The notes under the pieces were generated by a model that did not search any database, was not told the DNA's origin, and was given only the letters and a program-made list of their open reading frames with translations. Below, in pieces: positions 1 to 59,260 of a DNA stretch of 59,260 nt (positions are counted from its first letter, which is position 1; each line of letters starts with the position of its first letter). This DNA comes from Bacteroidota bacterium (GTDB lineage: Bacteria > Bacteroidota > Bacteroidia > NS11-12g > UBA955), in NCBI GenBank assembly GCA_016868785.1, contig VGFS01000011.1, positions 1 to 59,260 on the forward strand, read 5' to 3'. Both the position numbers and the translations under genes were made by a program.

Positions 1-1083
1 CTAGGAGAAACCAACCCCAACCTAAAATGTGAACAATGCGATCGCTATTGGGGCAACAACCAAGGCGTGGGTATTCGTCGTGCCCGCCTTATCATCTCAG
101 GACAAGTGCACCCCCGTGTTTACCTGTATTTCCAAACCGATGCCGCCAACGCTGTAGGTACCGGTATGCAGTACTTGCAAGTGCGCGACATGTATTTCGA
201 CTACGGACTAGACAAAAAAAATGAATTCCGTCTGCGTTTCGGACAAAGTAAAGTACCCTTTGGATTTGAAAACCTGCAAAGCAGTCAAAATCGCCTTCCG
301 CTCGACCGTGCAGACGCTACAAACTCTGCCGTATCCAACGAACGCGATATGGGACTGTTTTTCATGTGGGCCCCAACGAAAATGCGCACATTGTACGCAG
401 ACCTGATCAAAGAAAACCTCAAAGGCTCCGGCGATTACGGCTGTTTTGCCCTTGGATTCTACAACGGACAAGTGGCAAACAAACCCGAACTCAACAACAA
501 CAGACACATCGTGGCGCGCTTTTCATATCCCATCGCCATTGGCAATCAACTCATCGAACCCGGTATCGCAGCATACCAAGGTGTTTTTACCCTCGCATCA
601 GACCAACTTTCGAAAGGAGTGAAATACACCAAAGCCCCAACATTGATGAACAACCTACAGCCAGACGCCAGCTACCTCGATCAACGCGTAAATGCCCAAT
701 TCGTGCTCTATCCAAAGCCTTTTGGAATTCAAACTGAATACAATGTGGGTGTTGGACCTCAATTCAACCCAATTACCGACTCCATCGAAACCACCAAACT
801 TCAGGGCGGATACGCAACCTTCTCCTATAAAATGAATACCAAAGAAGGCAGCGTAATTCCTTTCGTGAGAATCCAAAAATACAGTGGCGGTAAAAAACAA
901 GAACTCGATGCCCGCAGCCACAAGATGCAAGAACTGGAAATCGGAACAGAATGGCAAATCAATAAGAATTTTGAATTGACAGCCATGTACACCAACTCTC
1001 ACCGTGAGTTTTTGGATTTAGCCAAGCAATCCAACGACCAAAAAGGTCGCTTGATCCGCATCCAAGTGCAATTGAACTTCTAA
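1..1083 (+). CDS. Outer-membrane porin, phosphate-selective porin O/P-like (5' truncated)
   Basis: The reading frame is open from base 1, so the N-terminus with its signal peptide lies outside the window; the GTG at 67 is internal. The visible 360 codons alternate polar and aromatic residues as in beta-strands, begin with a CEQC-containing segment followed by VGIRRARLIISG, and end in QVQLNF, a terminal Phe typical of BAM-assembled barrels. The VGIRRAR...HPRVYLYFQTD pattern and later strands resemble OprO/OprP-type porins, which are often annotated as phosphate-selective. Substrate cannot be inferred. Stop TAA is followed 18 nt later by an independently promoted aldo/keto reductase, so they need not be co-transcribed. 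Confidence 0.8.
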   Translation, partial: LGETNPNLKCEQCDRYWGNNQGVGIRRARLIISGQVHPRVYLYFQTDAANAVGTGMQYLQVRDMYFDYGLDKKNEFRLRFGQSKVPFGFENLQSSQNRLPLDRADATNSAVSNERDMGLFFMWAPTKMRTLYADLIKENLKGSGDYGCFALGFYNGQVANKPELNNNRHIVARFSYPIAIGNQLIEPGIAAYQGVFTLASDQLSKGVKYTKAPTLMNNLQPDASYLDQRVNAQFVLYPKPFGIQTEYNVGVGPQFNPITDSIETTKLQGGYATFSYKMNTKEGSVIPFVRIQKYSGGKKQELDARSHKMQELEIGTEWQINKNFELTAMYTNSHREFLDLAKQSNDQKGRLIRIQVQLNF

Positions 1084-1088
1084 TCGAG

Positions 1089-1096
1089 TAATTTCG
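1089..1096 (+). promoter_or_regulatory. Bacteroidota -7 box (TAATTTCG) for the aldo/keto reductase
   Basis: TAATTTCG matches TAnnTTTG with the TTCG variant seen at other starts here. It ends 5 nt before the ATG at 1102, which implies a leaderless mRNA. No clear -33 TTTG is visible. Confidence 0.5.
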
Positions 1097-1101
1097 CGGT
1101 C

Positions 1102-2085
1102 ATGGAATACCGCAGATTAGGAAAATCAGGATTACCCGTTTCTGAGCTCAGCTTTGGCTCTTGGATCACCTTCGGAAACCAAATCAACGATGGGGTTTCG
1201 GAGCGATTGATGGACATCGCCTATGAGGTAGGCGTCAACTTCTTCGACAATGCTGAAGTATATGCCGCCGGCGCCTCAGAAGTGGTGATGGGCCAAATCC
1301 TGAAAAAGAAAAACTGGTCCAGAGATTCCTACATCGTTAGCTCAAAAGTCTTCTTCGGCGCCGGCGCAAAAGTGCCCACCCAAAAAGGACTCCACCGCAA
1401 ACACATCATCGAAGCCTGCAACCAAGCCCTGCAACGCCTGCAAGTAGACTACCTCGATCTGTATTTCTGCCATCGCCCCGATAAACAAACCCCCATAGAA
1501 GAAACGGTTTGGAGCATGCACCAACTCATCCTCTCTGGCAAAATACTCTATTGGGGCACCTCCGAATGGAGCGCCCAAGAAATCATGGAAGCACATGCAG
1601 TTGCCCAACGCTACAACCTCATCGGTCCGGTGGTTGAACAACCCCAGTACAACATGTTGGTGCGCGACAAAGTAGAAGTGGAATACAGCCAAATTTATAA
1701 AACCGTAGGACTGGGAACCACCATCTGGAGTCCGCTTGCCAGTGGCTACCTCACCGGCAAATACCTCAACCAACCCCCTTCAGAAGCACGCCTCAACCGC
1801 GATGAATTGGGCTGGCTTGCCGAAAGATTGCTGCAAGAATCACACGCCGAAAAAGTGAAGAATCTCATGGCGCTGGCATCCGACCTGAATGTTTCCATGC
1901 CCCAATTGGGTGTGGCTTGGTGCCTCAAAAATCCCGATGTTAGCACCGTAATTCTCGGCGCCACCAAACCCGAACAATTGCAGGAAACCCTCACCGCTCC
2001 AAGCATCCTGCCCCTGCTCACTACAGAGGTAATGCAGCGCATCGAAGACATCCTGCAAAACAAACCCCAGCACCCGCAGTACTAA
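1102..2085 (+). CDS. Aldo/keto reductase, Kv-beta / YghZ-like
   Basis: A 327-aa cytosolic (alpha/beta)8 oxidoreductase that should use NADPH to reduce aldehydes or ketones. The AKR catalytic tetrad is visible: D49 and Y54 in FFDNAEVY, K82 in SSKVFF, and H124 in YFCHRPD. The start MEYRRLGKSGLPVSELSFG and the segment SEWSAQEIMEAHAVAQRYNL are characteristic of the potassium-channel beta-subunit/YghZ branch (AKR6/AKR14). No channel gene is adjacent, so a metabolic or detoxification role is likelier. Length is normal. It appears monocistronic, with its own -7 box 5 nt before ATG. Confidence 0.9.
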   Translation: MEYRRLGKSGLPVSELSFGSWITFGNQINDGVSERLMDIAYEVGVNFFDNAEVYAAGASEVVMGQILKKKNWSRDSYIVSSKVFFGAGAKVPTQKGLHRKHIIEACNQALQRLQVDYLDLYFCHRPDKQTPIEETVWSMHQLILSGKILYWGTSEWSAQEIMEAHAVAQRYNLIGPVVEQPQYNMLVRDKVEVEYSQIYKTVGLGTTIWSPLASGYLTGKYLNQPPSEARLNRDELGWLAERLLQESHAEKVKNLMALASDLNVSMPQLGVAWCLKNPDVSTVILGATKPEQLQETLTAPSILPLLTTEVMQRIEDILQNKPQHPQY

Positions 2086-2144
2086 TTCGCAGAAAAACAT
2101 AGACCAAGGCCATTTATGGCACAAGGTTTGCACATTTCGCGCGA

Positions 2145-4697
2145 ATGAAAAAGTCGGTCCTATCGCGATTTCTGCTACTCACCACTTGCCTGTTGGGCTT
2201 GGTAGAGCAGATGCATGCCGACCCCATCGCTGATGCCTTGAAACTGATCAGACAGTCAGCAAAATCATCGGTTAAAAAGCAAACATTCAAAAAAGTATCG
2301 CCCACCATGCCGGTGCAAGCCATCATGGCCTCTGCAATTCGCATCCAATTCCAAGAAGCGGCCCTCATCTTATCGAAAAGAACCTTTACCAAAGACAGCA
2401 CAAACCCCGCTTGGCATCACGCCATGGCCATGTTGCCCAACGAAAAAGAACCATTCTCTCCCATCCAATACGGGTATAGTGCGATGCGGTATTGGTCCAA
2501 ACCCCGCTTCGACAAAAAAGGAAACGCCATCACAGCCAAACAGTGGGAAAAGTACCAACAAAAATATCAGCTAACCTACCACAATACTGATACCCTGCTG
2601 TTCGATTTAACCACCCAATTTTGGAACGGAGAAAGCAATAGCACACTCATACAAGCCCGAAGAATCCTAATAGAATTGCAAGTCCAAGCACAGTGGCTCT
2701 CCGGGTACCAAGATCAAATTCAACAGCTGGAAGCGCTCCATTTTCAACAGTGGGCCGCCGAACAAAAAAATGGCATCGATACGGCCCTGAAAACGCCAAA
2801 ATTTGAGTCCATCGCCCTCAAAGCCTACCAAAAACGCATAGAAACCCAATTGGCCTTCATCGATCAACTCGAATTTGATTCGCTGATGCAAACACGGAAC
2901 ATTGCGGCTTTATCGGCCCTACGTCAACAGCTCCTGTCCATCAAAAAACCCAACGCCCAAACCAAAGCCATGATTCAACGGGCCGAGGACACCCTCGTTC
3001 AATGGGAGTTTGAACTGGCCACCGTGGAAGACCAAGAGCAGAGTTACCGTCGCTTCCTATCGCAATACCCCAAAGCGCCCCAAAAAGATCAGATCCTGCA
3101 ACGATTGGAAGGATTGGCCTTTGAACACGCCCAACAACTCAACACCGTGGAAGCCTATGAAGCCTTCCTCAAGTCGCAATTACCGCCGCCTTTGCAGCGT
3201 ACAGACCTCACCTTCAGGGCGCAGTTTCTGTTGCGTTCGCTCACGGTGAAGCCCATTCCCATCGCATACAATAAAGCCAAAGAGCCCTACAAAGAAGGAT
3301 TTTATTTTGCCGATTCATCCACCCTCCAACCCTGGATGGAAATGGATTATAAAATGGCCTACCCCTATGCCCTCAACCATTACCAAAACCATTTCGTTGA
3401 GAGCGGCGCTACCCTGATCCCTGGCTGTGCACTGGTCATGCGAACCGATACTTTTGGATTGATTGAATATAGCTACATCACCAAAGATGGCAAACCCTTC
3501 ACCAAAAATAACTACGAAACCGTTTTTCAATTTTCCAATACGATGGCCTTCGTGCAAAGAGGCGGTCGGTGGGGCATCCTAAACAACCGCGGGAAAGAAA
3601 TCCTTCCCTGTAAATTTGAAAACTTGCGCTACGATACAGCCGCCAAACGCGGTGCCCTGCAGTTGGGAAAAAAATGGGCCCTCTTCAACGAATCAGGCAA
3701 ATTAATTACCTCGCCCATTTTCGATGCCATCGGGTTTGAAACCTGGGAAAATGAACCCACCGAAGCCCCCGTTAAATTGTGGGTCAGAAACCGATGTGCA
3801 GCCAAAATCAACGACAATTGGGCCCTCATCGATACCCTTGGCACATCGCTCACGCCCTTTGCCTATGAAAGCATGGCCACGCTCCCTTTCGGACGGTTCA
3901 TGGGAAAAATCAACGACGGCTATTGCCTGTGGCGCGATACCATCCGCTGCAGCGCTCAATACTCAGAAGCCGTAGATTTTGGCAAACCCTATACCCTGGT
4001 GCAACAAAATGGATGGGGCATCATCGATACCCTTGGCAAAATTTTGGTACCCCCAATTTATGAAAAGTCGCTCCTGGTCGGCAGCACCATCGCCCTGCTG
4101 AAAAATAAAAAATGGAACTTTTACTACTCCAAAGGAGAATTTACCCTGCCCATCAAAGGAACCATCGACGATTTCAGACTCTACGGTGATGGGATGGTTT
4201 ATGCCCGACAAAAGAAAAATTGGATCCTTTATCACGCCTTTACCAAAACGGTGCGAAAAGTAAAAAGCTTAGACCTGCAGCAACTCACCGATACCCTGTT
4301 GTTGGAGCCCATCGGCAGTTATTGGTTTATCACCCATGCCAATGGCAAAGTATTACTCAAGGATACATTGATGTCTTTGTCGCGCATCAACGACCACGAA
4401 TGGTTTGCCACCAGACCCGATGGAATGGGTGGATCAGCAGTGGGATTGCTGTGCTTGCCCTCGATGCAGTGGAGTTTAAAACCGCAGTATCAAGAAATTA
4501 TATTGTCGCAAAAACCTTCTCAATACATGGTAAAACAGAAAGACCGATGGGGAGTGGTGAACAATTTTGGCGAAGTCATAGTACCCATAGTTTATGACGC
4601 AATCACCGATACCGAGTTCCCGGGTTATTGGTATGCCCTCAAAGGAGAACGAACCCTCTGGATTGATGCCTCGGGCCGAGAATTAAGCCAGCCCTAA
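2145..4697 (+). CDS. WG-repeat (KWG) exported protein
   Basis: An 850-aa protein with a signal peptide (MKKSVLSRFLLLTTCLLG, likely cleavage after MHA near residue 25). Residues about 30-370 are helical and TPR-like. The C-terminal half carries WG repeats: RWGILNNRGKEILP near 470, KWALFNESGKLITSP near 508, NWALIDTLGTSLTP near 557, GWGIIDTLGKILVPP near 622 and RWGVVNNFGEVIVP near 801, with degenerate copies between. The family forms beta-rich surface or periplasmic repeats of unknown function. An imperfect box ACATTTCG at 2132-2139 ends 5 nt before ATG. A perfect 12-bp terminator follows 65 nt after the stop. Confidence 0.85.
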   Translation: MKKSVLSRFLLLTTCLLGLVEQMHADPIADALKLIRQSAKSSVKKQTFKKVSPTMPVQAIMASAIRIQFQEAALILSKRTFTKDSTNPAWHHAMAMLPNEKEPFSPIQYGYSAMRYWSKPRFDKKGNAITAKQWEKYQQKYQLTYHNTDTLLFDLTTQFWNGESNSTLIQARRILIELQVQAQWLSGYQDQIQQLEALHFQQWAAEQKNGIDTALKTPKFESIALKAYQKRIETQLAFIDQLEFDSLMQTRNIAALSALRQQLLSIKKPNAQTKAMIQRAEDTLVQWEFELATVEDQEQSYRRFLSQYPKAPQKDQILQRLEGLAFEHAQQLNTVEAYEAFLKSQLPPPLQRTDLTFRAQFLLRSLTVKPIPIAYNKAKEPYKEGFYFADSSTLQPWMEMDYKMAYPYALNHYQNHFVESGATLIPGCALVMRTDTFGLIEYSYITKDGKPFTKNNYETVFQFSNTMAFVQRGGRWGILNNRGKEILPCKFENLRYDTAAKRGALQLGKKWALFNESGKLITSPIFDAIGFETWENEPTEAPVKLWVRNRCAAKINDNWALIDTLGTSLTPFAYESMATLPFGRFMGKINDGYCLWRDTIRCSAQYSEAVDFGKPYTLVQQNGWGIIDTLGKILVPPIYEKSLLVGSTIALLKNKKWNFYYSKGEFTLPIKGTIDDFRLYGDGMVYARQKKNWILYHAFTKTVRKVKSLDLQQLTDTLLLEPIGSYWFITHANGKVLLKDTLMSLSRINDHEWFATRPDGMGGSAVGLLCLPSMQWSLKPQYQEIILSQKPSQYMVKQKDRWGVVNNFGEVIVPIVYDAITDTEFPGYWYALKGERTLWIDASGRELSQP

Positions 4698-4762
4698 CCC
4701 TTGTTGTGTAAACATTCGTTGAATTCACAACATTCACCGTTGGTTAGTTGTCCGATATTTTC

Positions 4763-4791
4763 AAAGGGGCGGCCATTTTGGCCGCCCCTTT
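4763..4791 (+). terminator. Rho-independent-type hairpin after the WG-repeat gene
   Basis: A perfect 12-bp stem, AAAGGGGCGGCC (4763-4774) with GGCCGCCCCTTT (4780-4791), and an ATTTT loop. The A/T ends of the stem supply the U-rich 3' side. It lies 65 nt after the WG-gene stop and only 4 nt before the tRNA promoter box. Confidence 0.8.
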
Positions 4792-4795
4792 GCCT

Positions 4796-4803
4796 TATCT
4801 TTG
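4796..4803 (+). promoter_or_regulatory. -7 box (TATCTTTG) for tRNA-Arg
   Basis: TATCTTTG is an exact TAnnTTTG match. A start 4-5 nt downstream would give a leader of about 23 nt to be trimmed by RNase P. The -33 region falls inside the preceding terminator stem. Confidence 0.6.
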
Positions 4804-4830
4804 CACCCCAATAATCTCAGTTCTTTGCAT

Positions 4831-4902
4831 GGTCCCGTAGTAGAATGGATACTACGAAAGTCTCCGGAACTTTAGATCCGCGTTCGATTCGCGGCGGGAC
4901 CA
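4831..4902 (+). tRNA. tRNA-Arg (anticodon CCG)
   Basis: A full cloverleaf can be drawn. Acceptor GGTCCCG (4831-4837) pairs with CGGGACC (4895-4901) and the discriminator is A4902. D-stem GTAG/CTAC is 4840-4843 with 4852-4855. Anticodon stem AAAGT/ACTTT is 4857-4861 with 4869-4873. The loop CTCCGGA gives anticodon CCG at 4864-4866, which reads CGG (Arg). T-stem CCGCG/CGCGG encloses TTCGATT. The 3' CCA is not encoded. It is a single tRNA with no neighbouring tRNAs. Confidence 0.95.
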
Positions 4903-4923
4903 CAAAAAATCAACCTCATCAAC

Positions 4924-4931
4924 TATCTTCG
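4924..4931 (+). promoter_or_regulatory. -7 box (TATCTTCG) for the MscS-type channel
   Basis: TATCTTCG ends 5 nt before the ATG at 4937. This is the same spacing as at several other starts in the window and implies a leaderless transcript. Confidence 0.55.
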
Positions 4932-4936
4932 CGTTC

Positions 4937-6205
4937 ATGAGTTATCAAGCGCGATTTTCACAATGGTTGATGCACTGGCTCAGCGAAACGGGCGTCAGTG
5001 CCGAATCATGCTACTACCTGCACCTAATCGTGCTAGCCATTGCCCTGATTTTGGTCGTTGCTATCATCGATTACATCTCTCGTAACTTCATCCTTAACCT
5101 GGTTGCCCGTTACGCCAAACGAAGCAACAACCCCTACGATGATATCTTGGTGGAAATGCGGGTCTTCAAACACCTTGCCCACGTAATTCCCGCCTTGGTC
5201 GCCAAAGAAGGACTCACCTTCGTTTTTCAAGATTTCGCCTCCCTCATTTCTCCCCTCCACAAACTGGTGGATACCTACATCGTTGTTGCCATCATTTTCT
5301 TCGTTCAAGCCGTTCTCAGAGCCGCCAAAACCCTTCTGCTGAACTCAGAAGATTTCAAAGACAAACCCATTGGATCTTATACCCAATTGCTCAATATTAT
5401 CAATTACTGCGTGGGTATTTTGTTCATTATCAGCAATTTAACAGACAAGCCCCTGTGGACACTCCTCACCGCCTTTGGTGCCCTTTCTGCACTGGTCATT
5501 TTGACTTTTCGCGATACGATTCTTGGTCTCGTGGCCTCTATCCAAATATCCGGCAACGATATCGTACGAATCGACGATTGGATTGAAGTGCCTAAATATG
5601 GCGCCGATGGCAATGTATCTGAGATAAACCTCACCACCATCAAAGTCAAAAACTGGGACAACACCGTCACCACCATCCCTACCTACGTGCTCATCAATGA
5701 CTCCTTCAAAAACTGGAGAGGAATGGAAGAAAGCGAAGGTCGCAGAATGAAAAGAGCGGTGAACATCAAAATTTCTAGCATCAAATTCTGCACCCCAGAA
5801 ATGCTCGCCGATTACAAAAAAATCGACCTGATTCGAGAGTATGTCAACCGGAAAGAATCTGAAATCAACGACTACAATACCCAAAAAAACATCGATAAAT
5901 CAATCCTAGCGAACGGTCGAAACCTCACCAATATAGGGATTTTTAGAAAATACCTCAACCTCTACATTCAACAACACACCAAAGTCAATAAAAACCTAAC
6001 CATGATGGTGAGGCAATTGCCCCCAACAGACAAAGGCCTACCCCTAGAAATTTATTGCTTTACGCTCGACAAACAATGGGTAGACCATGAAACCATTGCT
6101 GCAGATATTTTCGATCACGTACTTGCCACCGTTCCCAGCTTCAACTTGGAAATTTTTGAAGGCCCCTCAGGCAAGGATTTGCATGCCATCGTGGGTGGAG
6201 GCTAA
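4937..6205 (+). CDS. Mechanosensitive channel, MscS family, YbdG/MscM type
   Basis: A 422-aa inner-membrane protein that should release solutes on hypo-osmotic shock. Hydrophobic segments lie near residues 25-50, 108-130, 150-170 and 173-200. The pore helix and beta-domain follow: LTFRDTILGLVASIQISGND, then RIDDWIEVPKYGADGNVSEI and TTIKVKNWDNTVTTIPTYV. The stretch SFKNWRGMEESEGRRMKRAV is diagnostic of the YbdG branch rather than MscS proper. The C-terminal cytosolic domain is complete. It is probably monocistronic: a tRNA lies upstream and the next gene has its own box 12 nt after this stop. Confidence 0.92.
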   Translation: MSYQARFSQWLMHWLSETGVSAESCYYLHLIVLAIALILVVAIIDYISRNFILNLVARYAKRSNNPYDDILVEMRVFKHLAHVIPALVAKEGLTFVFQDFASLISPLHKLVDTYIVVAIIFFVQAVLRAAKTLLLNSEDFKDKPIGSYTQLLNIINYCVGILFIISNLTDKPLWTLLTAFGALSALVILTFRDTILGLVASIQISGNDIVRIDDWIEVPKYGADGNVSEINLTTIKVKNWDNTVTTIPTYVLINDSFKNWRGMEESEGRRMKRAVNIKISSIKFCTPEMLADYKKIDLIREYVNRKESEINDYNTQKNIDKSILANGRNLTNIGIFRKYLNLYIQQHTKVNKNLTMMVRQLPPTDKGLPLEIYCFTLDKQWVDHETIAADIFDHVLATVPSFNLEIFEGPSGKDLHAIVGGG

Positions 6206-6217
6206 CAGGGAAATTCG

Positions 6218-6225
6218 TATCTTTG
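6218..6225 (+). promoter_or_regulatory. -7 box (TATCTTTG) for the S41 peptidase
   Basis: An exact TAnnTTTG match ending 4 nt before ATG 6230 (spacer GTAC). It lies in the 24-nt gap after the MscS stop. Confidence 0.6.
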
Positions 6226-6229
6226 GTAC

Positions 6230-7855
6230 ATGGTGATTCGCGTACCAAAATGGTTGCTGCTGTGTATTTCTGCGCTCCTGCTGAGCCAAGGAAACAAAGT
6301 CATCGACAACCTCTTTGAATATTCTAAAAACATCGAAATTTTTACCGCCCTCTACAAAGAGCTGGGTACAACCTACGTAGACGAAATTGAACCCGGGCAA
6401 CTCATGAAAACAGGCATCGATGCGATACTCAAATCCCTGGACCCCTACACCAATTTCTTCTCCGAATACCAAGCCGAAGAAGCACTGATGGAGCGACAAG
6501 GTCAATATGGCGGCGTTGGTTGCCATATTACCCTGCGCAATCACTACCCCACCGTTGATCATATTGAGGAAGGATATGCCTTTGACATCGCCGATGTGCG
6601 TCTGGGCGATCAAATAACCCACATCAATGGACTAGACCTCAAAGACAAATCCACGGATCAACTGCTCACACTGGTGAGAGGTGCACCCAACACCCGTTTT
6701 CAATTAACACTCGTCAGAAATGGGAAATCCCTCGAAAAAACCATTACCCGAATGGCCATCAAAATGGCCTCAGTTTCATACAGCGGCCTCTACCAAGGCA
6801 ACATCGCCTACGTAAAACTGGAAGAATTCGACCAAAATGCCTGCGATGAAATTGAAAGTTCACTGAAGAAAATGATGGAGAAAACCACCCTGCAAGGTGT
6901 CATCCTCGACCTCAGAGACAATGGAGGTGGACTACTCGCAGAAGCCGTCAAAATAGTGGGCCTCTTTGTGGGTGAAAACAAATCCGTGGTTACCCTGAAA
7001 GGACAAAATGTTACCGGCCCAAAAAATTGGTTTACCCCCAACAAAGCCCTGCTGCCCAACACCCCCCTGGTGGTTTTAATCAATGAACACTCGGCCTCGG
7101 CCTCGGAAGTGGTGAGTGGCAGCCTGCAAGACATGGACAGGGCCGTGGTGATGGGACAAACAAGCTTTGGAAAAGGTTTGGTTCAGAATTATGTGAGCCT
7201 ACCCTACCGAACCCAAATGAAATTAACCACAGCCAAATACTATACGCCCAGCGGTCGATGTATACAAAGACTCAATTATCATGAGCAGGGTGCGGATGGA
7301 CAAGCAACCGCTCTATCCCAAGAGAAAAAGAGGGCCTTTACCACCCAAAATGGTCGCAAAGTATTCGAAGGGGGTGGTATCGATCCAGACAAATACCTCG
7401 ACCCCTACCAAGGGCTATCCATCTATAAATGGTTGGAGAAAGAACTCGTACTTTTCGATTGGGCCAATGAACAATATAATGCCAAGCCCGACACCCTGTT
7501 TTCACCCGTTACCGATGCGCAATATTCCCAATTCATCACCTTTGCCATCCAAAAAAGCCAAGCCCTCATGCAAGCCAAATGGCAAAAAGCCGTGGCTTCA
7601 ATCAACTCAGACACCACGTTTATTAAAAAAACCGGCGGATTTCAACTCAATCAAAGTCAATTGCAAAACAACCTGAGGACAGAATTGACCCTACACAAAA
7701 GCAGCCTCGTTCAAGTGCTCAACAAAGAGTTGATGATGAGAAAGTTGAAAAAATCTGACTTCTTTAAAACGTGGCTAGAATACGATCCTGAAACAAAAGA
7801 GGCCGCTGCCATGTTGTTCAACACAGCAAACTACCAAAAGTTATTAAAACCCTAA
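6230..7855 (+). CDS. C-terminal processing peptidase, S41 family (CtpA/Prc-like)
   Basis: A 541-aa serine protease with an uncleaved or signal-like N-terminus (KWLLLCISALLLS), expected in the periplasm. Order: N-terminal region with SLDPYTNFFS (69-78), PDZ domain about 90-175, then the S41 core. The Ser/Lys dyad is visible: S290 in EHSASASEVVSGSLQD and K315 in TSFGKGLVQ, with the family's 25-residue spacing. The RDNGGG motif (229-234) is also present. A C-terminal extension of about 150 residues follows the core. These enzymes trim or degrade envelope proteins from the C-terminus. The start is supported by the box 4 nt upstream. Confidence 0.92.
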   Translation: MVIRVPKWLLLCISALLLSQGNKVIDNLFEYSKNIEIFTALYKELGTTYVDEIEPGQLMKTGIDAILKSLDPYTNFFSEYQAEEALMERQGQYGGVGCHITLRNHYPTVDHIEEGYAFDIADVRLGDQITHINGLDLKDKSTDQLLTLVRGAPNTRFQLTLVRNGKSLEKTITRMAIKMASVSYSGLYQGNIAYVKLEEFDQNACDEIESSLKKMMEKTTLQGVILDLRDNGGGLLAEAVKIVGLFVGENKSVVTLKGQNVTGPKNWFTPNKALLPNTPLVVLINEHSASASEVVSGSLQDMDRAVVMGQTSFGKGLVQNYVSLPYRTQMKLTTAKYYTPSGRCIQRLNYHEQGADGQATALSQEKKRAFTTQNGRKVFEGGGIDPDKYLDPYQGLSIYKWLEKELVLFDWANEQYNAKPDTLFSPVTDAQYSQFITFAIQKSQALMQAKWQKAVASINSDTTFIKKTGGFQLNQSQLQNNLRTELTLHKSSLVQVLNKELMMRKLKKSDFFKTWLEYDPETKEAAAMLFNTANYQKLLKP

Positions 7856-7924
7856 CAATCAACACCGTATCGATTCTATCATCTTCTCCGATATTCCTAC
7901 CCTACTTTTAGTCGTACACTTTCC

Positions 7925-8776
7925 ATGAGCACCGAAACCCTCACCACCCTAATTTGGCCCTTCCTTTTGCTCTTGGTTTGTGGCTCCATGGGGGGATTTT
8001 TGGCAGGATTGCTGGGAGTTGGAGGGGGTATGCTTTTCATTCCGGTCATCAATGAATACCTGTCTGGGCACAACCTAACATCAGACGAAATTGTAAAATA
8101 TACCCTGGCGAACTCCATAGCACTGGTTTTTATGTCGGGCGTTTCCGGCATTTTCAGGCAGCATAAAATGGGGACATGGGATCTGAAGCAAAGTTTGATG
8201 ATTGGAATACCCGGTGCCTTGAGTTCTCTGCTGATGTCAATGGCCATCGAACAAGGAGATTGGTACAGCAAACCCCGATTTCAAACCGTTTTTTTGGGAT
8301 TTTTACTGCTGAGTATCGGCAACATGATTTGGGGCAAATCGCAAGTGACCGAAAATTCACCCCAAATCCAAACCAATACAACCGCTCAAATCTTGCCCCC
8401 AATGGTTGGTATAATCGCGGGCTGCGTGGTTTCACTCAGTGGACTCGGCGGAGGCATCATCATGGTGCCCCTTTTTCGCATGATCTTGAAAAAGCCCATG
8501 CACCAAGCCACTTCACTCTCGCTAAGTATCGTACCCATTCTCTCCATAACATCGTTGATACAATATGCCATCCATGGTCCAGTAAACTCCATCAACCCCA
8601 TGCAACAAGGTTACCTGCTCGGCATTCTGCTGTTGCCGATGATGTTGGGGGTATTATTTTTCTCATCTTTCGGACAGAAAACAGCACCCCGCGTGCCCGT
8701 TCTTTGGCTCCGCGTTATATTTGCAGTACTTTCCATTATCATCCTGATTAAAACCCTTTTAGAAATCATCGAATGA
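7925..8776 (+). CDS. TauE/SafE family sulfite/anion exporter
   Basis: A 283-aa inner-membrane permease. The Gly-rich first helix AGLLGVGGGMLFIPVI (about 35-50) and its internal repeat SLSGLGGGIIMVPLF (about 170-185) are the two TauE half-repeats. About eight hydrophobic segments are visible. The family moves small anionic or sulfur compounds, but the substrate here cannot be deduced. The stop overlaps the next start (ATGA at 8773-8776), so it is translationally coupled to the M28 peptidase and heads a five-gene unit running to 13803. Confidence 0.85.
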   Translation: MSTETLTTLIWPFLLLLVCGSMGGFLAGLLGVGGGMLFIPVINEYLSGHNLTSDEIVKYTLANSIALVFMSGVSGIFRQHKMGTWDLKQSLMIGIPGALSSLLMSMAIEQGDWYSKPRFQTVFLGFLLLSIGNMIWGKSQVTENSPQIQTNTTAQILPPMVGIIAGCVVSLSGLGGGIIMVPLFRMILKKPMHQATSLSLSIVPILSITSLIQYAIHGPVNSINPMQQGYLLGILLLPMMLGVLFFSSFGQKTAPRVPVLWLRVIFAVLSIIILIKTLLEIIE

Positions 8777-10467
8777 AACGCCTCGGGCTCCTGATTTTAC
8801 TCGCCGTTTGTAGCCAATTTTTATCCGCGCAAACAGAACCAACTGATTGTCCAAGCCGGTTAAAAAAAGACATCAGTTATTTAGCCTCTGACGAACTCAA
8901 AGGCCGACAAACGGGCTCCCCCGAAGAAGCTCTGAGTGCCAATTACATCGCTCAAGAATTCACCAAAGCGAAGTTGGTGCCTCAAACCCAAGTATTTCAA
9001 ATCGTACAGCTGCGGATGGCCACCAGCAAATGCATGTTGGGGATAAGTGCTCCTGGAATGGATACTGTTGTGAAAAAATTCACCCTGTTTAGCGATTACT
9101 ATCCTCTCTCTCAAAGCAGCAATGCTGCTTCGGTAAAAGCCGATTGGTACGATTGCGGCTATGGATTGATGTCAGAAAAATTGCAACGCGATGATTATGG
9201 CAACACCGACATCAAAGGAAAAATCGCAGTCATTCGTTTGGGTTACCCCGGCATGGAGGAAAACCCACATGCACCCATTGCCGAAGTTTCTGACATCCCA
9301 ACAAAAATTGCAGAAGCCACAAAAAGAGGGGCTGCTGGCATCATATTCATCAAGCCTTACGATAAGTTCACAGCGCCATCGGGCAACCTGAAACGCAATG
9401 AAAAAACTTTGGAAATCCCTGTATTCTACTGCAACCAAACCTGGACATTCCCACAAGCCCCCATTACCATGGTCAGCCAAGTGAAAGTGTTCACAGCAGA
9501 CGCACACAACGTTTATGCTTTCAGAAACAATCACAAGAAAAATACCATCGTGGTTTGTGCCCACCACGACCATATAGGCATAAACGAATACGAAAATAGT
9601 CGGTATACCGGTCCCGCAGAAATTCACAATGGCGCTGATGACAATGCTTCAGGGGTAGCCGCCATGTTGGAAATGGCAAGAACGCTCAAAGGCAAGAAAT
9701 ACAAAAAAAACAACTACCTTTTCGTGGCATTCAGCGGTGAAGAGTTGGGACTTCTGGGCTCCAAACATTTTGTACAAAACCCACCCGAATTTCTGAATCT
9801 CAGCACCCAAAAATTGGGTAAAATCAACTACGTCATTAACATCGATATGCTGGGCAGAATCGATACCACAAAAAAAGTACTTACCCTGAACGGCGTAGGC
9901 ACCTCCCCTGAATTCGAGAAAGCCATTTCACTCATCGTCACCGACACCAACCAACTGAAAATTACCACAACCAAAAGTGGTCTGGGGCCCAGCGATCACG
10001 CATCCTTCTACCTAGAAAATATTCCTGTGGTACACTTTTTTAGCGGCCAACACGAAGATTACCACAAACCCTCAGACGACGAAGCCCTCATCAATTACGT
10101 GGGCATGGCAAATAGCCTTAATGTACTCGAACAACTAATCGTTCTGAACAATAAAAAAGGCAAATTGCCCTTCACCAAAACCCAAGACGCCCAAATGGGT
10201 CGCACCAAGTTTAAAATTACCCTTGGCGTAATGCCCGATTACAGCTACAGCGGAAAAGGCATGCGAATCGATGGTGTTTCTGAAGGAAAACCCGCCCAAA
10301 AAGGCGGTCTGCAAAAAGGCGATATCATCCAAAAACTTGGCGATTTTGATGTCAATGGCGTTGAAGACTACATGGTAGGTCTCGGCAAATTAAGTGCAGA
10401 CAAACCCACCAGCGTTGTTGTACTTCGCGGCACTGAAACCCTCACAATTCCAATTTCCTTTCAATAA
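8773..10467 (+). CDS. Secreted M28 zinc aminopeptidase with PA insert and C-terminal PDZ domain
   Basis: A 564-aa protein with signal peptide MKRLGLLILLAVCSQFLSA. A PA-like insert spans about 120-245. The M28 di-zinc core has H264 (AHHDHIG), D290 (GADDNASG), E323/E324 (SGEELGLLGS), D358 (NIDMLGR) and H431 (DYHKPSDD). A PDZ domain occupies about 480-564 (GKGMRIDGVSEGKPAQKGG, KGDIIQKLGDFDVNG). It should cleave N-terminal residues from peptides in the periplasm or outside the cell. It is ATGA-coupled to the TauE gene and 6 nt upstream of metF. All metal ligands are present. Confidence 0.92.
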   Translation: MKRLGLLILLAVCSQFLSAQTEPTDCPSRLKKDISYLASDELKGRQTGSPEEALSANYIAQEFTKAKLVPQTQVFQIVQLRMATSKCMLGISAPGMDTVVKKFTLFSDYYPLSQSSNAASVKADWYDCGYGLMSEKLQRDDYGNTDIKGKIAVIRLGYPGMEENPHAPIAEVSDIPTKIAEATKRGAAGIIFIKPYDKFTAPSGNLKRNEKTLEIPVFYCNQTWTFPQAPITMVSQVKVFTADAHNVYAFRNNHKKNTIVVCAHHDHIGINEYENSRYTGPAEIHNGADDNASGVAAMLEMARTLKGKKYKKNNYLFVAFSGEELGLLGSKHFVQNPPEFLNLSTQKLGKINYVINIDMLGRIDTTKKVLTLNGVGTSPEFEKAISLIVTDTNQLKITTTKSGLGPSDHASFYLENIPVVHFFSGQHEDYHKPSDDEALINYVGMANSLNVLEQLIVLNNKKGKLPFTKTQDAQMGRTKFKITLGVMPDYSYSGKGMRIDGVSEGKPAQKGGLQKGDIIQKLGDFDVNGVEDYMVGLGKLSADKPTSVVVLRGTETLTIPISFQ

Positions 10468-10473
10468 AAACCC

Positions 10474-11427
10474 ATGAAAATCACCGAGCACATAGCCTCA
10501 GCCAAAAACACACTTTTCTCTTTTGAAATATTGCCTCCACTCAAAGGAGCCAGCATCAAAGAACTTTTGAGCAGCATCGATCCCCTGATGGAGTTTAATC
10601 CTTCATTCATAGATGTCACCTACCATCGTGAGGATTTTGTGCTGAAAAAGCGCGCCGATGGTTCCTACGATCGGATATCTACCAAAAAAAGACCTGGTAC
10701 GGTAGCCATCTGCGCAGCCCTTCAAAACCATTACAAAATTGATGCAGTACCCCACCTAATCTGTGGGGGTTTCACCAAAGAAGACACCGAAAATGCCCTC
10801 ATTGAGTTGAGTTTTTTGGGGATTGACAACATTTTGGCGTTGCGTGGTGATAGCCGCAAAGGCGATACCAATTTTGAACCGGAAAAAGGGGGCAACAAAA
10901 ACGCCCTCGACCTCATTCATCAAATTCAAAACATGAATGCCGGTATCTACCTCGATGAAGAAATCACCAACTCATCGGAATCCAATTTCTGTACAGGTGC
11001 TGCTTGTTACCCCGAAAAGCATGCCGATGCACCCAACATGGAATCTGACCTGAAATACCTCAAGCGTAAAGTAGACGCCGGTGCCGAATTCCTGGTAACG
11101 CAAATGTTCTTCGACAATCAACACTACTTCAACTTTGTCGACAAATGCAGAGCCGCAGGCATTAACGTCCCTATCATTCCCGGGATTAAACCCATCACAA
11201 ACCGCAAGCAACTCTACGTTCTGCCCAAAATATTCCACATGGATATTCCCTTCGCGCTGTCGAACGAAATCGACCAGTGCAAAGAAGACAAACACATCGC
11301 CGACATCGGCGTGCAATGGGCCATCGAACAATGTAAAGGCCTCATGGCCAAAGGCGCACCTGTGCTCCACTTTTACACCATGGGCAAAAGTAGCCAAACA
11401 AAAAAAATCTGCGAAGCGATCTTCTAA
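10474..11427 (+). CDS. metF: Methylenetetrahydrofolate reductase [NAD(P)H]
   Basis: A 317-aa FAD-dependent TIM-barrel enzyme that reduces 5,10-methylene-THF to 5-methyl-THF for methionine synthesis. Family marks: FSFEILPPLKG near the N-terminus, DVTYHRED, the HLICGG segment, NILALRGDSRKGD (flavin/folate region), EFLVTQMFFDNQHY and VPIIPGIKPI. Length fits the bacterial single-domain form. It lies 6 nt after the M28 gene and 2 nt before rsgA, so it is surely in the same transcript. No other methionine-pathway gene is nearby, so its place in this unit looks incidental. Confidence 0.95.
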   Translation: MKITEHIASAKNTLFSFEILPPLKGASIKELLSSIDPLMEFNPSFIDVTYHREDFVLKKRADGSYDRISTKKRPGTVAICAALQNHYKIDAVPHLICGGFTKEDTENALIELSFLGIDNILALRGDSRKGDTNFEPEKGGNKNALDLIHQIQNMNAGIYLDEEITNSSESNFCTGAACYPEKHADAPNMESDLKYLKRKVDAGAEFLVTQMFFDNQHYFNFVDKCRAAGINVPIIPGIKPITNRKQLYVLPKIFHMDIPFALSNEIDQCKEDKHIADIGVQWAIEQCKGLMAKGAPVLHFYTMGKSSQTKKICEAIF

Positions 11428-11429
11428 TT

Positions 11430-12353
11430 ATGCAGGGAACCGTCACCAAATCCACGGGAAGTTGGTACCATGTGCTAACAGACGATGGAAAAGTGTGGAT
11501 GGCCCGAACCCGAGGCAAACTGAGGTTGAATGACCTAGATACCAGCAATCCAGTAGCCGTGGGTGACCGCGTAGAGATGCAGGCCGATCCAAATTATCCC
11601 GACACCGCCTCCATCTCAAAAGTTGAACCCCGCAACAACTACCTCATTCGTCGTTCGAATAAACTGAGCTCTCGCCGACAAATTTTGGCCACCAACCTCG
11701 ATGGTGCCGCCCTCATCGCCAGTCTTTTTGCACCCAGAACCTCCCTTGGGTTTATTGATCGCTTCATCCTTACCTGCGAAGCATACCACGTTCCCGCCGC
11801 CGTTTTTTTCAATAAAATGGACCTGCTGGGCGATAATGCCGCCGAATTTTTGGCCGATATCCAGCACATCTACCGAAATGCCAATGTAACTGTTTTAATG
11901 GGATCGGCTCGCGACATTCAAACCCTAAAGCCCATGGCTGAACTCCTAGAAGGCAAGCGCTGGTTGTTGGCCGGACATAGCGGTGTGGGTAAAAGTACCC
12001 TCCTCAATGCCATATTTCCAGAGGCCAATGCCCGTGTTGGCAACATTTCAGACCACCACGAAAAAGGGAAACACACCACCACTTTTGCCGAAATGTTCAC
12101 CCTTTCTAACGGCACCCAAATCATTGATACCCCCGGAATTCGAGATTTTGGCGTGGTGGATTTCGAACCCCAAGAAATCAGTCAGTACTTCCCCGAAATG
12201 CGTCCCTACCTCAATCGATGCAAATTCAACGACTGCCAACATACCCATGAACCAGAATGCGCTGTCCTTGCTGCATTGAAAAATGGTGAAATTGCCGAGG
12301 AACGATACCACAGCTATTTGGGAATCCTCAACAACGAAGATATCTTTGAATAG
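11430..12353 (+). CDS. rsgA: Ribosome small-subunit-dependent GTPase A
   Basis: A 307-aa circularly permuted GTPase that matures the 30S subunit. An N-terminal OB-fold (about 1-70) is followed by motifs in permuted order: G4 NKMD (128-131), G1 GHSGVGKS (182-189), G2 region KGKHTT, G3 DTPG (233-236). A zinc knuckle has C264, C269, H271 and C277 (CKFNDCQHTHEPEC). The catalytic-loop signature GIRDFG follows G3. The start is 2 nt after the metF stop. The next gene starts 7 nt after this stop. Confidence 0.96.
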   Translation: MQGTVTKSTGSWYHVLTDDGKVWMARTRGKLRLNDLDTSNPVAVGDRVEMQADPNYPDTASISKVEPRNNYLIRRSNKLSSRRQILATNLDGAALIASLFAPRTSLGFIDRFILTCEAYHVPAAVFFNKMDLLGDNAAEFLADIQHIYRNANVTVLMGSARDIQTLKPMAELLEGKRWLLAGHSGVGKSTLLNAIFPEANARVGNISDHHEKGKHTTTFAEMFTLSNGTQIIDTPGIRDFGVVDFEPQEISQYFPEMRPYLNRCKFNDCQHTHEPECAVLAALKNGEIAEERYHSYLGILNNEDIFE

Positions 12354-12360
12354 TAACCGC

Positions 12361-13803
12361 ATGAAATCCAGCAGGCCCCAAGTACCCATACTTCCCCAAC
12401 AACGGTTACCCCGCATTGTTGCCCCGGCCATCGGTTTGATATCGCTGTGGTTCATTAGCTGTAAACCCGAAACCTACTACAGCGAAAAAAACACACTCGC
12501 CTTCAGTCAGGATACCGTTTGGTTCGATACCGTTTTTACACGGAAATCCGGATCTACCTATCCCATTTCGGTTACCAAAATCATTTCGATAAAAAACCCA
12601 GAAAAACAGCCCGTAAAGGCCAATTTCACCCTGGCTTCTGGAGCCCAATCCCAATTCAGAGTATCTATTGATGGTGAATCGGGAACCACCTTTCAAGACA
12701 TTGAAATCGATGCCAAAGATTCAGTATTCATTTTCGTACAATGTAAATTAGAACCCAACAACAACACATTGCCAGTGATTGTGCTGGATTCACTCATCGC
12801 CGAAATAAACGGACAAAAGAGAAATACCAAGCTCGCAGCCTATGGGTGGGATGCAAACTACTATCACGATACCATTTTTGATCAAAATGTAACATGGACA
12901 GACAATGGCAAACCCTATGTGATTGTGGGATACATGGGCTTAACCCAAGGAAGTACCATGAATATCAACGCAGGCGTTCAAGTATTCGCCAGTGCGCGCA
13001 GCAGCATCTATGTTGGAGGAACCCTCAATGTCAAAGGAACCACCAATAAACGAGTAAGTATCCGGGGCGATAAACCCGTTTGGGAAACCCAGTTCCTGCC
13101 CAACCAATGGGGGGGGATTCATTTTCTCATCGGTAGCACCAACAACACCATTCGATATGCCGATATCACCAATGCCACCATCGGAGTGAGGGTTGATTCA
13201 CTGCCAGTGAATGGGACAGACAATTTGATATTATCCAATACCAAAATCCAATACTGCGGTCAGGCTTGTTTGCTTGGAATCACCGCCCACATCAAAGCCA
13301 CAAACTGCCTATTCGCCGATGCGGGATCCTATAGCTTCCTCGGACTTCTGGGCGGCAAATACAATTTTAACCACTGCACGTTTGCTGAATATTCTGGCAT
13401 TTCGGCGCGTACCGATGGACATTTTGGGGTAACCAATACCTTGAGAAATAGCAACGGACAACTGTTAAAACACGAGCCGTTGCAATGTGTCATGAACAAT
13501 TCTATCGTTTTTGGATACAACAAAGAAGAACTGGAATTGGACCAAACCAACCTCTCGCCATTTGTCTTTGATTTGGAAAACAATTTGCTCAAATCACAGA
13601 ATCCCAACAGCATTCTTACCAAACCGAATACACTCAATAAAGACCCACGATTTGTAGATACCGACAGAGGAAATTATCAAATCGATTCACTGTCTGCCGG
13701 CTATAAAAAAGCTGCGATTTTCGGATCCCCAGTGGTCGATGACCTCTTGGGTATCACCCGAAAATCGCAGCCCGATTTAGGATGTTACGAAAAACTTCCT
13801 TGA
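12361..13803 (+). CDS. Lipoprotein with parallel beta-helix (right-handed) domain
   Basis: I start this 480-aa gene at ATG 12361, just after rsgA; an upstream extension to 12283 would lie inside rsgA. The long basic/Pro n-region and GLISLWFISC give a lipobox with Cys near residue 34. Residues about 55-180 form a beta-sandwich-like domain. From about 200 the NINAGVQVFA, IYVGGTLNVKGT and NTIRYADITNA pattern marks a pectate-lyase-like beta-helix. Such Bacteroidota lipoproteins are usually surface-anchored; no catalytic residues can be assigned, so enzyme activity is unproven. It is the last gene of the 7925-13803 unit and convergent with doxX (0 nt gap). Confidence 0.8.
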   Translation: MKSSRPQVPILPQQRLPRIVAPAIGLISLWFISCKPETYYSEKNTLAFSQDTVWFDTVFTRKSGSTYPISVTKIISIKNPEKQPVKANFTLASGAQSQFRVSIDGESGTTFQDIEIDAKDSVFIFVQCKLEPNNNTLPVIVLDSLIAEINGQKRNTKLAAYGWDANYYHDTIFDQNVTWTDNGKPYVIVGYMGLTQGSTMNINAGVQVFASARSSIYVGGTLNVKGTTNKRVSIRGDKPVWETQFLPNQWGGIHFLIGSTNNTIRYADITNATIGVRVDSLPVNGTDNLILSNTKIQYCGQACLLGITAHIKATNCLFADAGSYSFLGLLGGKYNFNHCTFAEYSGISARTDGHFGVTNTLRNSNGQLLKHEPLQCVMNNSIVFGYNKEELELDQTNLSPFVFDLENNLLKSQNPNSILTKPNTLNKDPRFVDTDRGNYQIDSLSAGYKKAAIFGSPVVDDLLGITRKSQPDLGCYEKLP

Positions 13804-14181
13804 TTAATTCTCCGATGCGTTGGCAATGAGAACAGCGCACATGGCCAATCCCAGGTCCTTTAACATCATGACCATGGCAAGTTGTCCTTTTGCAGCATCA
13901 CCCAAGCAAGGTACATGCAACATCAAGGCGAACAAAACTAACATCAAGGCAAGCAAGTAACCCGACAATTTTACCTTTTGGTCAAGGATAAAAGAAGCCG
14001 CCGCTCCCAATAATCCCAAACCCGTCAAATAAACCCAAATTTCTGCTGGGATGAATCCCAAATAGGCTGGAACCATGCCCGCCATGTCTTTGGCACCCAA
14101 GAAGTGAAACACCCCAAAAAGGGCCATTGTAGCCGCAAATAACATGCGCGCCACGTTCGAAGGAATGTAATTTTTTATCAT
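13804..14181 (-). CDS. DoxX-family membrane protein
   Basis: A 125-aa protein with four hydrophobic helices and the DoxX opening pattern (VARMLFAATMALFGVFHFL, then AEIWVYLTGLGLLGAAASF). I chose ATG 14181 (MIKNYIPSNVARM) because family members begin shortly before the first helix; an ATG at 14220 would add 13 residues. DoxX proteins are linked to redox or thiol stress or small-molecule oxidation in some bacteria, but the role is generally unknown. It lies next to tadA on the same strand and near bshA, which proves no connection. Its stop abuts the lipoprotein stop. Confidence 0.75.
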   Translation of the reverse strand: MIKNYIPSNVARMLFAATMALFGVFHFLGAKDMAGMVPAYLGFIPAEIWVYLTGLGLLGAAASFILDQKVKLSGYLLALMLVLFALMLHVPCLGDAAKGQLAMVMMLKDLGLAMCAVLIANASEN

Positions 14182-14269
14182 AAAAGTATAGATTAGCAAA
14201 TGCAATCTACACAAATTCATCAAATTACCAAATATTTTGGTCTTTCATAAAGAAAAACAGACCGTTGTA

Positions 14270-14710
14270 TTACTTCCGGCGCGATTTGAAAAATCGCTTC
14301 ATTACATCCCCACACTGATCGGCCATTATGCCACCCACAGTTTCTGTCTTTCCAAGCAACTGGGCATCCAACCTAGAAAAGCCGAATTTTGGCTCCGATG
14401 CCCCCCAAACAACCTTTCCCAATCGAGCCCACTGAATGGCGCCCGCACACATCAAACAAGGTTCAATCGTTACATACAGCGTGCACTGATCGAGATACTT
14501 TCCATTCACCGCATTGGATGCCGCCGTTACCGCCAACATTTCGGCATGAGCCGTAACATCTTGCAAACGCTCAGTTTGATTGTAACCCTTGCCTATGATC
14601 TTGTTCTCATGCACCACCAAAGCCCCAATGGGCACTTCCCCCTCATCGTAGGCCTGCAATGCCAATTCCAAAGCCTTTGCCATGAAGTACTCATCTGTAA
14701 AAACTTCCAT
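14270..14710 (-). CDS. tadA: tRNA-specific adenosine deaminase / nucleoside deaminase
   Basis: A 146-aa cytosolic zinc deaminase. Motifs: HAE with H55 and E57 (DVTAHAEMLA), and PCxxC with C85 and C88 (TIEPCLMCAGAI). EVPIGALVV and the tail GDVMKRFFKSRRK also fit TadA, which converts A34 to inosine in tRNA-Arg(ACG). Length is normal. Some Bacteroidota paralogues act on guanine, but the retained substrate-side residues and length favour TadA. A weak box, TTTATTTG, lies 7 nt upstream of ATG. Confidence 0.88.
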   Translation of the reverse strand: MEVFTDEYFMAKALELALQAYDEGEVPIGALVVHENKIIGKGYNQTERLQDVTAHAEMLAVTAASNAVNGKYLDQCTLYVTIEPCLMCAGAIQWARLGKVVWGASEPKFGFSRLDAQLLGKTETVGGIMADQCGDVMKRFFKSRRK

Positions 14711-14772
14711 CCGATCTCAAATAAATTTCCTTTACAAACCTACATTTTTTGTAGAACTTTGTTATCGTTATC

Positions 14773-15897
14773 ATGCGTGTAGGAATAGTTTGTTATCCCA
14801 CCTTTGGTGGTAGTGGTGTTTTGGCAACGGAATTGGGAAAAGCGCTGGCAAAAAAAGGCCATGCAGTGCACTTCATCAGTTACAATCAGCCCGCACGTCT
14901 CGATTTTTTCTCTGAAAATGTCTTCTATCACGAAGTCAACATCGCCAAATACCCCCTTTTCGAATACGCACCCTACGAAACCGCATTGGCAGGGAAAATG
15001 GTCGACATCGTACAAACAGCACACCTCGATGTGCTCCATGTGCACTATGCCATTCCCCATGCATCAGCAGCCCTGCTTGCCAAGCAAATACTGGCACAAC
15101 ATGGCATTGAAATCCCCGTCGTAACTACCCTTCACGGTACAGACATCACCCTGGTAGGAAGAGAAGTAACCTACGAACACGTGGTGAGCTGGAGCATCAA
15201 TCAATCCGATGCTGTTACCGCCGTTTCCAACAAACTCAAAGAAGAAACACTTCAACACTTTCAAATTCAACGCAACATTGATGTCATTCCCAACTTCATC
15301 GACTTCAATCGTTTCAACAAAAAACCCCGCGAACATTTCAAACAAATGATTGCACCCAACGGGGAAAAAATCATCATTCATACCTCCAACTTCCGCAAAG
15401 TAAAACGCGTAGAAGACGTAGTAACCATCTTCAGTAAGATCATCCAGGAAATCCCCGCCAAATTGCTCCTCATCGGCGATGGACCCGAGCGATCTCACAT
15501 CGAAAAAGTATGCCGCGAACACAATACCTGCGATTGGGTCACATTTCTGGGCAAACAAGAAGTCATAGAAGAAATCCTGAGCATTGGTGATTTGTTTGTA
15601 CTCCCCTCAGAATCTGAAAGCTTTGGATTGGCCGCCCTCGAAGCCATGGCCTGCGAAATGCCAGTAATAAGTTCCAATGCCGGCGGTATACCCGAAGTAA
15701 ACATCCACGGAGTTACCGGCTTCCTCGCCGATGTTGGCGACGTTGATAGTATGGCAAATCATGCCATCACCCTGCTCAAAGATGCCGACTTACTGAAAAC
15801 CTTTCGCAAAAATGCCCTGCTACAAGCGCATAACTTTGAACTAGATACCATACTGCTTCAGTATGAAGAAATCTATCAACGCGTGGTGAAAGCCTAA
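14773..15897 (+). CDS. bshA: N-acetyl-alpha-D-glucosaminyl L-malate synthase (bacillithiol step 1)
   Basis: A 374-aa GT4 glycosyltransferase that joins GlcNAc from UDP-GlcNAc to L-malate. The BshA start [19 protein letters not shown] is present, followed by [21 protein letters not shown] and [12 protein letters not shown]. The C-terminal donor site [20 protein letters not shown] (about 277-296) and [12 protein letters not shown] complete the family. Other bsh genes are not in the window. It is divergent from tadA and ends in a 4-nt overlap with the convergent sigma gene. Confidence 0.94.
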
Positions 15898-16382
15898 AAG
15901 TGCTCCTTCAAGAATTTGAGCGCCAAGCCAATCTGATTCTCCACCGTCTTGGGAGAAATATCCATCAATTCCGCAATTTCCTTGTAACTCAATTCGTGGA
16001 CACGACTAAACAAAAACACCTGCTTGCACTTGGTGGGTAACTTATCAATCAAATCGTTAATCCTTGCCCCCGATTCTTTGGCCAACATGTGATCTAACGC
16101 ATTGTGGTCCTTGCTCGGTACCGGCATTTCCTCCCGCATATCATCAAAAGGCAATCGGTTGCGCTTTATTTGATTCAAACAACGATTTTTTACCGCACGA
16201 AACAAATAACTCTTCAACGTTTCAATGCCCAACAAATCTTGATGACGCTCCCAAATGGCAATAAATACGTCGTTTACCACCTCTTCCGCATCATCTACAT
16301 TCTGTGTGATGGAATACGCAAACTGCATCAAAGCCGGTCTGTACTTCTTATAAATCGCTTCGAAAGATGGCTGTGTGCTCAA
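15894..16382 (-). CDS. ECF RNA polymerase sigma factor (sigma-70 family)
   Basis: A 162-aa sigma factor with region 2 (FEAIYKKYRPALMQFAYSI, DDAEEVVNDVFIAIW, LKSYLFRAVKNRCLNQIKR) and region 4 (LPTKCKQVFLFSRV, LSYKEIAELMDISPKTVENQ). This is the Bacteroides-expansion/FecI-like type normally paired with a FecR. The only in-frame start before region 2 is TTG 16382, since a stop lies 15 nt further upstream. A TTACTTTG box at 16406-16413 could give it its own promoter. It sits behind recQ with no anti-sigma or SusC gene beside it; the only FecR in the window is 26 kb away. Confidence 0.88.
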   Translation of the reverse strand: MSTQPSFEAIYKKYRPALMQFAYSITQNVDDAEEVVNDVFIAIWERHQDLLGIETLKSYLFRAVKNRCLNQIKRNRLPFDDMREEMPVPSKDHNALDHMLAKESGARINDLIDKLPTKCKQVFLFSRVHELSYKEIAELMDISPKTVENQIGLALKFLKEHF

Positions 16383-16446
16383 GGATAATGAGTTGCGTTA
16401 AAATGCAAAGTAACAACAGGCACCGCAAATTTCACAGACACCCGCA

Positions 16447-18651
16447 TCAATTGCCGACATCACTAAGGAATTGGATGTGCATAAGTTCCAATTCTTCCTG
16501 ATTAAAATCGCCATCAAAATACGCCACCGCAGCATCGATATCCGCCTCATCCGTTGTTTTGAAATAAGCCAAAACCTCCGCCTGAAGTTCCTCTTCCAAA
16601 AATTGATCAAGGAAATAACGCAAATTCAATTTGGTTCCCGAATTCACAATCTGCTCCAATTCATGCAACAACTCATCAAACGAAATCCCCAACTGCTTCG
16701 CAATATCTGGTAAATCTACCTTCTTGTCGATGTTTAAAATGATGTTTACCCGCTTTGCCGAACGCTCAGAACTCCCTTTCAATACGATGTCTTGCGGACG
16801 TTCGATTTGATGCTCCTTAACAAACGCAGAGATATAAGCCACAAACGGCTCCCCAAACTTCTGGGCCTTGTTTTTTCCCACGCCATTGATGTTTCCCAAT
16901 TCCTCAATGTTCATAGGATACTTCGTGGCCATGTCCTCCAAACTCGGATCCTGAAAAATAACGTAGGGTGGGAGCGACATGTCCTTCGCCACTTTTCTTC
17001 GCAAATCCTTCAAATGATTGAACAACTCCTCGTCACAAACACTTTCCGCCTTGAAATTCTCAAAATCCTCATCACTCACATTCTCGAATTCTACATCCAC
17101 CGCCATCTCATGATAAATTGGCGATTGAATGTACGCCTCACCCTCTTCAGACAAACTCATCAACCCGTATTTCTCGATGTTCTTGTGGATGTACCCATGA
17201 ACCAAAGCCAACCGCATCAATGATTTCCAATACAACTTGTCTCTGTCCTTGCCAAAACCAAACGTCGACAACAAATCATGGCCGTAGTCACGAATGCTAT
17301 CGATTCGCTTGCCTACAAAATAATTGACCAAATGATTCATGCCCAACTCACTCTTTAAGGTGGCAATGGCCTTCAACATCGACACCAATTCTTGGGTAAC
17401 CTCCTGCTTGGGTTTGGGATTGGCGCAGTTATCACACATTTTATTGCAGTTCGATTCCTCAAAGGATTCCCCGAAATAATGCAACAACAACTTGCGCCGG
17501 CAATGACTGCTCTCAGCAAATGCCGCCGTTTCCGCTATCAATAAACTCCCGATTTCCTGCTCGGCCACCGGTTTGTCCTTCATGAACTTCTCCAACTTCT
17601 CTATGTCAGACGGATTGTAGAACAACAAACAATCCCCCTGCAAACCATCTCTGCCCCCCCGGCCTGTTTCTTGGTAATATCCCTCTAAACTCTTGGGAAC
17701 ATCATAATGGATCACAAACCGAACATCCGGTTTATCAATACCCATCCCAAACGCAATCGTCGCCACAATGACATTGCAATCTTCCATCAGAAACGCGTCC
17801 TGATGCTGCCCCCTCACCTTAGAGTCCAATCCCGCGTGATAAGGCAATGCCTTGATCCCGTTCATGTTCAACATCTCCGAAATCTCTTCCACCTTCTTGC
17901 GCGATAAACAATAAACGATGCCGCTCTTGTTTGGTCTGGCCTTGATGAACGATATAATCTCTTTGTGTACGATGTCTTTCCGGCCTTTGGGACGAACCTG
18001 ATAAAACAAATTGACTCTGTTGAATGAGCTCTTGAACAGGTTGGACGACATCATACCAAGGTTCTTCTGTACATCTTGTTGTACCTTGGGTGTTGCAGTG
18101 GCTGTTAATGCCATCACAGGGACATCATCTATGGACTTAACCATTTGCTTGATGCGGCGATACTCCGGACGGAAATCATGCCCCCACTCCGATATACAAT
18201 GCGCCTCATCAACCGCTACAAAAGATATCTTTACTTGCTTCAATAGGTCGATGGTTTCATCCTTCTTCAAAGTCTCAGGCGCCACATACAACAACTTTGT
18301 CTCACCGCTGAGCATGTCCTCCACCACCTGATTCAATTCCGATTTGGTCAGTGAACTGTTTAGGAAGTGAGCCAATGAACTCTTTTGCGCGAAACCACGG
18401 ATGTTATCTACCTGGTTTTTCATGAGCGCAATCAACGGCGATATAACAATGGCCGTACCCTCCATCATTACCGCAGGCAATTGATAACACATCGATTTAC
18501 CTGCCCCCGTAGGCATAATCACAAAACAATCTTCGCCAGCCAATATGCTGTTAACCACGGCCTCTTGGTTTCCTTTAAAACCATCAAACCCGAAGAACTC
18601 CTTCAATACCTTCTTTGGCTCCATGCTTGGAGCAACCGCCGCAGCTTGCAT
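16447..18651 (-). CDS. recQ: ATP-dependent DNA helicase RecQ
   Basis: A 734-aa 3'-5' SF2 helicase for recombination and fork repair. Order: Walker A PTGAGKS with QxxxGxxR-type FDGFKGNQEAVV near the N-terminus, DEAH box in VDEAHCISEWGHDFRPEYRR, motif VI QETGRGGRDG, RQC zinc site CNKMCDNCANPK, winged helix, and an HRDC domain (ATKYPMNIEELGNINGVGKNK). The acidic C-terminal extension of about 60 residues (DEADIDAAVAYFDGDFNQEE) is longer than in E. coli RecQ. It is upstream of the sigma gene on the same strand with a 64-nt gap. Confidence 0.96.
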   Translation of the reverse strand: MQAAAVAPSMEPKKVLKEFFGFDGFKGNQEAVVNSILAGEDCFVIMPTGAGKSMCYQLPAVMMEGTAIVISPLIALMKNQVDNIRGFAQKSSLAHFLNSSLTKSELNQVVEDMLSGETKLLYVAPETLKKDETIDLLKQVKISFVAVDEAHCISEWGHDFRPEYRRIKQMVKSIDDVPVMALTATATPKVQQDVQKNLGMMSSNLFKSSFNRVNLFYQVRPKGRKDIVHKEIISFIKARPNKSGIVYCLSRKKVEEISEMLNMNGIKALPYHAGLDSKVRGQHQDAFLMEDCNVIVATIAFGMGIDKPDVRFVIHYDVPKSLEGYYQETGRGGRDGLQGDCLLFYNPSDIEKLEKFMKDKPVAEQEIGSLLIAETAAFAESSHCRRKLLLHYFGESFEESNCNKMCDNCANPKPKQEVTQELVSMLKAIATLKSELGMNHLVNYFVGKRIDSIRDYGHDLLSTFGFGKDRDKLYWKSLMRLALVHGYIHKNIEKYGLMSLSEEGEAYIQSPIYHEMAVDVEFENVSDEDFENFKAESVCDEELFNHLKDLRRKVAKDMSLPPYVIFQDPSLEDMATKYPMNIEELGNINGVGKNKAQKFGEPFVAYISAFVKEHQIERPQDIVLKGSSERSAKRVNIILNIDKKVDLPDIAKQLGISFDELLHELEQIVNSGTKLNLRYFLDQFLEEELQAEVLAYFKTTDEADIDAAVAYFDGDFNQEELELMHIQFLSDVGN

Positions 18652-18794
18652 AAATTAATTTACCTTGGGAATAAATGATTGAGTGAGCGACTGAACCATT
18701 GTGTGAAGTTACAAAGAAATTTGCTACCACACACCCAGAATTGTGATTTTTATAACCACACAGATAATTTTCGGTTAATTTGCAATAAAATCAC

Positions 18795-19775
18795 ATGTCT
18801 TCACCCGAAAACACCGCAACACTGATCCAATCCTACGGTCAAGAAGCCATTCGTCGCGAACTTCAATCGCTGCAAAATCTCATGGTTTATATCAACGATC
18901 AGTTTGCCTCCGTGGTTGAACTGCTCCTCCAACAAAAAGGTCGGGCCATTTTCACCGGCATCGGAAAAAGCGCCATCATCGCCCAAAAAATTGTTGCAAC
19001 CCTGAACAGCACCGGTCAGCCCGCCCTGTTTATGCATGCAGCAGATGCCATCCACGGCGATTTGGGCATGATACAAAGCCATGATGTCATCTTTGCCATT
19101 TCGAAAAGTGGCAATACCCCCGAAATTCAAGCGCTTGCCCCCCTGCTCAAACGCAACAACAACACCTTGGTGGCCATCGTAGGCAACCTACAAAGCCAAC
19201 TTGCGCAACAAGCCGATTTCATACTCAATACCACCATTGATCAAGAAGCTTGTCCCAATGACCTCGCCCCAACAACCAGCACCACCGCCCAATTGCTCAT
19301 GGGCGACGCCCTAGCCATTGCCCTCATTCAAATGCGAGGGTTTAACAGTCAAGACTTTTCCAAATACCACCCTGGCGGCGCCCTTGGAAAAAAGTTATAC
19401 CTCCAATGTGGCAGCATCGCTCAGCAAAACGCCAAACCATTCGTATCGCCCAATACCCCTTGGAAAGAGGTTATCCTCACCATCTCACAGAATCGATTGG
19501 GTGCCACCGCCGTTGTAGACGAAAAAAATCAGATTCTTGGCATCGTAACCGATGGCGATATTCGACGAATGTTGGAAAATAACGAGTCCTTCAGCCACCT
19601 TACCGCAGAACAAATCATGGGGAAATCCCCCATCACCGTTGACGCCAATGCCATGGCTACAGAGGTGGCAGCCCTCATGCAAGAGAAGAAAATCACCCAA
19701 ATGCTTGTAACGCAACAGAGTATTTACTTTGGCGTTGTACATTTGCACGACCTTTACAGAGAAGGTATTTTATGA
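18795..19775 (+). CDS. kdsD: Arabinose-5-phosphate isomerase, KpsF/GutQ family
   Basis: A 326-aa SIS-domain isomerase converting ribulose-5-P to arabinose-5-P, the first step toward KDO for lipid A. SIS core: FTGIGKSAIIAQKIVATLNS, HGDLGMI, SKSGNTPE, and the family motif ALAIALIQMRGF followed by DFSKYHPGGALGK. Two CBS domains occupy about 205-326. The ATGA junction at 19772-19775 couples it to the mannose-1-P guanylyltransferase, an envelope-sugar pair. Confidence 0.93.
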   Translation: MSSPENTATLIQSYGQEAIRRELQSLQNLMVYINDQFASVVELLLQQKGRAIFTGIGKSAIIAQKIVATLNSTGQPALFMHAADAIHGDLGMIQSHDVIFAISKSGNTPEIQALAPLLKRNNNTLVAIVGNLQSQLAQQADFILNTTIDQEACPNDLAPTTSTTAQLLMGDALAIALIQMRGFNSQDFSKYHPGGALGKKLYLQCGSIAQQNAKPFVSPNTPWKEVILTISQNRLGATAVVDEKNQILGIVTDGDIRRMLENNESFSHLTAEQIMGKSPITVDANAMATEVAALMQEKKITQMLVTQQSIYFGVVHLHDLYREGIL

Positions 19776-20854
19776 GCCTGAACAAGAACCATTATGTGTT
19801 GATTATGGCAGGCGGGATCGGCAGTCGATTCTGGCCCGTAAGCAAAAAGAGTTTCCCAAAACAATTCATCGATATCATGGGTACCGGTGAATCACTCATC
19901 AAGCAAACCTACAACCGCTTCTGCCACATGGTGCCCAAAGAAAATATCTATGTGGTTACCAATACAGATTACGTTCCCTTGGTGCAATCACATATCCCCG
20001 ACATGCATATCTCTCAGATTTTGCATGAGCCCTTGGCCAAAAATACTGCGCCTTGTATTGCCTTGGCGAACAGACACATAACCCAAAAAAATCCAGATGC
20101 CGTTTGTCTAGTGGCCCCAAGTGACCACCTAATTAGCAATGAAATGGCCTTCATCGAAACCGCGCAACAGGCCATGAACTTTGCCGGTCAACACGAAGCA
20201 CTGGTAACATTAGGCATCAAACCCACCCGCCCCGATACCGGATACGGTTACATCCAATTTAACCCAGAACTCGATGGCAGTGGACTGCACCGCGTAAAAA
20301 CATTCACCGAAAAACCCAACGAAGACATCGCCAAAAGCTTCCTTGAAAGTGGCGAATTCCTTTGGAATGCAGGCATCTTCGTTTGGAGCATGAAAGCCAT
20401 CAACAACAGTATCGAAAAACACATCCCCGAAATCCACCAGATTTTCGCCGATGTAGATACCCTGGGCAACCGCTATAAAGAACAATTGGAACAAGCCTAT
20501 TCGCTCACCCCAAGTATCAGCATAGACTATGGCGTGTTAGAAAAAGAAAGCGAAGTCTATGTCATGCCCGCCAATTTTGGCTGGAACGACCTTGGCACCT
20601 GGAAAAGCTTGTGGGATGTTTCTGACCGCAACGATAAAAACAATGCCATCGTGGGCAAAAATGTGCATGTCTACAACACCACAGAAAGCTTGGTATTTAA
20701 CAATACCCAAAAGCTCATCGTAGTCAATGGCATCGACAACATCATCATCGTTGAATCGGATGAAGTACTCCTTGTAATGAACAAAGACAAAGAGCAAGAA
20801 TTGAAAACCATTGTGAACGAAATCAAAGATCGCTACAAGGGAAAATTCAACTAG
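19772..20854 (+). CDS. manC: Mannose-1-phosphate guanylyltransferase
   Basis: A 360-aa GT-A nucleotidyltransferase making GDP-mannose from mannose-1-P and GTP. Diagnostic start MAGGIGSRFWPVSKKSFPKQ (residues 12-31) and metal region LVAPSDHLI; FTEKP and WNAGIFVWS follow. It is the short, single-domain form without the PMI cupin fusion, so the name ManC is by function. GDP-mannose feeds mannosylation and fucose or rhamnose sugars in surface glycans. It overlaps kdsD by 4 nt. The next promoter starts 6 nt after its stop. Confidence 0.92.
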   Translation: MSLNKNHYVLIMAGGIGSRFWPVSKKSFPKQFIDIMGTGESLIKQTYNRFCHMVPKENIYVVTNTDYVPLVQSHIPDMHISQILHEPLAKNTAPCIALANRHITQKNPDAVCLVAPSDHLISNEMAFIETAQQAMNFAGQHEALVTLGIKPTRPDTGYGYIQFNPELDGSGLHRVKTFTEKPNEDIAKSFLESGEFLWNAGIFVWSMKAINNSIEKHIPEIHQIFADVDTLGNRYKEQLEQAYSLTPSISIDYGVLEKESEVYVMPANFGWNDLGTWKSLWDVSDRNDKNNAIVGKNVHVYNTTESLVFNNTQKLIVVNGIDNIIIVESDEVLLVMNKDKEQELKTIVNEIKDRYKGKFN

Positions 20855-20859
20855 ATTTT

Positions 20860-20890
20860 TTTGCAATCTAAAGCCAATTTGATATATTTG
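20860..20890 (+). promoter_or_regulatory. Complete Bacteroidota promoter, TTTG-N19-TATATTTG
   Basis: TTTG (20860-20863) and TATATTTG (20883-20890) are separated by 19 nt, the textbook Bacteroides spacing. It is the only box in the window where I find a correctly spaced -33 element. Transcription would start at about 20895, the first base of a hairpin. Confidence 0.75.
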
Positions 20891-20894
20891 TAGT

Positions 20895-20980
20895 GTTATC
20901 GGTTATTCCGATAACGCCAACTGTTACGCGCTTTTATATACCAACATCCTGGCCGCTTTAATCAGCGGCCTTGATTTTTT
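20895..20980 (+). ncRNA. Candidate small RNA or attenuated leader (about 85 nt)
   Basis: Hairpin 1 is a perfect 8-bp stem, GTTATCGG (20895-20902) with CCGATAAC (20908-20915), loop TTATT, and it begins 4 nt after the -7 box. About 35 unstructured nt follow. Hairpin 2, GGCCGCT (20951-20957) with AGCGGCC (20964-20970), is followed by TTGATTTTTT. There is no ATG inside. It could be a free small RNA or an attenuator for the EamA gene starting at 20989. I recognise no Rfam family. Confidence 0.45.
20951..20980 (+). terminator. Rho-independent terminator before the EamA gene
   Basis: A 7-bp GC-rich stem, GGCCGCT/AGCGGCC, with loop TTAATC, and a run of six T starting 4 nt after the stem. It ends 9 nt before the EamA start. 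It would end both the manC transcript and the candidate RNA. Confidence 0.65.
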
Positions 20981-20988
20981 AAAAGGGT

Positions 20989-21945
20989 ATGCAAAATTCC
21001 ACCACCCCCCGAACCAAAGCCTTTATCGCGCTGCACAGCGCCGTCTTCCTGTGGGGTTTCACCGCGATCCTCGGCAAGTTCATTTCCTACGGATCCCTCT
21101 CCCTGGTATTGCATCGTATGTCGATTACTGCCGCTATCTATTTGCTGCTGCCCAGCGTTTGGAAACAACTCAAATCACTTACCCCAAAAACCATCCTCTC
21201 CTTCGCCGGAATCGGTTTAATCGTTTGCGCACACTGGATAACCTTTTACGGATCCATCAAACTCGGTAACTCTGTTTCTATCACACTTGCCTGCCTGGGG
21301 TCCGCCTCGTTTTTCGCAGCCATCATTGAACCCACCATCTTCAGAAAACCCTTTTCCCAAAGAGATATCCTCATGGGACTCATCGTCATGCTCGGTATTG
21401 GGTTCATCTATTTCTCCCTGCCGCCGCAACCCACCATCGACAACAACATTTCTTATGGCTGGGCCATAATCACCGGCATTCTCAGCGCAGCCCTGGCTGC
21501 CACCTTTACAACACTCAATAAAAAATACATCCATTCTGCACCCACTTTGGCCATTTCTACCATCGAAATGATCTCGGGTGCTGTCTTCCTTAGCCTCATC
21601 ATCGCCCTATTACCAACTGCAGATTACCACCCGCTGCCCAGCATCAACCCATCAGTTCTCACCCTTGAAAACCTGCAAAGCGGTCCGTGGGATTTTGTTT
21701 GGATTGGCCTCCTCGCCATGCTCTGCACCAACCTTACCTTTTATCTTGGCACATACGCCCTCAAGCAACTTTCAGCCTTCACCGCAAACCTTACTGTAAA
21801 CCTCGAGCCCATCTATGGCATCGTTTTGGGCGCCCTTATCTTCAAAGAAAATAAAGACCTTAACCTATACTTCTACCTAGGCGCTTGCATCATTCTTGGG
21901 GCGATATTCACCCAAGCCATCCTCTCCGCGAGAGAGAAAAATTAA
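20989..21945 (+). CDS. EamA/DMT-family transporter
   Basis: A 318-aa inner-membrane protein with about ten hydrophobic helices in two EamA repeats (about 10-145 and 165-310). First-repeat marks: [20 protein letters not shown] and [19 protein letters not shown]. Second-repeat marks: [19 protein letters not shown], the usual EamA helix-9 motif. The family exports metabolites such as amino acids or nucleotides; the substrate is unknown. AAAAGGG 1-8 nt before ATG is one of the few Shine-Dalgarno-like leaders here. Its stop shares TTAA with the convergent proS. Confidence 0.88.
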
Positions 21946-23420
21946 TACGCTTTGGCGAAAACTACCCGACCTTGACTCGGCTTTCCCGTTAAGATACATA
22001 CCCCTGTCTCAGACGCTTGGTCCATCGGTATACAACGTATGGTGGCCTTGGTCAATTCCTTGATTTTCTCCTCTGTTTCACCGCTGCCATCCCAATGGGC
22101 AAAGGCAAAACCCTCTTTCTCATTGATTGCTACTAAAAACTCATCCCAAGTGTTCACAACATGCATCTTTTCAGCACGATATTGGGCCGCCCGATCAAAC
22201 AAATTCGTTTGAATTTCATCCATCAAGGTCAAAATTCTCGCCTGCAAATCACTCATGGGCACCACAAATTTCTCTTTGGTATCCCTGCGCGACACTTCCA
22301 CACTTTGTGATTCTAAATCGCGCATCCCCACCGCCAAACGTACAGGCACCCCCTTCAATTCCCACTCGGCGAATTTGAAACCGGGCTTGTAGGTATCGCG
22401 GTCGTCGAATTTTACCGTTAATCCGGCTTGCTTCAATTGGGCCGACAAAGGCTTCATGGCCTGTTTGATTTTTTCCAAATCCTCATCGCTGCGATATACA
22501 GGCACAATCACCACATGAATGGGTGCCAATTTCGGTGGCAATACCAACCCTTCATCATCGCTGTGCGCCATGATCAATGCACCCATCAATCGTGTAGATA
22601 CCCCCCAACTGGTGGCCCACACATGCTCCAACTTGCCCTCTTTACTCTGAAATTTCACATCAAATGCCTTGGCGAAATTCTGTCCCAAAAAGTGACTGGT
22701 ACCCATCTGAAGCGCTTTTCCATCCTGCATCATCCCTTCGATGCAATAGGTATCATCCGCGCCCGCAAAACGTTCGTTTTCGGTTTTAACCCCTTTAATT
22801 ACTGGCACAGCCATGAAATTCTCCGCGAATTCAGCATACACATCCAACATTTTCTTGGTTTCTACCAACGCCTCTTCCTTGCTGGCATGCGCTGTATGTC
22901 CCTCTTGCCACAAAAACTCAGCAGTGCGCAAGAATAAACGCGTGCGCATTTCCCATCGGACCACATTGGCCCATTGATTAATCAGGATGGGTAGGTCGCG
23001 ATAGCTCTGAATCCAATTTTTATAAGTGTTCCAAATGATCGCTTCTGAGGTTGGACGTACAACGAGTTCTTCCTCCAATTTTGAGTCGGGATCGGCCATC
23101 AACTGTCCGGGCTTATCGGGATTGGCTTTCAGGCGATAGTGGGTAACCACCGCACATTCCTTGGCGAATCCTTCGGCATTTTTTTCTTCTTTTTCGAAAA
23201 GGCTTTTCGGTACAAACAGCGGAAAATACGCATTCACGTGTCCCGTTTCTTTGAACATGTCATCGAGCTGTCTTTGCATCTTTTCCCAGATGGCATAGCC
23301 ATAGGGTTTGATGACCATACAACCTTTAACGGCACTGTGTTCGGCCAGGTCTGCATTTTTGACCAGGTTGTTATACCACTCACTGTAATTGTCGCTGCGT
23401 TTTACTTTTTCAAATGCCAT
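21942..23420 (-). CDS. proS: Proline--tRNA ligase, archaeal/eukaryotic-type (ProS type 3)
   Basis: A 492-aa class II synthetase without the bacterial INS editing insert. Seen: motif 2 region [20 protein letters not shown], the TSEAIIW substrate loop ([15 protein letters not shown]), anticodon-binding domain [20 protein letters not shown], and a C-terminal zinc-like domain ending in VVFAKAY, the terminal Tyr typical of this type. It charges tRNA-Pro in the cytosol. TAACTTTG lies 11 nt before ATG, and a strong terminator separates it from nrdJ upstream. Confidence 0.96.
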
Positions 23421-23431
23421 AGTAATGATTG

Positions 23432-23439
23432 CAAAGTTA
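23432..23439 (-). promoter_or_regulatory. -7 box (TAACTTTG) for proS
   Basis: Read on the minus strand, an exact TAnnTTTG match ending 11 nt before ATG 23420. It predicts a leader of about 6-7 nt, too short for a Shine-Dalgarno element. Confidence 0.55.
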
Positions 23440-23481
23440 ATTTGTTTTGGGGTGGGGGATTGGGAAAATTTTAAACGAAAA

Positions 23482-23510
23482 TCCCCCCGGCGGCTGCGCC
23501 GCCGGGGGGA
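23482..23510 (-). terminator. GC-rich terminator hairpin after nrdJ
   Basis: A perfect 13-bp stem, TCCCCCCGGCGGC (23482-23494) with GCCGCCGGGGGGA (23498-23510), and a 3-nt loop. On the minus strand it is followed by TTTTCGTTTAAAATTTT. It lies 54 nt after the nrdJ stop and upstream of the proS promoter. Confidence 0.75.
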
Positions 23511-23564
23511 CCCCTAAATTTCACCCTGCAGAACAATCTTCATCCCGCAGTGTTCGTGTTCTTC

Positions 23565-26500
23565 TTAACTACAACCCAAACTGTTTCCACAGTTCAAGCA
23601 CTTGTAACATGTACCACTGCGAACCGTGATGTGTCCGCAAACGTTACACGCCGGTGCATCGCTCTGGATCTCACGCATGTGGTCCTGCATGTCAAACTTG
23701 CTTGGCAATGGCTCACCGCTCAAAGCCGCAGGCACTGCTGCAACCGCAGGTGCTGGCTCAGGGTTGAAAGCCGGACGGAATTCGCTCACTACAGGGGCCT
23801 CAACCGCCTCAGGTGCACGCAAATCACTGGGTTTTACCTGTACCAAATCCTCCCTGCGCAAATATTCAAAGCCCAACAATCTGAAGATATAGTCAACAAT
23901 AGACGTCGCATTCTTCACATTTGGATGCCCCTCAACCATACCGCTTGGCTCAAAACGAGTGAACGCAAACTTGTCAACGAACTCCTCCAAAGGCACACCG
24001 TACTGCAAACCAACCGATACCGCAATAGAGAAACAGTTCATCAAACTGCGGAAGCTAGCGCCCTCCTTGTGCATATCAATGAAAATCTCTCCCAATGTTC
24101 CGTCATCGTATTCACCCGTGCGTACGAAGATCGTTTGTCCGCCAACACGACCCTTCTGGGTAAATCCATTTCTGCGGTTTGGCAAACGTTTTTTCTCAAC
24201 GATGTTCGACAACTGACGCTTGAACTTGGTGTCAGGACTCTCACTCAAAATGCGCTTAGCTGCTTCCAACACCATTTCGGGTGTCAATTCACCAACACTG
24301 GCCATCTTTGGTGCTGCCGCACTATCTGTCTTGGCAGAAGCCGTTTCTTCCTTGCTGTCTTCAGCGGTTTCAGACTTGTTGCTCAAAGGTTGACTCAATT
24401 TGCAACCGTCGCGGTACAAAGCGTTTGCCTTCAATCCCAAAGTCCAACTCAATTGGTAGCACTCTTTGATTTCTTCAACCGTAGCCTCATTGGGCAGATT
24501 GATGGTCTTACTAATTGCACCAGAAATGAACGGCTGAGCCGCAGCCATCATGCGAATGTGTGCGTTGGCGTGAATGTAGCGAACCCCTTTGTTACCACAC
24601 TTGTTGGCACAGTCAAACACCGCATAGTGCTCTTCTTTCAAATGAGGTGCGCCTTCAATCGTCATGGTACCTGTAACAAAATCGTTACACTCTGCAATTT
24701 GCTCCCTGCTGAAGCCCAAAGCCTGCAACATGTTGAAGCGAGGATTGTTGTATTGCGCTGGCTCAAAACCCAAACGCTTCAAAGTGTCTTCGCCCAATGA
24801 ATATTGGTTGAATACAAACCCAATTTCGAATGCCAATGGCGCTTCAGATTCCAACTTGGCCAAATCAGCCTCGTTGAAGCCCAACGCAGTCAAACTCTCG
24901 TGGTTGATGTGCGGTGCACCCTTGAAAGTCTGGTGACCTTTTGCATAATTCACGATGTCTTGTGTCTGCTGTGCATCGTAACCCAAATGCTTCAATGCCA
25001 CTGGCACAGTTTGGTTTACAATCTTGAAGTATCCACCACCACTCAACTTCTTGTATTTTACCAAAGCAAAGTCAGGCTCGATACCCGTAGTATCACAATC
25101 CATCAACAAACCAATGGTTCCTGTAGGAGCGATAACGGTTGACTGCGCGTTGCGGAAACCATACCTCTCTCCCCACTGAACCGCTTTGTCCCAAGCGTTG
25201 CAGGCCGACTTCAACAAGTAGTCAGGGCAATGCTTTTCGTCCAAACAAACGGGCTTGATACCCAATCCTTCAAAAGCCAACGGCGTGTTATAAGCTGCGT
25301 ATCTGTGGTTGCGGATTACGCGCAACATGTGCTTCTTATTCTTTTCGTACATGCGGAATGGACCTTTTACCGCGGCCATCTCTGCAGATGTTGCGTAAGC
25401 AGTACCCGTCAAAATCGCAGTAACCGCTCCGCAAATGGCTGTGGCCTCTGCAGAATCGTAAGGAATACCCGCACTCATCAATACAGATCCCAAGTTGGCA
25501 TAACCCAAGCCCAATGTGCGATAGTCATAGCTCAACTGAGCTACCTCTTTCGAAGGGAATTGCGCCATCAAAACAGAGATTTCCAATACAGTGGTCCACA
25601 AACGTGCGCTGTACTCGAACTTCTCCATGTCAAACGTCTTGGTTCCTTCGTCGAAGAACTTACGCAAGTTCAATGAAGCCAAGTTACAAGCCGTATTGTC
25701 TAAGAACATGTATTCTGAACAAGGGTTAGAAGCGTTGATTCTTCCGCCCTCTGGACAAGTGTGCCACTCGTTGATGGTATCGTCGTACTGTACCCCTGGG
25801 TCAGCACAAGCCCATGCCGCATCGCCAATGGCATCCCAAACTTCTTGGGCTGGCTTGGTGTTCATTACCTCGCCGGTAGAACGAGCAACGAATTCCCAAT
25901 CCTCGCCTTTTTCCAATTTGTGGAAGAATTTGTTGGGGATACGCACAGAGTTGTTGCTGTTTTGTCCGCTTACCGTATTGTATGCCTCACCCTCGTAATC
26001 GTTAGAATATCCAGCCGCAATCAAGGCCGCTACCTTGCGCTCCTCAGTGCTCTTCCACTGAATGAATTCCATCGCATCGGGGTGATCCAAATCCAAACAA
26101 ACCATTTTGGCTGCGCGACGGGTAGTTCCACCACTCTTGATCGCACCCGCTGAACGGTCGCCAATGCGCAAGAAACTCATCAAACCCGAGCTGGTTCCAC
26201 CACCACTCAACTTCTCACCCGCACCACGGATTTTGCTAAAGTTGGTTCCAACCCCTGATCCGTATTTGAAAATACGTGCCTCACGCACCCACAAATCCAT
26301 GATACCACCCTCGTTTACCAAATCGTCGTCCACCGACAAAATGAAACAAGCATGGGGCTGAGGACGCTCATAAGCAGAGGTGCTCTTCATCAATTTTTCT
26401 GTATCAGGATCTACATAGTAGTGTCCCTGTGGCTTGCCGGTAATGGCATAGCTGTTGTGCAAACCCGTATTAAACCATTGTGGTGAATTAGGCGCCGATT

Positions 26501-26888
26501 CCTGATTCAACAACGAATACACCAATTCATCATAAAAAACTTGAGCATCTGCAGCCGATTCAAAATACCCATGTTTTTCACCCCATGTCTTCCAACAGTC
26601 GGCCAAACGATGGGCCACCTGTTTAACGGTAGTCTCGCTGCCCAAACTGCCATCAGCCTGAGGTACACCCGCCTTGCGGAAATACTTCTGAGCCAAAATA
26701 TCTGTAGCCACCTGACTCCATCCTTCAGGAACTTCTACGTTCTTCATTTCAAACACGATGCTGCCATCCGGTTTTTTAATCACCGAAGTGCGGTAATCGT
26801 AGTTGAATTGATCGTAAGGAGATACACCATCGGCGGTGTTCATGCGGGAGAAATTCAGTCCCTTTGTGTTTACTGTCTGCTGGCTCAT
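23565..26888 (-). CDS. nrdJ: Adenosylcobalamin-dependent (class II) ribonucleoside-diphosphate reductase
   Basis: A 1107-aa enzyme making deoxyribonucleotides with a B12-generated thiyl radical, so it does not need oxygen. Seen: EWSQ-like [10 protein letters not shown] region, [42 protein letters not shown] (active-site cysteines), and [20 protein letters not shown]. The C-terminal tail has the long-form zinc-ribbon-like cysteines CNVCGH...[13 protein letters not shown]. Residues about 860-1000 hold the usual low-complexity linker and extra domain. No ATP-cone is obvious at the N-terminus. No cobalamin riboswitch is recognisable in the 335-nt upstream gap. Confidence 0.95.
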
Positions 26889-27224
26889 GGCTATTTTATT
26901 GGGCTTGGTAGTTTTTTACAATAAAAAAGTATTTTGTGGTTAGCAAAACTATTTTCCAACTACCATCCTATCTAATCATGTTTTCCACATAAATCGCCAA
27001 AACCCTTGAAAAATTGGGGTTTACCATGTTGAAAAAACGCGAGCCCAACAACAGCAGGGGTTTTCGCGTATTTGATTGATTATATGTTGATTACATTTTC
27101 GATTTTTTTGGACGTTCGTGAAACAAAACAAAATATGTTCACCAAAATCGCCAACCCACCCGCTTCCTTGTAAAATGATGTTTCTTTGCACTGAAAAAGC
27201 CCCAACTTCAAGGCCCATCGCACC
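26889..27224. other. 335-nt intergenic region between divergent genes
   Basis: AT-rich with no convincing ORF. It contains the nrdJ -7 box at 26944-26951, a weak hairpin AAACCC/GGGTTT (27000-27005 with 27017-27022), and a second one, ACGCGA/TCGCGT, around 27037-27070 enclosing a CCC/GGG pair. TTTCTTTG at 27181-27188 is a one-mismatch -7 box that could drive the gene at 27225. No NrdR box or B12 box is seen. Confidence 0.5.
26944..26951 (-). promoter_or_regulatory. -7 box (TAGTTTTG) for nrdJ
   Basis: An exact TAnnTTTG match on the minus strand, 55 nt before the nrdJ ATG. It gives a leader of about 50 nt, unusually long for this window. No -33 TTTG at the expected distance. Confidence 0.45.
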
Positions 27225-27758
27225 ATGATACTCTATCCCTTCAAAACCCAATTTCTTAAAACATCGCTCAATAGACAACAAGTTTCCCAAAATTTGATCA
27301 AAGAAACCTTTCTGTCAGATGCCGATTTTAAAAAGTCAGACGATCAACAAATTTCTTTTTTTGGGGAGGTTTCAGACCAAGATTTTACCCTCGAAACAAT
27401 TACCCAAAACAAACCGTTGGTCAATTTCTGTAATGGTGAGATTCGCGGTTCAGACAATGAAATTTATATCCTATTACAATTCGGTGCCTGGCAACACCGT
27501 CGCATCTTCCTCCTATTCGCCCTTCTCATTCTTGCCTGTTTCTCCTTCCTGGCCAACCACCTCATACTGTACAAAGCATTCTATCCCCAAACAATGGCCG
27601 CTTGGTTGCTCCTGATTACCTTTATCGCCCTGAGTGCCACCCTCATCGCTAAAGCCAAAAAATTCCGCCAAAACACCACCCCAACCATCAACCATTTTTG
27701 CAAGCTGTGGCAAGCGCAAGCCATAAGCAAAGACAAAGTGCCTTTGATTTTTCAATAA
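27225..27758 (+). CDS. Unrecognised membrane protein, two transmembrane helices
   Basis: A 177-aa protein I cannot place in a family. Residues 1-90 look soluble and mixed (FFGEVSDQDFTLETI). Two adjacent hydrophobic helices follow at about 93-116 (IFLLFALLILACFSFLANHL) and 122-142 (MAAWLLLITFIALSATLIA), then a basic segment KAKKFRQ and a short tail. The pattern suggests an inner-membrane anchor with an N-terminal cytosolic domain, perhaps PH-like, but that is a guess. It stands alone between a long AT-rich spacer and a convergent lipoprotein gene. Codon use is like that of its neighbours. Confidence 0.65.
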   Translation: MILYPFKTQFLKTSLNRQQVSQNLIKETFLSDADFKKSDDQQISFFGEVSDQDFTLETITQNKPLVNFCNGEIRGSDNEIYILLQFGAWQHRRIFLLFALLILACFSFLANHLILYKAFYPQTMAAWLLLITFIALSATLIAKAKKFRQNTTPTINHFCKLWQAQAISKDKVPLIFQ

Positions 27759-27790
27759 ATCGATCAACGCCCCCAGTAAGACAAAATCAC

Positions 27791-28585
27791 TTACGACTTA
27801 GCCAATAGCGCCAACAAATCGGCCTCCCAACTCACCTGGGGCATCTCAACAATGCTGCCCGCATAACGCGACTCCGTAGCAAAATCCACCGAAGGATTGC
27901 CTCCCACCACACCCGCAACCGGCCATTTATGCGCCACACAAACCTCGGGTACACGCCCTATTGTTATAGATTTCTGACCAAAGAAAATATCTCCTGCCAA
28001 TACCCCATCAATGAGCTTTTTGTCTCGGTTCACCCTACGGTAGTCCAATCGAATCAATACCCCAGCATATTCCAACTCCTCGCGGTTCCTCACCACATTG
28101 CCGTCGGTGCTCGCCATCAACACATCCAATGCCTTACACAACCGCGGCAAACCCATCCGCGTATCCGAACACCAATTCCCGCCAATCATCAACACATCAA
28201 TTCGTGAAGGTCTACCCGCCATGGCCTCGGCCCTTGTGCGCAAAACCGAATCCAATCCCTTGATTACAGCAGCATTGGGCTCATAACTCATGTATTCGCC
28301 CTCAATCTCCTGCCAAAACGCCGCTGCATCCGCCCTTAACGCGCTATCACCGCCTTGGTATAAACCCTGAGCCACCGCCATACCGCCTACCTCGCTTTTC
28401 AAATAATGCAAAGCGGGATGTAACCGCCATAACTCACTGTTTACATTGTCAACAATGTCTACCACAATCCCTCTACCTTGTGAATGTATTTCCTGCTTAT
28501 TGTTCATGTCCTTTTTACCGCGACCCAACATACCACACCCGCCCAATGTTAAAATCGCCATAGCCCAAGCCAATCGTTGTATCAT
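27791..28585 (-). CDS. Thioredoxin-like lipoprotein with WCxD motif
   Basis: A 264-aa protein. MIQRLAWAMAILTLGGC gives a lipobox (LGGC, lipidated Cys17). A thioredoxin-like fold is suggested by MIGGNWCSDTRMGLPRLCKA in mid-protein, then VNRDKKLIDGVL and a VPE segment where the cis-Pro is expected. The active site is WCSDT, so there is no CxxC resolving cysteine; similar WCxD proteins occur in Bacteroidota. Disulfide reductase activity is therefore doubtful. An N-terminal helical domain of about 120 residues precedes the fold. It would be anchored in the periplasm or at the outer membrane, in single-gene context. Confidence 0.65.
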   Translation of the reverse strand: MIQRLAWAMAILTLGGCGMLGRGKKDMNNKQEIHSQGRGIVVDIVDNVNSELWRLHPALHYLKSEVGGMAVAQGLYQGGDSALRADAAAFWQEIEGEYMSYEPNAAVIKGLDSVLRTRAEAMAGRPSRIDVLMIGGNWCSDTRMGLPRLCKALDVLMASTDGNVVRNREELEYAGVLIRLDYRRVNRDKKLIDGVLAGDIFFGQKSITIGRVPEVCVAHKWPVAGVVGGNPSVDFATESRYAGSIVEMPQVSWEADLLALLAKS

Positions 28586-28630
28586 ATCAGCAAATTACCA
28601 CCAAATTTTTAATACACCCAATTAAAATAT

Positions 28631-28638
28631 TACCTTCG
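28631..28638 (+). promoter_or_regulatory. -7 box (TACCTTCG) for the polyprenyl synthase operon
   Basis: TACCTTCG matches the TAnnTTCG variant and ends 9 nt before ATG 28648. It would head a three-gene unit to 31764. Confidence 0.5.
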
Positions 28639-28647
28639 CATCAAGTC

Positions 28648-29625
28648 ATGAGTCTATCCCTAGACGCCATCAAAAAACCCATAGAAAAGGAACTCACCGC
28701 CTTTGAAGTCATGTTCAAACAGAACATGAAAACGCGTGTGCCCCTGCTCGATACCATCATGACCTACATCGTGAAACGAAAAGGGAAACAAATTCGACCC
28801 CTCTTTGTGATGTATGCCGCCAAATTGTTTGGGGATGTTAACATCAGAACCTATCGAGGGGCCTCCTTGGTTGAACTCCTCCACACGGCCACACTGGTGC
28901 ACGATGACGTGGTCGACGACAGCTTCCAACGCCGAGGTTTCTTTTCCATTAACGCCCTCTGGAAAAACAAAATTGCCGTTTTGGTGGGCGATTACCTCTT
29001 ATCTCGAGGCCTTTTACTCGCCGTGGAACACCGCGATTTCGACATGCTTGAAATCGTTTCAAATGCCGTGCGCGACATGAGTGAAGGCGAGTTGTTGCAG
29101 CTCGAAAGAGCCCGTTTCATGAACGCCACCGAAGAAGTGTATTTTCAAATCATCAAACAGAAAACCGCTTCCCTCATTGCCTCCTGCTGCGAAATCGGTG
29201 CCGCCTCCACCACACAAGACACAGAAATCCAAAAGAAAATGCGACAGTTCGGTGAAACCATCGGACTTGCGTTCCAAATTCGCGACGATCTATTCGATTT
29301 TGGTGACAACAAATCGGGGAAACCTGCCGGTCTTGACATCAAAGAGAAAAAACTCACCCTGCCCATCATATATGCCTTCTCCAAAGCATCGCCAAGCGAT
29401 GTCAAGAAAATCAAAAAATTGATGCGCAGCGATATGAATGAAAAACAGAAAATTGCTGAGGTAGTCGAGTTCATCACTGTGCACGGCGGCATTTCCTACG
29501 CGCGCATCAAAATGAACGAATTCCGCGACCGTGCCTTTGAAATTCTGGAATCCATCCCCGCCAACAAAGAACACAAACAAACCCTGCAACACCTGGTCAA
29601 TTTTGTGATCGATCGAAACGTATAA
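28648..29625 (+). CDS. Polyprenyl diphosphate synthase (trans-isoprenyl, octaprenyl/solanesyl type)
   Basis: A 325-aa all-helical prenyltransferase extending FPP or GPP with IPP. The first Asp-rich motif is in LVHDDVVDDSFQRRG (about 89-103), the second is DDLFDFGDNKSG. KGKQIRPLFVMYAAKLFG and the FLIKQKTA-equivalent YFQIIKQKTASLIASCCEIG also fit. The size and small residues before the first motif suggest a long-chain product such as the menaquinone side chain. It is followed 2 nt later by the biotin carrier gene. Confidence 0.92.
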   Translation: MSLSLDAIKKPIEKELTAFEVMFKQNMKTRVPLLDTIMTYIVKRKGKQIRPLFVMYAAKLFGDVNIRTYRGASLVELLHTATLVHDDVVDDSFQRRGFFSINALWKNKIAVLVGDYLLSRGLLLAVEHRDFDMLEIVSNAVRDMSEGELLQLERARFMNATEEVYFQIIKQKTASLIASCCEIGAASTTQDTEIQKKMRQFGETIGLAFQIRDDLFDFGDNKSGKPAGLDIKEKKLTLPIIYAFSKASPSDVKKIKKLMRSDMNEKQKIAEVVEFITVHGGISYARIKMNEFRDRAFEILESIPANKEHKQTLQHLVNFVIDRNV

Positions 29626-29627
29626 AC

Positions 29628-30119
29628 ATGAAGGTACAAATTCAAAATCATACCATTGAATTCACCAAAGAAAACAGTGAATGGGCCATCAAAAACCACC
29701 CGCCCCTAACCCTGTTTCCCCAAGGCAATCAAACCATCCTGTTACAAACCACCAATCAAACCATCCAAGTGCGTTGCATCGGTGTAGATCGCAGCGCTAA
29801 AACGGTGACCCTCCTATACAACAACCAAAAATATACGGCCAAAATCACCGAACCCATGGATGAATTGCTTAAATCGATGGGACTTGAAAACGCCTTGGTT
29901 CCCAAAATTGCCGAGGTCAAAGCCCCCATGCCAGGATTGGTGCTGGATGTGTTGGTTTCGGTCGGACAAACCGTAGAAATGGGAGAAAAAATTCTCGTGC
30001 TGGAAGCCATGAAAATGGAAAATGCCATCAAATCACCCACCGCCGGCACCATCGCATCCATCCACGTTTCAAAAGGTCAGGCCGTAGACAAAAACTTCGT
30101 CTTGATTCGTTTCGAATAA
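29628..30119 (+). CDS. Biotin carboxyl carrier protein (acyl-CoA carboxylase type)
   Basis: A 163-aa protein. The C-terminal biotinyl domain (about 92-163) shows KAPMPGLVLDVLVSVGQTV, the biotinylation motif EAMKMEN with its Lys, and IHVSKGQAVDKNFVLI. The first 80 residues form a beta-rich domain like that in detached carboxylase carriers of Bacteroidota. It carries CO2-biotin between a biotin carboxylase and a carboxyltransferase, neither of which is adjacent. The acyl-CoA carboxyltransferase at 53135-54769 is a possible partner. It lies 2 nt after the prenyl synthase gene. Confidence 0.88.
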   Translation: MKVQIQNHTIEFTKENSEWAIKNHPPLTLFPQGNQTILLQTTNQTIQVRCIGVDRSAKTVTLLYNNQKYTAKITEPMDELLKSMGLENALVPKIAEVKAPMPGLVLDVLVSVGQTVEMGEKILVLEAMKMENAIKSPTAGTIASIHVSKGQAVDKNFVLIRFE

Positions 30120-30144
30120 CACCCAACCCCAACAAAATCAATCC

Positions 30145-31764
30145 GTGAGTTATCCCGGCAACACCAAAAACTCACCATCCATTGCCTCCAATGCCATCTT
30201 CTGGCTGCTGGGAATCATGGCCGTGCTGGGACTTCTCAACTTGGACCGACTCCCTATCGCTTGGAACGATGAAGTTCAAAACCTAGACCCCGCTTTGGTA
30301 TGGCACAACACCGGCATCTTCTGCTCGCCCCTGTGGCCAAACCCGGGAGCAGAAACCAAATTCCTTAGCTATCCCCCGCTCATTGAAGCCTGGCATTGCC
30401 TGTGGCTATTCTTCGGCAAATCCATCTGGATCACTCGATTGCCATTCTTAGTGGCTCACCTTCTAACCGCCTTTTTGTTGTATCGATGCTTGCTTTCCCT
30501 ACTCAAAAACCAAGAAAAATCGATTTTTTGGGCATTCATCCTCACAGCGTTGTTTCTGTTCGATAAATCCACCGGTGAAATTGCCCGCAGCTTGCGCGTA
30601 GAAACCCCCATTCTACTGCTGCTTGCATGCCTAATGCCTTTGCTATCCCAATTTTTTAAAAAACCATCCCCATTAAACGCCAGCCTCATCGGCGCAATAC
30701 TCAGCGGCCTAGCACTCGCCCACCTCTACACCTGGCCATTGGTGGCAACTGTACTTTTTCTTTGTTTTATGGCCTCACCCAAAAAGAAACTACTTCATAC
30801 CACCTTACCACTACTGATCCTCTTTGCTTTGCCCTGGTTCCTATTTTTGATCACTGTGCGGCCGGATCTGCATCAACTCAAAACTCAACTATTCATGCAA
30901 GCGGCAGATCACAGCAGCCACTCCGTGATTGACAATTTATACGCATTTTTCTGGGGCCGATTCTACCCATATTCCCTGGAACAACCCTACACCCCCTTCC
31001 TTCATTTGCTGTATTTTTTGGGGGCTATTCAACTGCTATACTTTTACCGAAGTTCCTTTCAAACCACCCAAACAGCCCTGGTAAAAGCCTGGATACCCGT
31101 ACTTTACCTGTCGCTATCGCTGCCCATGATGCTGGCCATCACACCGCAACACCGATATTACCCTGTTCAACATTTCTTGGGAATCTTAACCCTTGCCGAT
31201 GCCATCGTATGCCTGGGATTTCCCTGGAAGACTCAGAAAATTTCCAGTTGGCTTCGCAAACAAACTTGGACCCAAAACCAAACAATCCGCAGGGCAGCAA
31301 CCCTTTGCTTTGTGTTCGTCTTGATTTTCCCCTACGCCATCAGACATTCCGCAGCCCTATTTCAACGCAAACAAAGAAATCCAGATACCGCCATTGAATT
31401 CCTCAATAAAAACCTCAACAACGTCCCCGCAGGCGACATACTTGGCGAACCCATCGCCAATTACTGGCTCGCCCAATCACCCAACCCCAAAAACTGGCGA
31501 TTCGGCTTCGAATTCTATCCCCAACATTTTGCATTCAATCCCAGCATCCCCAGATATTTCCTGTCACGCGTAACCCCCAACCAATTGCCCTTTTTAACCC
31601 CCCTCGATTCCCTGAAAATCCCGCAATCCCCTTGGCAACAGAAACTCAAAATGGATAGGGGTGGACATACCTATCATGGACTTTTCCTCTACCGAATTCC
31701 AAACCAAAAAGCTTGGAAAGCACTTATCCGTCCAGAGATGTTAAAAGCGACAAGCGGACATTAA
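30145..31764 (+). CDS. GT39-like membrane glycosyltransferase (PMT/ArnT superfamily)
   Basis: A 539-aa protein with about ten or eleven hydrophobic helices. The start is GTG at 30145. The first periplasmic loop carries the acidic motif WNDEVQNLDPAL (about 40-51) expected of the catalytic Asp/Glu in PMT/ArnT enzymes. Later loops (SYPPLIEAWHCLW, TPQHRYYPVQHF) fit the family. It should move a sugar from a polyprenyl-phosphate donor to lipid A, glycan or protein; the acceptor is unknown. It lies 25 nt after the biotin carrier gene, downstream of a polyprenyl synthase. It ends 4 nt from the convergent plug gene. Confidence 0.78.
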   Translation: MSYPGNTKNSPSIASNAIFWLLGIMAVLGLLNLDRLPIAWNDEVQNLDPALVWHNTGIFCSPLWPNPGAETKFLSYPPLIEAWHCLWLFFGKSIWITRLPFLVAHLLTAFLLYRCLLSLLKNQEKSIFWAFILTALFLFDKSTGEIARSLRVETPILLLLACLMPLLSQFFKKPSPLNASLIGAILSGLALAHLYTWPLVATVLFLCFMASPKKKLLHTTLPLLILFALPWFLFLITVRPDLHQLKTQLFMQAADHSSHSVIDNLYAFFWGRFYPYSLEQPYTPFLHLLYFLGAIQLLYFYRSSFQTTQTALVKAWIPVLYLSLSLPMMLAITPQHRYYPVQHFLGILTLADAIVCLGFPWKTQKISSWLRKQTWTQNQTIRRAATLCFVFVLIFPYAIRHSAALFQRKQRNPDTAIEFLNKNLNNVPAGDILGEPIANYWLAQSPNPKNWRFGFEFYPQHFAFNPSIPRYFLSRVTPNQLPFLTPLDSLKIPQSPWQQKLKMDRGGHTYHGLFLYRIPNQKAWKALIRPEMLKATSGH

Positions 31765-31768
31765 ATCC

Positions 31769-33061
31769 TCACTTCAGCGAGGTGGTGTTTTTCAAGCCAT
31801 AACCCACCAATTCATCAAACCCCATCGCTGGATTCTTGTGGTAAATCAAAACCATGTAGTTGTTTTCCGTCTCGCTGTGCTGTCCTTCAAACGGTGCAAA
31901 ATCCAACAAATTGGTCTCGGGGTTTCTTACACCAATTACATAGTTGTAATAGCCCTGCTTCAAAGGTATCACCGCCTCATAGGCCCGTGAATCTGGATTG
32001 TAATACATTCGATGCGATTCCAACATGCGCCAATCGCTCAACTCCCCATAAACATACACCGGCTCCTTCAGCTCAGACTCCGCCTGAACAGAAAAATGCA
32101 CAAAACAATAATCACTCTCAAAAGCCATTCCCGATGGCATGGGCAAGTCCTTGCTGTCATAAAAAACCCGACCATTGTAATCCGCCCAATTGTAATAGCG
32201 TTCAAAACGGCGCGACTTTTCATTCACCAAAATCACGTGTTTCTGGTTGGCGATATTCAACCGCTGCTTTACACCGGCCGTAGAACTGCGAAAACTCCGA
32301 ATATCAAAAAACCGGTATTGATTCATCCCATCCATTTGATTGCCCAACTGATGGTTATACTGCAACTCATTGCCTACGATGAACATCGGCTTCAAATCAT
32401 CGATGCCAAACATCCACTCCCCATTGCGCAAAATCACTGCCTTCACATCCTGCATCGCATTGGGCATGAAATAAGCATCATTTTTAATGAAAGAAAGATT
32501 CACCTGCTGATGGGTACTGCGTAACTCCACCTGTTTGCTCTGCGATAATTGAATATTTACTGCGCCTTGACTCTGAAGTATCATCATGCGTCGCGATAAC
32601 ACGATATCCGCCTCATTGAAATTCCGGTACACCAGCAACAAATAGTTACCCGACAATTTTGGCTTGGTTTGCTCCCCCGGAACCTCAGTCGCGTAATGCG
32701 TATACTGCATCAACGTTCCGTTGCTAAAATTGGCATTTTCTACATTGTCGTACCCCATACCATCCAAGGTCTGTGTGCGCGATAAAGCAGAAGGATTCCA
32801 GTGCGCATCGCAATGAATCAGCGTGTATTGATAAAAATCGCGCTCACTGCGAATTTGATCAAACTCCAAAACCAACGATTCGCCAACCCCCAAAGTAAGA
32901 ATGGGAAAAGGAAAACCACTGCTTTTCTGATACAATCGCACCGCTCGAATGTCCGATTCATATATGGCATTGGCATACCTCAATGTGCTATCAGAAGTCG
33001 CCATTGCAGGCAGCAACCCCAACAACATGAACAAGCCCAAAAAGCAGTGTTTTTTACTCAT
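31769..33061 (-). CDS. Type IX secretion system plug protein (DUF5103 family)
   Basis: A 430-aa secreted protein with signal peptide MSKKHCFLGLFMLLGLLPAMA. N-terminal beta-domain: RYANAIYESDIRAVRLYQKS, PFPILTLGVGESLVLEFDQI, and YQYTLIHCDAHWNPSALSRT. These are characteristic of DUF5103, now named after the Plug that caps the SprA translocon of T9SS. The middle WADYNGRVFYDSKDLPMPSG and the C-terminal AFEGQHSETENNYMVLIYHK also match. It therefore supports a T9SS in this organism and fits the T9SS cargo gene at 43927. The -7 box TAAGTTTG is 5 nt before ATG. Confidence 0.88.
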   Translation of the reverse strand: MSKKHCFLGLFMLLGLLPAMATSDSTLRYANAIYESDIRAVRLYQKSSGFPFPILTLGVGESLVLEFDQIRSERDFYQYTLIHCDAHWNPSALSRTQTLDGMGYDNVENANFSNGTLMQYTHYATEVPGEQTKPKLSGNYLLLVYRNFNEADIVLSRRMMILQSQGAVNIQLSQSKQVELRSTHQQVNLSFIKNDAYFMPNAMQDVKAVILRNGEWMFGIDDLKPMFIVGNELQYNHQLGNQMDGMNQYRFFDIRSFRSSTAGVKQRLNIANQKHVILVNEKSRRFERYYNWADYNGRVFYDSKDLPMPSGMAFESDYCFVHFSVQAESELKEPVYVYGELSDWRMLESHRMYYNPDSRAYEAVIPLKQGYYNYVIGVRNPETNLLDFAPFEGQHSETENNYMVLIYHKNPAMGFDELVGYGLKNTTSLK

Positions 33062-33066
33062 TGAAA

Positions 33067-33074
33067 CAAACTTA
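33067..33074 (-). promoter_or_regulatory. -7 box (TAAGTTTG) for the T9SS plug gene
   Basis: An exact TAnnTTTG match on the minus strand, 5 nt before ATG 33061; it implies leaderless mRNA. Confidence 0.55.
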
Positions 33075-33092
33075 GCAAATTAGAGGCCAATA

Positions 33093-35030
33093 TCAAGATT
33101 CTTGCATGAGCATCCACTCTTCGAAAAGCTGCTCATACGCTTCCTTCGCCAAAGCATGGGCCGCATTCACAGATTCGTATTGCTCAGTAATTCTGGCTAC
33201 TTGGTTAAAATCACTCGCTACCTCCGGGGCATGCAGCTGAATTTCCAAGGCCGTTTTTTCCTCCGCCAACGACAGCATCTCCGCTTCCTTTGCATTCATG
33301 GCGTCCTCCACTTTTTTGATTTCGTTCTTGCTGTACGATTTCGGCGTCTCCGCGCTCGTCACCACCTTGGGTTCAGGATTTACCGGGTTTTTTTTCTTGC
33401 CATCATCCAATTTCGCCAACTTCGTATCCTCCACTTTCCGGGTACTCATCCACTCGTTGTATTCCTCGTAAGTACCTGGGTATTCGTGCAAAATGCCGTC
33501 TTCAATCCACCAAATTTTATTGGCCACCTTACTAATGAACGTGCGATCATGCGATACAAACAAGCAACTCCCCGCGTAATCAATCAAGGATTCAGCCAAC
33601 ACAGATGTACTGAACATGTCCAAGTGGTTCGTGGGTTCGTCCAACAACAAGAAGTTCGACTGCGTAATCAACGTCTTCGCCAAAGCCAACCGCGATTTTT
33701 CTCCCCCACTCAAAACCTTTACCTTCTTGAAAACCTCATCCCCGGTAAACAAAAAACAACCCAATATCGTTCTTAGCTCCCAGTCCGTATAATCGGCACT
33801 CACGGTGGCCAACTCACTCAACAAATCATTTTTTAAGTTCAATGCCTCCAACTGATGCTGTGCAAAAAAGGCGGCTTCCACATTCCATCCCAATTCGATT
33901 TCTCCCCCGCAAGGCTCAGAACCGTGAACCATGCGCAACAATGTCGATTTTCCCTTGCCATTCGCCCCAACCAATGCAATTTTATCGCCCCGCAAAATTT
34001 GTCCGTTCGAGGTTTTTAAAATTTCCAATTCATCGTAGGATTTGGTCACCGATTTCAAATCAGCAATGACCTTTCCTGGAGTGACCCGGATGTTGAATCG
34101 AATATCAAAATCGCGTTTCTCGTCCTGCCTTACCTCAATTTTCTCAATTTTGTCCAACATCTTTACCCGACTCTGAACCGCAGTGGCCTTGCTGGCCTTG
34201 GCCCTGAATCGAGAAATGAACTTCATTTGTTGCCGAATAAAGTCCTGCTGGTTTTCATATTTGCGCATCATCAACGCATCGCGCTCCTCTTTCTGCTCCA
34301 AAAACTCGTTGTAATTGCCCTTGTAATGGAATACTTGTTGATGCGATACTTCCGCGATCCGGTTTACTGTCCGATCCAAAAAATAAGGATCGTGAGACAC
34401 AATAACATAAGTACCCTCGTAGTTCGATAGATAATCTTCCAACCACTGAATCGTGGGCAAATCCAAGTGGTTGGTTGGCTCATCCAACAACAACAAATCA
34501 GGCGCTTGTAGCAACAATTTTCCCAACATCGCCCGCATTCGCCATCCCCCCGAAAATTCCCTCAATGAACGCGTTAAACTGCTGGTGGGAAAACCCAGTC
34601 CTTCCAATATTTTGTCGCCCTCAGCATGCCACTCATACCCGCCCAATGCCCCAAAACGCTCCTGGGCATCCGCCAGTCGCTGCATCGTAACATCATCGTA
34701 TTCCACCTCAATTTTTTCAATCAATCGATTGATTTCATTTTCCAAATACACCAAGTCGTCTCTGCCACTCAACACCACATCGCGAACACAGTCGGCAATG
34801 TCCATACTCAACAAATCCTGATTCAAAAATCCAATGCGCAAATCAGACGGCTTAGACAATGTGCCTTCGCGCAATTCGTAGTCCCCAGAAATCAATCGCA
34901 GCAATGTAGATTTTCCCGTTCCGTTTAACCCCACCAAGCCAATTTTTTCGTTGGGCTTGATGTGCCAAGAAGCGCTTTTATACAAGTACTTACCTGCAAA
35001 TTCAAAGGAAAAATCGTTCAGCGCTAACAC
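33093..35030 (-). CDS. ABC-F family ATPase (Uup/YheS-like), GTG start
   Basis: A 645-aa soluble protein with two ABC domains: Walker A GLNGTGKST and GANGKGKST, signatures FSGGW and LSGGEKSRLALAK, Walker B LLLDEPTNHLDL twice. A basic helical linker of about 80 residues separates them and a coiled-coil tail (KSYSKNEIKKVEDAMNAKEA) closes the protein. ABC-F proteins act on ribosomes or DNA, not in transport. I start it at GTG 35030 (VLALNDFSFEF) because TACCTTTG at 35035-35042 would otherwise lie inside the coding region; an ATG at 35048 would give 651 aa. A second ABC-F is at 48992. Confidence 0.93.
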   Translation of the reverse strand: MLALNDFSFEFAGKYLYKSASWHIKPNEKIGLVGLNGTGKSTLLRLISGDYELREGTLSKPSDLRIGFLNQDLLSMDIADCVRDVVLSGRDDLVYLENEINRLIEKIEVEYDDVTMQRLADAQERFGALGGYEWHAEGDKILEGLGFPTSSLTRSLREFSGGWRMRAMLGKLLLQAPDLLLLDEPTNHLDLPTIQWLEDYLSNYEGTYVIVSHDPYFLDRTVNRIAEVSHQQVFHYKGNYNEFLEQKEERDALMMRKYENQQDFIRQQMKFISRFRAKASKATAVQSRVKMLDKIEKIEVRQDEKRDFDIRFNIRVTPGKVIADLKSVTKSYDELEILKTSNGQILRGDKIALVGANGKGKSTLLRMVHGSEPCGGEIELGWNVEAAFFAQHQLEALNLKNDLLSELATVSADYTDWELRTILGCFLFTGDEVFKKVKVLSGGEKSRLALAKTLITQSNFLLLDEPTNHLDMFSTSVLAESLIDYAGSCLFVSHDRTFISKVANKIWWIEDGILHEYPGTYEEYNEWMSTRKVEDTKLAKLDDGKKKNPVNPEPKVVTSAETPKSYSKNEIKKVEDAMNAKEAEMLSLAEEKTALEIQLHAPEVASDFNQVARITEQYESVNAAHALAKEAYEQLFEEWMLMQES

Positions 35031-35034
35031 CCCG

Positions 35035-35042
35035 CAAAGGTA
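35035..35042 (-). promoter_or_regulatory. -7 box (TACCTTTG) for the first ABC-F gene
   Basis: An exact match on the minus strand, 4 nt before GTG 35030. It decides the start codon against the longer ATG 35048 reading frame. Confidence 0.55.
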
Positions 35043-35091
35043 GGCCAACTCACCCCAATCCCCCTAACAAAACCCGCGGAAAATCCCAGAC

Positions 35092-35583
35092 CTATTTTCG
35101 TTGATACAACATCACAAAGTCATTCATGAAATACCCATCCCCAATGTCAAAATCCGCCACCCGCTCAATCACAAATCCCACCCTGAAATAGAAATTAATG
35201 GCCTTGTAATTTTGTCGGTTTACCTGCAACCGCATCTCCCGCAAGTCTGGCAATAAATCCAACAACAAACCCCAAACACCACGCCCAATACCCCCGCGCT
35301 GAACCCCCGTACCAATGTATAGCTTGTTGAGAAAATAAGACCCCTCCCCCCGTTTCTCTACCGCCGCAAATCCAACAGGCAACCCATCCAAAAAAACTTG
35401 ATAAAATTGCTGTCCACCACGCATTTGCTCAACCATCGCACCCCGCGAATAGAAGCGATTCAACATGTAATCGACATGCTCCTGACCAATGATTTCCGGA
35501 TAATGATCGTTCCAAATCACCTCGGCCAAAGCCTGAATCGAGGAAATATTCTCCTCTGTAGCAGCAACTAACTGTAAATTCAC
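35092..35583 (-). CDS. GNAT-family N-acetyltransferase
   Basis: A 163-aa acetyl-CoA-dependent transferase. Motif A is GVQRGGIGRGVWGLLLDLLP (about 93-112), the pyrophosphate-binding Q/RxxGxG/A region. FYQVFLDGLPVGFAAVEKRG precedes it and NRQNYKAINFYFRVGFVIER (motif B) follows. This resembles PaiA/RimI-like small-molecule or protein acetyltransferases; the substrate is unknown. It is transcribed alone, divergent from the ABC ATPase at 35617 with a 33-nt gap. Confidence 0.88.
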   Translation of the reverse strand: MNLQLVAATEENISSIQALAEVIWNDHYPEIIGQEHVDYMLNRFYSRGAMVEQMRGGQQFYQVFLDGLPVGFAAVEKRGEGSYFLNKLYIGTGVQRGGIGRGVWGLLLDLLPDLREMRLQVNRQNYKAINFYFRVGFVIERVADFDIGDGYFMNDFVMLYQRK

Positions 35584-35616
35584 CCCCCGAAATTCGCATT
35601 TTTGTAGCAGTAAATC

Positions 35617-36327
35617 ATGCTCCGCCTTCAGAACCTATCCACCGGCTTTCCGAAAAAGACACAAGCACTCCACGAAAATGTGGATTTGCAAATATCCCCA
35701 GGTAGCTTGGTTCTGCTGATCGGACCCAATGGCATCGGAAAATCAGTGATGCTCAAAACTCTGTGTGGACTCCAAAGCCCAACCCATGGCGCTGTATTCG
35801 TGAACGATGTCAACATCCACAAAACCACAGCAGAAAAACGAGCCTCCCTCACCAGTATCCTGCTGGCTACCCCACCCAGCATTGATCAACTATCGGTGTT
35901 CGATGTGGTGATTTCGGGCCGACAAAGGTTCTTGTCGGGATGGAACAACCCCAGCCAAGCTGACCAACACGCCGTTGAATCCGCCACAACCAAAACAGAC
36001 ATCGCCCACCTAACAGAAACGCCCTTTGGCTCACTGAGCGATGGGGTAAAACAAAAAGTGATGCTCGCCCGCTGCCTGGCCCAAGACAGTGCCGTAATCC
36101 TGCTCGATGAACCCTTGGCCTTTTTGGATTATCCCTCACGCATCTCCTTTCTTGAACTATTGAAAGAATTGGCCCAAACCGAGTCCAAAATCATTGTTTA
36201 CAGCAGCCACGACCTTCAACTTTCACTCAATTATTGTGGCAGTGTGATGGCCCTTACCCATCAAAAATGGACCTATTTCGATGCCCCAGCAAACGTAAAC
36301 ATCGCTGAAATTTTCCCCACTCCATGA
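35617..36327 (+). CDS. Orphan ABC transporter ATPase, FecE/HmuV-like
   Basis: A 236-aa ATP-binding subunit: Walker A GPNGIGKS (about 36-43), Q-loop region LLATPPSIDQLSVFDVVISG, a modified signature LSDGVKQKVMLARCLAQD, Walker B AVILLDEPLAFLDYPSR, and H-loop YSSHD. The SVFDVVISGRQ segment is typical of iron-siderophore/heme/B12 import ATPases. No permease or binding protein lies next to it. Its stop overlaps the trmN6 start (ATGA at 36324-36327). The LSDG signature in place of LSGG is a mild deviation. Confidence 0.85.
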   Translation: MLRLQNLSTGFPKKTQALHENVDLQISPGSLVLLIGPNGIGKSVMLKTLCGLQSPTHGAVFVNDVNIHKTTAEKRASLTSILLATPPSIDQLSVFDVVISGRQRFLSGWNNPSQADQHAVESATTKTDIAHLTETPFGSLSDGVKQKVMLARCLAQDSAVILLDEPLAFLDYPSRISFLELLKELAQTESKIIVYSSHDLQLSLNYCGSVMALTHQKWTYFDAPANVNIAEIFPTP

Positions 36328-37073
36328 AAGGCAAAGTGCGCAAACCGTTTGTGATGAAGCAATTCACCATTGCCCACAATCAGGTAGCACTGCCCGTTAC
36401 CTCCGATGCCTGCCTATTTGGAGCGGTGGTTGATCTGACTTCAAACGAAAACCATGAACACCGCGTCCTCGACATTGGAACTGGTACTGGACTGCTATGC
36501 TTTATGCTCGCACAAAAACACCCTGCAGCCACCTTCACCGGCATCGATATTCATCAAGAGTCCATCGCCCAAGCCCTTGAAAACCAATCGGTAAACCCAT
36601 TCGCAGATCTCATTCAATTTGAACTGTCCGACATCCTCACCCATTCCCCAAATCAACCATACCACAGCATCGTTTGCAACCCGCCCTTTTTTGAAAATCA
36701 ATGGCCTTCGGAAGATGAAACGCGCAGACTCGCCAGACATTCCAATACCCTAAACCTATCCAATTTGGTAGCCGCCTGCACAAGAATTTTGTGTAACCAG
36801 GGCAAACTTTTTTTACTCTATCCATGCGATGACCTACCGCACACAAGGCTTACCTTGAATAACAACCATTTTCAACTACTCAAAACCACTTTCATCAAAG
36901 CACACAGCCAAAAAAAACCGCATTTGGTCGTGATCGAAGCACAATACAATCCCGAAATTCCTTCAGAATCAATTCCTGCGCTGAGTGAAACCATCATCCA
37001 TTACACACCTGAAGGAAAGCTCACAGAAACCGCAACACATTATTTAAAAGAGTTTTACAGCCATTTGCCATAA
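36324..37073 (+). CDS. trmN6: tRNA1(Val) (adenine(37)-N6)-methyltransferase
   Basis: A 249-aa SAM-dependent methyltransferase. N-terminal marks FVMKQFTIAHNQVALPVTSD and LFGAVVD (the TrmN6/YfiC opening). SAM motif I is VLDIGTGTGLLCFMLAQKHP. The catalytic N6-adenine motif is CNPPFF (NPPF/Y type). DEWRRARH-like DETRRLARH follows. It modifies A37 of tRNA-Val. Translationally coupled to the orphan ABC ATPase by a 4-nt overlap. Confidence 0.92.
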   Translation: MKGKVRKPFVMKQFTIAHNQVALPVTSDACLFGAVVDLTSNENHEHRVLDIGTGTGLLCFMLAQKHPAATFTGIDIHQESIAQALENQSVNPFADLIQFELSDILTHSPNQPYHSIVCNPPFFENQWPSEDETRRLARHSNTLNLSNLVAACTRILCNQGKLFLLYPCDDLPHTRLTLNNNHFQLLKTTFIKAHSQKKPHLVVIEAQYNPEIPSESIPALSETIIHYTPEGKLTETATHYLKEFYSHLP

Positions 37074-37101
37074 ACAATTTCATCATTTCGCTGTTCGTTA
37101 C

Positions 37102-37109
37102 TATATTTG
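37102..37109 (+). promoter_or_regulatory. -7 box (TATATTTG) for the PspC-like gene
   Basis: An exact TAnnTTTG match ending 7 nt before ATG 37117, in the 43-nt gap after trmN6. Confidence 0.5.
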
Positions 37110-37116
37110 ATTCAAC

Positions 37117-37335
37117 ATGAAATTCATTAAATACACATTGGAAAAATCCCTGTTCGGCGTCTGTAGCCAACTTGGGGAATGGATGGGTATCTCAGTGAAA
37201 AGTGTTCGGATGTCGTTCGTTTATGCCAGTTTTTTCACCCTGGGATCGCCCATCATCATTTATTTGGTTGCCGCTTTTTGGATGAATATCAAAAACTACA
37301 GCCAAGAAAAACGCACCCGCGTGTGGGACTTATAA
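37117..37335 (+). CDS. PspC-domain small membrane protein
   Basis: A 72-aa protein made of a single PspC domain. LFGVCSQLGEWMGISVKSVR matches the amphipathic PspC signature (GVCxGLAxYxGIxxxxVR). One transmembrane helix follows (SFVYASFFTLGSPIIIYLVAAF) and then a short basic tail. PspC proteins sit in the inner membrane and take part in phage-shock or envelope-stress signalling, but isolated short copies in Bacteroidota have no assigned role. It has its own promoter box. It ends 13 nt before the convergent DUF6029-like gene. Confidence 0.82.
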   Translation: MKFIKYTLEKSLFGVCSQLGEWMGISVKSVRMSFVYASFFTLGSPIIIYLVAAFWMNIKNYSQEKRTRVWDL

Positions 37336-37348
37336 CGCCCAAAAAATC

Positions 37349-39049
37349 CTAGAAATTGCTACTTACAGTGAAGCGGATTCCACTAAAAGCGGGCTCCTCT
37401 CTACAAATACCTCCCGAGCAGTTTACCCCTTGCTGTTGCTTTAGGTAAGCCAACGTAAACACCGTATTTTTCTCGGTGTAACCCACAAAAACGGTGGGGT
37501 AATGCAACACTTTGTTGGCAATAATCATCCGCTCATAGCGATGCGGATCTACATTGACCATGTCGCCCACCGCAATGCTCAATTGCTTGGTGGCCCAATA
37601 TTCTACCATTAAGTTGGCAAAAGATCCTTGGTCGTTTTTTGTGCTCAAATACTGCCATTCTACCCGCAAACTTTTGCCCTTTTCCATCGTGTGTAACCAC
37701 TCTCCAAACGGTGTGATGGTCTTCACAGGCACGTATTCAGGCTCGTTTTCATACCGCGTTTGGTTGTAGTGAATGCGCTGAACGCCCAACTTCAATTTGT
37801 CGTGCTTACCCAACTTCTGCACCACTTCCAAATAATTTTCACTGAACAACTTCTCCGCCTCCATGGCACCCGTGCTGCTGTTTAACTTTCCGTTACTCAC
37901 CAAACTTTGCACATAACTCGCATTGAAAAAAATCTGTGTACCCTTGCGCGGCTTGAATTCCACCTCGCCCTGTATACCATCCTCACCCAACTCTTGTCCG
38001 GGTGCGTTGTATCGACTTAACAAACGATAGGTATTTTGTCGGGTCATCGAAGGCAAATAACTCACCAAGCCATTCAACAAATTCTCTGTGGGTGCCGTTC
38101 TAAATGAAAAATTGTCTACGTGTCTTGCCTGAACATTCAATCCAATAGAGGCCTTCTGTTTGCCCAACTTCCAACCGCCTTTACCCCAACTCAACGAAGT
38201 GTATAATACATTTCCGCCCGATAATTTGAATTTGTTATTGAACCCCAAAACCGCCTCGGGCGATTTGATGTTCGCCTCCACATTCCAACCAAAATTACCC
38301 TTGGTATAGCCAAAATAACCGTTGAATCCATACATGTTGTACTTGGGATAAAACCGCTCAGACAAATCATACGTATTGATGGTTCCCACCAAACGGTCCA
38401 TGGTTTCACGGTCCAAACTGCGATTAATCGCCGAAGCGCCCAAAATCAAATCGCCGAACTTACTGGACTCGCCCAAAGGGATATTTCCCTCCAAATTCAT
38501 CCCACTGATTACCTGCTTCGCATACCCAAAGCGATTATTAATGTTCCCTTTTTGGTTGCCCGCAAATCCTTTTATTGCCCAACGATCGTTGATTTTATAT
38601 TTCAGCCGCATTCCCTGTATGGCGTAATCAATCCCGATCTGACGTTGCTCGTAACTGCGAAACAATATGCCCGTCCCAAACTGATCATAAAACGAACCCA
38701 TCGTGATATCCAATTTGTCTACAGCCTTATAGACCTGCCAAAATCCAATGCCATGCTCTGTGTAAGCACTCTGTGGATCCAGCAAAGGCGAATTGTTAAA
38801 GGCATCATACCGCACGATGAAAGAATACCCCTTCACCCGGTACTGCATGAACAACCAGGCATCCGAACTCGCCGTGTTTTCTTTATATACCTTGGTGTTT
38901 GCCCCGATGCTGTCGTCGCGCAAATACTTTTGGTAATTCATCAAGAGGTTTCCAGAAAACTGTCCTTTGTCAGAGTCCGCAGTCTGCCCCGTTACCCTAC
39001 CCACAATCGCCACAGAGGCAAGCAAAATCAAGGTGTTGAAATGTCTCAT
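37349..39049 (-). CDS. Outer-membrane beta-barrel protein, DUF6029-like
   Basis: A 566-aa protein with signal peptide [21 protein letters not shown]. Alternating aromatic/polar strands throughout ([60 protein letters not shown]) and a terminal Phe (FTVSSNF) point to a large outer-membrane barrel. The [20 protein letters not shown] segment is one I associate with DUF6029 of Bacteroidota. No plug or TonB box is seen. A cysteine pair, CSGGIC, lies near the C-terminus. Function unknown. A weak TTTCTTTG box lies 6 nt upstream of ATG, and it is divergent from miaB (44 nt). Confidence 0.75.
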
Positions 39050-39075
39050 TCACTGCAAAGAAACAAAAAAGCCCG

Positions 39076-39083
39076 TATTTTTG
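39076..39083 (+). promoter_or_regulatory. -7 box (TATTTTTG) for miaB
   Basis: An exact TAnnTTTG match ending 10 nt before ATG 39094; predicted leader about 5-6 nt. Confidence 0.55.
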
Positions 39084-39093
39084 TAGTTCCATT

Positions 39094-40512
39094 ATGTCAG
39101 AAGTCACAATCCCACCCAGTTCAACCGCTACCCGAAAGCTCTATATCGAGAGCTACGGATGCGCCATGAATTTTAGCGACAGCGAAATCATCGCCTCCAT
39201 CATGGGTGAACATGGGTTTGCCTCTACCACCGATGAGTTAGATGCCGATGTGATTTTTTTGAATACCTGCGCCATTCGCGATAACGCCGAACAACGCATC
39301 CGCGAACGATTGAAACATCTACGGGGCAATAAAAAACACAACAAAGAACTCATCGTGGGTGTACTTGGTTGTATGGCAGAACGGCTGAAAGAAAAATTGC
39401 TCGAAGAAGAAAAACTGGTGGATGTTGTTGCCGGACCTGATAGCTACCGCGATTTGCCCAAACTCGTTGCAGAGGTAGACGAAGGAGGCAGGGCCATCAA
39501 TGTGCTGCTCAGCAGGGAAGAAACCTATGGTGACCTTAGCCCTGTTCGACTTAATTCCAACGGAGTAACCGCTTTTGTTTCTATCATGCGGGGGTGCGAT
39601 AACATGTGCAGCTTCTGCGTGGTGCCCTTTACCCGCGGACGTGAACGCTCGCGCGATCCCCAAAGTATCGTGAAAGAAGTTCTCGACCTCTCCGCTGCCG
39701 GCTATAAAGAAATTACCTTGCTCGGCCAAAACGTAAACTCTTACCTGTGGTTTGGTGGTGGACCTAAAAAAGAGTTCAAAAAACTAACCCAAGAAGAGCA
39801 AGAAACCTCCGTGGACTTCGCAGATCTCCTACAACTGTGTGCAGAAGCCGTTCCCCACATGCGAATCCGCTACAGTACCAGCCATCCGCGCGACATCAAT
39901 GAAAAAGTGGTGTACACCATGGCCAAATACAAAAACCTGTGTAATTACATCCATCTTCCCGCACAAAGTGGAAATACTCGCGTGCTAGATATCATGTCGA
40001 GAAACTATTCGCGTGATTGGTACATGGATAAAATTCGCATGATTCGTAGCATCATCCCGGATTGCGGAATCAGTTGCGATATCATCGCGGGCTTTTGTTC
40101 AGAGACCGAAGACGAACACCAAGATACACTGAGTCTGATCGATTGGGCCGAATTTGAATTCTCGTACATGTATGTGTATTCAGAAAGACCAGGCACTCCA
40201 GCAGCCAAAAAATTGGTCGACGATGTGCCAGAAGCCGTGAAATCTCGACGACTGAGCGAAATCATTGCCCTACAAAATGCCAAATCCAAAGCCAAAAACG
40301 AATCCTACATCGGCAAAGTCGTTACCGTGTTGGTTGAAGGTCCTTCGAAAAAGAGCGACCTCGATTGGATGGGAAGGAGCGATCAAAATTCAGTGACCAT
40401 TTTCCCCTGTGAACATTACAAAAAAGGCGATTTGGTCAATGTGTTGGTAGAAAGAGCCACCACAACAGCCATGATTGGCAAAGCCCTGGGCTACGCAAGC
40501 CTCGTGGATTAA
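39094..40512 (+). CDS. miaB: tRNA-2-methylthio-N6-dimethylallyladenosine synthase
   Basis: A 472-aa radical-SAM methylthiotransferase acting on i6A37 of tRNAs. UPF0004 domain with its three Cys: [35 protein letters not shown]. Radical SAM CxxxCxxC is in [20 protein letters not shown]. The TRAM domain is at the C-terminus ([18 protein letters not shown]). An insert [18 protein letters not shown] (about 215-235) in the radical-SAM domain is typical of Bacteroidota MiaB. Together with TadA and TrmN6 it is the third tRNA-modification gene in the window. Confidence 0.96.
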
Positions 40513-40533
40513 TCGTCCATCAAACTACGACGT

Positions 40534-41499
40534 TTACCCGTTTTGACCGTATTGCAAGCGCAAGTTTTTGAGCATGTCTTCCGTCATTTTGTCTAAATCA
40601 AAATCTGGCGACCATCCCCAATCGTTTCTTGCATGTGAATCATCAATGACCGCTGGCCAGCTGTTGGCGATAGCTTGACGATAATCGGGTTCATAGGAAA
40701 TTTGAAAACCGGGCACAAACTTGGCAATCGATGCTGCGATTTCTTCCGGCGCAAAACTCATGCCCGCCAAATTGTAACTCGTTCGAATCTTGATTTGTTC
40801 AGCCGGCGCATGCATGATGTCCAGCGTGGCCTTCAAAGCATCAGGCATGTATAACATGGGCAAAGTAGTACCCTCACCCAAAAAGCAATTGTGCTTTCCC
40901 GTTTGCAACGCATCGTGATAAATTGCCACCGCATAATCTGTGGTTCCTCCGCCTGGAGCACTCTTATATCCAATCAAACCGGGATACCGCAAAGAACGCG
41001 TATCGATGCCCCAGCGATTGAAATAATATTGCGCATACAACTCACCCGCCAATTTGCTGATACCGTAAATGGTGGTAGGATCCATGGTGCCATATTGGGG
41101 TGTACCAAAACACTCGGTATTTGGTCCAAAAGCCGCGATACTGCTGGGCCAATAAACCTTCTTGATAATCCCCGTATCGAGCGCCGCATTCAATACATGA
41201 AACAACCCCTCCATGTTCAATTTCCACCCAAATTCTGGATTTTTTTCCGCGGTTGCACTGAGCAAAGCAGCCAGATGATAAACCTGCGTGGGTTTGTACT
41301 TCTGTATGATGTCTGATAACCGCGCCGAATCAAGCACATCCAACGTTTCAAATGGACCGCCTTCAAACACAGGATTGTCGGATTTTTTCACATCACTCGC
41401 CACCACATTGGCATCGCCGTAAATGCCGCGCAATGCCTCAACCAACTCAGTTCCCAACTGACCGCAAGAACCAATCACCAGTACCTTTTCATTCATCAT
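40534..41499 (-). CDS. L-threonine 3-dehydrogenase-like SDR (NAD-dependent epimerase fold)
   Basis: A 321-aa extended SDR. Rossmann motif VLVIGSCGQLGTELVEALRG; active site Y-x3-K in TTIYGISKLAGELYAQYYF; VYHLAALLSATAEKNPE and LRYPGLIGYKSAPGGGTTDY are characteristic of the SDR-type threonine dehydrogenase (threonine to 2-amino-3-ketobutyrate) of Bacteroidota. I choose the ATG pair at 41499/41496 (MMNEKVLVIG), since the family starts immediately before the Rossmann strand; a further ATG at 41529 adds ten unlikely residues. It is divergent from the MocA-type gene. No glycine C-acetyltransferase is adjacent. Confidence 0.85.
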   Translation of the reverse strand: MMNEKVLVIGSCGQLGTELVEALRGIYGDANVVASDVKKSDNPVFEGGPFETLDVLDSARLSDIIQKYKPTQVYHLAALLSATAEKNPEFGWKLNMEGLFHVLNAALDTGIIKKVYWPSSIAAFGPNTECFGTPQYGTMDPTTIYGISKLAGELYAQYYFNRWGIDTRSLRYPGLIGYKSAPGGGTTDYAVAIYHDALQTGKHNCFLGEGTTLPMLYMPDALKATLDIMHAPAEQIKIRTSYNLAGMSFAPEEIAASIAKFVPGFQISYEPDYRQAIANSWPAVIDDSHARNDWGWSPDFDLDKMTEDMLKNLRLQYGQNG

Positions 41500-41606
41500 A
41501 CTTCCACAAATTTTGGCTCTTCTTGCCATATTACCAAACCTTTTTCATGGCGTTTTTACGAACCACCGCAATTTGTCCCAAATCTTGTGCATTTTTGCCG
41601 TTCATC

Positions 41607-42650
41607 ATGTCAGAAACAAGGGATATCATCCATTTTGCCATTATCGGGGCCGGACACATCGGGCAGAGACATGCGCACATGATACACAACAACCCACGCG
41701 CCCAACTCGTGGCCGTTGCCGATGTGAAAATTCGCGAGGAATTAAACCTATCCCCAGAAATACCCTTGTACGAAAGTTTGGAGGATATGTTGATGCATCA
41801 CGCGAACATCGATGTTGTTTGTATCGCCACACCCAATGGCTACCACAGCCAACATGCCATTCAAGCGCTTAGCATGGGTAGACATGTGGTGGTTGAAAAA
41901 CCCATGGCCCTATCCACCGAAGAATGTGATGCCATGATGGAAAAAGCAGAAAAACGGAACAAACAGATTTTCTGTGTGATGCAAAATCGTTTCTCACCCC
42001 CATCTCAATGGATCAAATCACTCATCCAAAACCGCATTCTGGGAGAACTTTACCAAGTTCAGGTGGTGTGCTACTGGAACCGCGATCATCGCTACTACAA
42101 AACCGGACATTGGCATGGCACCGAAGATTTGGATGGTGGCGTGTTGTTTACACAGTTTTCACACTTCGTTGACCTCGTAAATTGGCTCTTGGGTCCGCTC
42201 AAGATTCAATACGCAACTGCCTCAAATTTCAATCATCAAACACTCACAGAATTCGATGACAGCGGACAAGTAATCTTCTCCTTTGGTGAACGAGGAAAAG
42301 GTTCCCTGAGCTACTCAACAAGTCTATACAACCAAAATTTCGAAAGCTCCATCACCCTTATCGGTGAAAAAGGGACCGTAAAGCTGGGCGGACAATACAT
42401 GAATTCCGTGGATTACTGCGATATCGAGAATTACCAAATGCCCACTTTGCCTGCCTCCGAACCCCCAAATGATTACGGAGGATACAAAGGCAGTGCGGCC
42501 AATCACCATTTCGTGATTGAAGAAGTCATCAATCACCTACTGCAAGGCAAGCCCACCATTACTACACCCGCCGAAGGAAAGGCCGTGGTAGAAATCATTG
42601 AACACATCCATCTAGCACAAAAATTGTCCTCACAAAACATTGATTCATAG
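41607..42650 (+). CDS. Gfo/Idh/MocA oxidoreductase, WlbA/WbpB-like
   Basis: I start it at ATG 41607 (MSETRDIIHFAIIGAGHIGQ), giving 347 aa; an upstream extension to 41352 would be antisense to the SDR gene. Rossmann motif FAIIGAGHIGQRHA, the EKP motif VVVEKPMALS, and the MocA-fold second half with WHGTEDLDGGVLFTQFSHFV. The ending GSAANHHFVIEEVINHLLQG fits UDP-GlcNAcA 3-dehydrogenases such as WlbA/WbpB, which build 2,3-diamino sugars for surface glycans. The usual partners (aminotransferase, acetyltransferase) are absent, so this substrate is only an inference. Confidence 0.82.
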   Translation: MSETRDIIHFAIIGAGHIGQRHAHMIHNNPRAQLVAVADVKIREELNLSPEIPLYESLEDMLMHHANIDVVCIATPNGYHSQHAIQALSMGRHVVVEKPMALSTEECDAMMEKAEKRNKQIFCVMQNRFSPPSQWIKSLIQNRILGELYQVQVVCYWNRDHRYYKTGHWHGTEDLDGGVLFTQFSHFVDLVNWLLGPLKIQYATASNFNHQTLTEFDDSGQVIFSFGERGKGSLSYSTSLYNQNFESSITLIGEKGTVKLGGQYMNSVDYCDIENYQMPTLPASEPPNDYGGYKGSAANHHFVIEEVINHLLQGKPTITTPAEGKAVVEIIEHIHLAQKLSSQNIDS

Positions 42651-42664
42651 CATATTACGATTTT

Positions 42665-42741
42665 TTGAAAAAAGTTTTCAATTTCTTTGGGGGTAGAGTA
42701 GGGTTTTGGTGTTTATAGGCCAGATTACCCCTTTCCGGAAA
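42665..42741. promoter_or_regulatory. Two palindromes upstream of the anti-sigma genes
   Basis: TTGAAAA (42665-42671) and TTTTCAA (42675-42681) form a perfect 7-bp inverted repeat with a 3-nt spacer. TTTCCGGAAA (42732-42741) is a perfect 10-bp palindrome 11 nt before the small ORF. No exact TAnnTTTG box is in the gap; TTTCTTTG at 42682-42689 has one mismatch. They could be operator or hairpin elements. Confidence 0.3.
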
Positions 42742-42752
42742 AAGGCAACGTC

Positions 42753-42929
42753 ATGACAAAAGAACAACTCGAAAGCAACATCTTCACCAAATACGCGGCA
42801 GGTTTGATGCATGAGGATGAATTAAAGAAATTGGAGGATTGGTTGAAGAAAAATCCCCAGTTCAAACCCACCTTGGCCATCATCAAACAACAAGTATCGG
42901 CCATGATGCAACCCCAATTAATGCACTAA
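42753..42929 (+). CDS. 58-aa ORF resembling a FecR N-terminal anti-sigma segment
   Basis: ATG 42753 to TAA 42929. The protein is all-helical: KYAAGLMHEDELKKLEDWLK resembles the opening helices of Bacteroidota FecR proteins (pattern YLxGxxxxEExxxxxxWL). It ends LMH, 4 nt before the FecR ATG and in a different frame (+1 relative). The FecR that follows lacks this segment and begins at the next element of the family. So this looks like the anti-sigma domain encoded as a separate peptide; a recent frameshift split is the alternative. No Shine-Dalgarno is visible. Confidence 0.6.
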   Translation: MTKEQLESNIFTKYAAGLMHEDELKKLEDWLKKNPQFKPTLAIIKQQVSAMMQPQLMH

Positions 42930-42933
42930 AAAA

Positions 42934-43857
42934 ATGGACAATTCCAACAACAAACCCCACATAGACAGCGAGTTTCAAGAAATTTGGGACCGCGCAGGGG
43001 AGTATACCTATTCCTTTGAATCTAGCAACGATCAAGCATGGGAAAAATTCCAAGCAGAACGTCAGCAACCCAAAATCAAGCAACCGTTCAGCATTTGGAA
43101 AAACACCCAACAAGTTTGGCGTGTAGCCGCTGCCATCACGTTATTGGCCATCGGTGGTTGGGCATTCTGGATCAATCAGCAAAAAACGGCCATTTTGGAT
43201 CAAGGCAACATGGCCACCCTAAACCAACAAGTAAAGCAAATTACGCTGAAAGATGGAAGTATCATTACATTGAACGCAAATTCCAGGGTAAAATACACCC
43301 TGACCAAAAATAGCCGCAACATTGAATTACAGGGGATGGCACATTTTGAAGTAGCCAAAAATCCCAATGCCCCATTCGTAATTCGCAGTGGCAGCAACCA
43401 AGTAACCGTGCTAGGTACCGGTTTTGATGTGCGTTCATACCACAACAAACCCTTACAAGTTTCAGTGAATCACGGCAAAGTTCGGGTAGAAAAAATGGCG
43501 AAAAACAACGAAACCTTGTTGGAATCTACCATCCTTACAAAAGGAATGCGTGCCACAGAAAACCCGCACCCAAAAACCAAAACATCATCTATTTTTCAGG
43601 TTGAATCAAACATAGACCTCAATGCCGTGAATTGGCGCAAAGGAACATTGTCGTTCAGCAACGCACCACTGTCAGACGTAATTGATGCAGTGGAAGAACA
43701 CTACAATGTAAAAATTGCCGTGCTAGGCAATGCCCCCAAAGGCTTGAGAAACAACAACCCAACCCTTACCGCTGATTTTAACCAAAATCAAGGGGTAGAT
43801 GCCGTTTGTGCCATCATCGGTGAAGCCCTCGATTTGCGCTTATCTGTAGAAAAGTAA
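42934..43857 (+). CDS. FecR-family anti-sigma / signal transducer
   Basis: A 307-aa protein. The N-terminus (about 1-50) has FQEIWDRAGEYTYSF and NDQAWEKFQAE, the second part of a usual FecR cytosolic domain; the first part is missing and resembles the 58-aa ORF just upstream. One transmembrane helix is at about 65-84 (VWRVAAAITLLAIGGWAFWI). The periplasmic FecR domain follows (QITLKDGSIITLNANSRVKY, MAHFEVAKNPNAPFVIRSGS, VLGTGFDVRSY). A DUF4974/secretin-like C-terminus has LSFSNAPLSDVIDAVEEHYN. It would hold an ECF sigma at the membrane. No sigma or TonB receptor is adjacent; a T9SS cargo gene follows. Confidence 0.88.
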   Translation: MDNSNNKPHIDSEFQEIWDRAGEYTYSFESSNDQAWEKFQAERQQPKIKQPFSIWKNTQQVWRVAAAITLLAIGGWAFWINQQKTAILDQGNMATLNQQVKQITLKDGSIITLNANSRVKYTLTKNSRNIELQGMAHFEVAKNPNAPFVIRSGSNQVTVLGTGFDVRSYHNKPLQVSVNHGKVRVEKMAKNNETLLESTILTKGMRATENPHPKTKTSSIFQVESNIDLNAVNWRKGTLSFSNAPLSDVIDAVEEHYNVKIAVLGNAPKGLRNNNPTLTADFNQNQGVDAVCAIIGEALDLRLSVEK

Positions 43858-43913
43858 AACAAATCAGGATTTTACCCGACCGCGGGCAACGACGAAAGCT
43901 GTTTTGTTTTCAA

Positions 43914-43921
43914 TAACTTTG
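43914..43921 (+). promoter_or_regulatory. -7 box (TAACTTTG) for the T9SS type B protein
   Basis: An exact TAnnTTTG match, 5 nt before the GTG at 43927. It supports this non-ATG start and a leaderless mRNA independent of fecR. Confidence 0.55.
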
Positions 43922-43926
43922 TTATT

Positions 43927-46900
43927 GTGGTTATTCAACGGCTTTCATATTGGCGATTGTATCTGGTGCTTTTGTGCCAGCTCGCCATCGAACCGTTGTG
44001 GGCACAGCAATCACAGGTAAGTGCCTCCATTGCAACGACATCACCCGTTGCTTCGCAGTTGTATTTTACCCCCAATGTGGGTCAGTGGCCCGATGAGAAT
44101 CCAAGCATTGCCCAGGCCGTCATACCCGGTGGTGCCGTTTTTATCACCGAATCTGGACTTCGAATCCTAACTGAAGCCCCCGAAAACATCGAAAGAAAAC
44201 ACCAAATTCATCACCACAAAGGCAAAGACACTCAATTTACCCTGGCCTATCACGTTACCGATCTCAAATTTCTCAACCCCAAAAAACCCACTGAAATACT
44301 ATTTCAAGACCCTGCGCCTTGGCGTGAAAATTACTTCTTGGGCCATGAGAAATCGCTCTGGAAATCCGTTTCCCCAGCACAAAAAATCATCCTGAAAAAT
44401 CTCTACCCTGGCATCGACATTGCCATCTATTTTCAACAGCAATCCCTCGAATTTGATTGGATCATTCAACCAGGTGCAAATCCCAAACTGATTGGACTCC
44501 AGGTCGATGATCAAACCCAACTTTCCCTTCTAAAAAATACCCTCAACATGCAAACTTCAGTGGGTAATTTCCAAATCAATCCGCCCAAAGCCTTTCAACG
44601 TCATCCATTGAAAAACAAAGCCAAACCCGTAAATTGTGCCTACGCAGTTTCCAGCAATACCATCAAATTGAACGTGGGCAAATACGACCCTGCAACGGCA
44701 CTGATTATCGACCCTATTCTCGTATTCAGTACCTACAGTGGTTCCCAAGGCGATAATTTTGGCTTTACCGCCACCTACGATACCAGCGGTTGCCTTTATG
44801 CCGGTGGCATTGTCGATGCCAACTCCAGAAAATATCCAGTAACCGTGGGCGCCTTTCAAACAACCTATGGCGGCGGCGGAGTGGGAGCACCGCCGGTGCA
44901 ATTGCCCTGCGACATATCCATCAGCAAATACTCACCCGATGGATCAAAATTGTTGTTTGCCACCTATATGGGCGGTGATGACGATGAATACCCACACTCG
45001 CTCTGCGTTGATCCCTTCAACAACCTGCTCATTTTTGGCACCACATTGTCGTTCAATTTCCCCGTTCATCCAGATTCAGCGGCCTTTTTGAATCATCAGG
45101 GCGACTACGATATCTTCGTCAACAAACTCAGTAGTGATGGTTCCAAATTACTCGGTGGCACATTCATCGGCGGCACCGATGCCGACGGATTTCAAACAGA
45201 ATCACCCTTCACTGCATTGGTTTATAACTATGCCGACAACTATCGCGGTGATATAACCACCGATGACAGTGGCAACATTTATGTCGCAACCTGCACCCGG
45301 TCAACCAACTTTCCTACCACCCTCGGCGCCCTACAATCGAAGCCAAAAGGAGAAACCGACGCTGCCATTCTCTGCCTCAACAACAAGCTATCAAAACTCA
45401 AATGGGCCACACTCATGGGTGGTTCAGACGACGATGCAGCCTACTCCGTGAAAGTAGATGACTCGGCCCACCTTTACATCGGTGGTGGTACCCTTTCAAG
45501 CAATTTCCCCATGGCAGGCGCGGGTTACCGCTCCACAACCGTGGGCGGCATCGATGGCTTTGTGACAAGATTTAACAAAAACAATGGCAAATACGATGTA
45601 GGAACATACTGGGGTAGCGTTGATTATGACCAAATTTATTTTATCGATCTGGACATCAACAACAAAGTGTATTTCACTGGGCAAACGGAAGGACAAATTA
45701 CGCGCAGTTTAGACACCTACGGTAAAAACAATACCTCGCAGTTCATCGGCCGATTCAGTAACGACCTCAAAAACCTTGAATTTATCACCACCTTTGGGAA
45801 TCGCACCAATGGCCTCCCAGAATTGAGTCCCTCAGCGTTCATGGTCGATAATTGCTACAATATCTATTTCAGTGGCTGGGGGTCAAACATTGGGGTGGGC
45901 AACGCAGGTACCACCGGCGGCCTTCCCATCACCAGCGACGCACACCAAAAAACAACCGACAACAACGATTTCTACCTCATCGTACTCGGAAAAGACGCCA
46001 AAACGCTCAAGTACGCCTCTTATTTTGGTGGCAATCTCTCCGACGACCACGTAGATGGCGGCACCTCCCGGTTCGATAACCGAGGCATTATTTACCAAAG
46101 CGTTTGCGCAAGTTGTCCGAACAGTCCTCCCGGACTCAACGATTTCCCCACCTCGCCCACCAATGTGGCCTTCAAAAACAACGTGAGTGTGCGATGTTCC
46201 AACGCAAGCTTCAAATTGGATTTCAGACTGGGCTACTCTGTAGATGCTTTGTTTGTAGCCAAACCTGAAACCATTTGCCTCAATAAAACCATTGCGTTTC
46301 AACCACTTCACCGCTTCAACGGCACCTATCGTTGGGATTTTGGCGACGGCGATACCTCACACCAGTTCAACCCAGAACACCTTTACAGCGATACAGGAAC
46401 TTACACCGTAAAACTTACCGTAACAGATTCAAACAGCTGCAACGCCACCGCATCCTACACAAAAAAAGTGCGCATCACCCTATCTCCCAAAGCCGCAATT
46501 TCCGCAGAATTCATCCCCTGTAAACCGGGGGTCAACCTCAACCTGGATATTACCTACGGCGATAGTATCATCTGGAACTTTGGCGATGGAACACCCATAC
46601 AAAGGACCTCCGGAAACGGCGTGGTGAAAAAGAATTATCAATACGCGGCCGGACAGTATACCGCCACAGTCGTCATCACAAATGTGGCATCCGGTTGCAC
46701 CGATACCCTCAAATTACCCTTGCAAATCAGCAGCGATAGTACCCATGAAGTGAAAATTGCCAATGTCTTTACCCCTGGCAATGCCGACGGAAAAAACGAC
46801 TGCTTCCGCGTCTATGGCATCTCCTCCTCCTGCGAAAACGCCGAACTCCGAATCTTCAATCGCTACGGAGAAAGAATTTTCTTCACCAAAAATTTAGACG

Positions 46901-47037
46901 ACTGCTGGAACGGTCGCGTCAATAACCAAGGACCCATCCTGCCTGCAGGAACCTATTTTTATCAATTAAGCATCATCGACAGTCCATATATCCCCAGCCC
47001 CAAATTATACAGCGGGGTCATAGAACTGATTCGTTAA
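43927..47037 (+). CDS. Secreted T9SS type B (gliding-motility C-terminal) protein with beta-propeller and PKD domains
   Basis: A 1036-aa protein from GTG 43927 with signal peptide ending near LWAQQ. Order: N-terminal DUF7948-like domain (FTPNVGQWPDENPSI, about 45-260); SBBP-type propeller repeats (FSTYSGSQGDN, FATYMGGDDDEYPH, GTFIGGTDADG, ATLMGGSDDDAAY, ASYFGGNLSDDH; about 265-740); two PKD domains (YRWDFGDGDTSHQFNPEHLY and IIWNFGDGTP); and a CHU_C type B sorting domain (IANVFTPGNADGKNDCFRVY, RIFNRYGERIFFT, DDCWNGRV, LPAGTYFYQL). It should be exported by T9SS to the surface, probably as an adhesin. It follows fecR after 69 nt with its own promoter. It shares TTAA with the convergent fabD stop. 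Confidence 0.9.
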   Translation: MVIQRLSYWRLYLVLLCQLAIEPLWAQQSQVSASIATTSPVASQLYFTPNVGQWPDENPSIAQAVIPGGAVFITESGLRILTEAPENIERKHQIHHHKGKDTQFTLAYHVTDLKFLNPKKPTEILFQDPAPWRENYFLGHEKSLWKSVSPAQKIILKNLYPGIDIAIYFQQQSLEFDWIIQPGANPKLIGLQVDDQTQLSLLKNTLNMQTSVGNFQINPPKAFQRHPLKNKAKPVNCAYAVSSNTIKLNVGKYDPATALIIDPILVFSTYSGSQGDNFGFTATYDTSGCLYAGGIVDANSRKYPVTVGAFQTTYGGGGVGAPPVQLPCDISISKYSPDGSKLLFATYMGGDDDEYPHSLCVDPFNNLLIFGTTLSFNFPVHPDSAAFLNHQGDYDIFVNKLSSDGSKLLGGTFIGGTDADGFQTESPFTALVYNYADNYRGDITTDDSGNIYVATCTRSTNFPTTLGALQSKPKGETDAAILCLNNKLSKLKWATLMGGSDDDAAYSVKVDDSAHLYIGGGTLSSNFPMAGAGYRSTTVGGIDGFVTRFNKNNGKYDVGTYWGSVDYDQIYFIDLDINNKVYFTGQTEGQITRSLDTYGKNNTSQFIGRFSNDLKNLEFITTFGNRTNGLPELSPSAFMVDNCYNIYFSGWGSNIGVGNAGTTGGLPITSDAHQKTTDNNDFYLIVLGKDAKTLKYASYFGGNLSDDHVDGGTSRFDNRGIIYQSVCASCPNSPPGLNDFPTSPTNVAFKNNVSVRCSNASFKLDFRLGYSVDALFVAKPETICLNKTIAFQPLHRFNGTYRWDFGDGDTSHQFNPEHLYSDTGTYTVKLTVTDSNSCNATASYTKKVRITLSPKAAISAEFIPCKPGVNLNLDITYGDSIIWNFGDGTPIQRTSGNGVVKKNYQYAAGQYTATVVITNVASGCTDTLKLPLQISSDSTHEVKIANVFTPGNADGKNDCFRVYGISSSCENAELRIFNRYGERIFFTKNLDDCWNGRVNNQGPILPAGTYFYQLSIIDSPYIPSPKLYSGVIELIR

Positions 47038-47918
47038 GCAATACTCTCGGCTTCTACCTCGGCAGCGATCTTCTTCACCAAACCCTGCAACACCTTGCCA
47101 GGTCCTACTTCTGTGAACATCACTGCACCGTCGGCAACCATTGCCCTTACACTTTGCGTCCAACGCACCGGAGCCGTTAACTGAGCCACCAAATTGCGCT
47201 TAATCTCATCCTGATCCATCACAGCACTCGCCGTTACATTCTGATAAATTGCACACCTTGGTGCAACAATCTCAGTGGCCTCAATCGCCTTGGCCAACTT
47301 TTCACGGGCTGGCTCCATCAACGGACTGTGAAACGCACCCCCAACTGGCAGAATTAACGCCCGCTTGGCGCCCGCTGCCTTCATGCCCTCACAAGCCGCT
47401 TCAACCGCAGCATAGGCACCAGAAATTACCAACTGCCCTGGACAATTGTAATTCGCAGGTACTACAACACCTTCCGTTTCCGCACAAACCGCCTCTACCT
47501 TTTCATCGTCCAACGCCAACACCGCAGCCATTGTTCCAGAAACCAATTCACAAGCCTCCTGCATCGCCAAGGCCCGCTGCTCCACCAATCGCAAACCATC
47601 CTCAAACTTCATCGCACCCGCTGCCACCAAAGCACTAAACTCCCCCAAACTGTGTCCAGCCACCATCGCTGGCCGAAAATCATCGCCCATTACCACCGCA
47701 CGAATAACGCTGTGTAGAAAAATGGCGGGCTGCGTAACACGGGTCTTACGCAAATCTTCGTCGGTCCCCCCGAACATCAAATCAGTAATCCGAAATCCCA
47801 ATATTTCATTGGCCTTCTCAAAGAGTTCTTTCGCTTGGGCGTTGCTTTCGTATAGGTCCTTGCCCATACCCACAAACTGACTTCCCTGACCGGGAAAAAC
47901 ATAGGCGTGCTTGCTCAT
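47034..47918 (-). CDS. fabD: Malonyl-CoA:ACP transacylase
   Basis: A 294-aa fatty-acid synthesis enzyme loading malonyl groups on ACP. Start ATG 47918 (MSKHAYVFPGQGSQFVGMG); a GXSXG-type nucleophile is in MVAGHSLGEFSALVAAGAM. The active-site His is in GGAFHSPLMEPAREKL, and VISGAYAAVEAACEGMKAA fits. TATTTTTG at 47924-47931 lies 5 nt upstream, so the longer frame beginning at 47951 (MSLGFWVIFAP) contains the promoter and is rejected. No other fab gene is adjacent. Confidence 0.95.
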   Translation of the reverse strand: MSKHAYVFPGQGSQFVGMGKDLYESNAQAKELFEKANEILGFRITDLMFGGTDEDLRKTRVTQPAIFLHSVIRAVVMGDDFRPAMVAGHSLGEFSALVAAGAMKFEDGLRLVEQRALAMQEACELVSGTMAAVLALDDEKVEAVCAETEGVVVPANYNCPGQLVISGAYAAVEAACEGMKAAGAKRALILPVGGAFHSPLMEPAREKLAKAIEATEIVAPRCAIYQNVTASAVMDQDEIKRNLVAQLTAPVRWTQSVRAMVADGAVMFTEVGPGKVLQGLVKKIAAEVEAESIA

Positions 47919-47923
47919 AGGCG

Positions 47924-47931
47924 CAAAAATA
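47924..47931 (-). promoter_or_regulatory. -7 box (TATTTTTG) for fabD
   Basis: An exact TAnnTTTG match on the minus strand, 5 nt before ATG 47918; leaderless mRNA predicted. It decides the start codon. Confidence 0.6.
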
Positions 47932-47998
47932 ACCCAAAATCCGAGACTCACACCAACCCCCTAAACACCAACCTAGCCAACCCAAAATCCGCTGCAAA

Positions 47999-48976
47999 CT
48001 ATGGTGAACCCATCAGAAAACGCAATCCCCGCCAATACCGCCACAACAAAAATAACCCACACAAAAATCCCAATTCTACCAATCCCAACCAACCATAAAA
48101 CTTAACTAAATCCTTGGTCCCAAGCCAATCCCTAACCCATAACAAGGGCAAAACATGCCACAAATACACCCCCAACGACTGTTGTCCCATCCACTCAAAA
48201 ACCTTAGACTTCGGCAAGGCATCAACCCGCACCAGTCGCATCAAACCCACCAACAAAAACACATTGGCGAAAATCCAAACCCCAGCGCGCATGCCATCCG
48301 TCACCCCCTGATAAAAATAAAATAAACCACCATAAATACCCATCAAAACCGTACCCGACAACCAAAACAACCAGGATCCTGTCTTTATTCGCTCGTCACG
48401 CAACGACATCCCCAAAACAAAAAACAAAAAGTAATGCGGCCGCAAAGTGTGAATCAATAATCCCGCCACATTGGAACCCACCAACCCCGTTAACTCAGAC
48501 ATCCATACCGATTTGACATAGAAAAATGGCAAAGAAACCAATATGCCTAACAGCAATGCCTGCAAGCGAGAAAATTGCCTCACCGACATCCACCATGCCA
48601 TCGTGCTCCAAAACAAATAGGCCGGCACAAACCACAAATGATAAAAGGGTACCGACAAATAACTCAACCAGCCCTTCCAAGTTGGCGATTTGGCACCAAA
48701 AGCACCCAAATACACCGCATAAACAACCATCGCCAAGGCCCAAGGAAGTAGCAATCGCTTGCCATACCTACCCAAAAACTCCCGAAAAGAATCAACCCCA
48801 GCACGAGAAAATGGAAACAAATACCCCGCAATCGCAATGAAAAACGGCATGTGAAACCCGTAAATCATGTAGCGAAGGATGTGCTGATCTAACCGACCCT
48901 GCAATCCGTGACCAACCAATACCAACAACACCAGCAATCCCTTTAAACCATCGATATTTCGGTTGCGGTTGTCCAT
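47999..48976 (-). CDS. Acyltransferase-3 family membrane protein
   Basis: A 325-aa integral membrane acyltransferase with about ten helices. The family opening is seen: RNRNIDGLKGLLVLLVLVGH (catalytic-type His near residue 23), MIYGFHMPFFIAIAGYLFPF, and YHLWFVPAYLFW. These enzymes O-acetylate or succinylate surface sugars or peptidoglycan, as in OafA, OpgC and fucose acetylases. The substrate is unknown. It lies just downstream of the second ABC-F gene on the same strand (15-nt gap), probably co-transcribed. Confidence 0.88.
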   Translation of the reverse strand: MDNRNRNIDGLKGLLVLLVLVGHGLQGRLDQHILRYMIYGFHMPFFIAIAGYLFPFSRAGVDSFREFLGRYGKRLLLPWALAMVVYAVYLGAFGAKSPTWKGWLSYLSVPFYHLWFVPAYLFWSTMAWWMSVRQFSRLQALLLGILVSLPFFYVKSVWMSELTGLVGSNVAGLLIHTLRPHYFLFFVLGMSLRDERIKTGSWLFWLSGTVLMGIYGGLFYFYQGVTDGMRAGVWIFANVFLLVGLMRLVRVDALPKSKVFEWMGQQSLGVYLWHVLPLLWVRDWLGTKDLVKFYGWLGLVELGFLCGLFLLWRYWRGLRFLMGSP

Positions 48977-48991
48977 GCCCTTCCCGTTAAT

Positions 48992-50968
48992 TTATGCCCA
49001 CTCGCCCAATTCCAACCAGCGCAGTCCTTTCTCATCCAAATCATCATTCACCCGCTGCAACTCAGCACTCACCGATGTAATGCGCTCAAAATCAGTGGTC
49101 AATCCCGAAAGCTCCTCCTCCAACGCCTTTTTCTTCAGCTCCAGCGCCTCCAATTCCGTACCCAACTGCTCGTATTCGAATTTTTCCTTGTATGTTAACT
49201 TGCGCTTCTCTTCGGATTTCCCTGCAACACCCGCCCCTACCATCGACTCCACTGCAACCGCACCCTTTGTTTCCCCATGCAACGTTCCCGCTTTCAATGT
49301 ACCCGAAGAAAGTCCCTTGCCGTTTACTTCCTGACCCTTGCGCACAGCCGCTGCCTCTTCGTCATACAACTCTTTCCAAGTGCGATACTCGGTATAATTT
49401 CCTGGGTAATCACGCACCTTGCCCTCACCCTCAAACACAAATACGTGATCTACCAACTTGTCCATAAAATAACGGTCGTGCGTCACCACCAACACACAAC
49501 CCGAATAATCCATTAAAAACGCCTCCAAAGTGGCCAATGTTACAATATCCAAGTCGTTGGTGGGCTCGTCCAAAATCAAAAAGTTGGGATTCTTGATCAA
49601 TACAGTCATCAAAAACAACCGTCGACGCTCACCCCCGCTCAACCGAGAAACCACATTGTATTGAGTATCGTTTGAAAACCCAAACCGCAGTAAAAACTGG
49701 GAGGCCGACAGTTTAGTACCATCTGCCAAAGGCAAATATTCTGCGATGTCTTTTACTACGTCTATCACCCGCTTGTTGTCGTCCACCGGCATCCCCTGCT
49801 GCGAGAAATAACCAAAAACCAACGTTTCTCCCGACACAATTTTCCCCTTATCCGCCTTCTCCACCCCCATAATCATGTTGAGCAACGTGCTCTTGCCAAC
49901 GCCATTCGGACCCACAATCCCGATTTTTTCGCCCCGTTTAAACGTATAACTAAAATCGCCCAAAATGGGTTGTGAACCGTACGCTTTTTCTAGGTGATGC
50001 AACTCCAATATCTTCGATCCCAATCGCTCCATCTTTACACCAAGCTCCACCTTTTGTTGCGTGTATGGGCCTTTCACCTTCTCAGCCAAATCATCAAAGG
50101 CATCCAACCGACTCTTGCTTTTGGTGGTGCGCGCCTTGGGCATCCGCCTTACCCAATCCAATTCCCGACGAAACGTATTCCGATTCTTCTCGCGCTCACT
50201 GGCTTCAACCTCTTCCCGCATCGCCTTCTTCTCAACAAAATACGCGTAGTTCCCCTGATAAGTGTACAAAGTCCCCCGGTCCAATTCCAAAATTCGATTG
50301 CATACCCGATCCAAAAAATAACGATCGTGAGTCACCAACAACAAAGTCAAATTCTTATCGCTCAGATACTCCTCCAACCACTCAATCATGTCCAAATCCA
50401 AATGGTTGGTGGGCTCATCCAAAATCAACATGTCGGGCACATCGATCAGCACGCGCGCCAACGCCACCCGCTTCCTCTGTCCGCCACTCAACACACCCAC
50501 ATTTTTTGCCAAATCAGCCTCGTGAATGTTCAACTTTCCCAATACTTGCTTGGCCCGGGCTTCGTAGTCCCAACTATCCGACATCGTCATTTCAGACGTA
50601 GCCAAATCCAAGCGTTTTTCGGTCTCCTCATTCGCCAATTCCGAGTAGGCCAACAAAGCCGCCTCGTACTCTTTCAGGGCGATGATCGATGGGGTATTCC
50701 CCACAAACAAATTGTCTAAAACCGATAACTGCTCGTTCAATACCGGATCCTGAGGCAAATACTCCCAATGAATTTCTTTGCGAATACTCAAATTTCCCGC
50801 ATCGGATTTATCCAAACCCGCCAAAATGTTCAATAAACTGCTCTTCCCGCTGCCGTTACCAGCAATCAGTGCCACCTTGTCTCCCCGATTCAATCCAAAT
50901 GTAATTTGGTTGAACAATACCTTTTCATTCCAACTCTTGGTGAGTAACTCCGCTGATAAATAATTCAT
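48992..50968 (-). CDS. ABC-F family ATPase (Uup-like), second copy
   Basis: A 658-aa soluble protein from ATG 50968 (MNYLSAELLTKSWNEKVLFN); the longer frame to 51007 runs into the promoter box and is rejected. Two ABC domains: Walker A AGNGSGKSS and GPNGVGKST; signatures LSGGQRKRVALAR and [13 protein letters not shown]; Walker B DMLILDEPTNHLDL and FLILDEPTNDLDI. The NDLD instead of NHLD in the second site and the RRMPKARTTKSKSRLDAF linker mark the Uup/EttA-like branch. A C-terminal coiled coil (LEALELKKKALEEELSGL) matches Uup's DNA/ribosome-binding tail. It is clearly distinct from the ABC-F at 33093. Confidence 0.93.
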   Translation of the reverse strand: MNYLSAELLTKSWNEKVLFNQITFGLNRGDKVALIAGNGSGKSSLLNILAGLDKSDAGNLSIRKEIHWEYLPQDPVLNEQLSVLDNLFVGNTPSIIALKEYEAALLAYSELANEETEKRLDLATSEMTMSDSWDYEARAKQVLGKLNIHEADLAKNVGVLSGGQRKRVALARVLIDVPDMLILDEPTNHLDLDMIEWLEEYLSDKNLTLLLVTHDRYFLDRVCNRILELDRGTLYTYQGNYAYFVEKKAMREEVEASEREKNRNTFRRELDWVRRMPKARTTKSKSRLDAFDDLAEKVKGPYTQQKVELGVKMERLGSKILELHHLEKAYGSQPILGDFSYTFKRGEKIGIVGPNGVGKSTLLNMIMGVEKADKGKIVSGETLVFGYFSQQGMPVDDNKRVIDVVKDIAEYLPLADGTKLSASQFLLRFGFSNDTQYNVVSRLSGGERRRLFLMTVLIKNPNFLILDEPTNDLDIVTLATLEAFLMDYSGCVLVVTHDRYFMDKLVDHVFVFEGEGKVRDYPGNYTEYRTWKELYDEEAAAVRKGQEVNGKGLSSGTLKAGTLHGETKGAVAVESMVGAGVAGKSEEKRKLTYKEKFEYEQLGTELEALELKKKALEEELSGLTTDFERITSVSAELQRVNDDLDEKGLRWLELGEWA

Positions 50969-51004
50969 GTTTTCAAGGTTTGCTGCATCGCAACAACCAA
51001 GCAA

Positions 51005-51012
51005 CAAAAATA
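51005..51012 (-). promoter_or_regulatory. -7 box (TATTTTTG) for the second ABC-F gene
   Basis: An exact TAnnTTTG match on the minus strand, 36 nt before ATG 50968. It overlaps the beginning of the longer frame at 51007, which is therefore unlikely to be the start. Confidence 0.5.
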
Positions 51013-51076
51013 CACCGAATTCCCCACCCCACTTTCGCTAAATTCTTGGATATTTGAATCGACCGTTAAATTCAAA

Positions 51077-52663
51077 ATGAACCCATTAAACCCCAAATCC
51101 TACGTGTTCGGTATCCTGCAATTCGTCCTGGTTGTTTTCCCCAGTGCAGTCTCTGCCCAACAAAATACAGCCCAACACCCCGCAGTACAACAGAAAACTA
51201 CAATACCCGCCTTTCACCAAGAACGCTTTTTTGGCCATTATAAAGGCAAACTCAACATCTTTAAAAACAGTGCGGATATAGGAATGACTGCCACCATGGA
51301 AATCATTTTTGGCAAACCCATCACCACCCCGCCTTCAGAAAAAAACCTCAACCCCCAACTTCGCTATCCCTTCATCATCAAATACGACAGTGATATTCGC
51401 AGGTATGAATTGGTCGCCGATCTGCGCACACCCAACAATGTCTATATCGATGAATTAAATGGCATTCACATCGACGCATCTTTTTACAACAACACCCTAT
51501 TTTCCGAGTTTACCGTCCTCAATAGCACCATCTACAGCAGCTACAAGTTCTATGGCGATTCCATTCAATTTACCCTCACTTCACAACGAGCTCACCCCTA
51601 TTCACAAAACAATGACACCCTACATATCGTGCCTCGCATCAGTCCGATCGATGGCAAAATCACCGGGTACGACACCACCGAAATCCCCGCTGTAAAGTCC
51701 TTTCCCGTTCAATCTTACCAAACAGCGACCCTCGTTCGAACACCCAACGCCGCGCCAAGCCAAGGTCGCATCGATCGACTCCATTATTTCCCATCCACTT
51801 TCGTGACAGCCAGAAACGTAGATGTTTGGCTACCCAGCAATTACAATCCTGAAAAAAAATACGGGGTGATTTATTTGCACGATGGACAAAATCTGTTCGA
51901 TGGCAACAGCACCTGGAACCACCAAGAATGGGGGATTGATGAAACGATGTCGGCCTATCAAAACCAAGATTACATCGTTGTGGGCATATGGAACGATGGG
52001 GTGAACCGACATTCAAACTACTTTCCACAAAAGGTCCATGAATCGCTGACCGATAAAGAAAAAGCGGCCATCATGGAGGCGAAACGACAGAATCAGTCTG
52101 ATGTGTTTCGCAACCCCATCAACAGCGACGACTACCTCAAATTCATCGTGTACGAGCTCCGGCCCTTCATCAACAATACCTACAATACCTACAAGGACGC
52201 GGCGCATACGGTAATCGGTGGCTCATCGATGGGTGGGTTAATTTCGATGTATGGCATTTGTGAATACCCCGGAGTTTTTGGCACAGCGGCTTGCTTCTCC
52301 ACGCATTGGCCCGGCATTTTTGAAATGAAAAACAACCCCATTCCCGATGCCATGGTGCGATATTTCAAAAAGAACATGCCCAACCGCATCAACCACAAAA
52401 TCCTCTTTACCCACGGCACCGAGGGATTGGATGCTTTGTACGGTCCCACCCAAAAATGCATCGATCAAATCATGACAAAGTCGGGATACGAAATGGACAA
52501 ATACCTCGTCGATGGAACCTTTTTGCCTGGCAATTGGAAAACCCAAATAGATCAGGGACTCGGCCATGAAGAATCTACTTGGCAAAAGCAATTCAAAGAC
52601 AACGCCGCTTTTCTGTTAACACCCCCTCCCGTGACCAAAGACCCCAATGAGATTGGTTACTAA
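51077..52663 (+). CDS. Secreted esterase, alpha/beta-hydrolase (esterase D / Fes-like)
   Basis: A 528-aa protein with signal peptide ending SAVSA (about residue 27). Residues 40-215 form a beta-rich N-terminal domain without a known match. From about 235 the esterase-D fold is clear: VDVWLPSNYNPEKKYGVIYL, HDGQNLFDGNSTW, the nucleophile GGSSMGGLISMYG (Ser near 380), and a C-terminal His in DQGLGHEESTWQKQF. Relatives hydrolyse siderophore, feruloyl or acyl-sugar esters; the substrate is not predictable. It is divergent from the second ABC-F (108 nt). DUF1801 follows with its own promoter. Confidence 0.85.
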   Translation: MNPLNPKSYVFGILQFVLVVFPSAVSAQQNTAQHPAVQQKTTIPAFHQERFFGHYKGKLNIFKNSADIGMTATMEIIFGKPITTPPSEKNLNPQLRYPFIIKYDSDIRRYELVADLRTPNNVYIDELNGIHIDASFYNNTLFSEFTVLNSTIYSSYKFYGDSIQFTLTSQRAHPYSQNNDTLHIVPRISPIDGKITGYDTTEIPAVKSFPVQSYQTATLVRTPNAAPSQGRIDRLHYFPSTFVTARNVDVWLPSNYNPEKKYGVIYLHDGQNLFDGNSTWNHQEWGIDETMSAYQNQDYIVVGIWNDGVNRHSNYFPQKVHESLTDKEKAAIMEAKRQNQSDVFRNPINSDDYLKFIVYELRPFINNTYNTYKDAAHTVIGGSSMGGLISMYGICEYPGVFGTAACFSTHWPGIFEMKNNPIPDAMVRYFKKNMPNRINHKILFTHGTEGLDALYGPTQKCIDQIMTKSGYEMDKYLVDGTFLPGNWKTQIDQGLGHEESTWQKQFKDNAAFLLTPPPVTKDPNEIGY

Positions 52664-52667
52664 TACA

Positions 52668-52675
52668 TAATTTTG
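52668..52675 (+). promoter_or_regulatory. -7 box (TAATTTTG) for the DUF1801 gene
   Basis: An exact TAnnTTTG match in the 23-nt gap after the esterase stop, 11 nt before ATG 52687. Confidence 0.45.
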
Positions 52676-52686
52676 AATCCCAAACC

Positions 52687-53160
52687 ATGACCAAAGAAAC
52701 CATACAAACCCCCGAGGAATACATCGCGCAGTTGCCGGCAGACCGACAAGAAATCGTCAAAGCCATCGCCGAAACGTTATCGCAACACCTGCCCCAAGGC
52801 TTTCAGCAAGTGATGAGTTATGGCATGATTGGCTTTGTGGTGCCCCACAGCATTTTCCCAGCAGGATACCACTGCAACCCCAAATTGCCGCTGCCCTTCA
52901 TCAACCTCGGATCCACCAAATCTCACATCGCCCTGCATCACATGGGGCTTTACGCGAGCGGACCGTTACTCGATTGGTTACAGAGCGAATGGCCCAAATA
53001 CAACACCAAGAAATTAGACATGGGAAAAGGGTGCGTACGATTCAAAAAAGCCGAAGATGTGCCGCTAAATCTCCTTGCAGAACTTGCCCAAAAAATGACT
53101 GTCAACGATTGGATACAAACCTATCAATCGCAGTTTAGGTCTGCAAAATCCCAGGATTAA
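52687..53160 (+). CDS. DUF1801 (YdhG-like) protein
   Basis: A 157-aa cytosolic protein. It has the DUF1801 pattern: EEYIAQLPADRQEIVKAIAE, then the helix before MSYGMIGFVVP, a beta-hairpin core with LPFINLGSTKSHIALHHMGL, and KLDMGKGCVRFKKAEDVPLN, ending in a helical WIQTYQSQ. These proteins have a frataxin-like fold; YdhG and relatives are linked to iron or stress, but function is unproven. It overlaps the convergent carboxylase gene by 26 bp. Confidence 0.85.
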   Translation: MTKETIQTPEEYIAQLPADRQEIVKAIAETLSQHLPQGFQQVMSYGMIGFVVPHSIFPAGYHCNPKLPLPFINLGSTKSHIALHHMGLYASGPLLDWLQSEWPKYNTKKLDMGKGCVRFKKAEDVPLNLLAELAQKMTVNDWIQTYQSQFRSAKSQD

Positions 53161-54769
53161 ATGGCTTCACAGGCGCATGATTGGCCGCCTCAATACCCAT
53201 CGAAATCCACTGACGGGTGTCCATCGGAGAAATGATTGCATCCACCCACAAACGGGCCGCCGCGTAATGTGGCGTAGTCTGTGCATTGTACCGCGCGGTG
53301 ATTTTATCCAACAACGCTTTCTCAACCTCCGGATCGATGTTCTCTCCTTTGGCCTTCAAACTGGTCTTCTCAATTTGTAACAAGGTTTTGGCCGCTTGTT
53401 CACCACCCATCACCGCAATCTTCGCACCCGGCCAAGCCACAATCAAACGAGGGTCGTAAGCCTTACCGCACATCGCGTAATTACCCGCTCCATAACTATT
53501 GCCCATCACAATGGTGAATTTGGGCACCCTACTGTTGCTCATCGCCATCACCATTTTCGCACCATCCTTAATGATTCCCCCATGCTCACTTCTACTGCCC
53601 ACCATGAATCCCGTTACGTCTTGCAAAAACACCAAAGGAATCTTCTTCTGATTGCAATTCATGATGAATCGGGCCGCCTTATCCGCACTGTCTGAATAAA
53701 TCACGCCGCCAAATTGCATTTCACCCTTCTTGCTCTTCACGATTTCACGGTTGTTCGCCACAATCCCCACGGCCCAGCCATCAATTCGTGCATAACCACA
53801 CAGGATCGACTTGCCATAGCCCTCTTTGTATTGCTCAAATTCGCTGTTGTCTACCAATCGCTCAATCACAGCCACCGAGTTATACGGCCTACTCCGCTCA
53901 TTCGGCAACAAGCCCCAAATTTCTTCCATAGACTTTTTGGGTTGGGTCGATACGATACGATCAAAACCCGCCTCCTCATACTTGCCGATCTTGTCCATGA
54001 TGTAACGAATGCGATCCAAACAAGCTTCGTCGTTCGGAAACTTATCATCTATCACCCCCGAAATCTCCGTTTGCGTGGTTGCACCGCCCAACGTTTCATT
54101 GTCGATGTCCTCGCCAATCGCGGCCTTCACCAAGTAACTGCCCGCCAAAAAGATGCTGCCATTGCCTTCCACGATTAAGGCTTCATCACTCATGATGGGT
54201 AAATAGGCACCTCCGGCCACACAACTGCCCATCACTGCCGCAATCTGGGTAATCCCCATGGCACTCATGTGGGCATTATTGCGAAACATCCGTCCAAAAT
54301 GCTCTTTATCGGCAAAAATCTCATCCTGCATCGGCAAGAAAACCCCCGCACTATCCACCAAATAAATGATGGGTAAACGATTTTCCATGGCAATCTCCTG
54401 AGCCCGCAAATTTTTCTTGCCCGTAATGGGAAACCAAGCACCCGCCTTCACTGTGGCGTCGTTGGCCACTATCACACACTGTTTGCCCGATACATAGCCA
54501 ATGCCCGTGACCACCCCGCCGCCAACACAACCGCCTTGCTCCTCATACATTTCATACCCCGCAAACGCACCAATCTCTATCCACGCTGAATTGGGATCGC
54601 GCAAGTAATCTACCCGCTCCCGACACAACATTTTACCCTTCTCTTTTTGCTTGGCCGCCGCATTTTCTCCACCACCCAAATAGATTTTCTCTAAGCGCGA
54701 TTTCACCAAATCCCACTCCTGCTTGTTCAAATCCTCATTCTTGTTAAACTGAATGTCCTGCGTGCTCAT
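53135..54769 (-). CDS. Acyl-CoA carboxylase beta (carboxyltransferase) subunit, MCC-beta-like
   Basis: A 544-aa biotin-dependent carboxyltransferase. Acyl-CoA site region: MSAMGITQIAAVMGSCVAGG, AYLPIMSDEALIVEGNGSIF, and AGSYLVKAAIGEDIDNETLG. Biotin-side oxyanion region: VFLQDVTGFMVGSRSEHGGI and VMGNSYGAGNYAMCGKAYDP. The MCC/geranyl-CoA branch fits better than propionyl-CoA because of the RMFRNNAHMSAMGI pattern and length. It would need biotin carboxylase and carrier subunits, which are not adjacent; a carrier protein is at 29628. Its 3' end overlaps DUF1801 by 26 bp. Confidence 0.9.
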   Translation of the reverse strand: MSTQDIQFNKNEDLNKQEWDLVKSRLEKIYLGGGENAAAKQKEKGKMLCRERVDYLRDPNSAWIEIGAFAGYEMYEEQGGCVGGGVVTGIGYVSGKQCVIVANDATVKAGAWFPITGKKNLRAQEIAMENRLPIIYLVDSAGVFLPMQDEIFADKEHFGRMFRNNAHMSAMGITQIAAVMGSCVAGGAYLPIMSDEALIVEGNGSIFLAGSYLVKAAIGEDIDNETLGGATTQTEISGVIDDKFPNDEACLDRIRYIMDKIGKYEEAGFDRIVSTQPKKSMEEIWGLLPNERSRPYNSVAVIERLVDNSEFEQYKEGYGKSILCGYARIDGWAVGIVANNREIVKSKKGEMQFGGVIYSDSADKAARFIMNCNQKKIPLVFLQDVTGFMVGSRSEHGGIIKDGAKMVMAMSNSRVPKFTIVMGNSYGAGNYAMCGKAYDPRLIVAWPGAKIAVMGGEQAAKTLLQIEKTSLKAKGENIDPEVEKALLDKITARYNAQTTPHYAAARLWVDAIISPMDTRQWISMGIEAANHAPVKPFNPGILQT

Positions 54770-54776
54770 ACAAGTT

Positions 54777-54784
54777 CAAAAATA
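54777..54784 (-). promoter_or_regulatory. -7 box (TATTTTTG) for the acyl-CoA carboxylase gene
   Basis: An exact TAnnTTTG match on the minus strand, 7 nt before ATG 54769; it is divergent from the helicase promoter 55 nt away. Confidence 0.5.
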
Positions 54785-54838
54785 CGACCAATACCCCGTT
54801 TAATTCTATGATTTATACCAATGTTCGATTATTCTTTG

Positions 54839-54846
54839 TATCTTTG
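54839..54846 (+). promoter_or_regulatory. -7 box (TATCTTTG) for the DEAD-box helicase
   Basis: An exact TAnnTTTG match followed by GCGCC. A start near 54851 leaves about 109 nt of leader before ATG 54960, by far the longest predicted leader in the window. Confidence 0.55.
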
Positions 54847-54850
54847 CGCC

Positions 54851-54959
54851 GCTTAATTCATCTAGAGTCGGTCTTTGTAACGTGATTTCATAGCACGTTT
54901 GCGATAAAAACACTAGCTCTGACGTGTTTCGCAGGAAGACAGTAATCTAAAAAACATAC
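54851..54959 (+). promoter_or_regulatory. Structured 5' leader of the DEAD-box helicase mRNA
   Basis: Hairpin A: AACGTG (54879-54884) with CACGTT (54894-54899). Hairpin B: AAACAC (54908-54913) with GTGTTT (54924-54929), extended by GCG (54901-54903) with CGC (54930-54932) across a bulge. GCAGGAAGA follows before a run of A. No ORF. A long structured leader is often seen for cold-inducible DEAD-box genes, but regulation here is inferred. Confidence 0.4.
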
Positions 54960-56519
54960 ATGCAATCATTCGAATCATTGGGGTTAATCGCCCCCTTGGT
55001 GAAGTCTGTTTCTGAACAGGGCTACACCTCACCCACGCCAATCCAAGCATTGGCCATTCCAACCATTTTAAAAGGCAGCGACCTTTTCGCTACAGCCCCA
55101 ACAGGCACAGGAAAAACAGCAGCGTTTGCCATTCCTATCATCCAACAAATCATCAACAACCCCCAACGCAAAACCCATGCGCTTGTGTTGGCACCAACCC
55201 GTGAGTTGGCCCACCAGATTTCCGACAATTTCAAGAAATACGCCAGTGGAACCAACCTGCGCATCGCCTTGGTTTACGGCGGTGTTTCTCAAATGCGTCA
55301 AGTACAAGATATTCGTCGCGGCTGTCAAGTGATTATCGCAACGCCCGGACGTTTGCTCGACCTCATCGAACAAGGATTTATCGATCTTTCAGGCATCCAA
55401 ACCTTTGTTTTGGACGAGTGTGATCGCATGCTCGATATGGGTTTCGTAGCCGACATCCGCGCCATCGGCAAATTGATGTTGGCAGAACGGAAACAAACCT
55501 TGTTGTTCTCCGCCACCGCTCCCCGCGAAATCAAACAATTGGCCTCTGAAATGTTGGTGGATCCCGAGCACATCGATATCCTTCCTAACATCGAAGACAA
55601 ACCAAAAATCACCCAGTGGCTGTTTGCCGTGGATCGCAACAGCAAATATTCTTTGCTCCGCGATATGCTGGAAGACCCTGCCATCGATTCTATGTTGGTG
55701 TTTACCAAAACCAAACACGGAGCAGATAAATTAATGATGTCGCTGAAAGACGATGGCTACTCAGCCGTTGCCATTCATGGTGACAAATCACAGCGCGAGC
55801 GCTCACACAACCTCGACATGTTCAAACGTGGCCGTGCCAAATTGTTGATCGCAACAGACGTTGCCGCTCGTGGTGTAGACGTAAAAGAATTGAACTATGT
55901 GTTGAACTATGATATCGCCATGGATGCCGATACCCATACCCACCGAATTGGTCGTACAGGTCGCGCCGGTGCCGAAGGAATCGCCATTTCTTTCTGCGAG
56001 CGTTCAGAAGCCAACCTCTTAGAACAAATTTATAAAGTACACGGTCGCGAATGCATGACCGAAATGGAACACGATTATCGCATCGAGTTGCCCCAACGCA
56101 GAAGTGGTGGTGGTAGCGGTGCAGGATCTGGATTCCATAGAGGTTATGGCAACAAAAATCGCAGCGGTGGATACGGTGGAAACCGTGGCGGAAATGGGGG
56201 AGGCTACGGCGGAAACCGCGGTGGCTCGGGTGGATACGGTGGCGGAAGCTATAGCGGAAATCGCGGCGGATCTGGCTACGGCAATGGCGGTGGTGGATTC
56301 AAAGGCGGTTCTGACCGTGGTGGTTCTGGCTACGGCAAAGACCGCGGTGGGTTTAACCCCGGTGGAAACTTCTCGTCTTCACCAAGAGAAGGTCGCTCTG
56401 AAAGACCCTCTGGCGGCTACCAAGGTGCTAACGCCGGTGGTTCAGGTGGAAACGGCAACCGCAACAATACCCGCTGGGGTGGTGCAGGTCGCAGTCCCAA
56501 AAAATCAAACCAATACTAA
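54960..56519 (+). CDS. DEAD-box RNA helicase with Gly/Arg-rich tail
   Basis: A 519-aa RNA helicase (RhlE/DeaD-like). Q motif near 14-30 (GYTSPTPIQALAIP), Walker A ATAPTGTGKTAAF, motif Ia APTRELA, DECD-type Walker B VLDECDRM, SAT (FSATAP), and motif VI HRIGRTGRAG. Motif II reads DECD instead of DEAD, a common natural variant. After about residue 378 the tail is low-complexity G/R/N/S/Y with repeated YGGNRGG and RGGSGYG units, resembling eukaryotic RGG boxes; it should bind RNA and may drive condensation. It probably acts on ribosome assembly or mRNA structure at low temperature. Confidence 0.94.
   Translation: MQSFESLGLIAPLVKSVSEQGYTSPTPIQALAIPTILKGSDLFATAPTGTGKTAAFAIPIIQQIINNPQRKTHALVLAPTRELAHQISDNFKKYASGTNLRIALVYGGVSQMRQVQDIRRGCQVIIATPGRLLDLIEQGFIDLSGIQTFVLDECDRMLDMGFVADIRAIGKLMLAERKQTLLFSATAPREIKQLASEMLVDPEHIDILPNIEDKPKITQWLFAVDRNSKYSLLRDMLEDPAIDSMLVFTKTKHGADKLMMSLKDDGYSAVAIHGDKSQRERSHNLDMFKRGRAKLLIATDVAARGVDVKELNYVLNYDIAMDADTHTHRIGRTGRAGAEGIAISFCERSEANLLEQIYKVHGRECMTEMEHDYRIELPQRRSGGGSGAGSGFHRGYGNKNRSGGYGGNRGGNGGGYGGNRGGSGGYGGGSYSGNRGGSGYGNGGGGFKGGSDRGGSGYGKDRGGFNPGGNFSSSPREGRSERPSGGYQGANAGGSGGNGNRNNTRWGGAGRSPKKSNQY
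56101..56480 (+). repeat. In-frame Gly/Arg-rich repeat region of the helicase gene
   Basis: Imperfect 9-24-nt units built on GGCGGAAACCGC/GGTGG-like codons encode GGN/RGG/GYGG. Copies at 56170-56280 are the most alike. This is a coding low-complexity repeat, not a CRISPR or mobile element. Confidence 0.7.
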
Positions 56520-56537
56520 AACAGGGAAAATAAAAAA

Positions 56538-56618
56538 GGCGGTATCGCGCCGCTACAACCTATTGTCCTTGCTGCCTTCCGGCCCTGGGGAAGTGAACAG
56601 GGAGCTGGCCGTACCGCC
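56538..56618 (-). ncRNA. ffs: SRP RNA (4.5S type, bacterial small form)
   Basis: Read on the minus strand, the terminal helix is GGCGGTA (5') with TACCGCC (3'). The conserved SRP domain-IV core is present (CCAGGGCCGGAAGGCAGCAA), with the GGAA tetraloop and the asymmetric loop that binds Ffh. The 3' end is followed by TTTTTT. A -7 box (TACTTTTG, 56623-56630) ends 4 nt before the first base. It guides membrane-protein targeting with Ffh/FtsY. On the plus strand this locus lies in the 3' region of the DEAD-box transcript. Confidence 0.93.
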
Positions 56619-56622
56619 GGTG

Positions 56623-56630
56623 CAAAAGTA
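56623..56630 (-). promoter_or_regulatory. -7 box (TACTTTTG) for the SRP RNA
   Basis: An exact TAnnTTTG match on the minus strand, then CACC, then GGCGG, the first base pair of the RNA's terminal helix. This fixes the box-to-start distance at 4-5 nt for the window. Confidence 0.75.
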
Positions 56631-56650
56631 GTGATAAATTGTCCCACTTA

Positions 56651-56686
56651 AAAGGGCTTCCGCTGCGCGGAAGCCCTTTATTTTTT
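56651..56686 (+). terminator. Strong rho-independent terminator upstream of lptB
   Basis: A perfect 13-bp stem, AAAGGGCTTCCGC (56651-56663) with GCGGAAGCCCTTT (56667-56679), loop TGC, followed by A and six T. It is the first terminator after the DEAD-box gene on the plus strand and lies beyond the SRP RNA locus. It is 11 nt before the lptB -7 box. Confidence 0.85.
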
Positions 56687-56690
56687 GCCC

Positions 56691-56698
56691 TATATTTG
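56691..56698 (+). promoter_or_regulatory. -7 box (TATATTTG) for lptB
   Basis: An exact TAnnTTTG match ending 5 nt before ATG 56704 (spacer TAAAG); leaderless mRNA predicted for the lptB-lplA-nth unit. Confidence 0.6.
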
Positions 56699-56703
56699 TA
56701 AAG

Positions 56704-57444
56704 ATGAAACTGCGCTCAGAACATTTGGTAAAACAATACGGTGCCAAGCGCGTCGTTAACGACGTAAGCGTAGAAGTAAATCAAGGGGAAATCGTTGGAC
56801 TTCTAGGCCCAAACGGAGCAGGAAAAACCACATCTTTTTACATGTTCGTAGGGCTGGTTAGACCCGATGAAGGCAAAGTATTCCTGGAAGATACCGAAAT
56901 CAGCACCTGGCCCATGTTCAAACGCGCACAAAATGGTGTGGGATACCTTCCCCAAGAAGCCTCCGTTTTTCGAGAACTCAGCGTGGAAGAAAACATCCAA
57001 GCCATCCTCGAAATGACCACCCTAAGCAAAGAAGCACAAACAGAAAAGCTGGAATCCCTGATCGCCGAATTTGGCCTGGGTAAAGTCCGCAAAAACCTGG
57101 GTAAAGTGCTATCTGGCGGTGAGCGCAGGCGCACAGAAATTGCTAGGGCCCTGGCCACCGACCCCAAATTTATCCTCCTCGATGAACCCTTTGCCGGCGT
57201 GGATCCCATCGCCGTGGAAGACATCCAACAAATTGTGGCCAAACTCAAGCAAAAAAACATCGGAATCCTCATCACCGACCACAACGTTCAAGAAACCCTG
57301 AGCATCACAGACCGCGCCTACCTGCTGTTCGAAGGCAAATTGCTCAAACACGGCACCGACGAAGAATTGGCGAGCGACGAAATGGTGCGCAAAGTGTACC
57401 TGGGACAAAACTTTGAACTGCGTCGTTCTAAGTCGGCCAGCTAA
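56704..57444 (+). CDS. lptB: LPS export ABC transporter ATP-binding protein
   Basis: A 246-aa ATPase that powers LptFG extraction of LPS from the inner membrane. Walker [10 protein letters not shown] (about 37-45), the LptB segment [20 protein letters not shown], signature [16 protein letters not shown], Walker [20 protein letters not shown], and [10 protein letters not shown] (H-loop). These are LptB-specific, not general ABC. The lptFG and lptA/C genes are elsewhere. lplA follows 7 nt after the stop. Confidence 0.96.
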
Positions 57445-57451
57445 CCTACCC

Positions 57452-58414
57452 ATGCGATTCATTGTATCTCCCTCCACGGATGTGTATTATAACCTGGCGG
57501 CAGAATCTCATTTTCTACACCACACCGCCGAAAACCTCTTTTTATTTTGGCGCAGTGAAAAAGCCGTAGTATGCGGCAAGCACCAAAATTTGTGCGCTGA
57601 GATAAACTATGCCGCTTGCCGCCAATTGGGCATCGAAGCCGCCCGCCGCGTAAGCGGCGGCGGCACCGTCTATCACGACCTCGGAAACCTCAATTTTGCC
57701 TTCATCCAAGACCTCGGAACTACCCTCGATAAAGCCGTGAACTACAAACGGTTTTTAGAGCCCATCCGACAAGCCCTCGCCGCCATGGGCATTGAATCTA
57801 CCTACTCCGAGCGCGACGATCTACTGCACAAAGGCCTGAAATTTTCAGGCAATGCCCAACACATCTTTCAACAACAAAAACGAGTGCTTCACCACGGAAC
57901 ACTCCTGTTTAATGCCAAAATCCATCACCTCGGACAAGCCCTAAAAACCGATGGAACCTACCGCGATAAAGGCGTAAAAAGCAATCGCTCAGCCGTTACC
58001 AACCTCTCCGACCATTTCCCTCAACTCGCCAACATGGATCAGACCATCACAGCACTTACCCAATCGCTGATCCCACTTTTAATGGCAGTGCCATCCAACA
58101 TCACCCCCCAAGAAAATAAAGCCATTATCGCCCTGCGCAACCAAAAATTTCATACCGATGAATGGATTCTTGGCTATTCTCCCACTTACGAACACAGCCG
58201 CAGCTTTACCCTGGAAAACCAAACTTACCACCTTACCATGGTCGTAACCAAAGGCCAAATTACCCAATTTGAAATACGCAACGAAGCCCATCAAATCCAA
58301 TGGCAAGAGGCCTGTGAACGAGTACTGAATCAACCCATTTCGCACCAAACCTTTGAGCGCGCCTTCGCAGAAACCCCGCTCGCCCTAACCCAACACCACC
58401 TCAACTTTTTCTGA
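57452..58414 (+). CDS. lplA: Lipoate--protein ligase A
   Basis: A 320-aa enzyme that activates lipoate with ATP and attaches it to E2 or GcvH. I start at ATG 57452 (MRFIVSPSTDVYYNLAAESH), since the longer frame overlaps lptB. RRVSGGGTVYHDLGNLNFAF is the ligase signature and LKFSGNAQHIFQ supplies the catalytic Lys. A C-terminal accessory domain (about 235-320) is present, so it is the full LplA form and not the LplJ short type. It is 7 nt after lptB and 3 nt before nth. Confidence 0.93.
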   Translation: MRFIVSPSTDVYYNLAAESHFLHHTAENLFLFWRSEKAVVCGKHQNLCAEINYAACRQLGIEAARRVSGGGTVYHDLGNLNFAFIQDLGTTLDKAVNYKRFLEPIRQALAAMGIESTYSERDDLLHKGLKFSGNAQHIFQQQKRVLHHGTLLFNAKIHHLGQALKTDGTYRDKGVKSNRSAVTNLSDHFPQLANMDQTITALTQSLIPLLMAVPSNITPQENKAIIALRNQKFHTDEWILGYSPTYEHSRSFTLENQTYHLTMVVTKGQITQFEIRNEAHQIQWQEACERVLNQPISHQTFERAFAETPLALTQHHLNFF

Positions 58415-58417
58415 CCC

Positions 58418-59053
58418 ATGAAAAAAGCCGAACGCGTTCAATTCATCCTCGATACCCTTGAACAATATTATCCTGAAACCCCCATTCCACTCAACCATAC
58501 CGATGCCTACACCCTGTTGGTATCCGTGTTGCTGAGCGCGCAATGCACAGACGAACGCGTAAACCAAATCACCCCACTGCTGTTCGAAAAAGCGAATAAC
58601 CCCGCCGATATGCTGAAACTCAGCGTCGAAGAAATCCGACAAATCATCAGGCCCTGCGGACTTTCCCCCATGAAAAGCAAAGGCATTTATGGCCTCTCAC
58701 AAATGATCATGGAACTCCACAACGGAGAAGTACCTGCCTCCTTCGAAGCCCTGGAGGCTATGCCGGGGGTGGGACATAAAACGGCGTCTGTTGTTATGTC
58801 GCAAGCGTTCGGTGTACCCGCCTTTCCCGTAGATACACACATCCATCGTTTGGCCTATCGCTGGCGCCTCAGTGCCGCAAGAAGTGTGGAAGAAACCGAA
58901 CGCGATCTCAAAAGACTCATCCCAGAAAATCGATGGAACAAAGCCCACCTTCAAATCATTTTTATGGGTAGGGAATACTGCCCCGCACGCGGTCACATCA
59001 TAGAAAAATGCCCCGTTTGTTCGGTTCTTGGATGCCGAGAAAAATCAAAATAA
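58418..59053 (+). CDS. nth: Endonuclease III (DNA glycosylase/AP lyase)
   Basis: A 211-aa base-excision repair enzyme for oxidised pyrimidines. The helix-hairpin-helix MPGVGHKTASVV contains catalytic K121; D139 is in FPVDTHIHRLAYR, 18 residues on as in E. coli. LLSAQCTDERVNQITP is the family N-terminal marker. Four Cys for a 4Fe-4S cluster are at 188, 198, 201 and 206 with spacing C-X9-C-X2-C-X4-C, differing from the E. coli C-X6-C-X2-C-X5-C. Last gene of the lptB unit; its stop is 1 nt from the convergent MoxR gene. Confidence 0.94.
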   Translation: MKKAERVQFILDTLEQYYPETPIPLNHTDAYTLLVSVLLSAQCTDERVNQITPLLFEKANNPADMLKLSVEEIRQIIRPCGLSPMKSKGIYGLSQMIMELHNGEVPASFEALEAMPGVGHKTASVVMSQAFGVPAFPVDTHIHRLAYRWRLSAARSVEETERDLKRLIPENRWNKAHLQIIFMGREYCPARGHIIEKCPVCSVLGCREKSK

Positions 59054-59054
59054 T

Positions 59055-59260
59055 TTATTGGCAAATGGCGTTAATCACCTGATCCGCCGAAATTCCCTCC
59101 GCCTCAGCACGGAAATTCCGCACAATTCTGTGGCGCAATACCCACTTAGAAACCGCCACCACATCTTCCCTGTCTACCGAGAATTTGCCGTGCATCAACG
59201 CATGGCATTTGGCCGCCAAAATCAAATTTTGACCTGCACGTGGACCTGTACCATACGATA
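59055..59260 (-). CDS. MoxR-family AAA ATPase, C-terminal fragment (5' part outside window)
   Basis: Minus-strand frame open from the window edge to TAA at 59055-59057. The 67 visible residues begin YGTGPRAGQNLILAAKCHAL and continue FSVDREDVVAVSKWVLRHRI, the C-terminal lid helix bundle of MoxR ATPases (YGxSPRAxxxLxxAAKAxA, then VxPxDVxxxAxxVLRHRI). MoxR proteins are chaperone-like, often beside a DUF58 and VWA/Bat operon, which would lie beyond the edge. The Walker motifs are outside the window. Confidence 0.85.
   Translation of the reverse strand, partial: SYGTGPRAGQNLILAAKCHALMHGKFSVDREDVVAVSKWVLRHRIVRNFRAEAEGISADQVINAICQ

Follow-up and report, generated by a model that had tools for sequence, protein, structure and literature searches.

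Does the short gap between the manC and eamA genes at this locus encode a free small RNA, or a leader that keeps the downstream transporter gene off by default? Either possibility had been put forward in the original prediction, which was made from the letters of the window, that is, the whole 59,260-nt stretch of DNA analysed here. The gap holds a complete small transcription unit (20860-20980) composed of a promoter, a stem-loop, an unpaired segment and a terminator, and it lies in a conserved gene order as follows.

18795-19775, + strand: kdsD-like (KpsF/GutQ family) sugar-phosphate isomerase gene, member of the conserved gene order
19772-20854, + strand: manC, mannose-1-phosphate guanylyltransferase-like, upstream neighbour of the RNA
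20860-20890, + strand: promoter, with -33 element TTTG at 20860-20863, 19-nt spacer and -7 box TATATTTG at 20883-20890
20895-20915, + strand: stem-loop 1, perfect 8 bp with a 5-nt loop (GTTATCGG-TTATT-CCGATAAC), predicted 5' end of the RNA
20917-20950, + strand: core, 34 nt, unpaired in the predicted fold and nearly invariant, in two blocks (20917-20933 and 20941-20950)
20951-20980, + strand: intrinsic terminator, with a 7-bp GC-rich stem at 20951-20970 and the tail TTGATTTTTT at 20971-20980
20989-21945, + strand: eamA, EamA/DMT-family transporter gene downstream of the RNA (PF00892, E 2.6e-22)

A predicted promoter and small RNA unit

The promoter TTTG-N19-TATATTTG, the perfect 8-bp hairpin and the T6 terminator were all found where the original prediction had placed them, and the element contains no ATG, as it had also said. 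The RNA has a predicted length of 86 nt (84-92 nt in 21 distinct homologues), and the fold of 20895-20984 has a z score of -4.72, with 0 of 200 shuffles equally stable. Only 8 nt separate the end of the T6 run at 20980 from the eamA ATG at 20989. As to what the transporter carries, the sole NCBIfam match lies far under its cut-off.

In its exact form, the promoter occurs once in the window (0.0 expected from 20 shuffles). A looser form, TTTG-N18..20-TAnnTTTG, also matches at 12317 (+) and 53147 (-), against 1.3 expected in all; both additional matches touch long open reading frames. Generic scans of 19000-23000 gave no excess over shuffles, either for sigma-70-type promoters (5 found, 5.5 in shuffles) or for terminators (5 found, 4.9 in shuffles). 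Because such pattern scans stand at shuffle level, they say little by themselves, and it is the comparative evidence that decides whether the element is real.

In Flavobacterium psychrophilum, the -7 box spans -12 to -5, according to PMC9723704. On this spacing, +1 coincides with the opening base of the hairpin, 20895, in agreement with the start originally predicted, and transcription should thus begin at the base of stem 1. The arrangement is preserved in the homologues described below. Of 38 carrier genomes, 36 have a TAnnTTTG box within the 40 nt preceding the core, the exceptions being G010, which has TATATTCG, and G086, where the contig ends. All but one of 21 distinct homologues (20) have TTG 17-21 nt upstream of the -7 box, and stem 1 starts 4 nt past the box in all 21 distinct copies.

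Conservation, structure and distribution

A blastn search with 20850-20995 returned close matches in relatives, and a covariance model constructed with 13 copies matched 38 of the 70 family genomes, in 7 of 14 genera; among genomes with at least 90% completeness and at most 5% contamination, the count was 26 of 42. The covariance search that had been proposed for related genomes recovers the RNA in over half of these genomes of the family, which is known here from metagenome-assembled genomes only. Stem 1 and the promoter, whose absence from relatives had been named as grounds for doubt, are kept in close and in more distant relatives alike. A search of 108 genomes of the order returned the same 38 matches and none in the 38 genomes outside the family (a number obtained by subtraction, under stricter filters). 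With a laxer model search, a set of 38 genomes that lack the RNA gave ten weak hits (E 0.14-0.92) in nine of them, four of which were inspected: L103, L102, L104 (by alignment) and L105 (by score only). L103 sits within a long open reading frame, and L102 is a terminator that adjoins an apparent tRNA (by eye). A class-level sample of 395 genomes yielded the source genome, one other family member and G276, the last a chance-like hit (35.7 bits) that matches mostly in the terminator.

The RNA appears to be single copy, second matches in G009 and G081 being contig ends that repeat the same stretch, and the family, order, class and laxer searches found it at no place other than this locus. A mobile origin finds no backing either: the exact core pattern is absent from viral contigs, and blastn gave no match in plasmids or phages. 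One copy, in G076, combines core substitutions with a stem mismatch and looks degenerate. In four genomes (G009, G081, G086 and G091), contigs of the metagenome assemblies break in or beside the RNA (L200, L201, L202, L093; G009:C126, G009:C44), perhaps because co-occurring species share an identical core; at one G081 contig end, an unrelated tail follows the core.

Covariation was examined in 25 aligned copies, 21 of them distinct. In stem 1, six of the eight pairs change on both sides, the compensatory changes that the original prediction would have taken as a sign of a functional RNA. Standard pairs fill 97.9% of pair cells in the 25 copies; shuffles reach 89.9% and slid controls 33-49%. 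Cells changed on both sides number 26, compared with 6.3 in shuffles. The covariation score was reached by 0 of 500 shuffles, a shuffle number that is not to be read as a probability, and the alignment was fitted to the structure of the model and so leans towards it. The same pattern is visible in the raw sequences, where the arms differ yet pair (GTTATCGG/CCGATAAC, GTTACTT/AAGTAAC, GCTGCCG/CGGCAGC), while loop 1 varies in both length and sequence. All cells of the terminator stem (100%) are paired in the alignment. RNAalifold, run on the same alignment, returned the same two helices plus three pairs at the terminator base, and its consensus has no pairing in the core except for the last bases at the foot of the terminator. 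Judged by these changes, stem 1 is maintained for structure, not sequence.

The core behaves in the opposite manner. Between the seven genera, its mean pairwise identity is 94.1%, whereas the same comparison gives 46.8% for stem 1, 30.8% for the 60 nt leading up to the -7 box and 25.3% for the 40 nt downstream; for manC, identity by codon position is 68, 80 and 39%. Six versions of the core occur in the 38 genomes. Nineteen genomes carry that of the window, and seven have one linker base different. In a further six, the core has gained one base and shows one substitution; it is longer by four bases in four genomes, which belong to a single genus; and substitutions peculiar to each are present in G010 and G076. 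Both blocks begin with CCAAC and are joined by an A/T-rich linker. From this comparison, the core is maintained for its sequence, and the predicted fold leaves it unpaired. Contact with a partner in trans would best account for a segment at once invariant and unpaired.

No Rfam 15 family matched over the RNA at gathering score, whether in the window, in a permissive search of 20600-21300 or at eight homologous loci, which bears out the earlier remark that no matching family was known, and the exact 13-base core string is absent from the literature searched. Elsewhere in the window, at 56534-56625 (-), Rfam gives a match to the Bacteroidales small SRP RNA (RF04183, 65.6 bits). On the strength of the genome comparisons, the element appears to be a real RNA and the candidate family new, though its kind is known; it is represented neither in Rfam 15 nor in the literature as far as searched.

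A probable terminated leader of eamA, or possibly an RNA acting in trans

Gene context is where the two original possibilities, each in keeping with the covariation and with the conserved promoter and terminator, begin to part. The manC gene lies upstream of the RNA in 36 of 38 genomes, the contigs of G086 and G091 ending first, and in 37 of the 38 the start codon of eamA, an ATG or GTG assigned from the reading frame, lies 6-32 nt past the T-run; the synteny of hairpins and eamA that had been singled out for checking is thus borne out. A TAnnTTTG box between stem 1 and the eamA start was found in 0 of 38 genomes. With no such -7 box, and no room for a flavobacterial promoter after the terminator, eamA seems to depend on read-through. 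This default-off leader geometry is kept in six of seven genera. The seventh is represented by G025, in which the RNA, with an intact terminator, is separated from eamA by a patatin-like gene (named by eye; L069:4288-5049). The stop of that gene falls directly before the eamA start, and a weak -7-like box precedes the gene.

Among 25 RNA-less genomes searched, 21 gave a manC match, and eamA followed manC within 0.6-1.5 kb downstream in 0 of the 20 that were readable. Two genomes of the same genus, G008 and G013, retain manC-eamA with 67 nt between the genes and no RNA. In midpoint-rooted trees of 42 manC rows and 26 eamA rows, the carriers together with G008 and G013 form one group, with support of 91/90 and 98/96, respectively, so that one gain and one loss suffice to account for the distribution. 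In G026, which lacks the new RNA, manC is followed at a short distance by a cobalamin riboswitch (RF00174, 91.5 bits; L191:2677-2900).

The account that we favour, at slightly better than even probability, is that this non-coding RNA of about 86 nt, made from its own sigma-A-type promoter, is the prematurely terminated 5' leader of eamA, and that its core is a docking site for a partner in trans. Transcription would start at the base of stem 1, which would cap the 5' end and stabilize the RNA; most polymerases would halt at 20980 and free it; and eamA would be expressed only by those that read through the terminator, because no promoter fits between the terminator and the start codon. The core may contact a protein or another RNA that sets read-through, uses the freed RNA as a regulator, or both. 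What speaks for this account, besides the conservation, covariation and core identity given above, the unvarying locus and the trees that need one gain and one loss, is the terminator between the promoter and the eamA start together with the missing TAnnTTTG box after stem 1 in the 38 genomes. Against it we count the manC-eamA pairs of G008 and G013 that do without the RNA, the inserted gene of G025 and the lack of a conserved antiterminator. Where the core pairs with the 3' arm of the terminator, the register differs across genera and the helix dwindles to 4 bp in two genomes; in 15 of 15 copies tried, the terminator fold is the stronger. This fold test covers antitermination by RNA pairing. 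One candidate antiterminator, CGCGCUUUU with AAAAGCGCG, was rejected: it forms a perfect 9 bp in G029 and G017 only, gives 4-8 bp elsewhere, partly in other registers, and is absent in the source genome.

A purely trans-acting base-pairing small RNA, with the core as seed and eamA merely downstream on leaky read-through or manC run-on, is the main competitor, which we hold to be well short of even in probability. The sequence features form a canonical layout for such an RNA (a promoter of its own, a capped 5' end, a conserved core left unpaired and a strong terminator), the core is invariant without a conserved antiterminator, and G025 retains the RNA beside another gene. The source genome has neither an Hfq match nor an RRM_1 match (one of the control genomes, Bacteroides ihuae, does have an RRM_1 match), and GibS of Bacteroides, which PMC7366714 describes as conserved and mostly single-stranded at positions 1-38, likewise belongs to a host without obvious Hfq. 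The same reading leaves the fixed position 6-32 nt before eamA unexplained. A target search that covered 36 start regions of the window, 15 genes with orthologues and, in 12 genomes, two seed patterns left no conserved target standing. Complements of block 2 are slightly commoner outside the RNA than those of the reversed control (43 versus 34), but complements of block 1 are rarer (18 versus 41, 12 genomes), and among all block-1 matches and 30 of 53 block-2 matches, taken on the sense strand, no conserved gene has a match. The best of the 36 window starts was that of rsgA (named by eye; 11430-12353), with a z score of -3.75. Tried against eight rsgA orthologues (row L219 was excluded from the rsgA averages), the window's core gave a mean of -19.4 versus -13.3, with 1 of 2400 mononucleotide and 0 of 2400 dinucleotide shuffles equally strong, and with this core rsgA was the strongest of the 15 genes with orthologues. 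When each genome's own core was used, the nine-genome mean beat 400 of 400 shuffles; this signal is owed to the window and the two relatives closest to it. As a conserved target, rsgA was rejected, own-core z scores being -0.9 and +0.2 in two genomes of the same genus and -0.3 to -1.8 in four genomes of other genera.

Three further readings fare much worse. A transporter gene downstream, a terminator that could serve as expression platform and strongly conserved nucleotides would all suit a metabolite-binding riboswitch with stem 1 and the core as its aptamer, a reading that we nevertheless consider very unlikely: the core has no consensus pairing and hence offers no conserved structured aptamer, there is no conserved alternative fold and no Rfam match, and loop 1 varies in length and sequence, which leaves a loop-core pseudoknot of the small-riboswitch type unsupported. 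Ribosome-coupled attenuation through a leader peptide, to which a terminator-ended leader before a structural gene might point, is less probable again, and we give it hardly any weight. Besides the missing ATG, length differences in the stem-loop are not multiples of three, and the core linker takes insertions of one base in 6 of 38 genomes and of four bases in 4 of 38 with the rest of the core unchanged; these indels, and core blocks that are fully conserved whatever the codon position, led us to reject coding in the element. That the hairpins arose by chance, or are merely the terminator of a kdsD-manC operon, would fit the generic promoter and terminator scans, which show no excess over shuffles here. 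All of the comparative results (38 of 70 genomes, covariation, core identity and eamA spacing) speak against it, and we regard it as next to negligible.

Between leader and free RNA, then, gene geometry favours the terminated leader of eamA, whose released product may also serve as an RNA in its own right. A more ambitious proposal is that the RNA exemplifies a new Bacteroidota class of regulatory leaders, in which an unstructured 34-nt core is read by an RNA-binding partner and transporter expression is coupled to release of a small RNA in the absence of Hfq or RRM_1 matches; we offer this as speculation and think it rather unlikely.

Relation to known systems

The analysis adds a candidate RNA family that is missing from Rfam 15 and is backed by covariation in 25 copies (21 distinct). 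With a core that is unpaired and hardly ever changes, in a genome that lacks Hfq and RRM_1 matches, the RNA provides a testable case of how small RNAs might find their partners without known chaperones.

The best sub-threshold Rfam match, BjrC1505 (RF02356; 20.2 bits against a gathering score of 50, E 0.22), shares hairpins and a GC-rich terminator with the new RNA; that family is alphaproteobacterial, and we take the match as chance. Terminator-type leaders, such as attenuators and riboswitches, have in common with it their own promoter, a conserved segment and a terminator that closely precedes the start of a transporter gene, but the conserved antiterminator, structured aptamer or leader peptide of such leaders was not found here. 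Rfp18 of Flavobacterium psychrophilum is, like this RNA, a small RNA conserved within its group, there a flavobacterial one; in contrast to the present case, it is predicted to pair through its third stem-loop, a comparison made by description only, from PMC9723704. GibS of Bacteroides thetaiotaomicron is another Bacteroidota RNA with its own promoter, an intrinsic terminator and a host without obvious Hfq. The conserved single-stranded segment of GibS takes up positions 1-38, and that of the new RNA 34 nt; GibS is about 145 nt long with the unpaired part at its 5' end, whereas here this part follows a 5' hairpin, again as compared by description only, from PMC7366714. By this analogy, GibS would be the nearest working model if the freed 86-nt RNA carries its core to other mRNAs.
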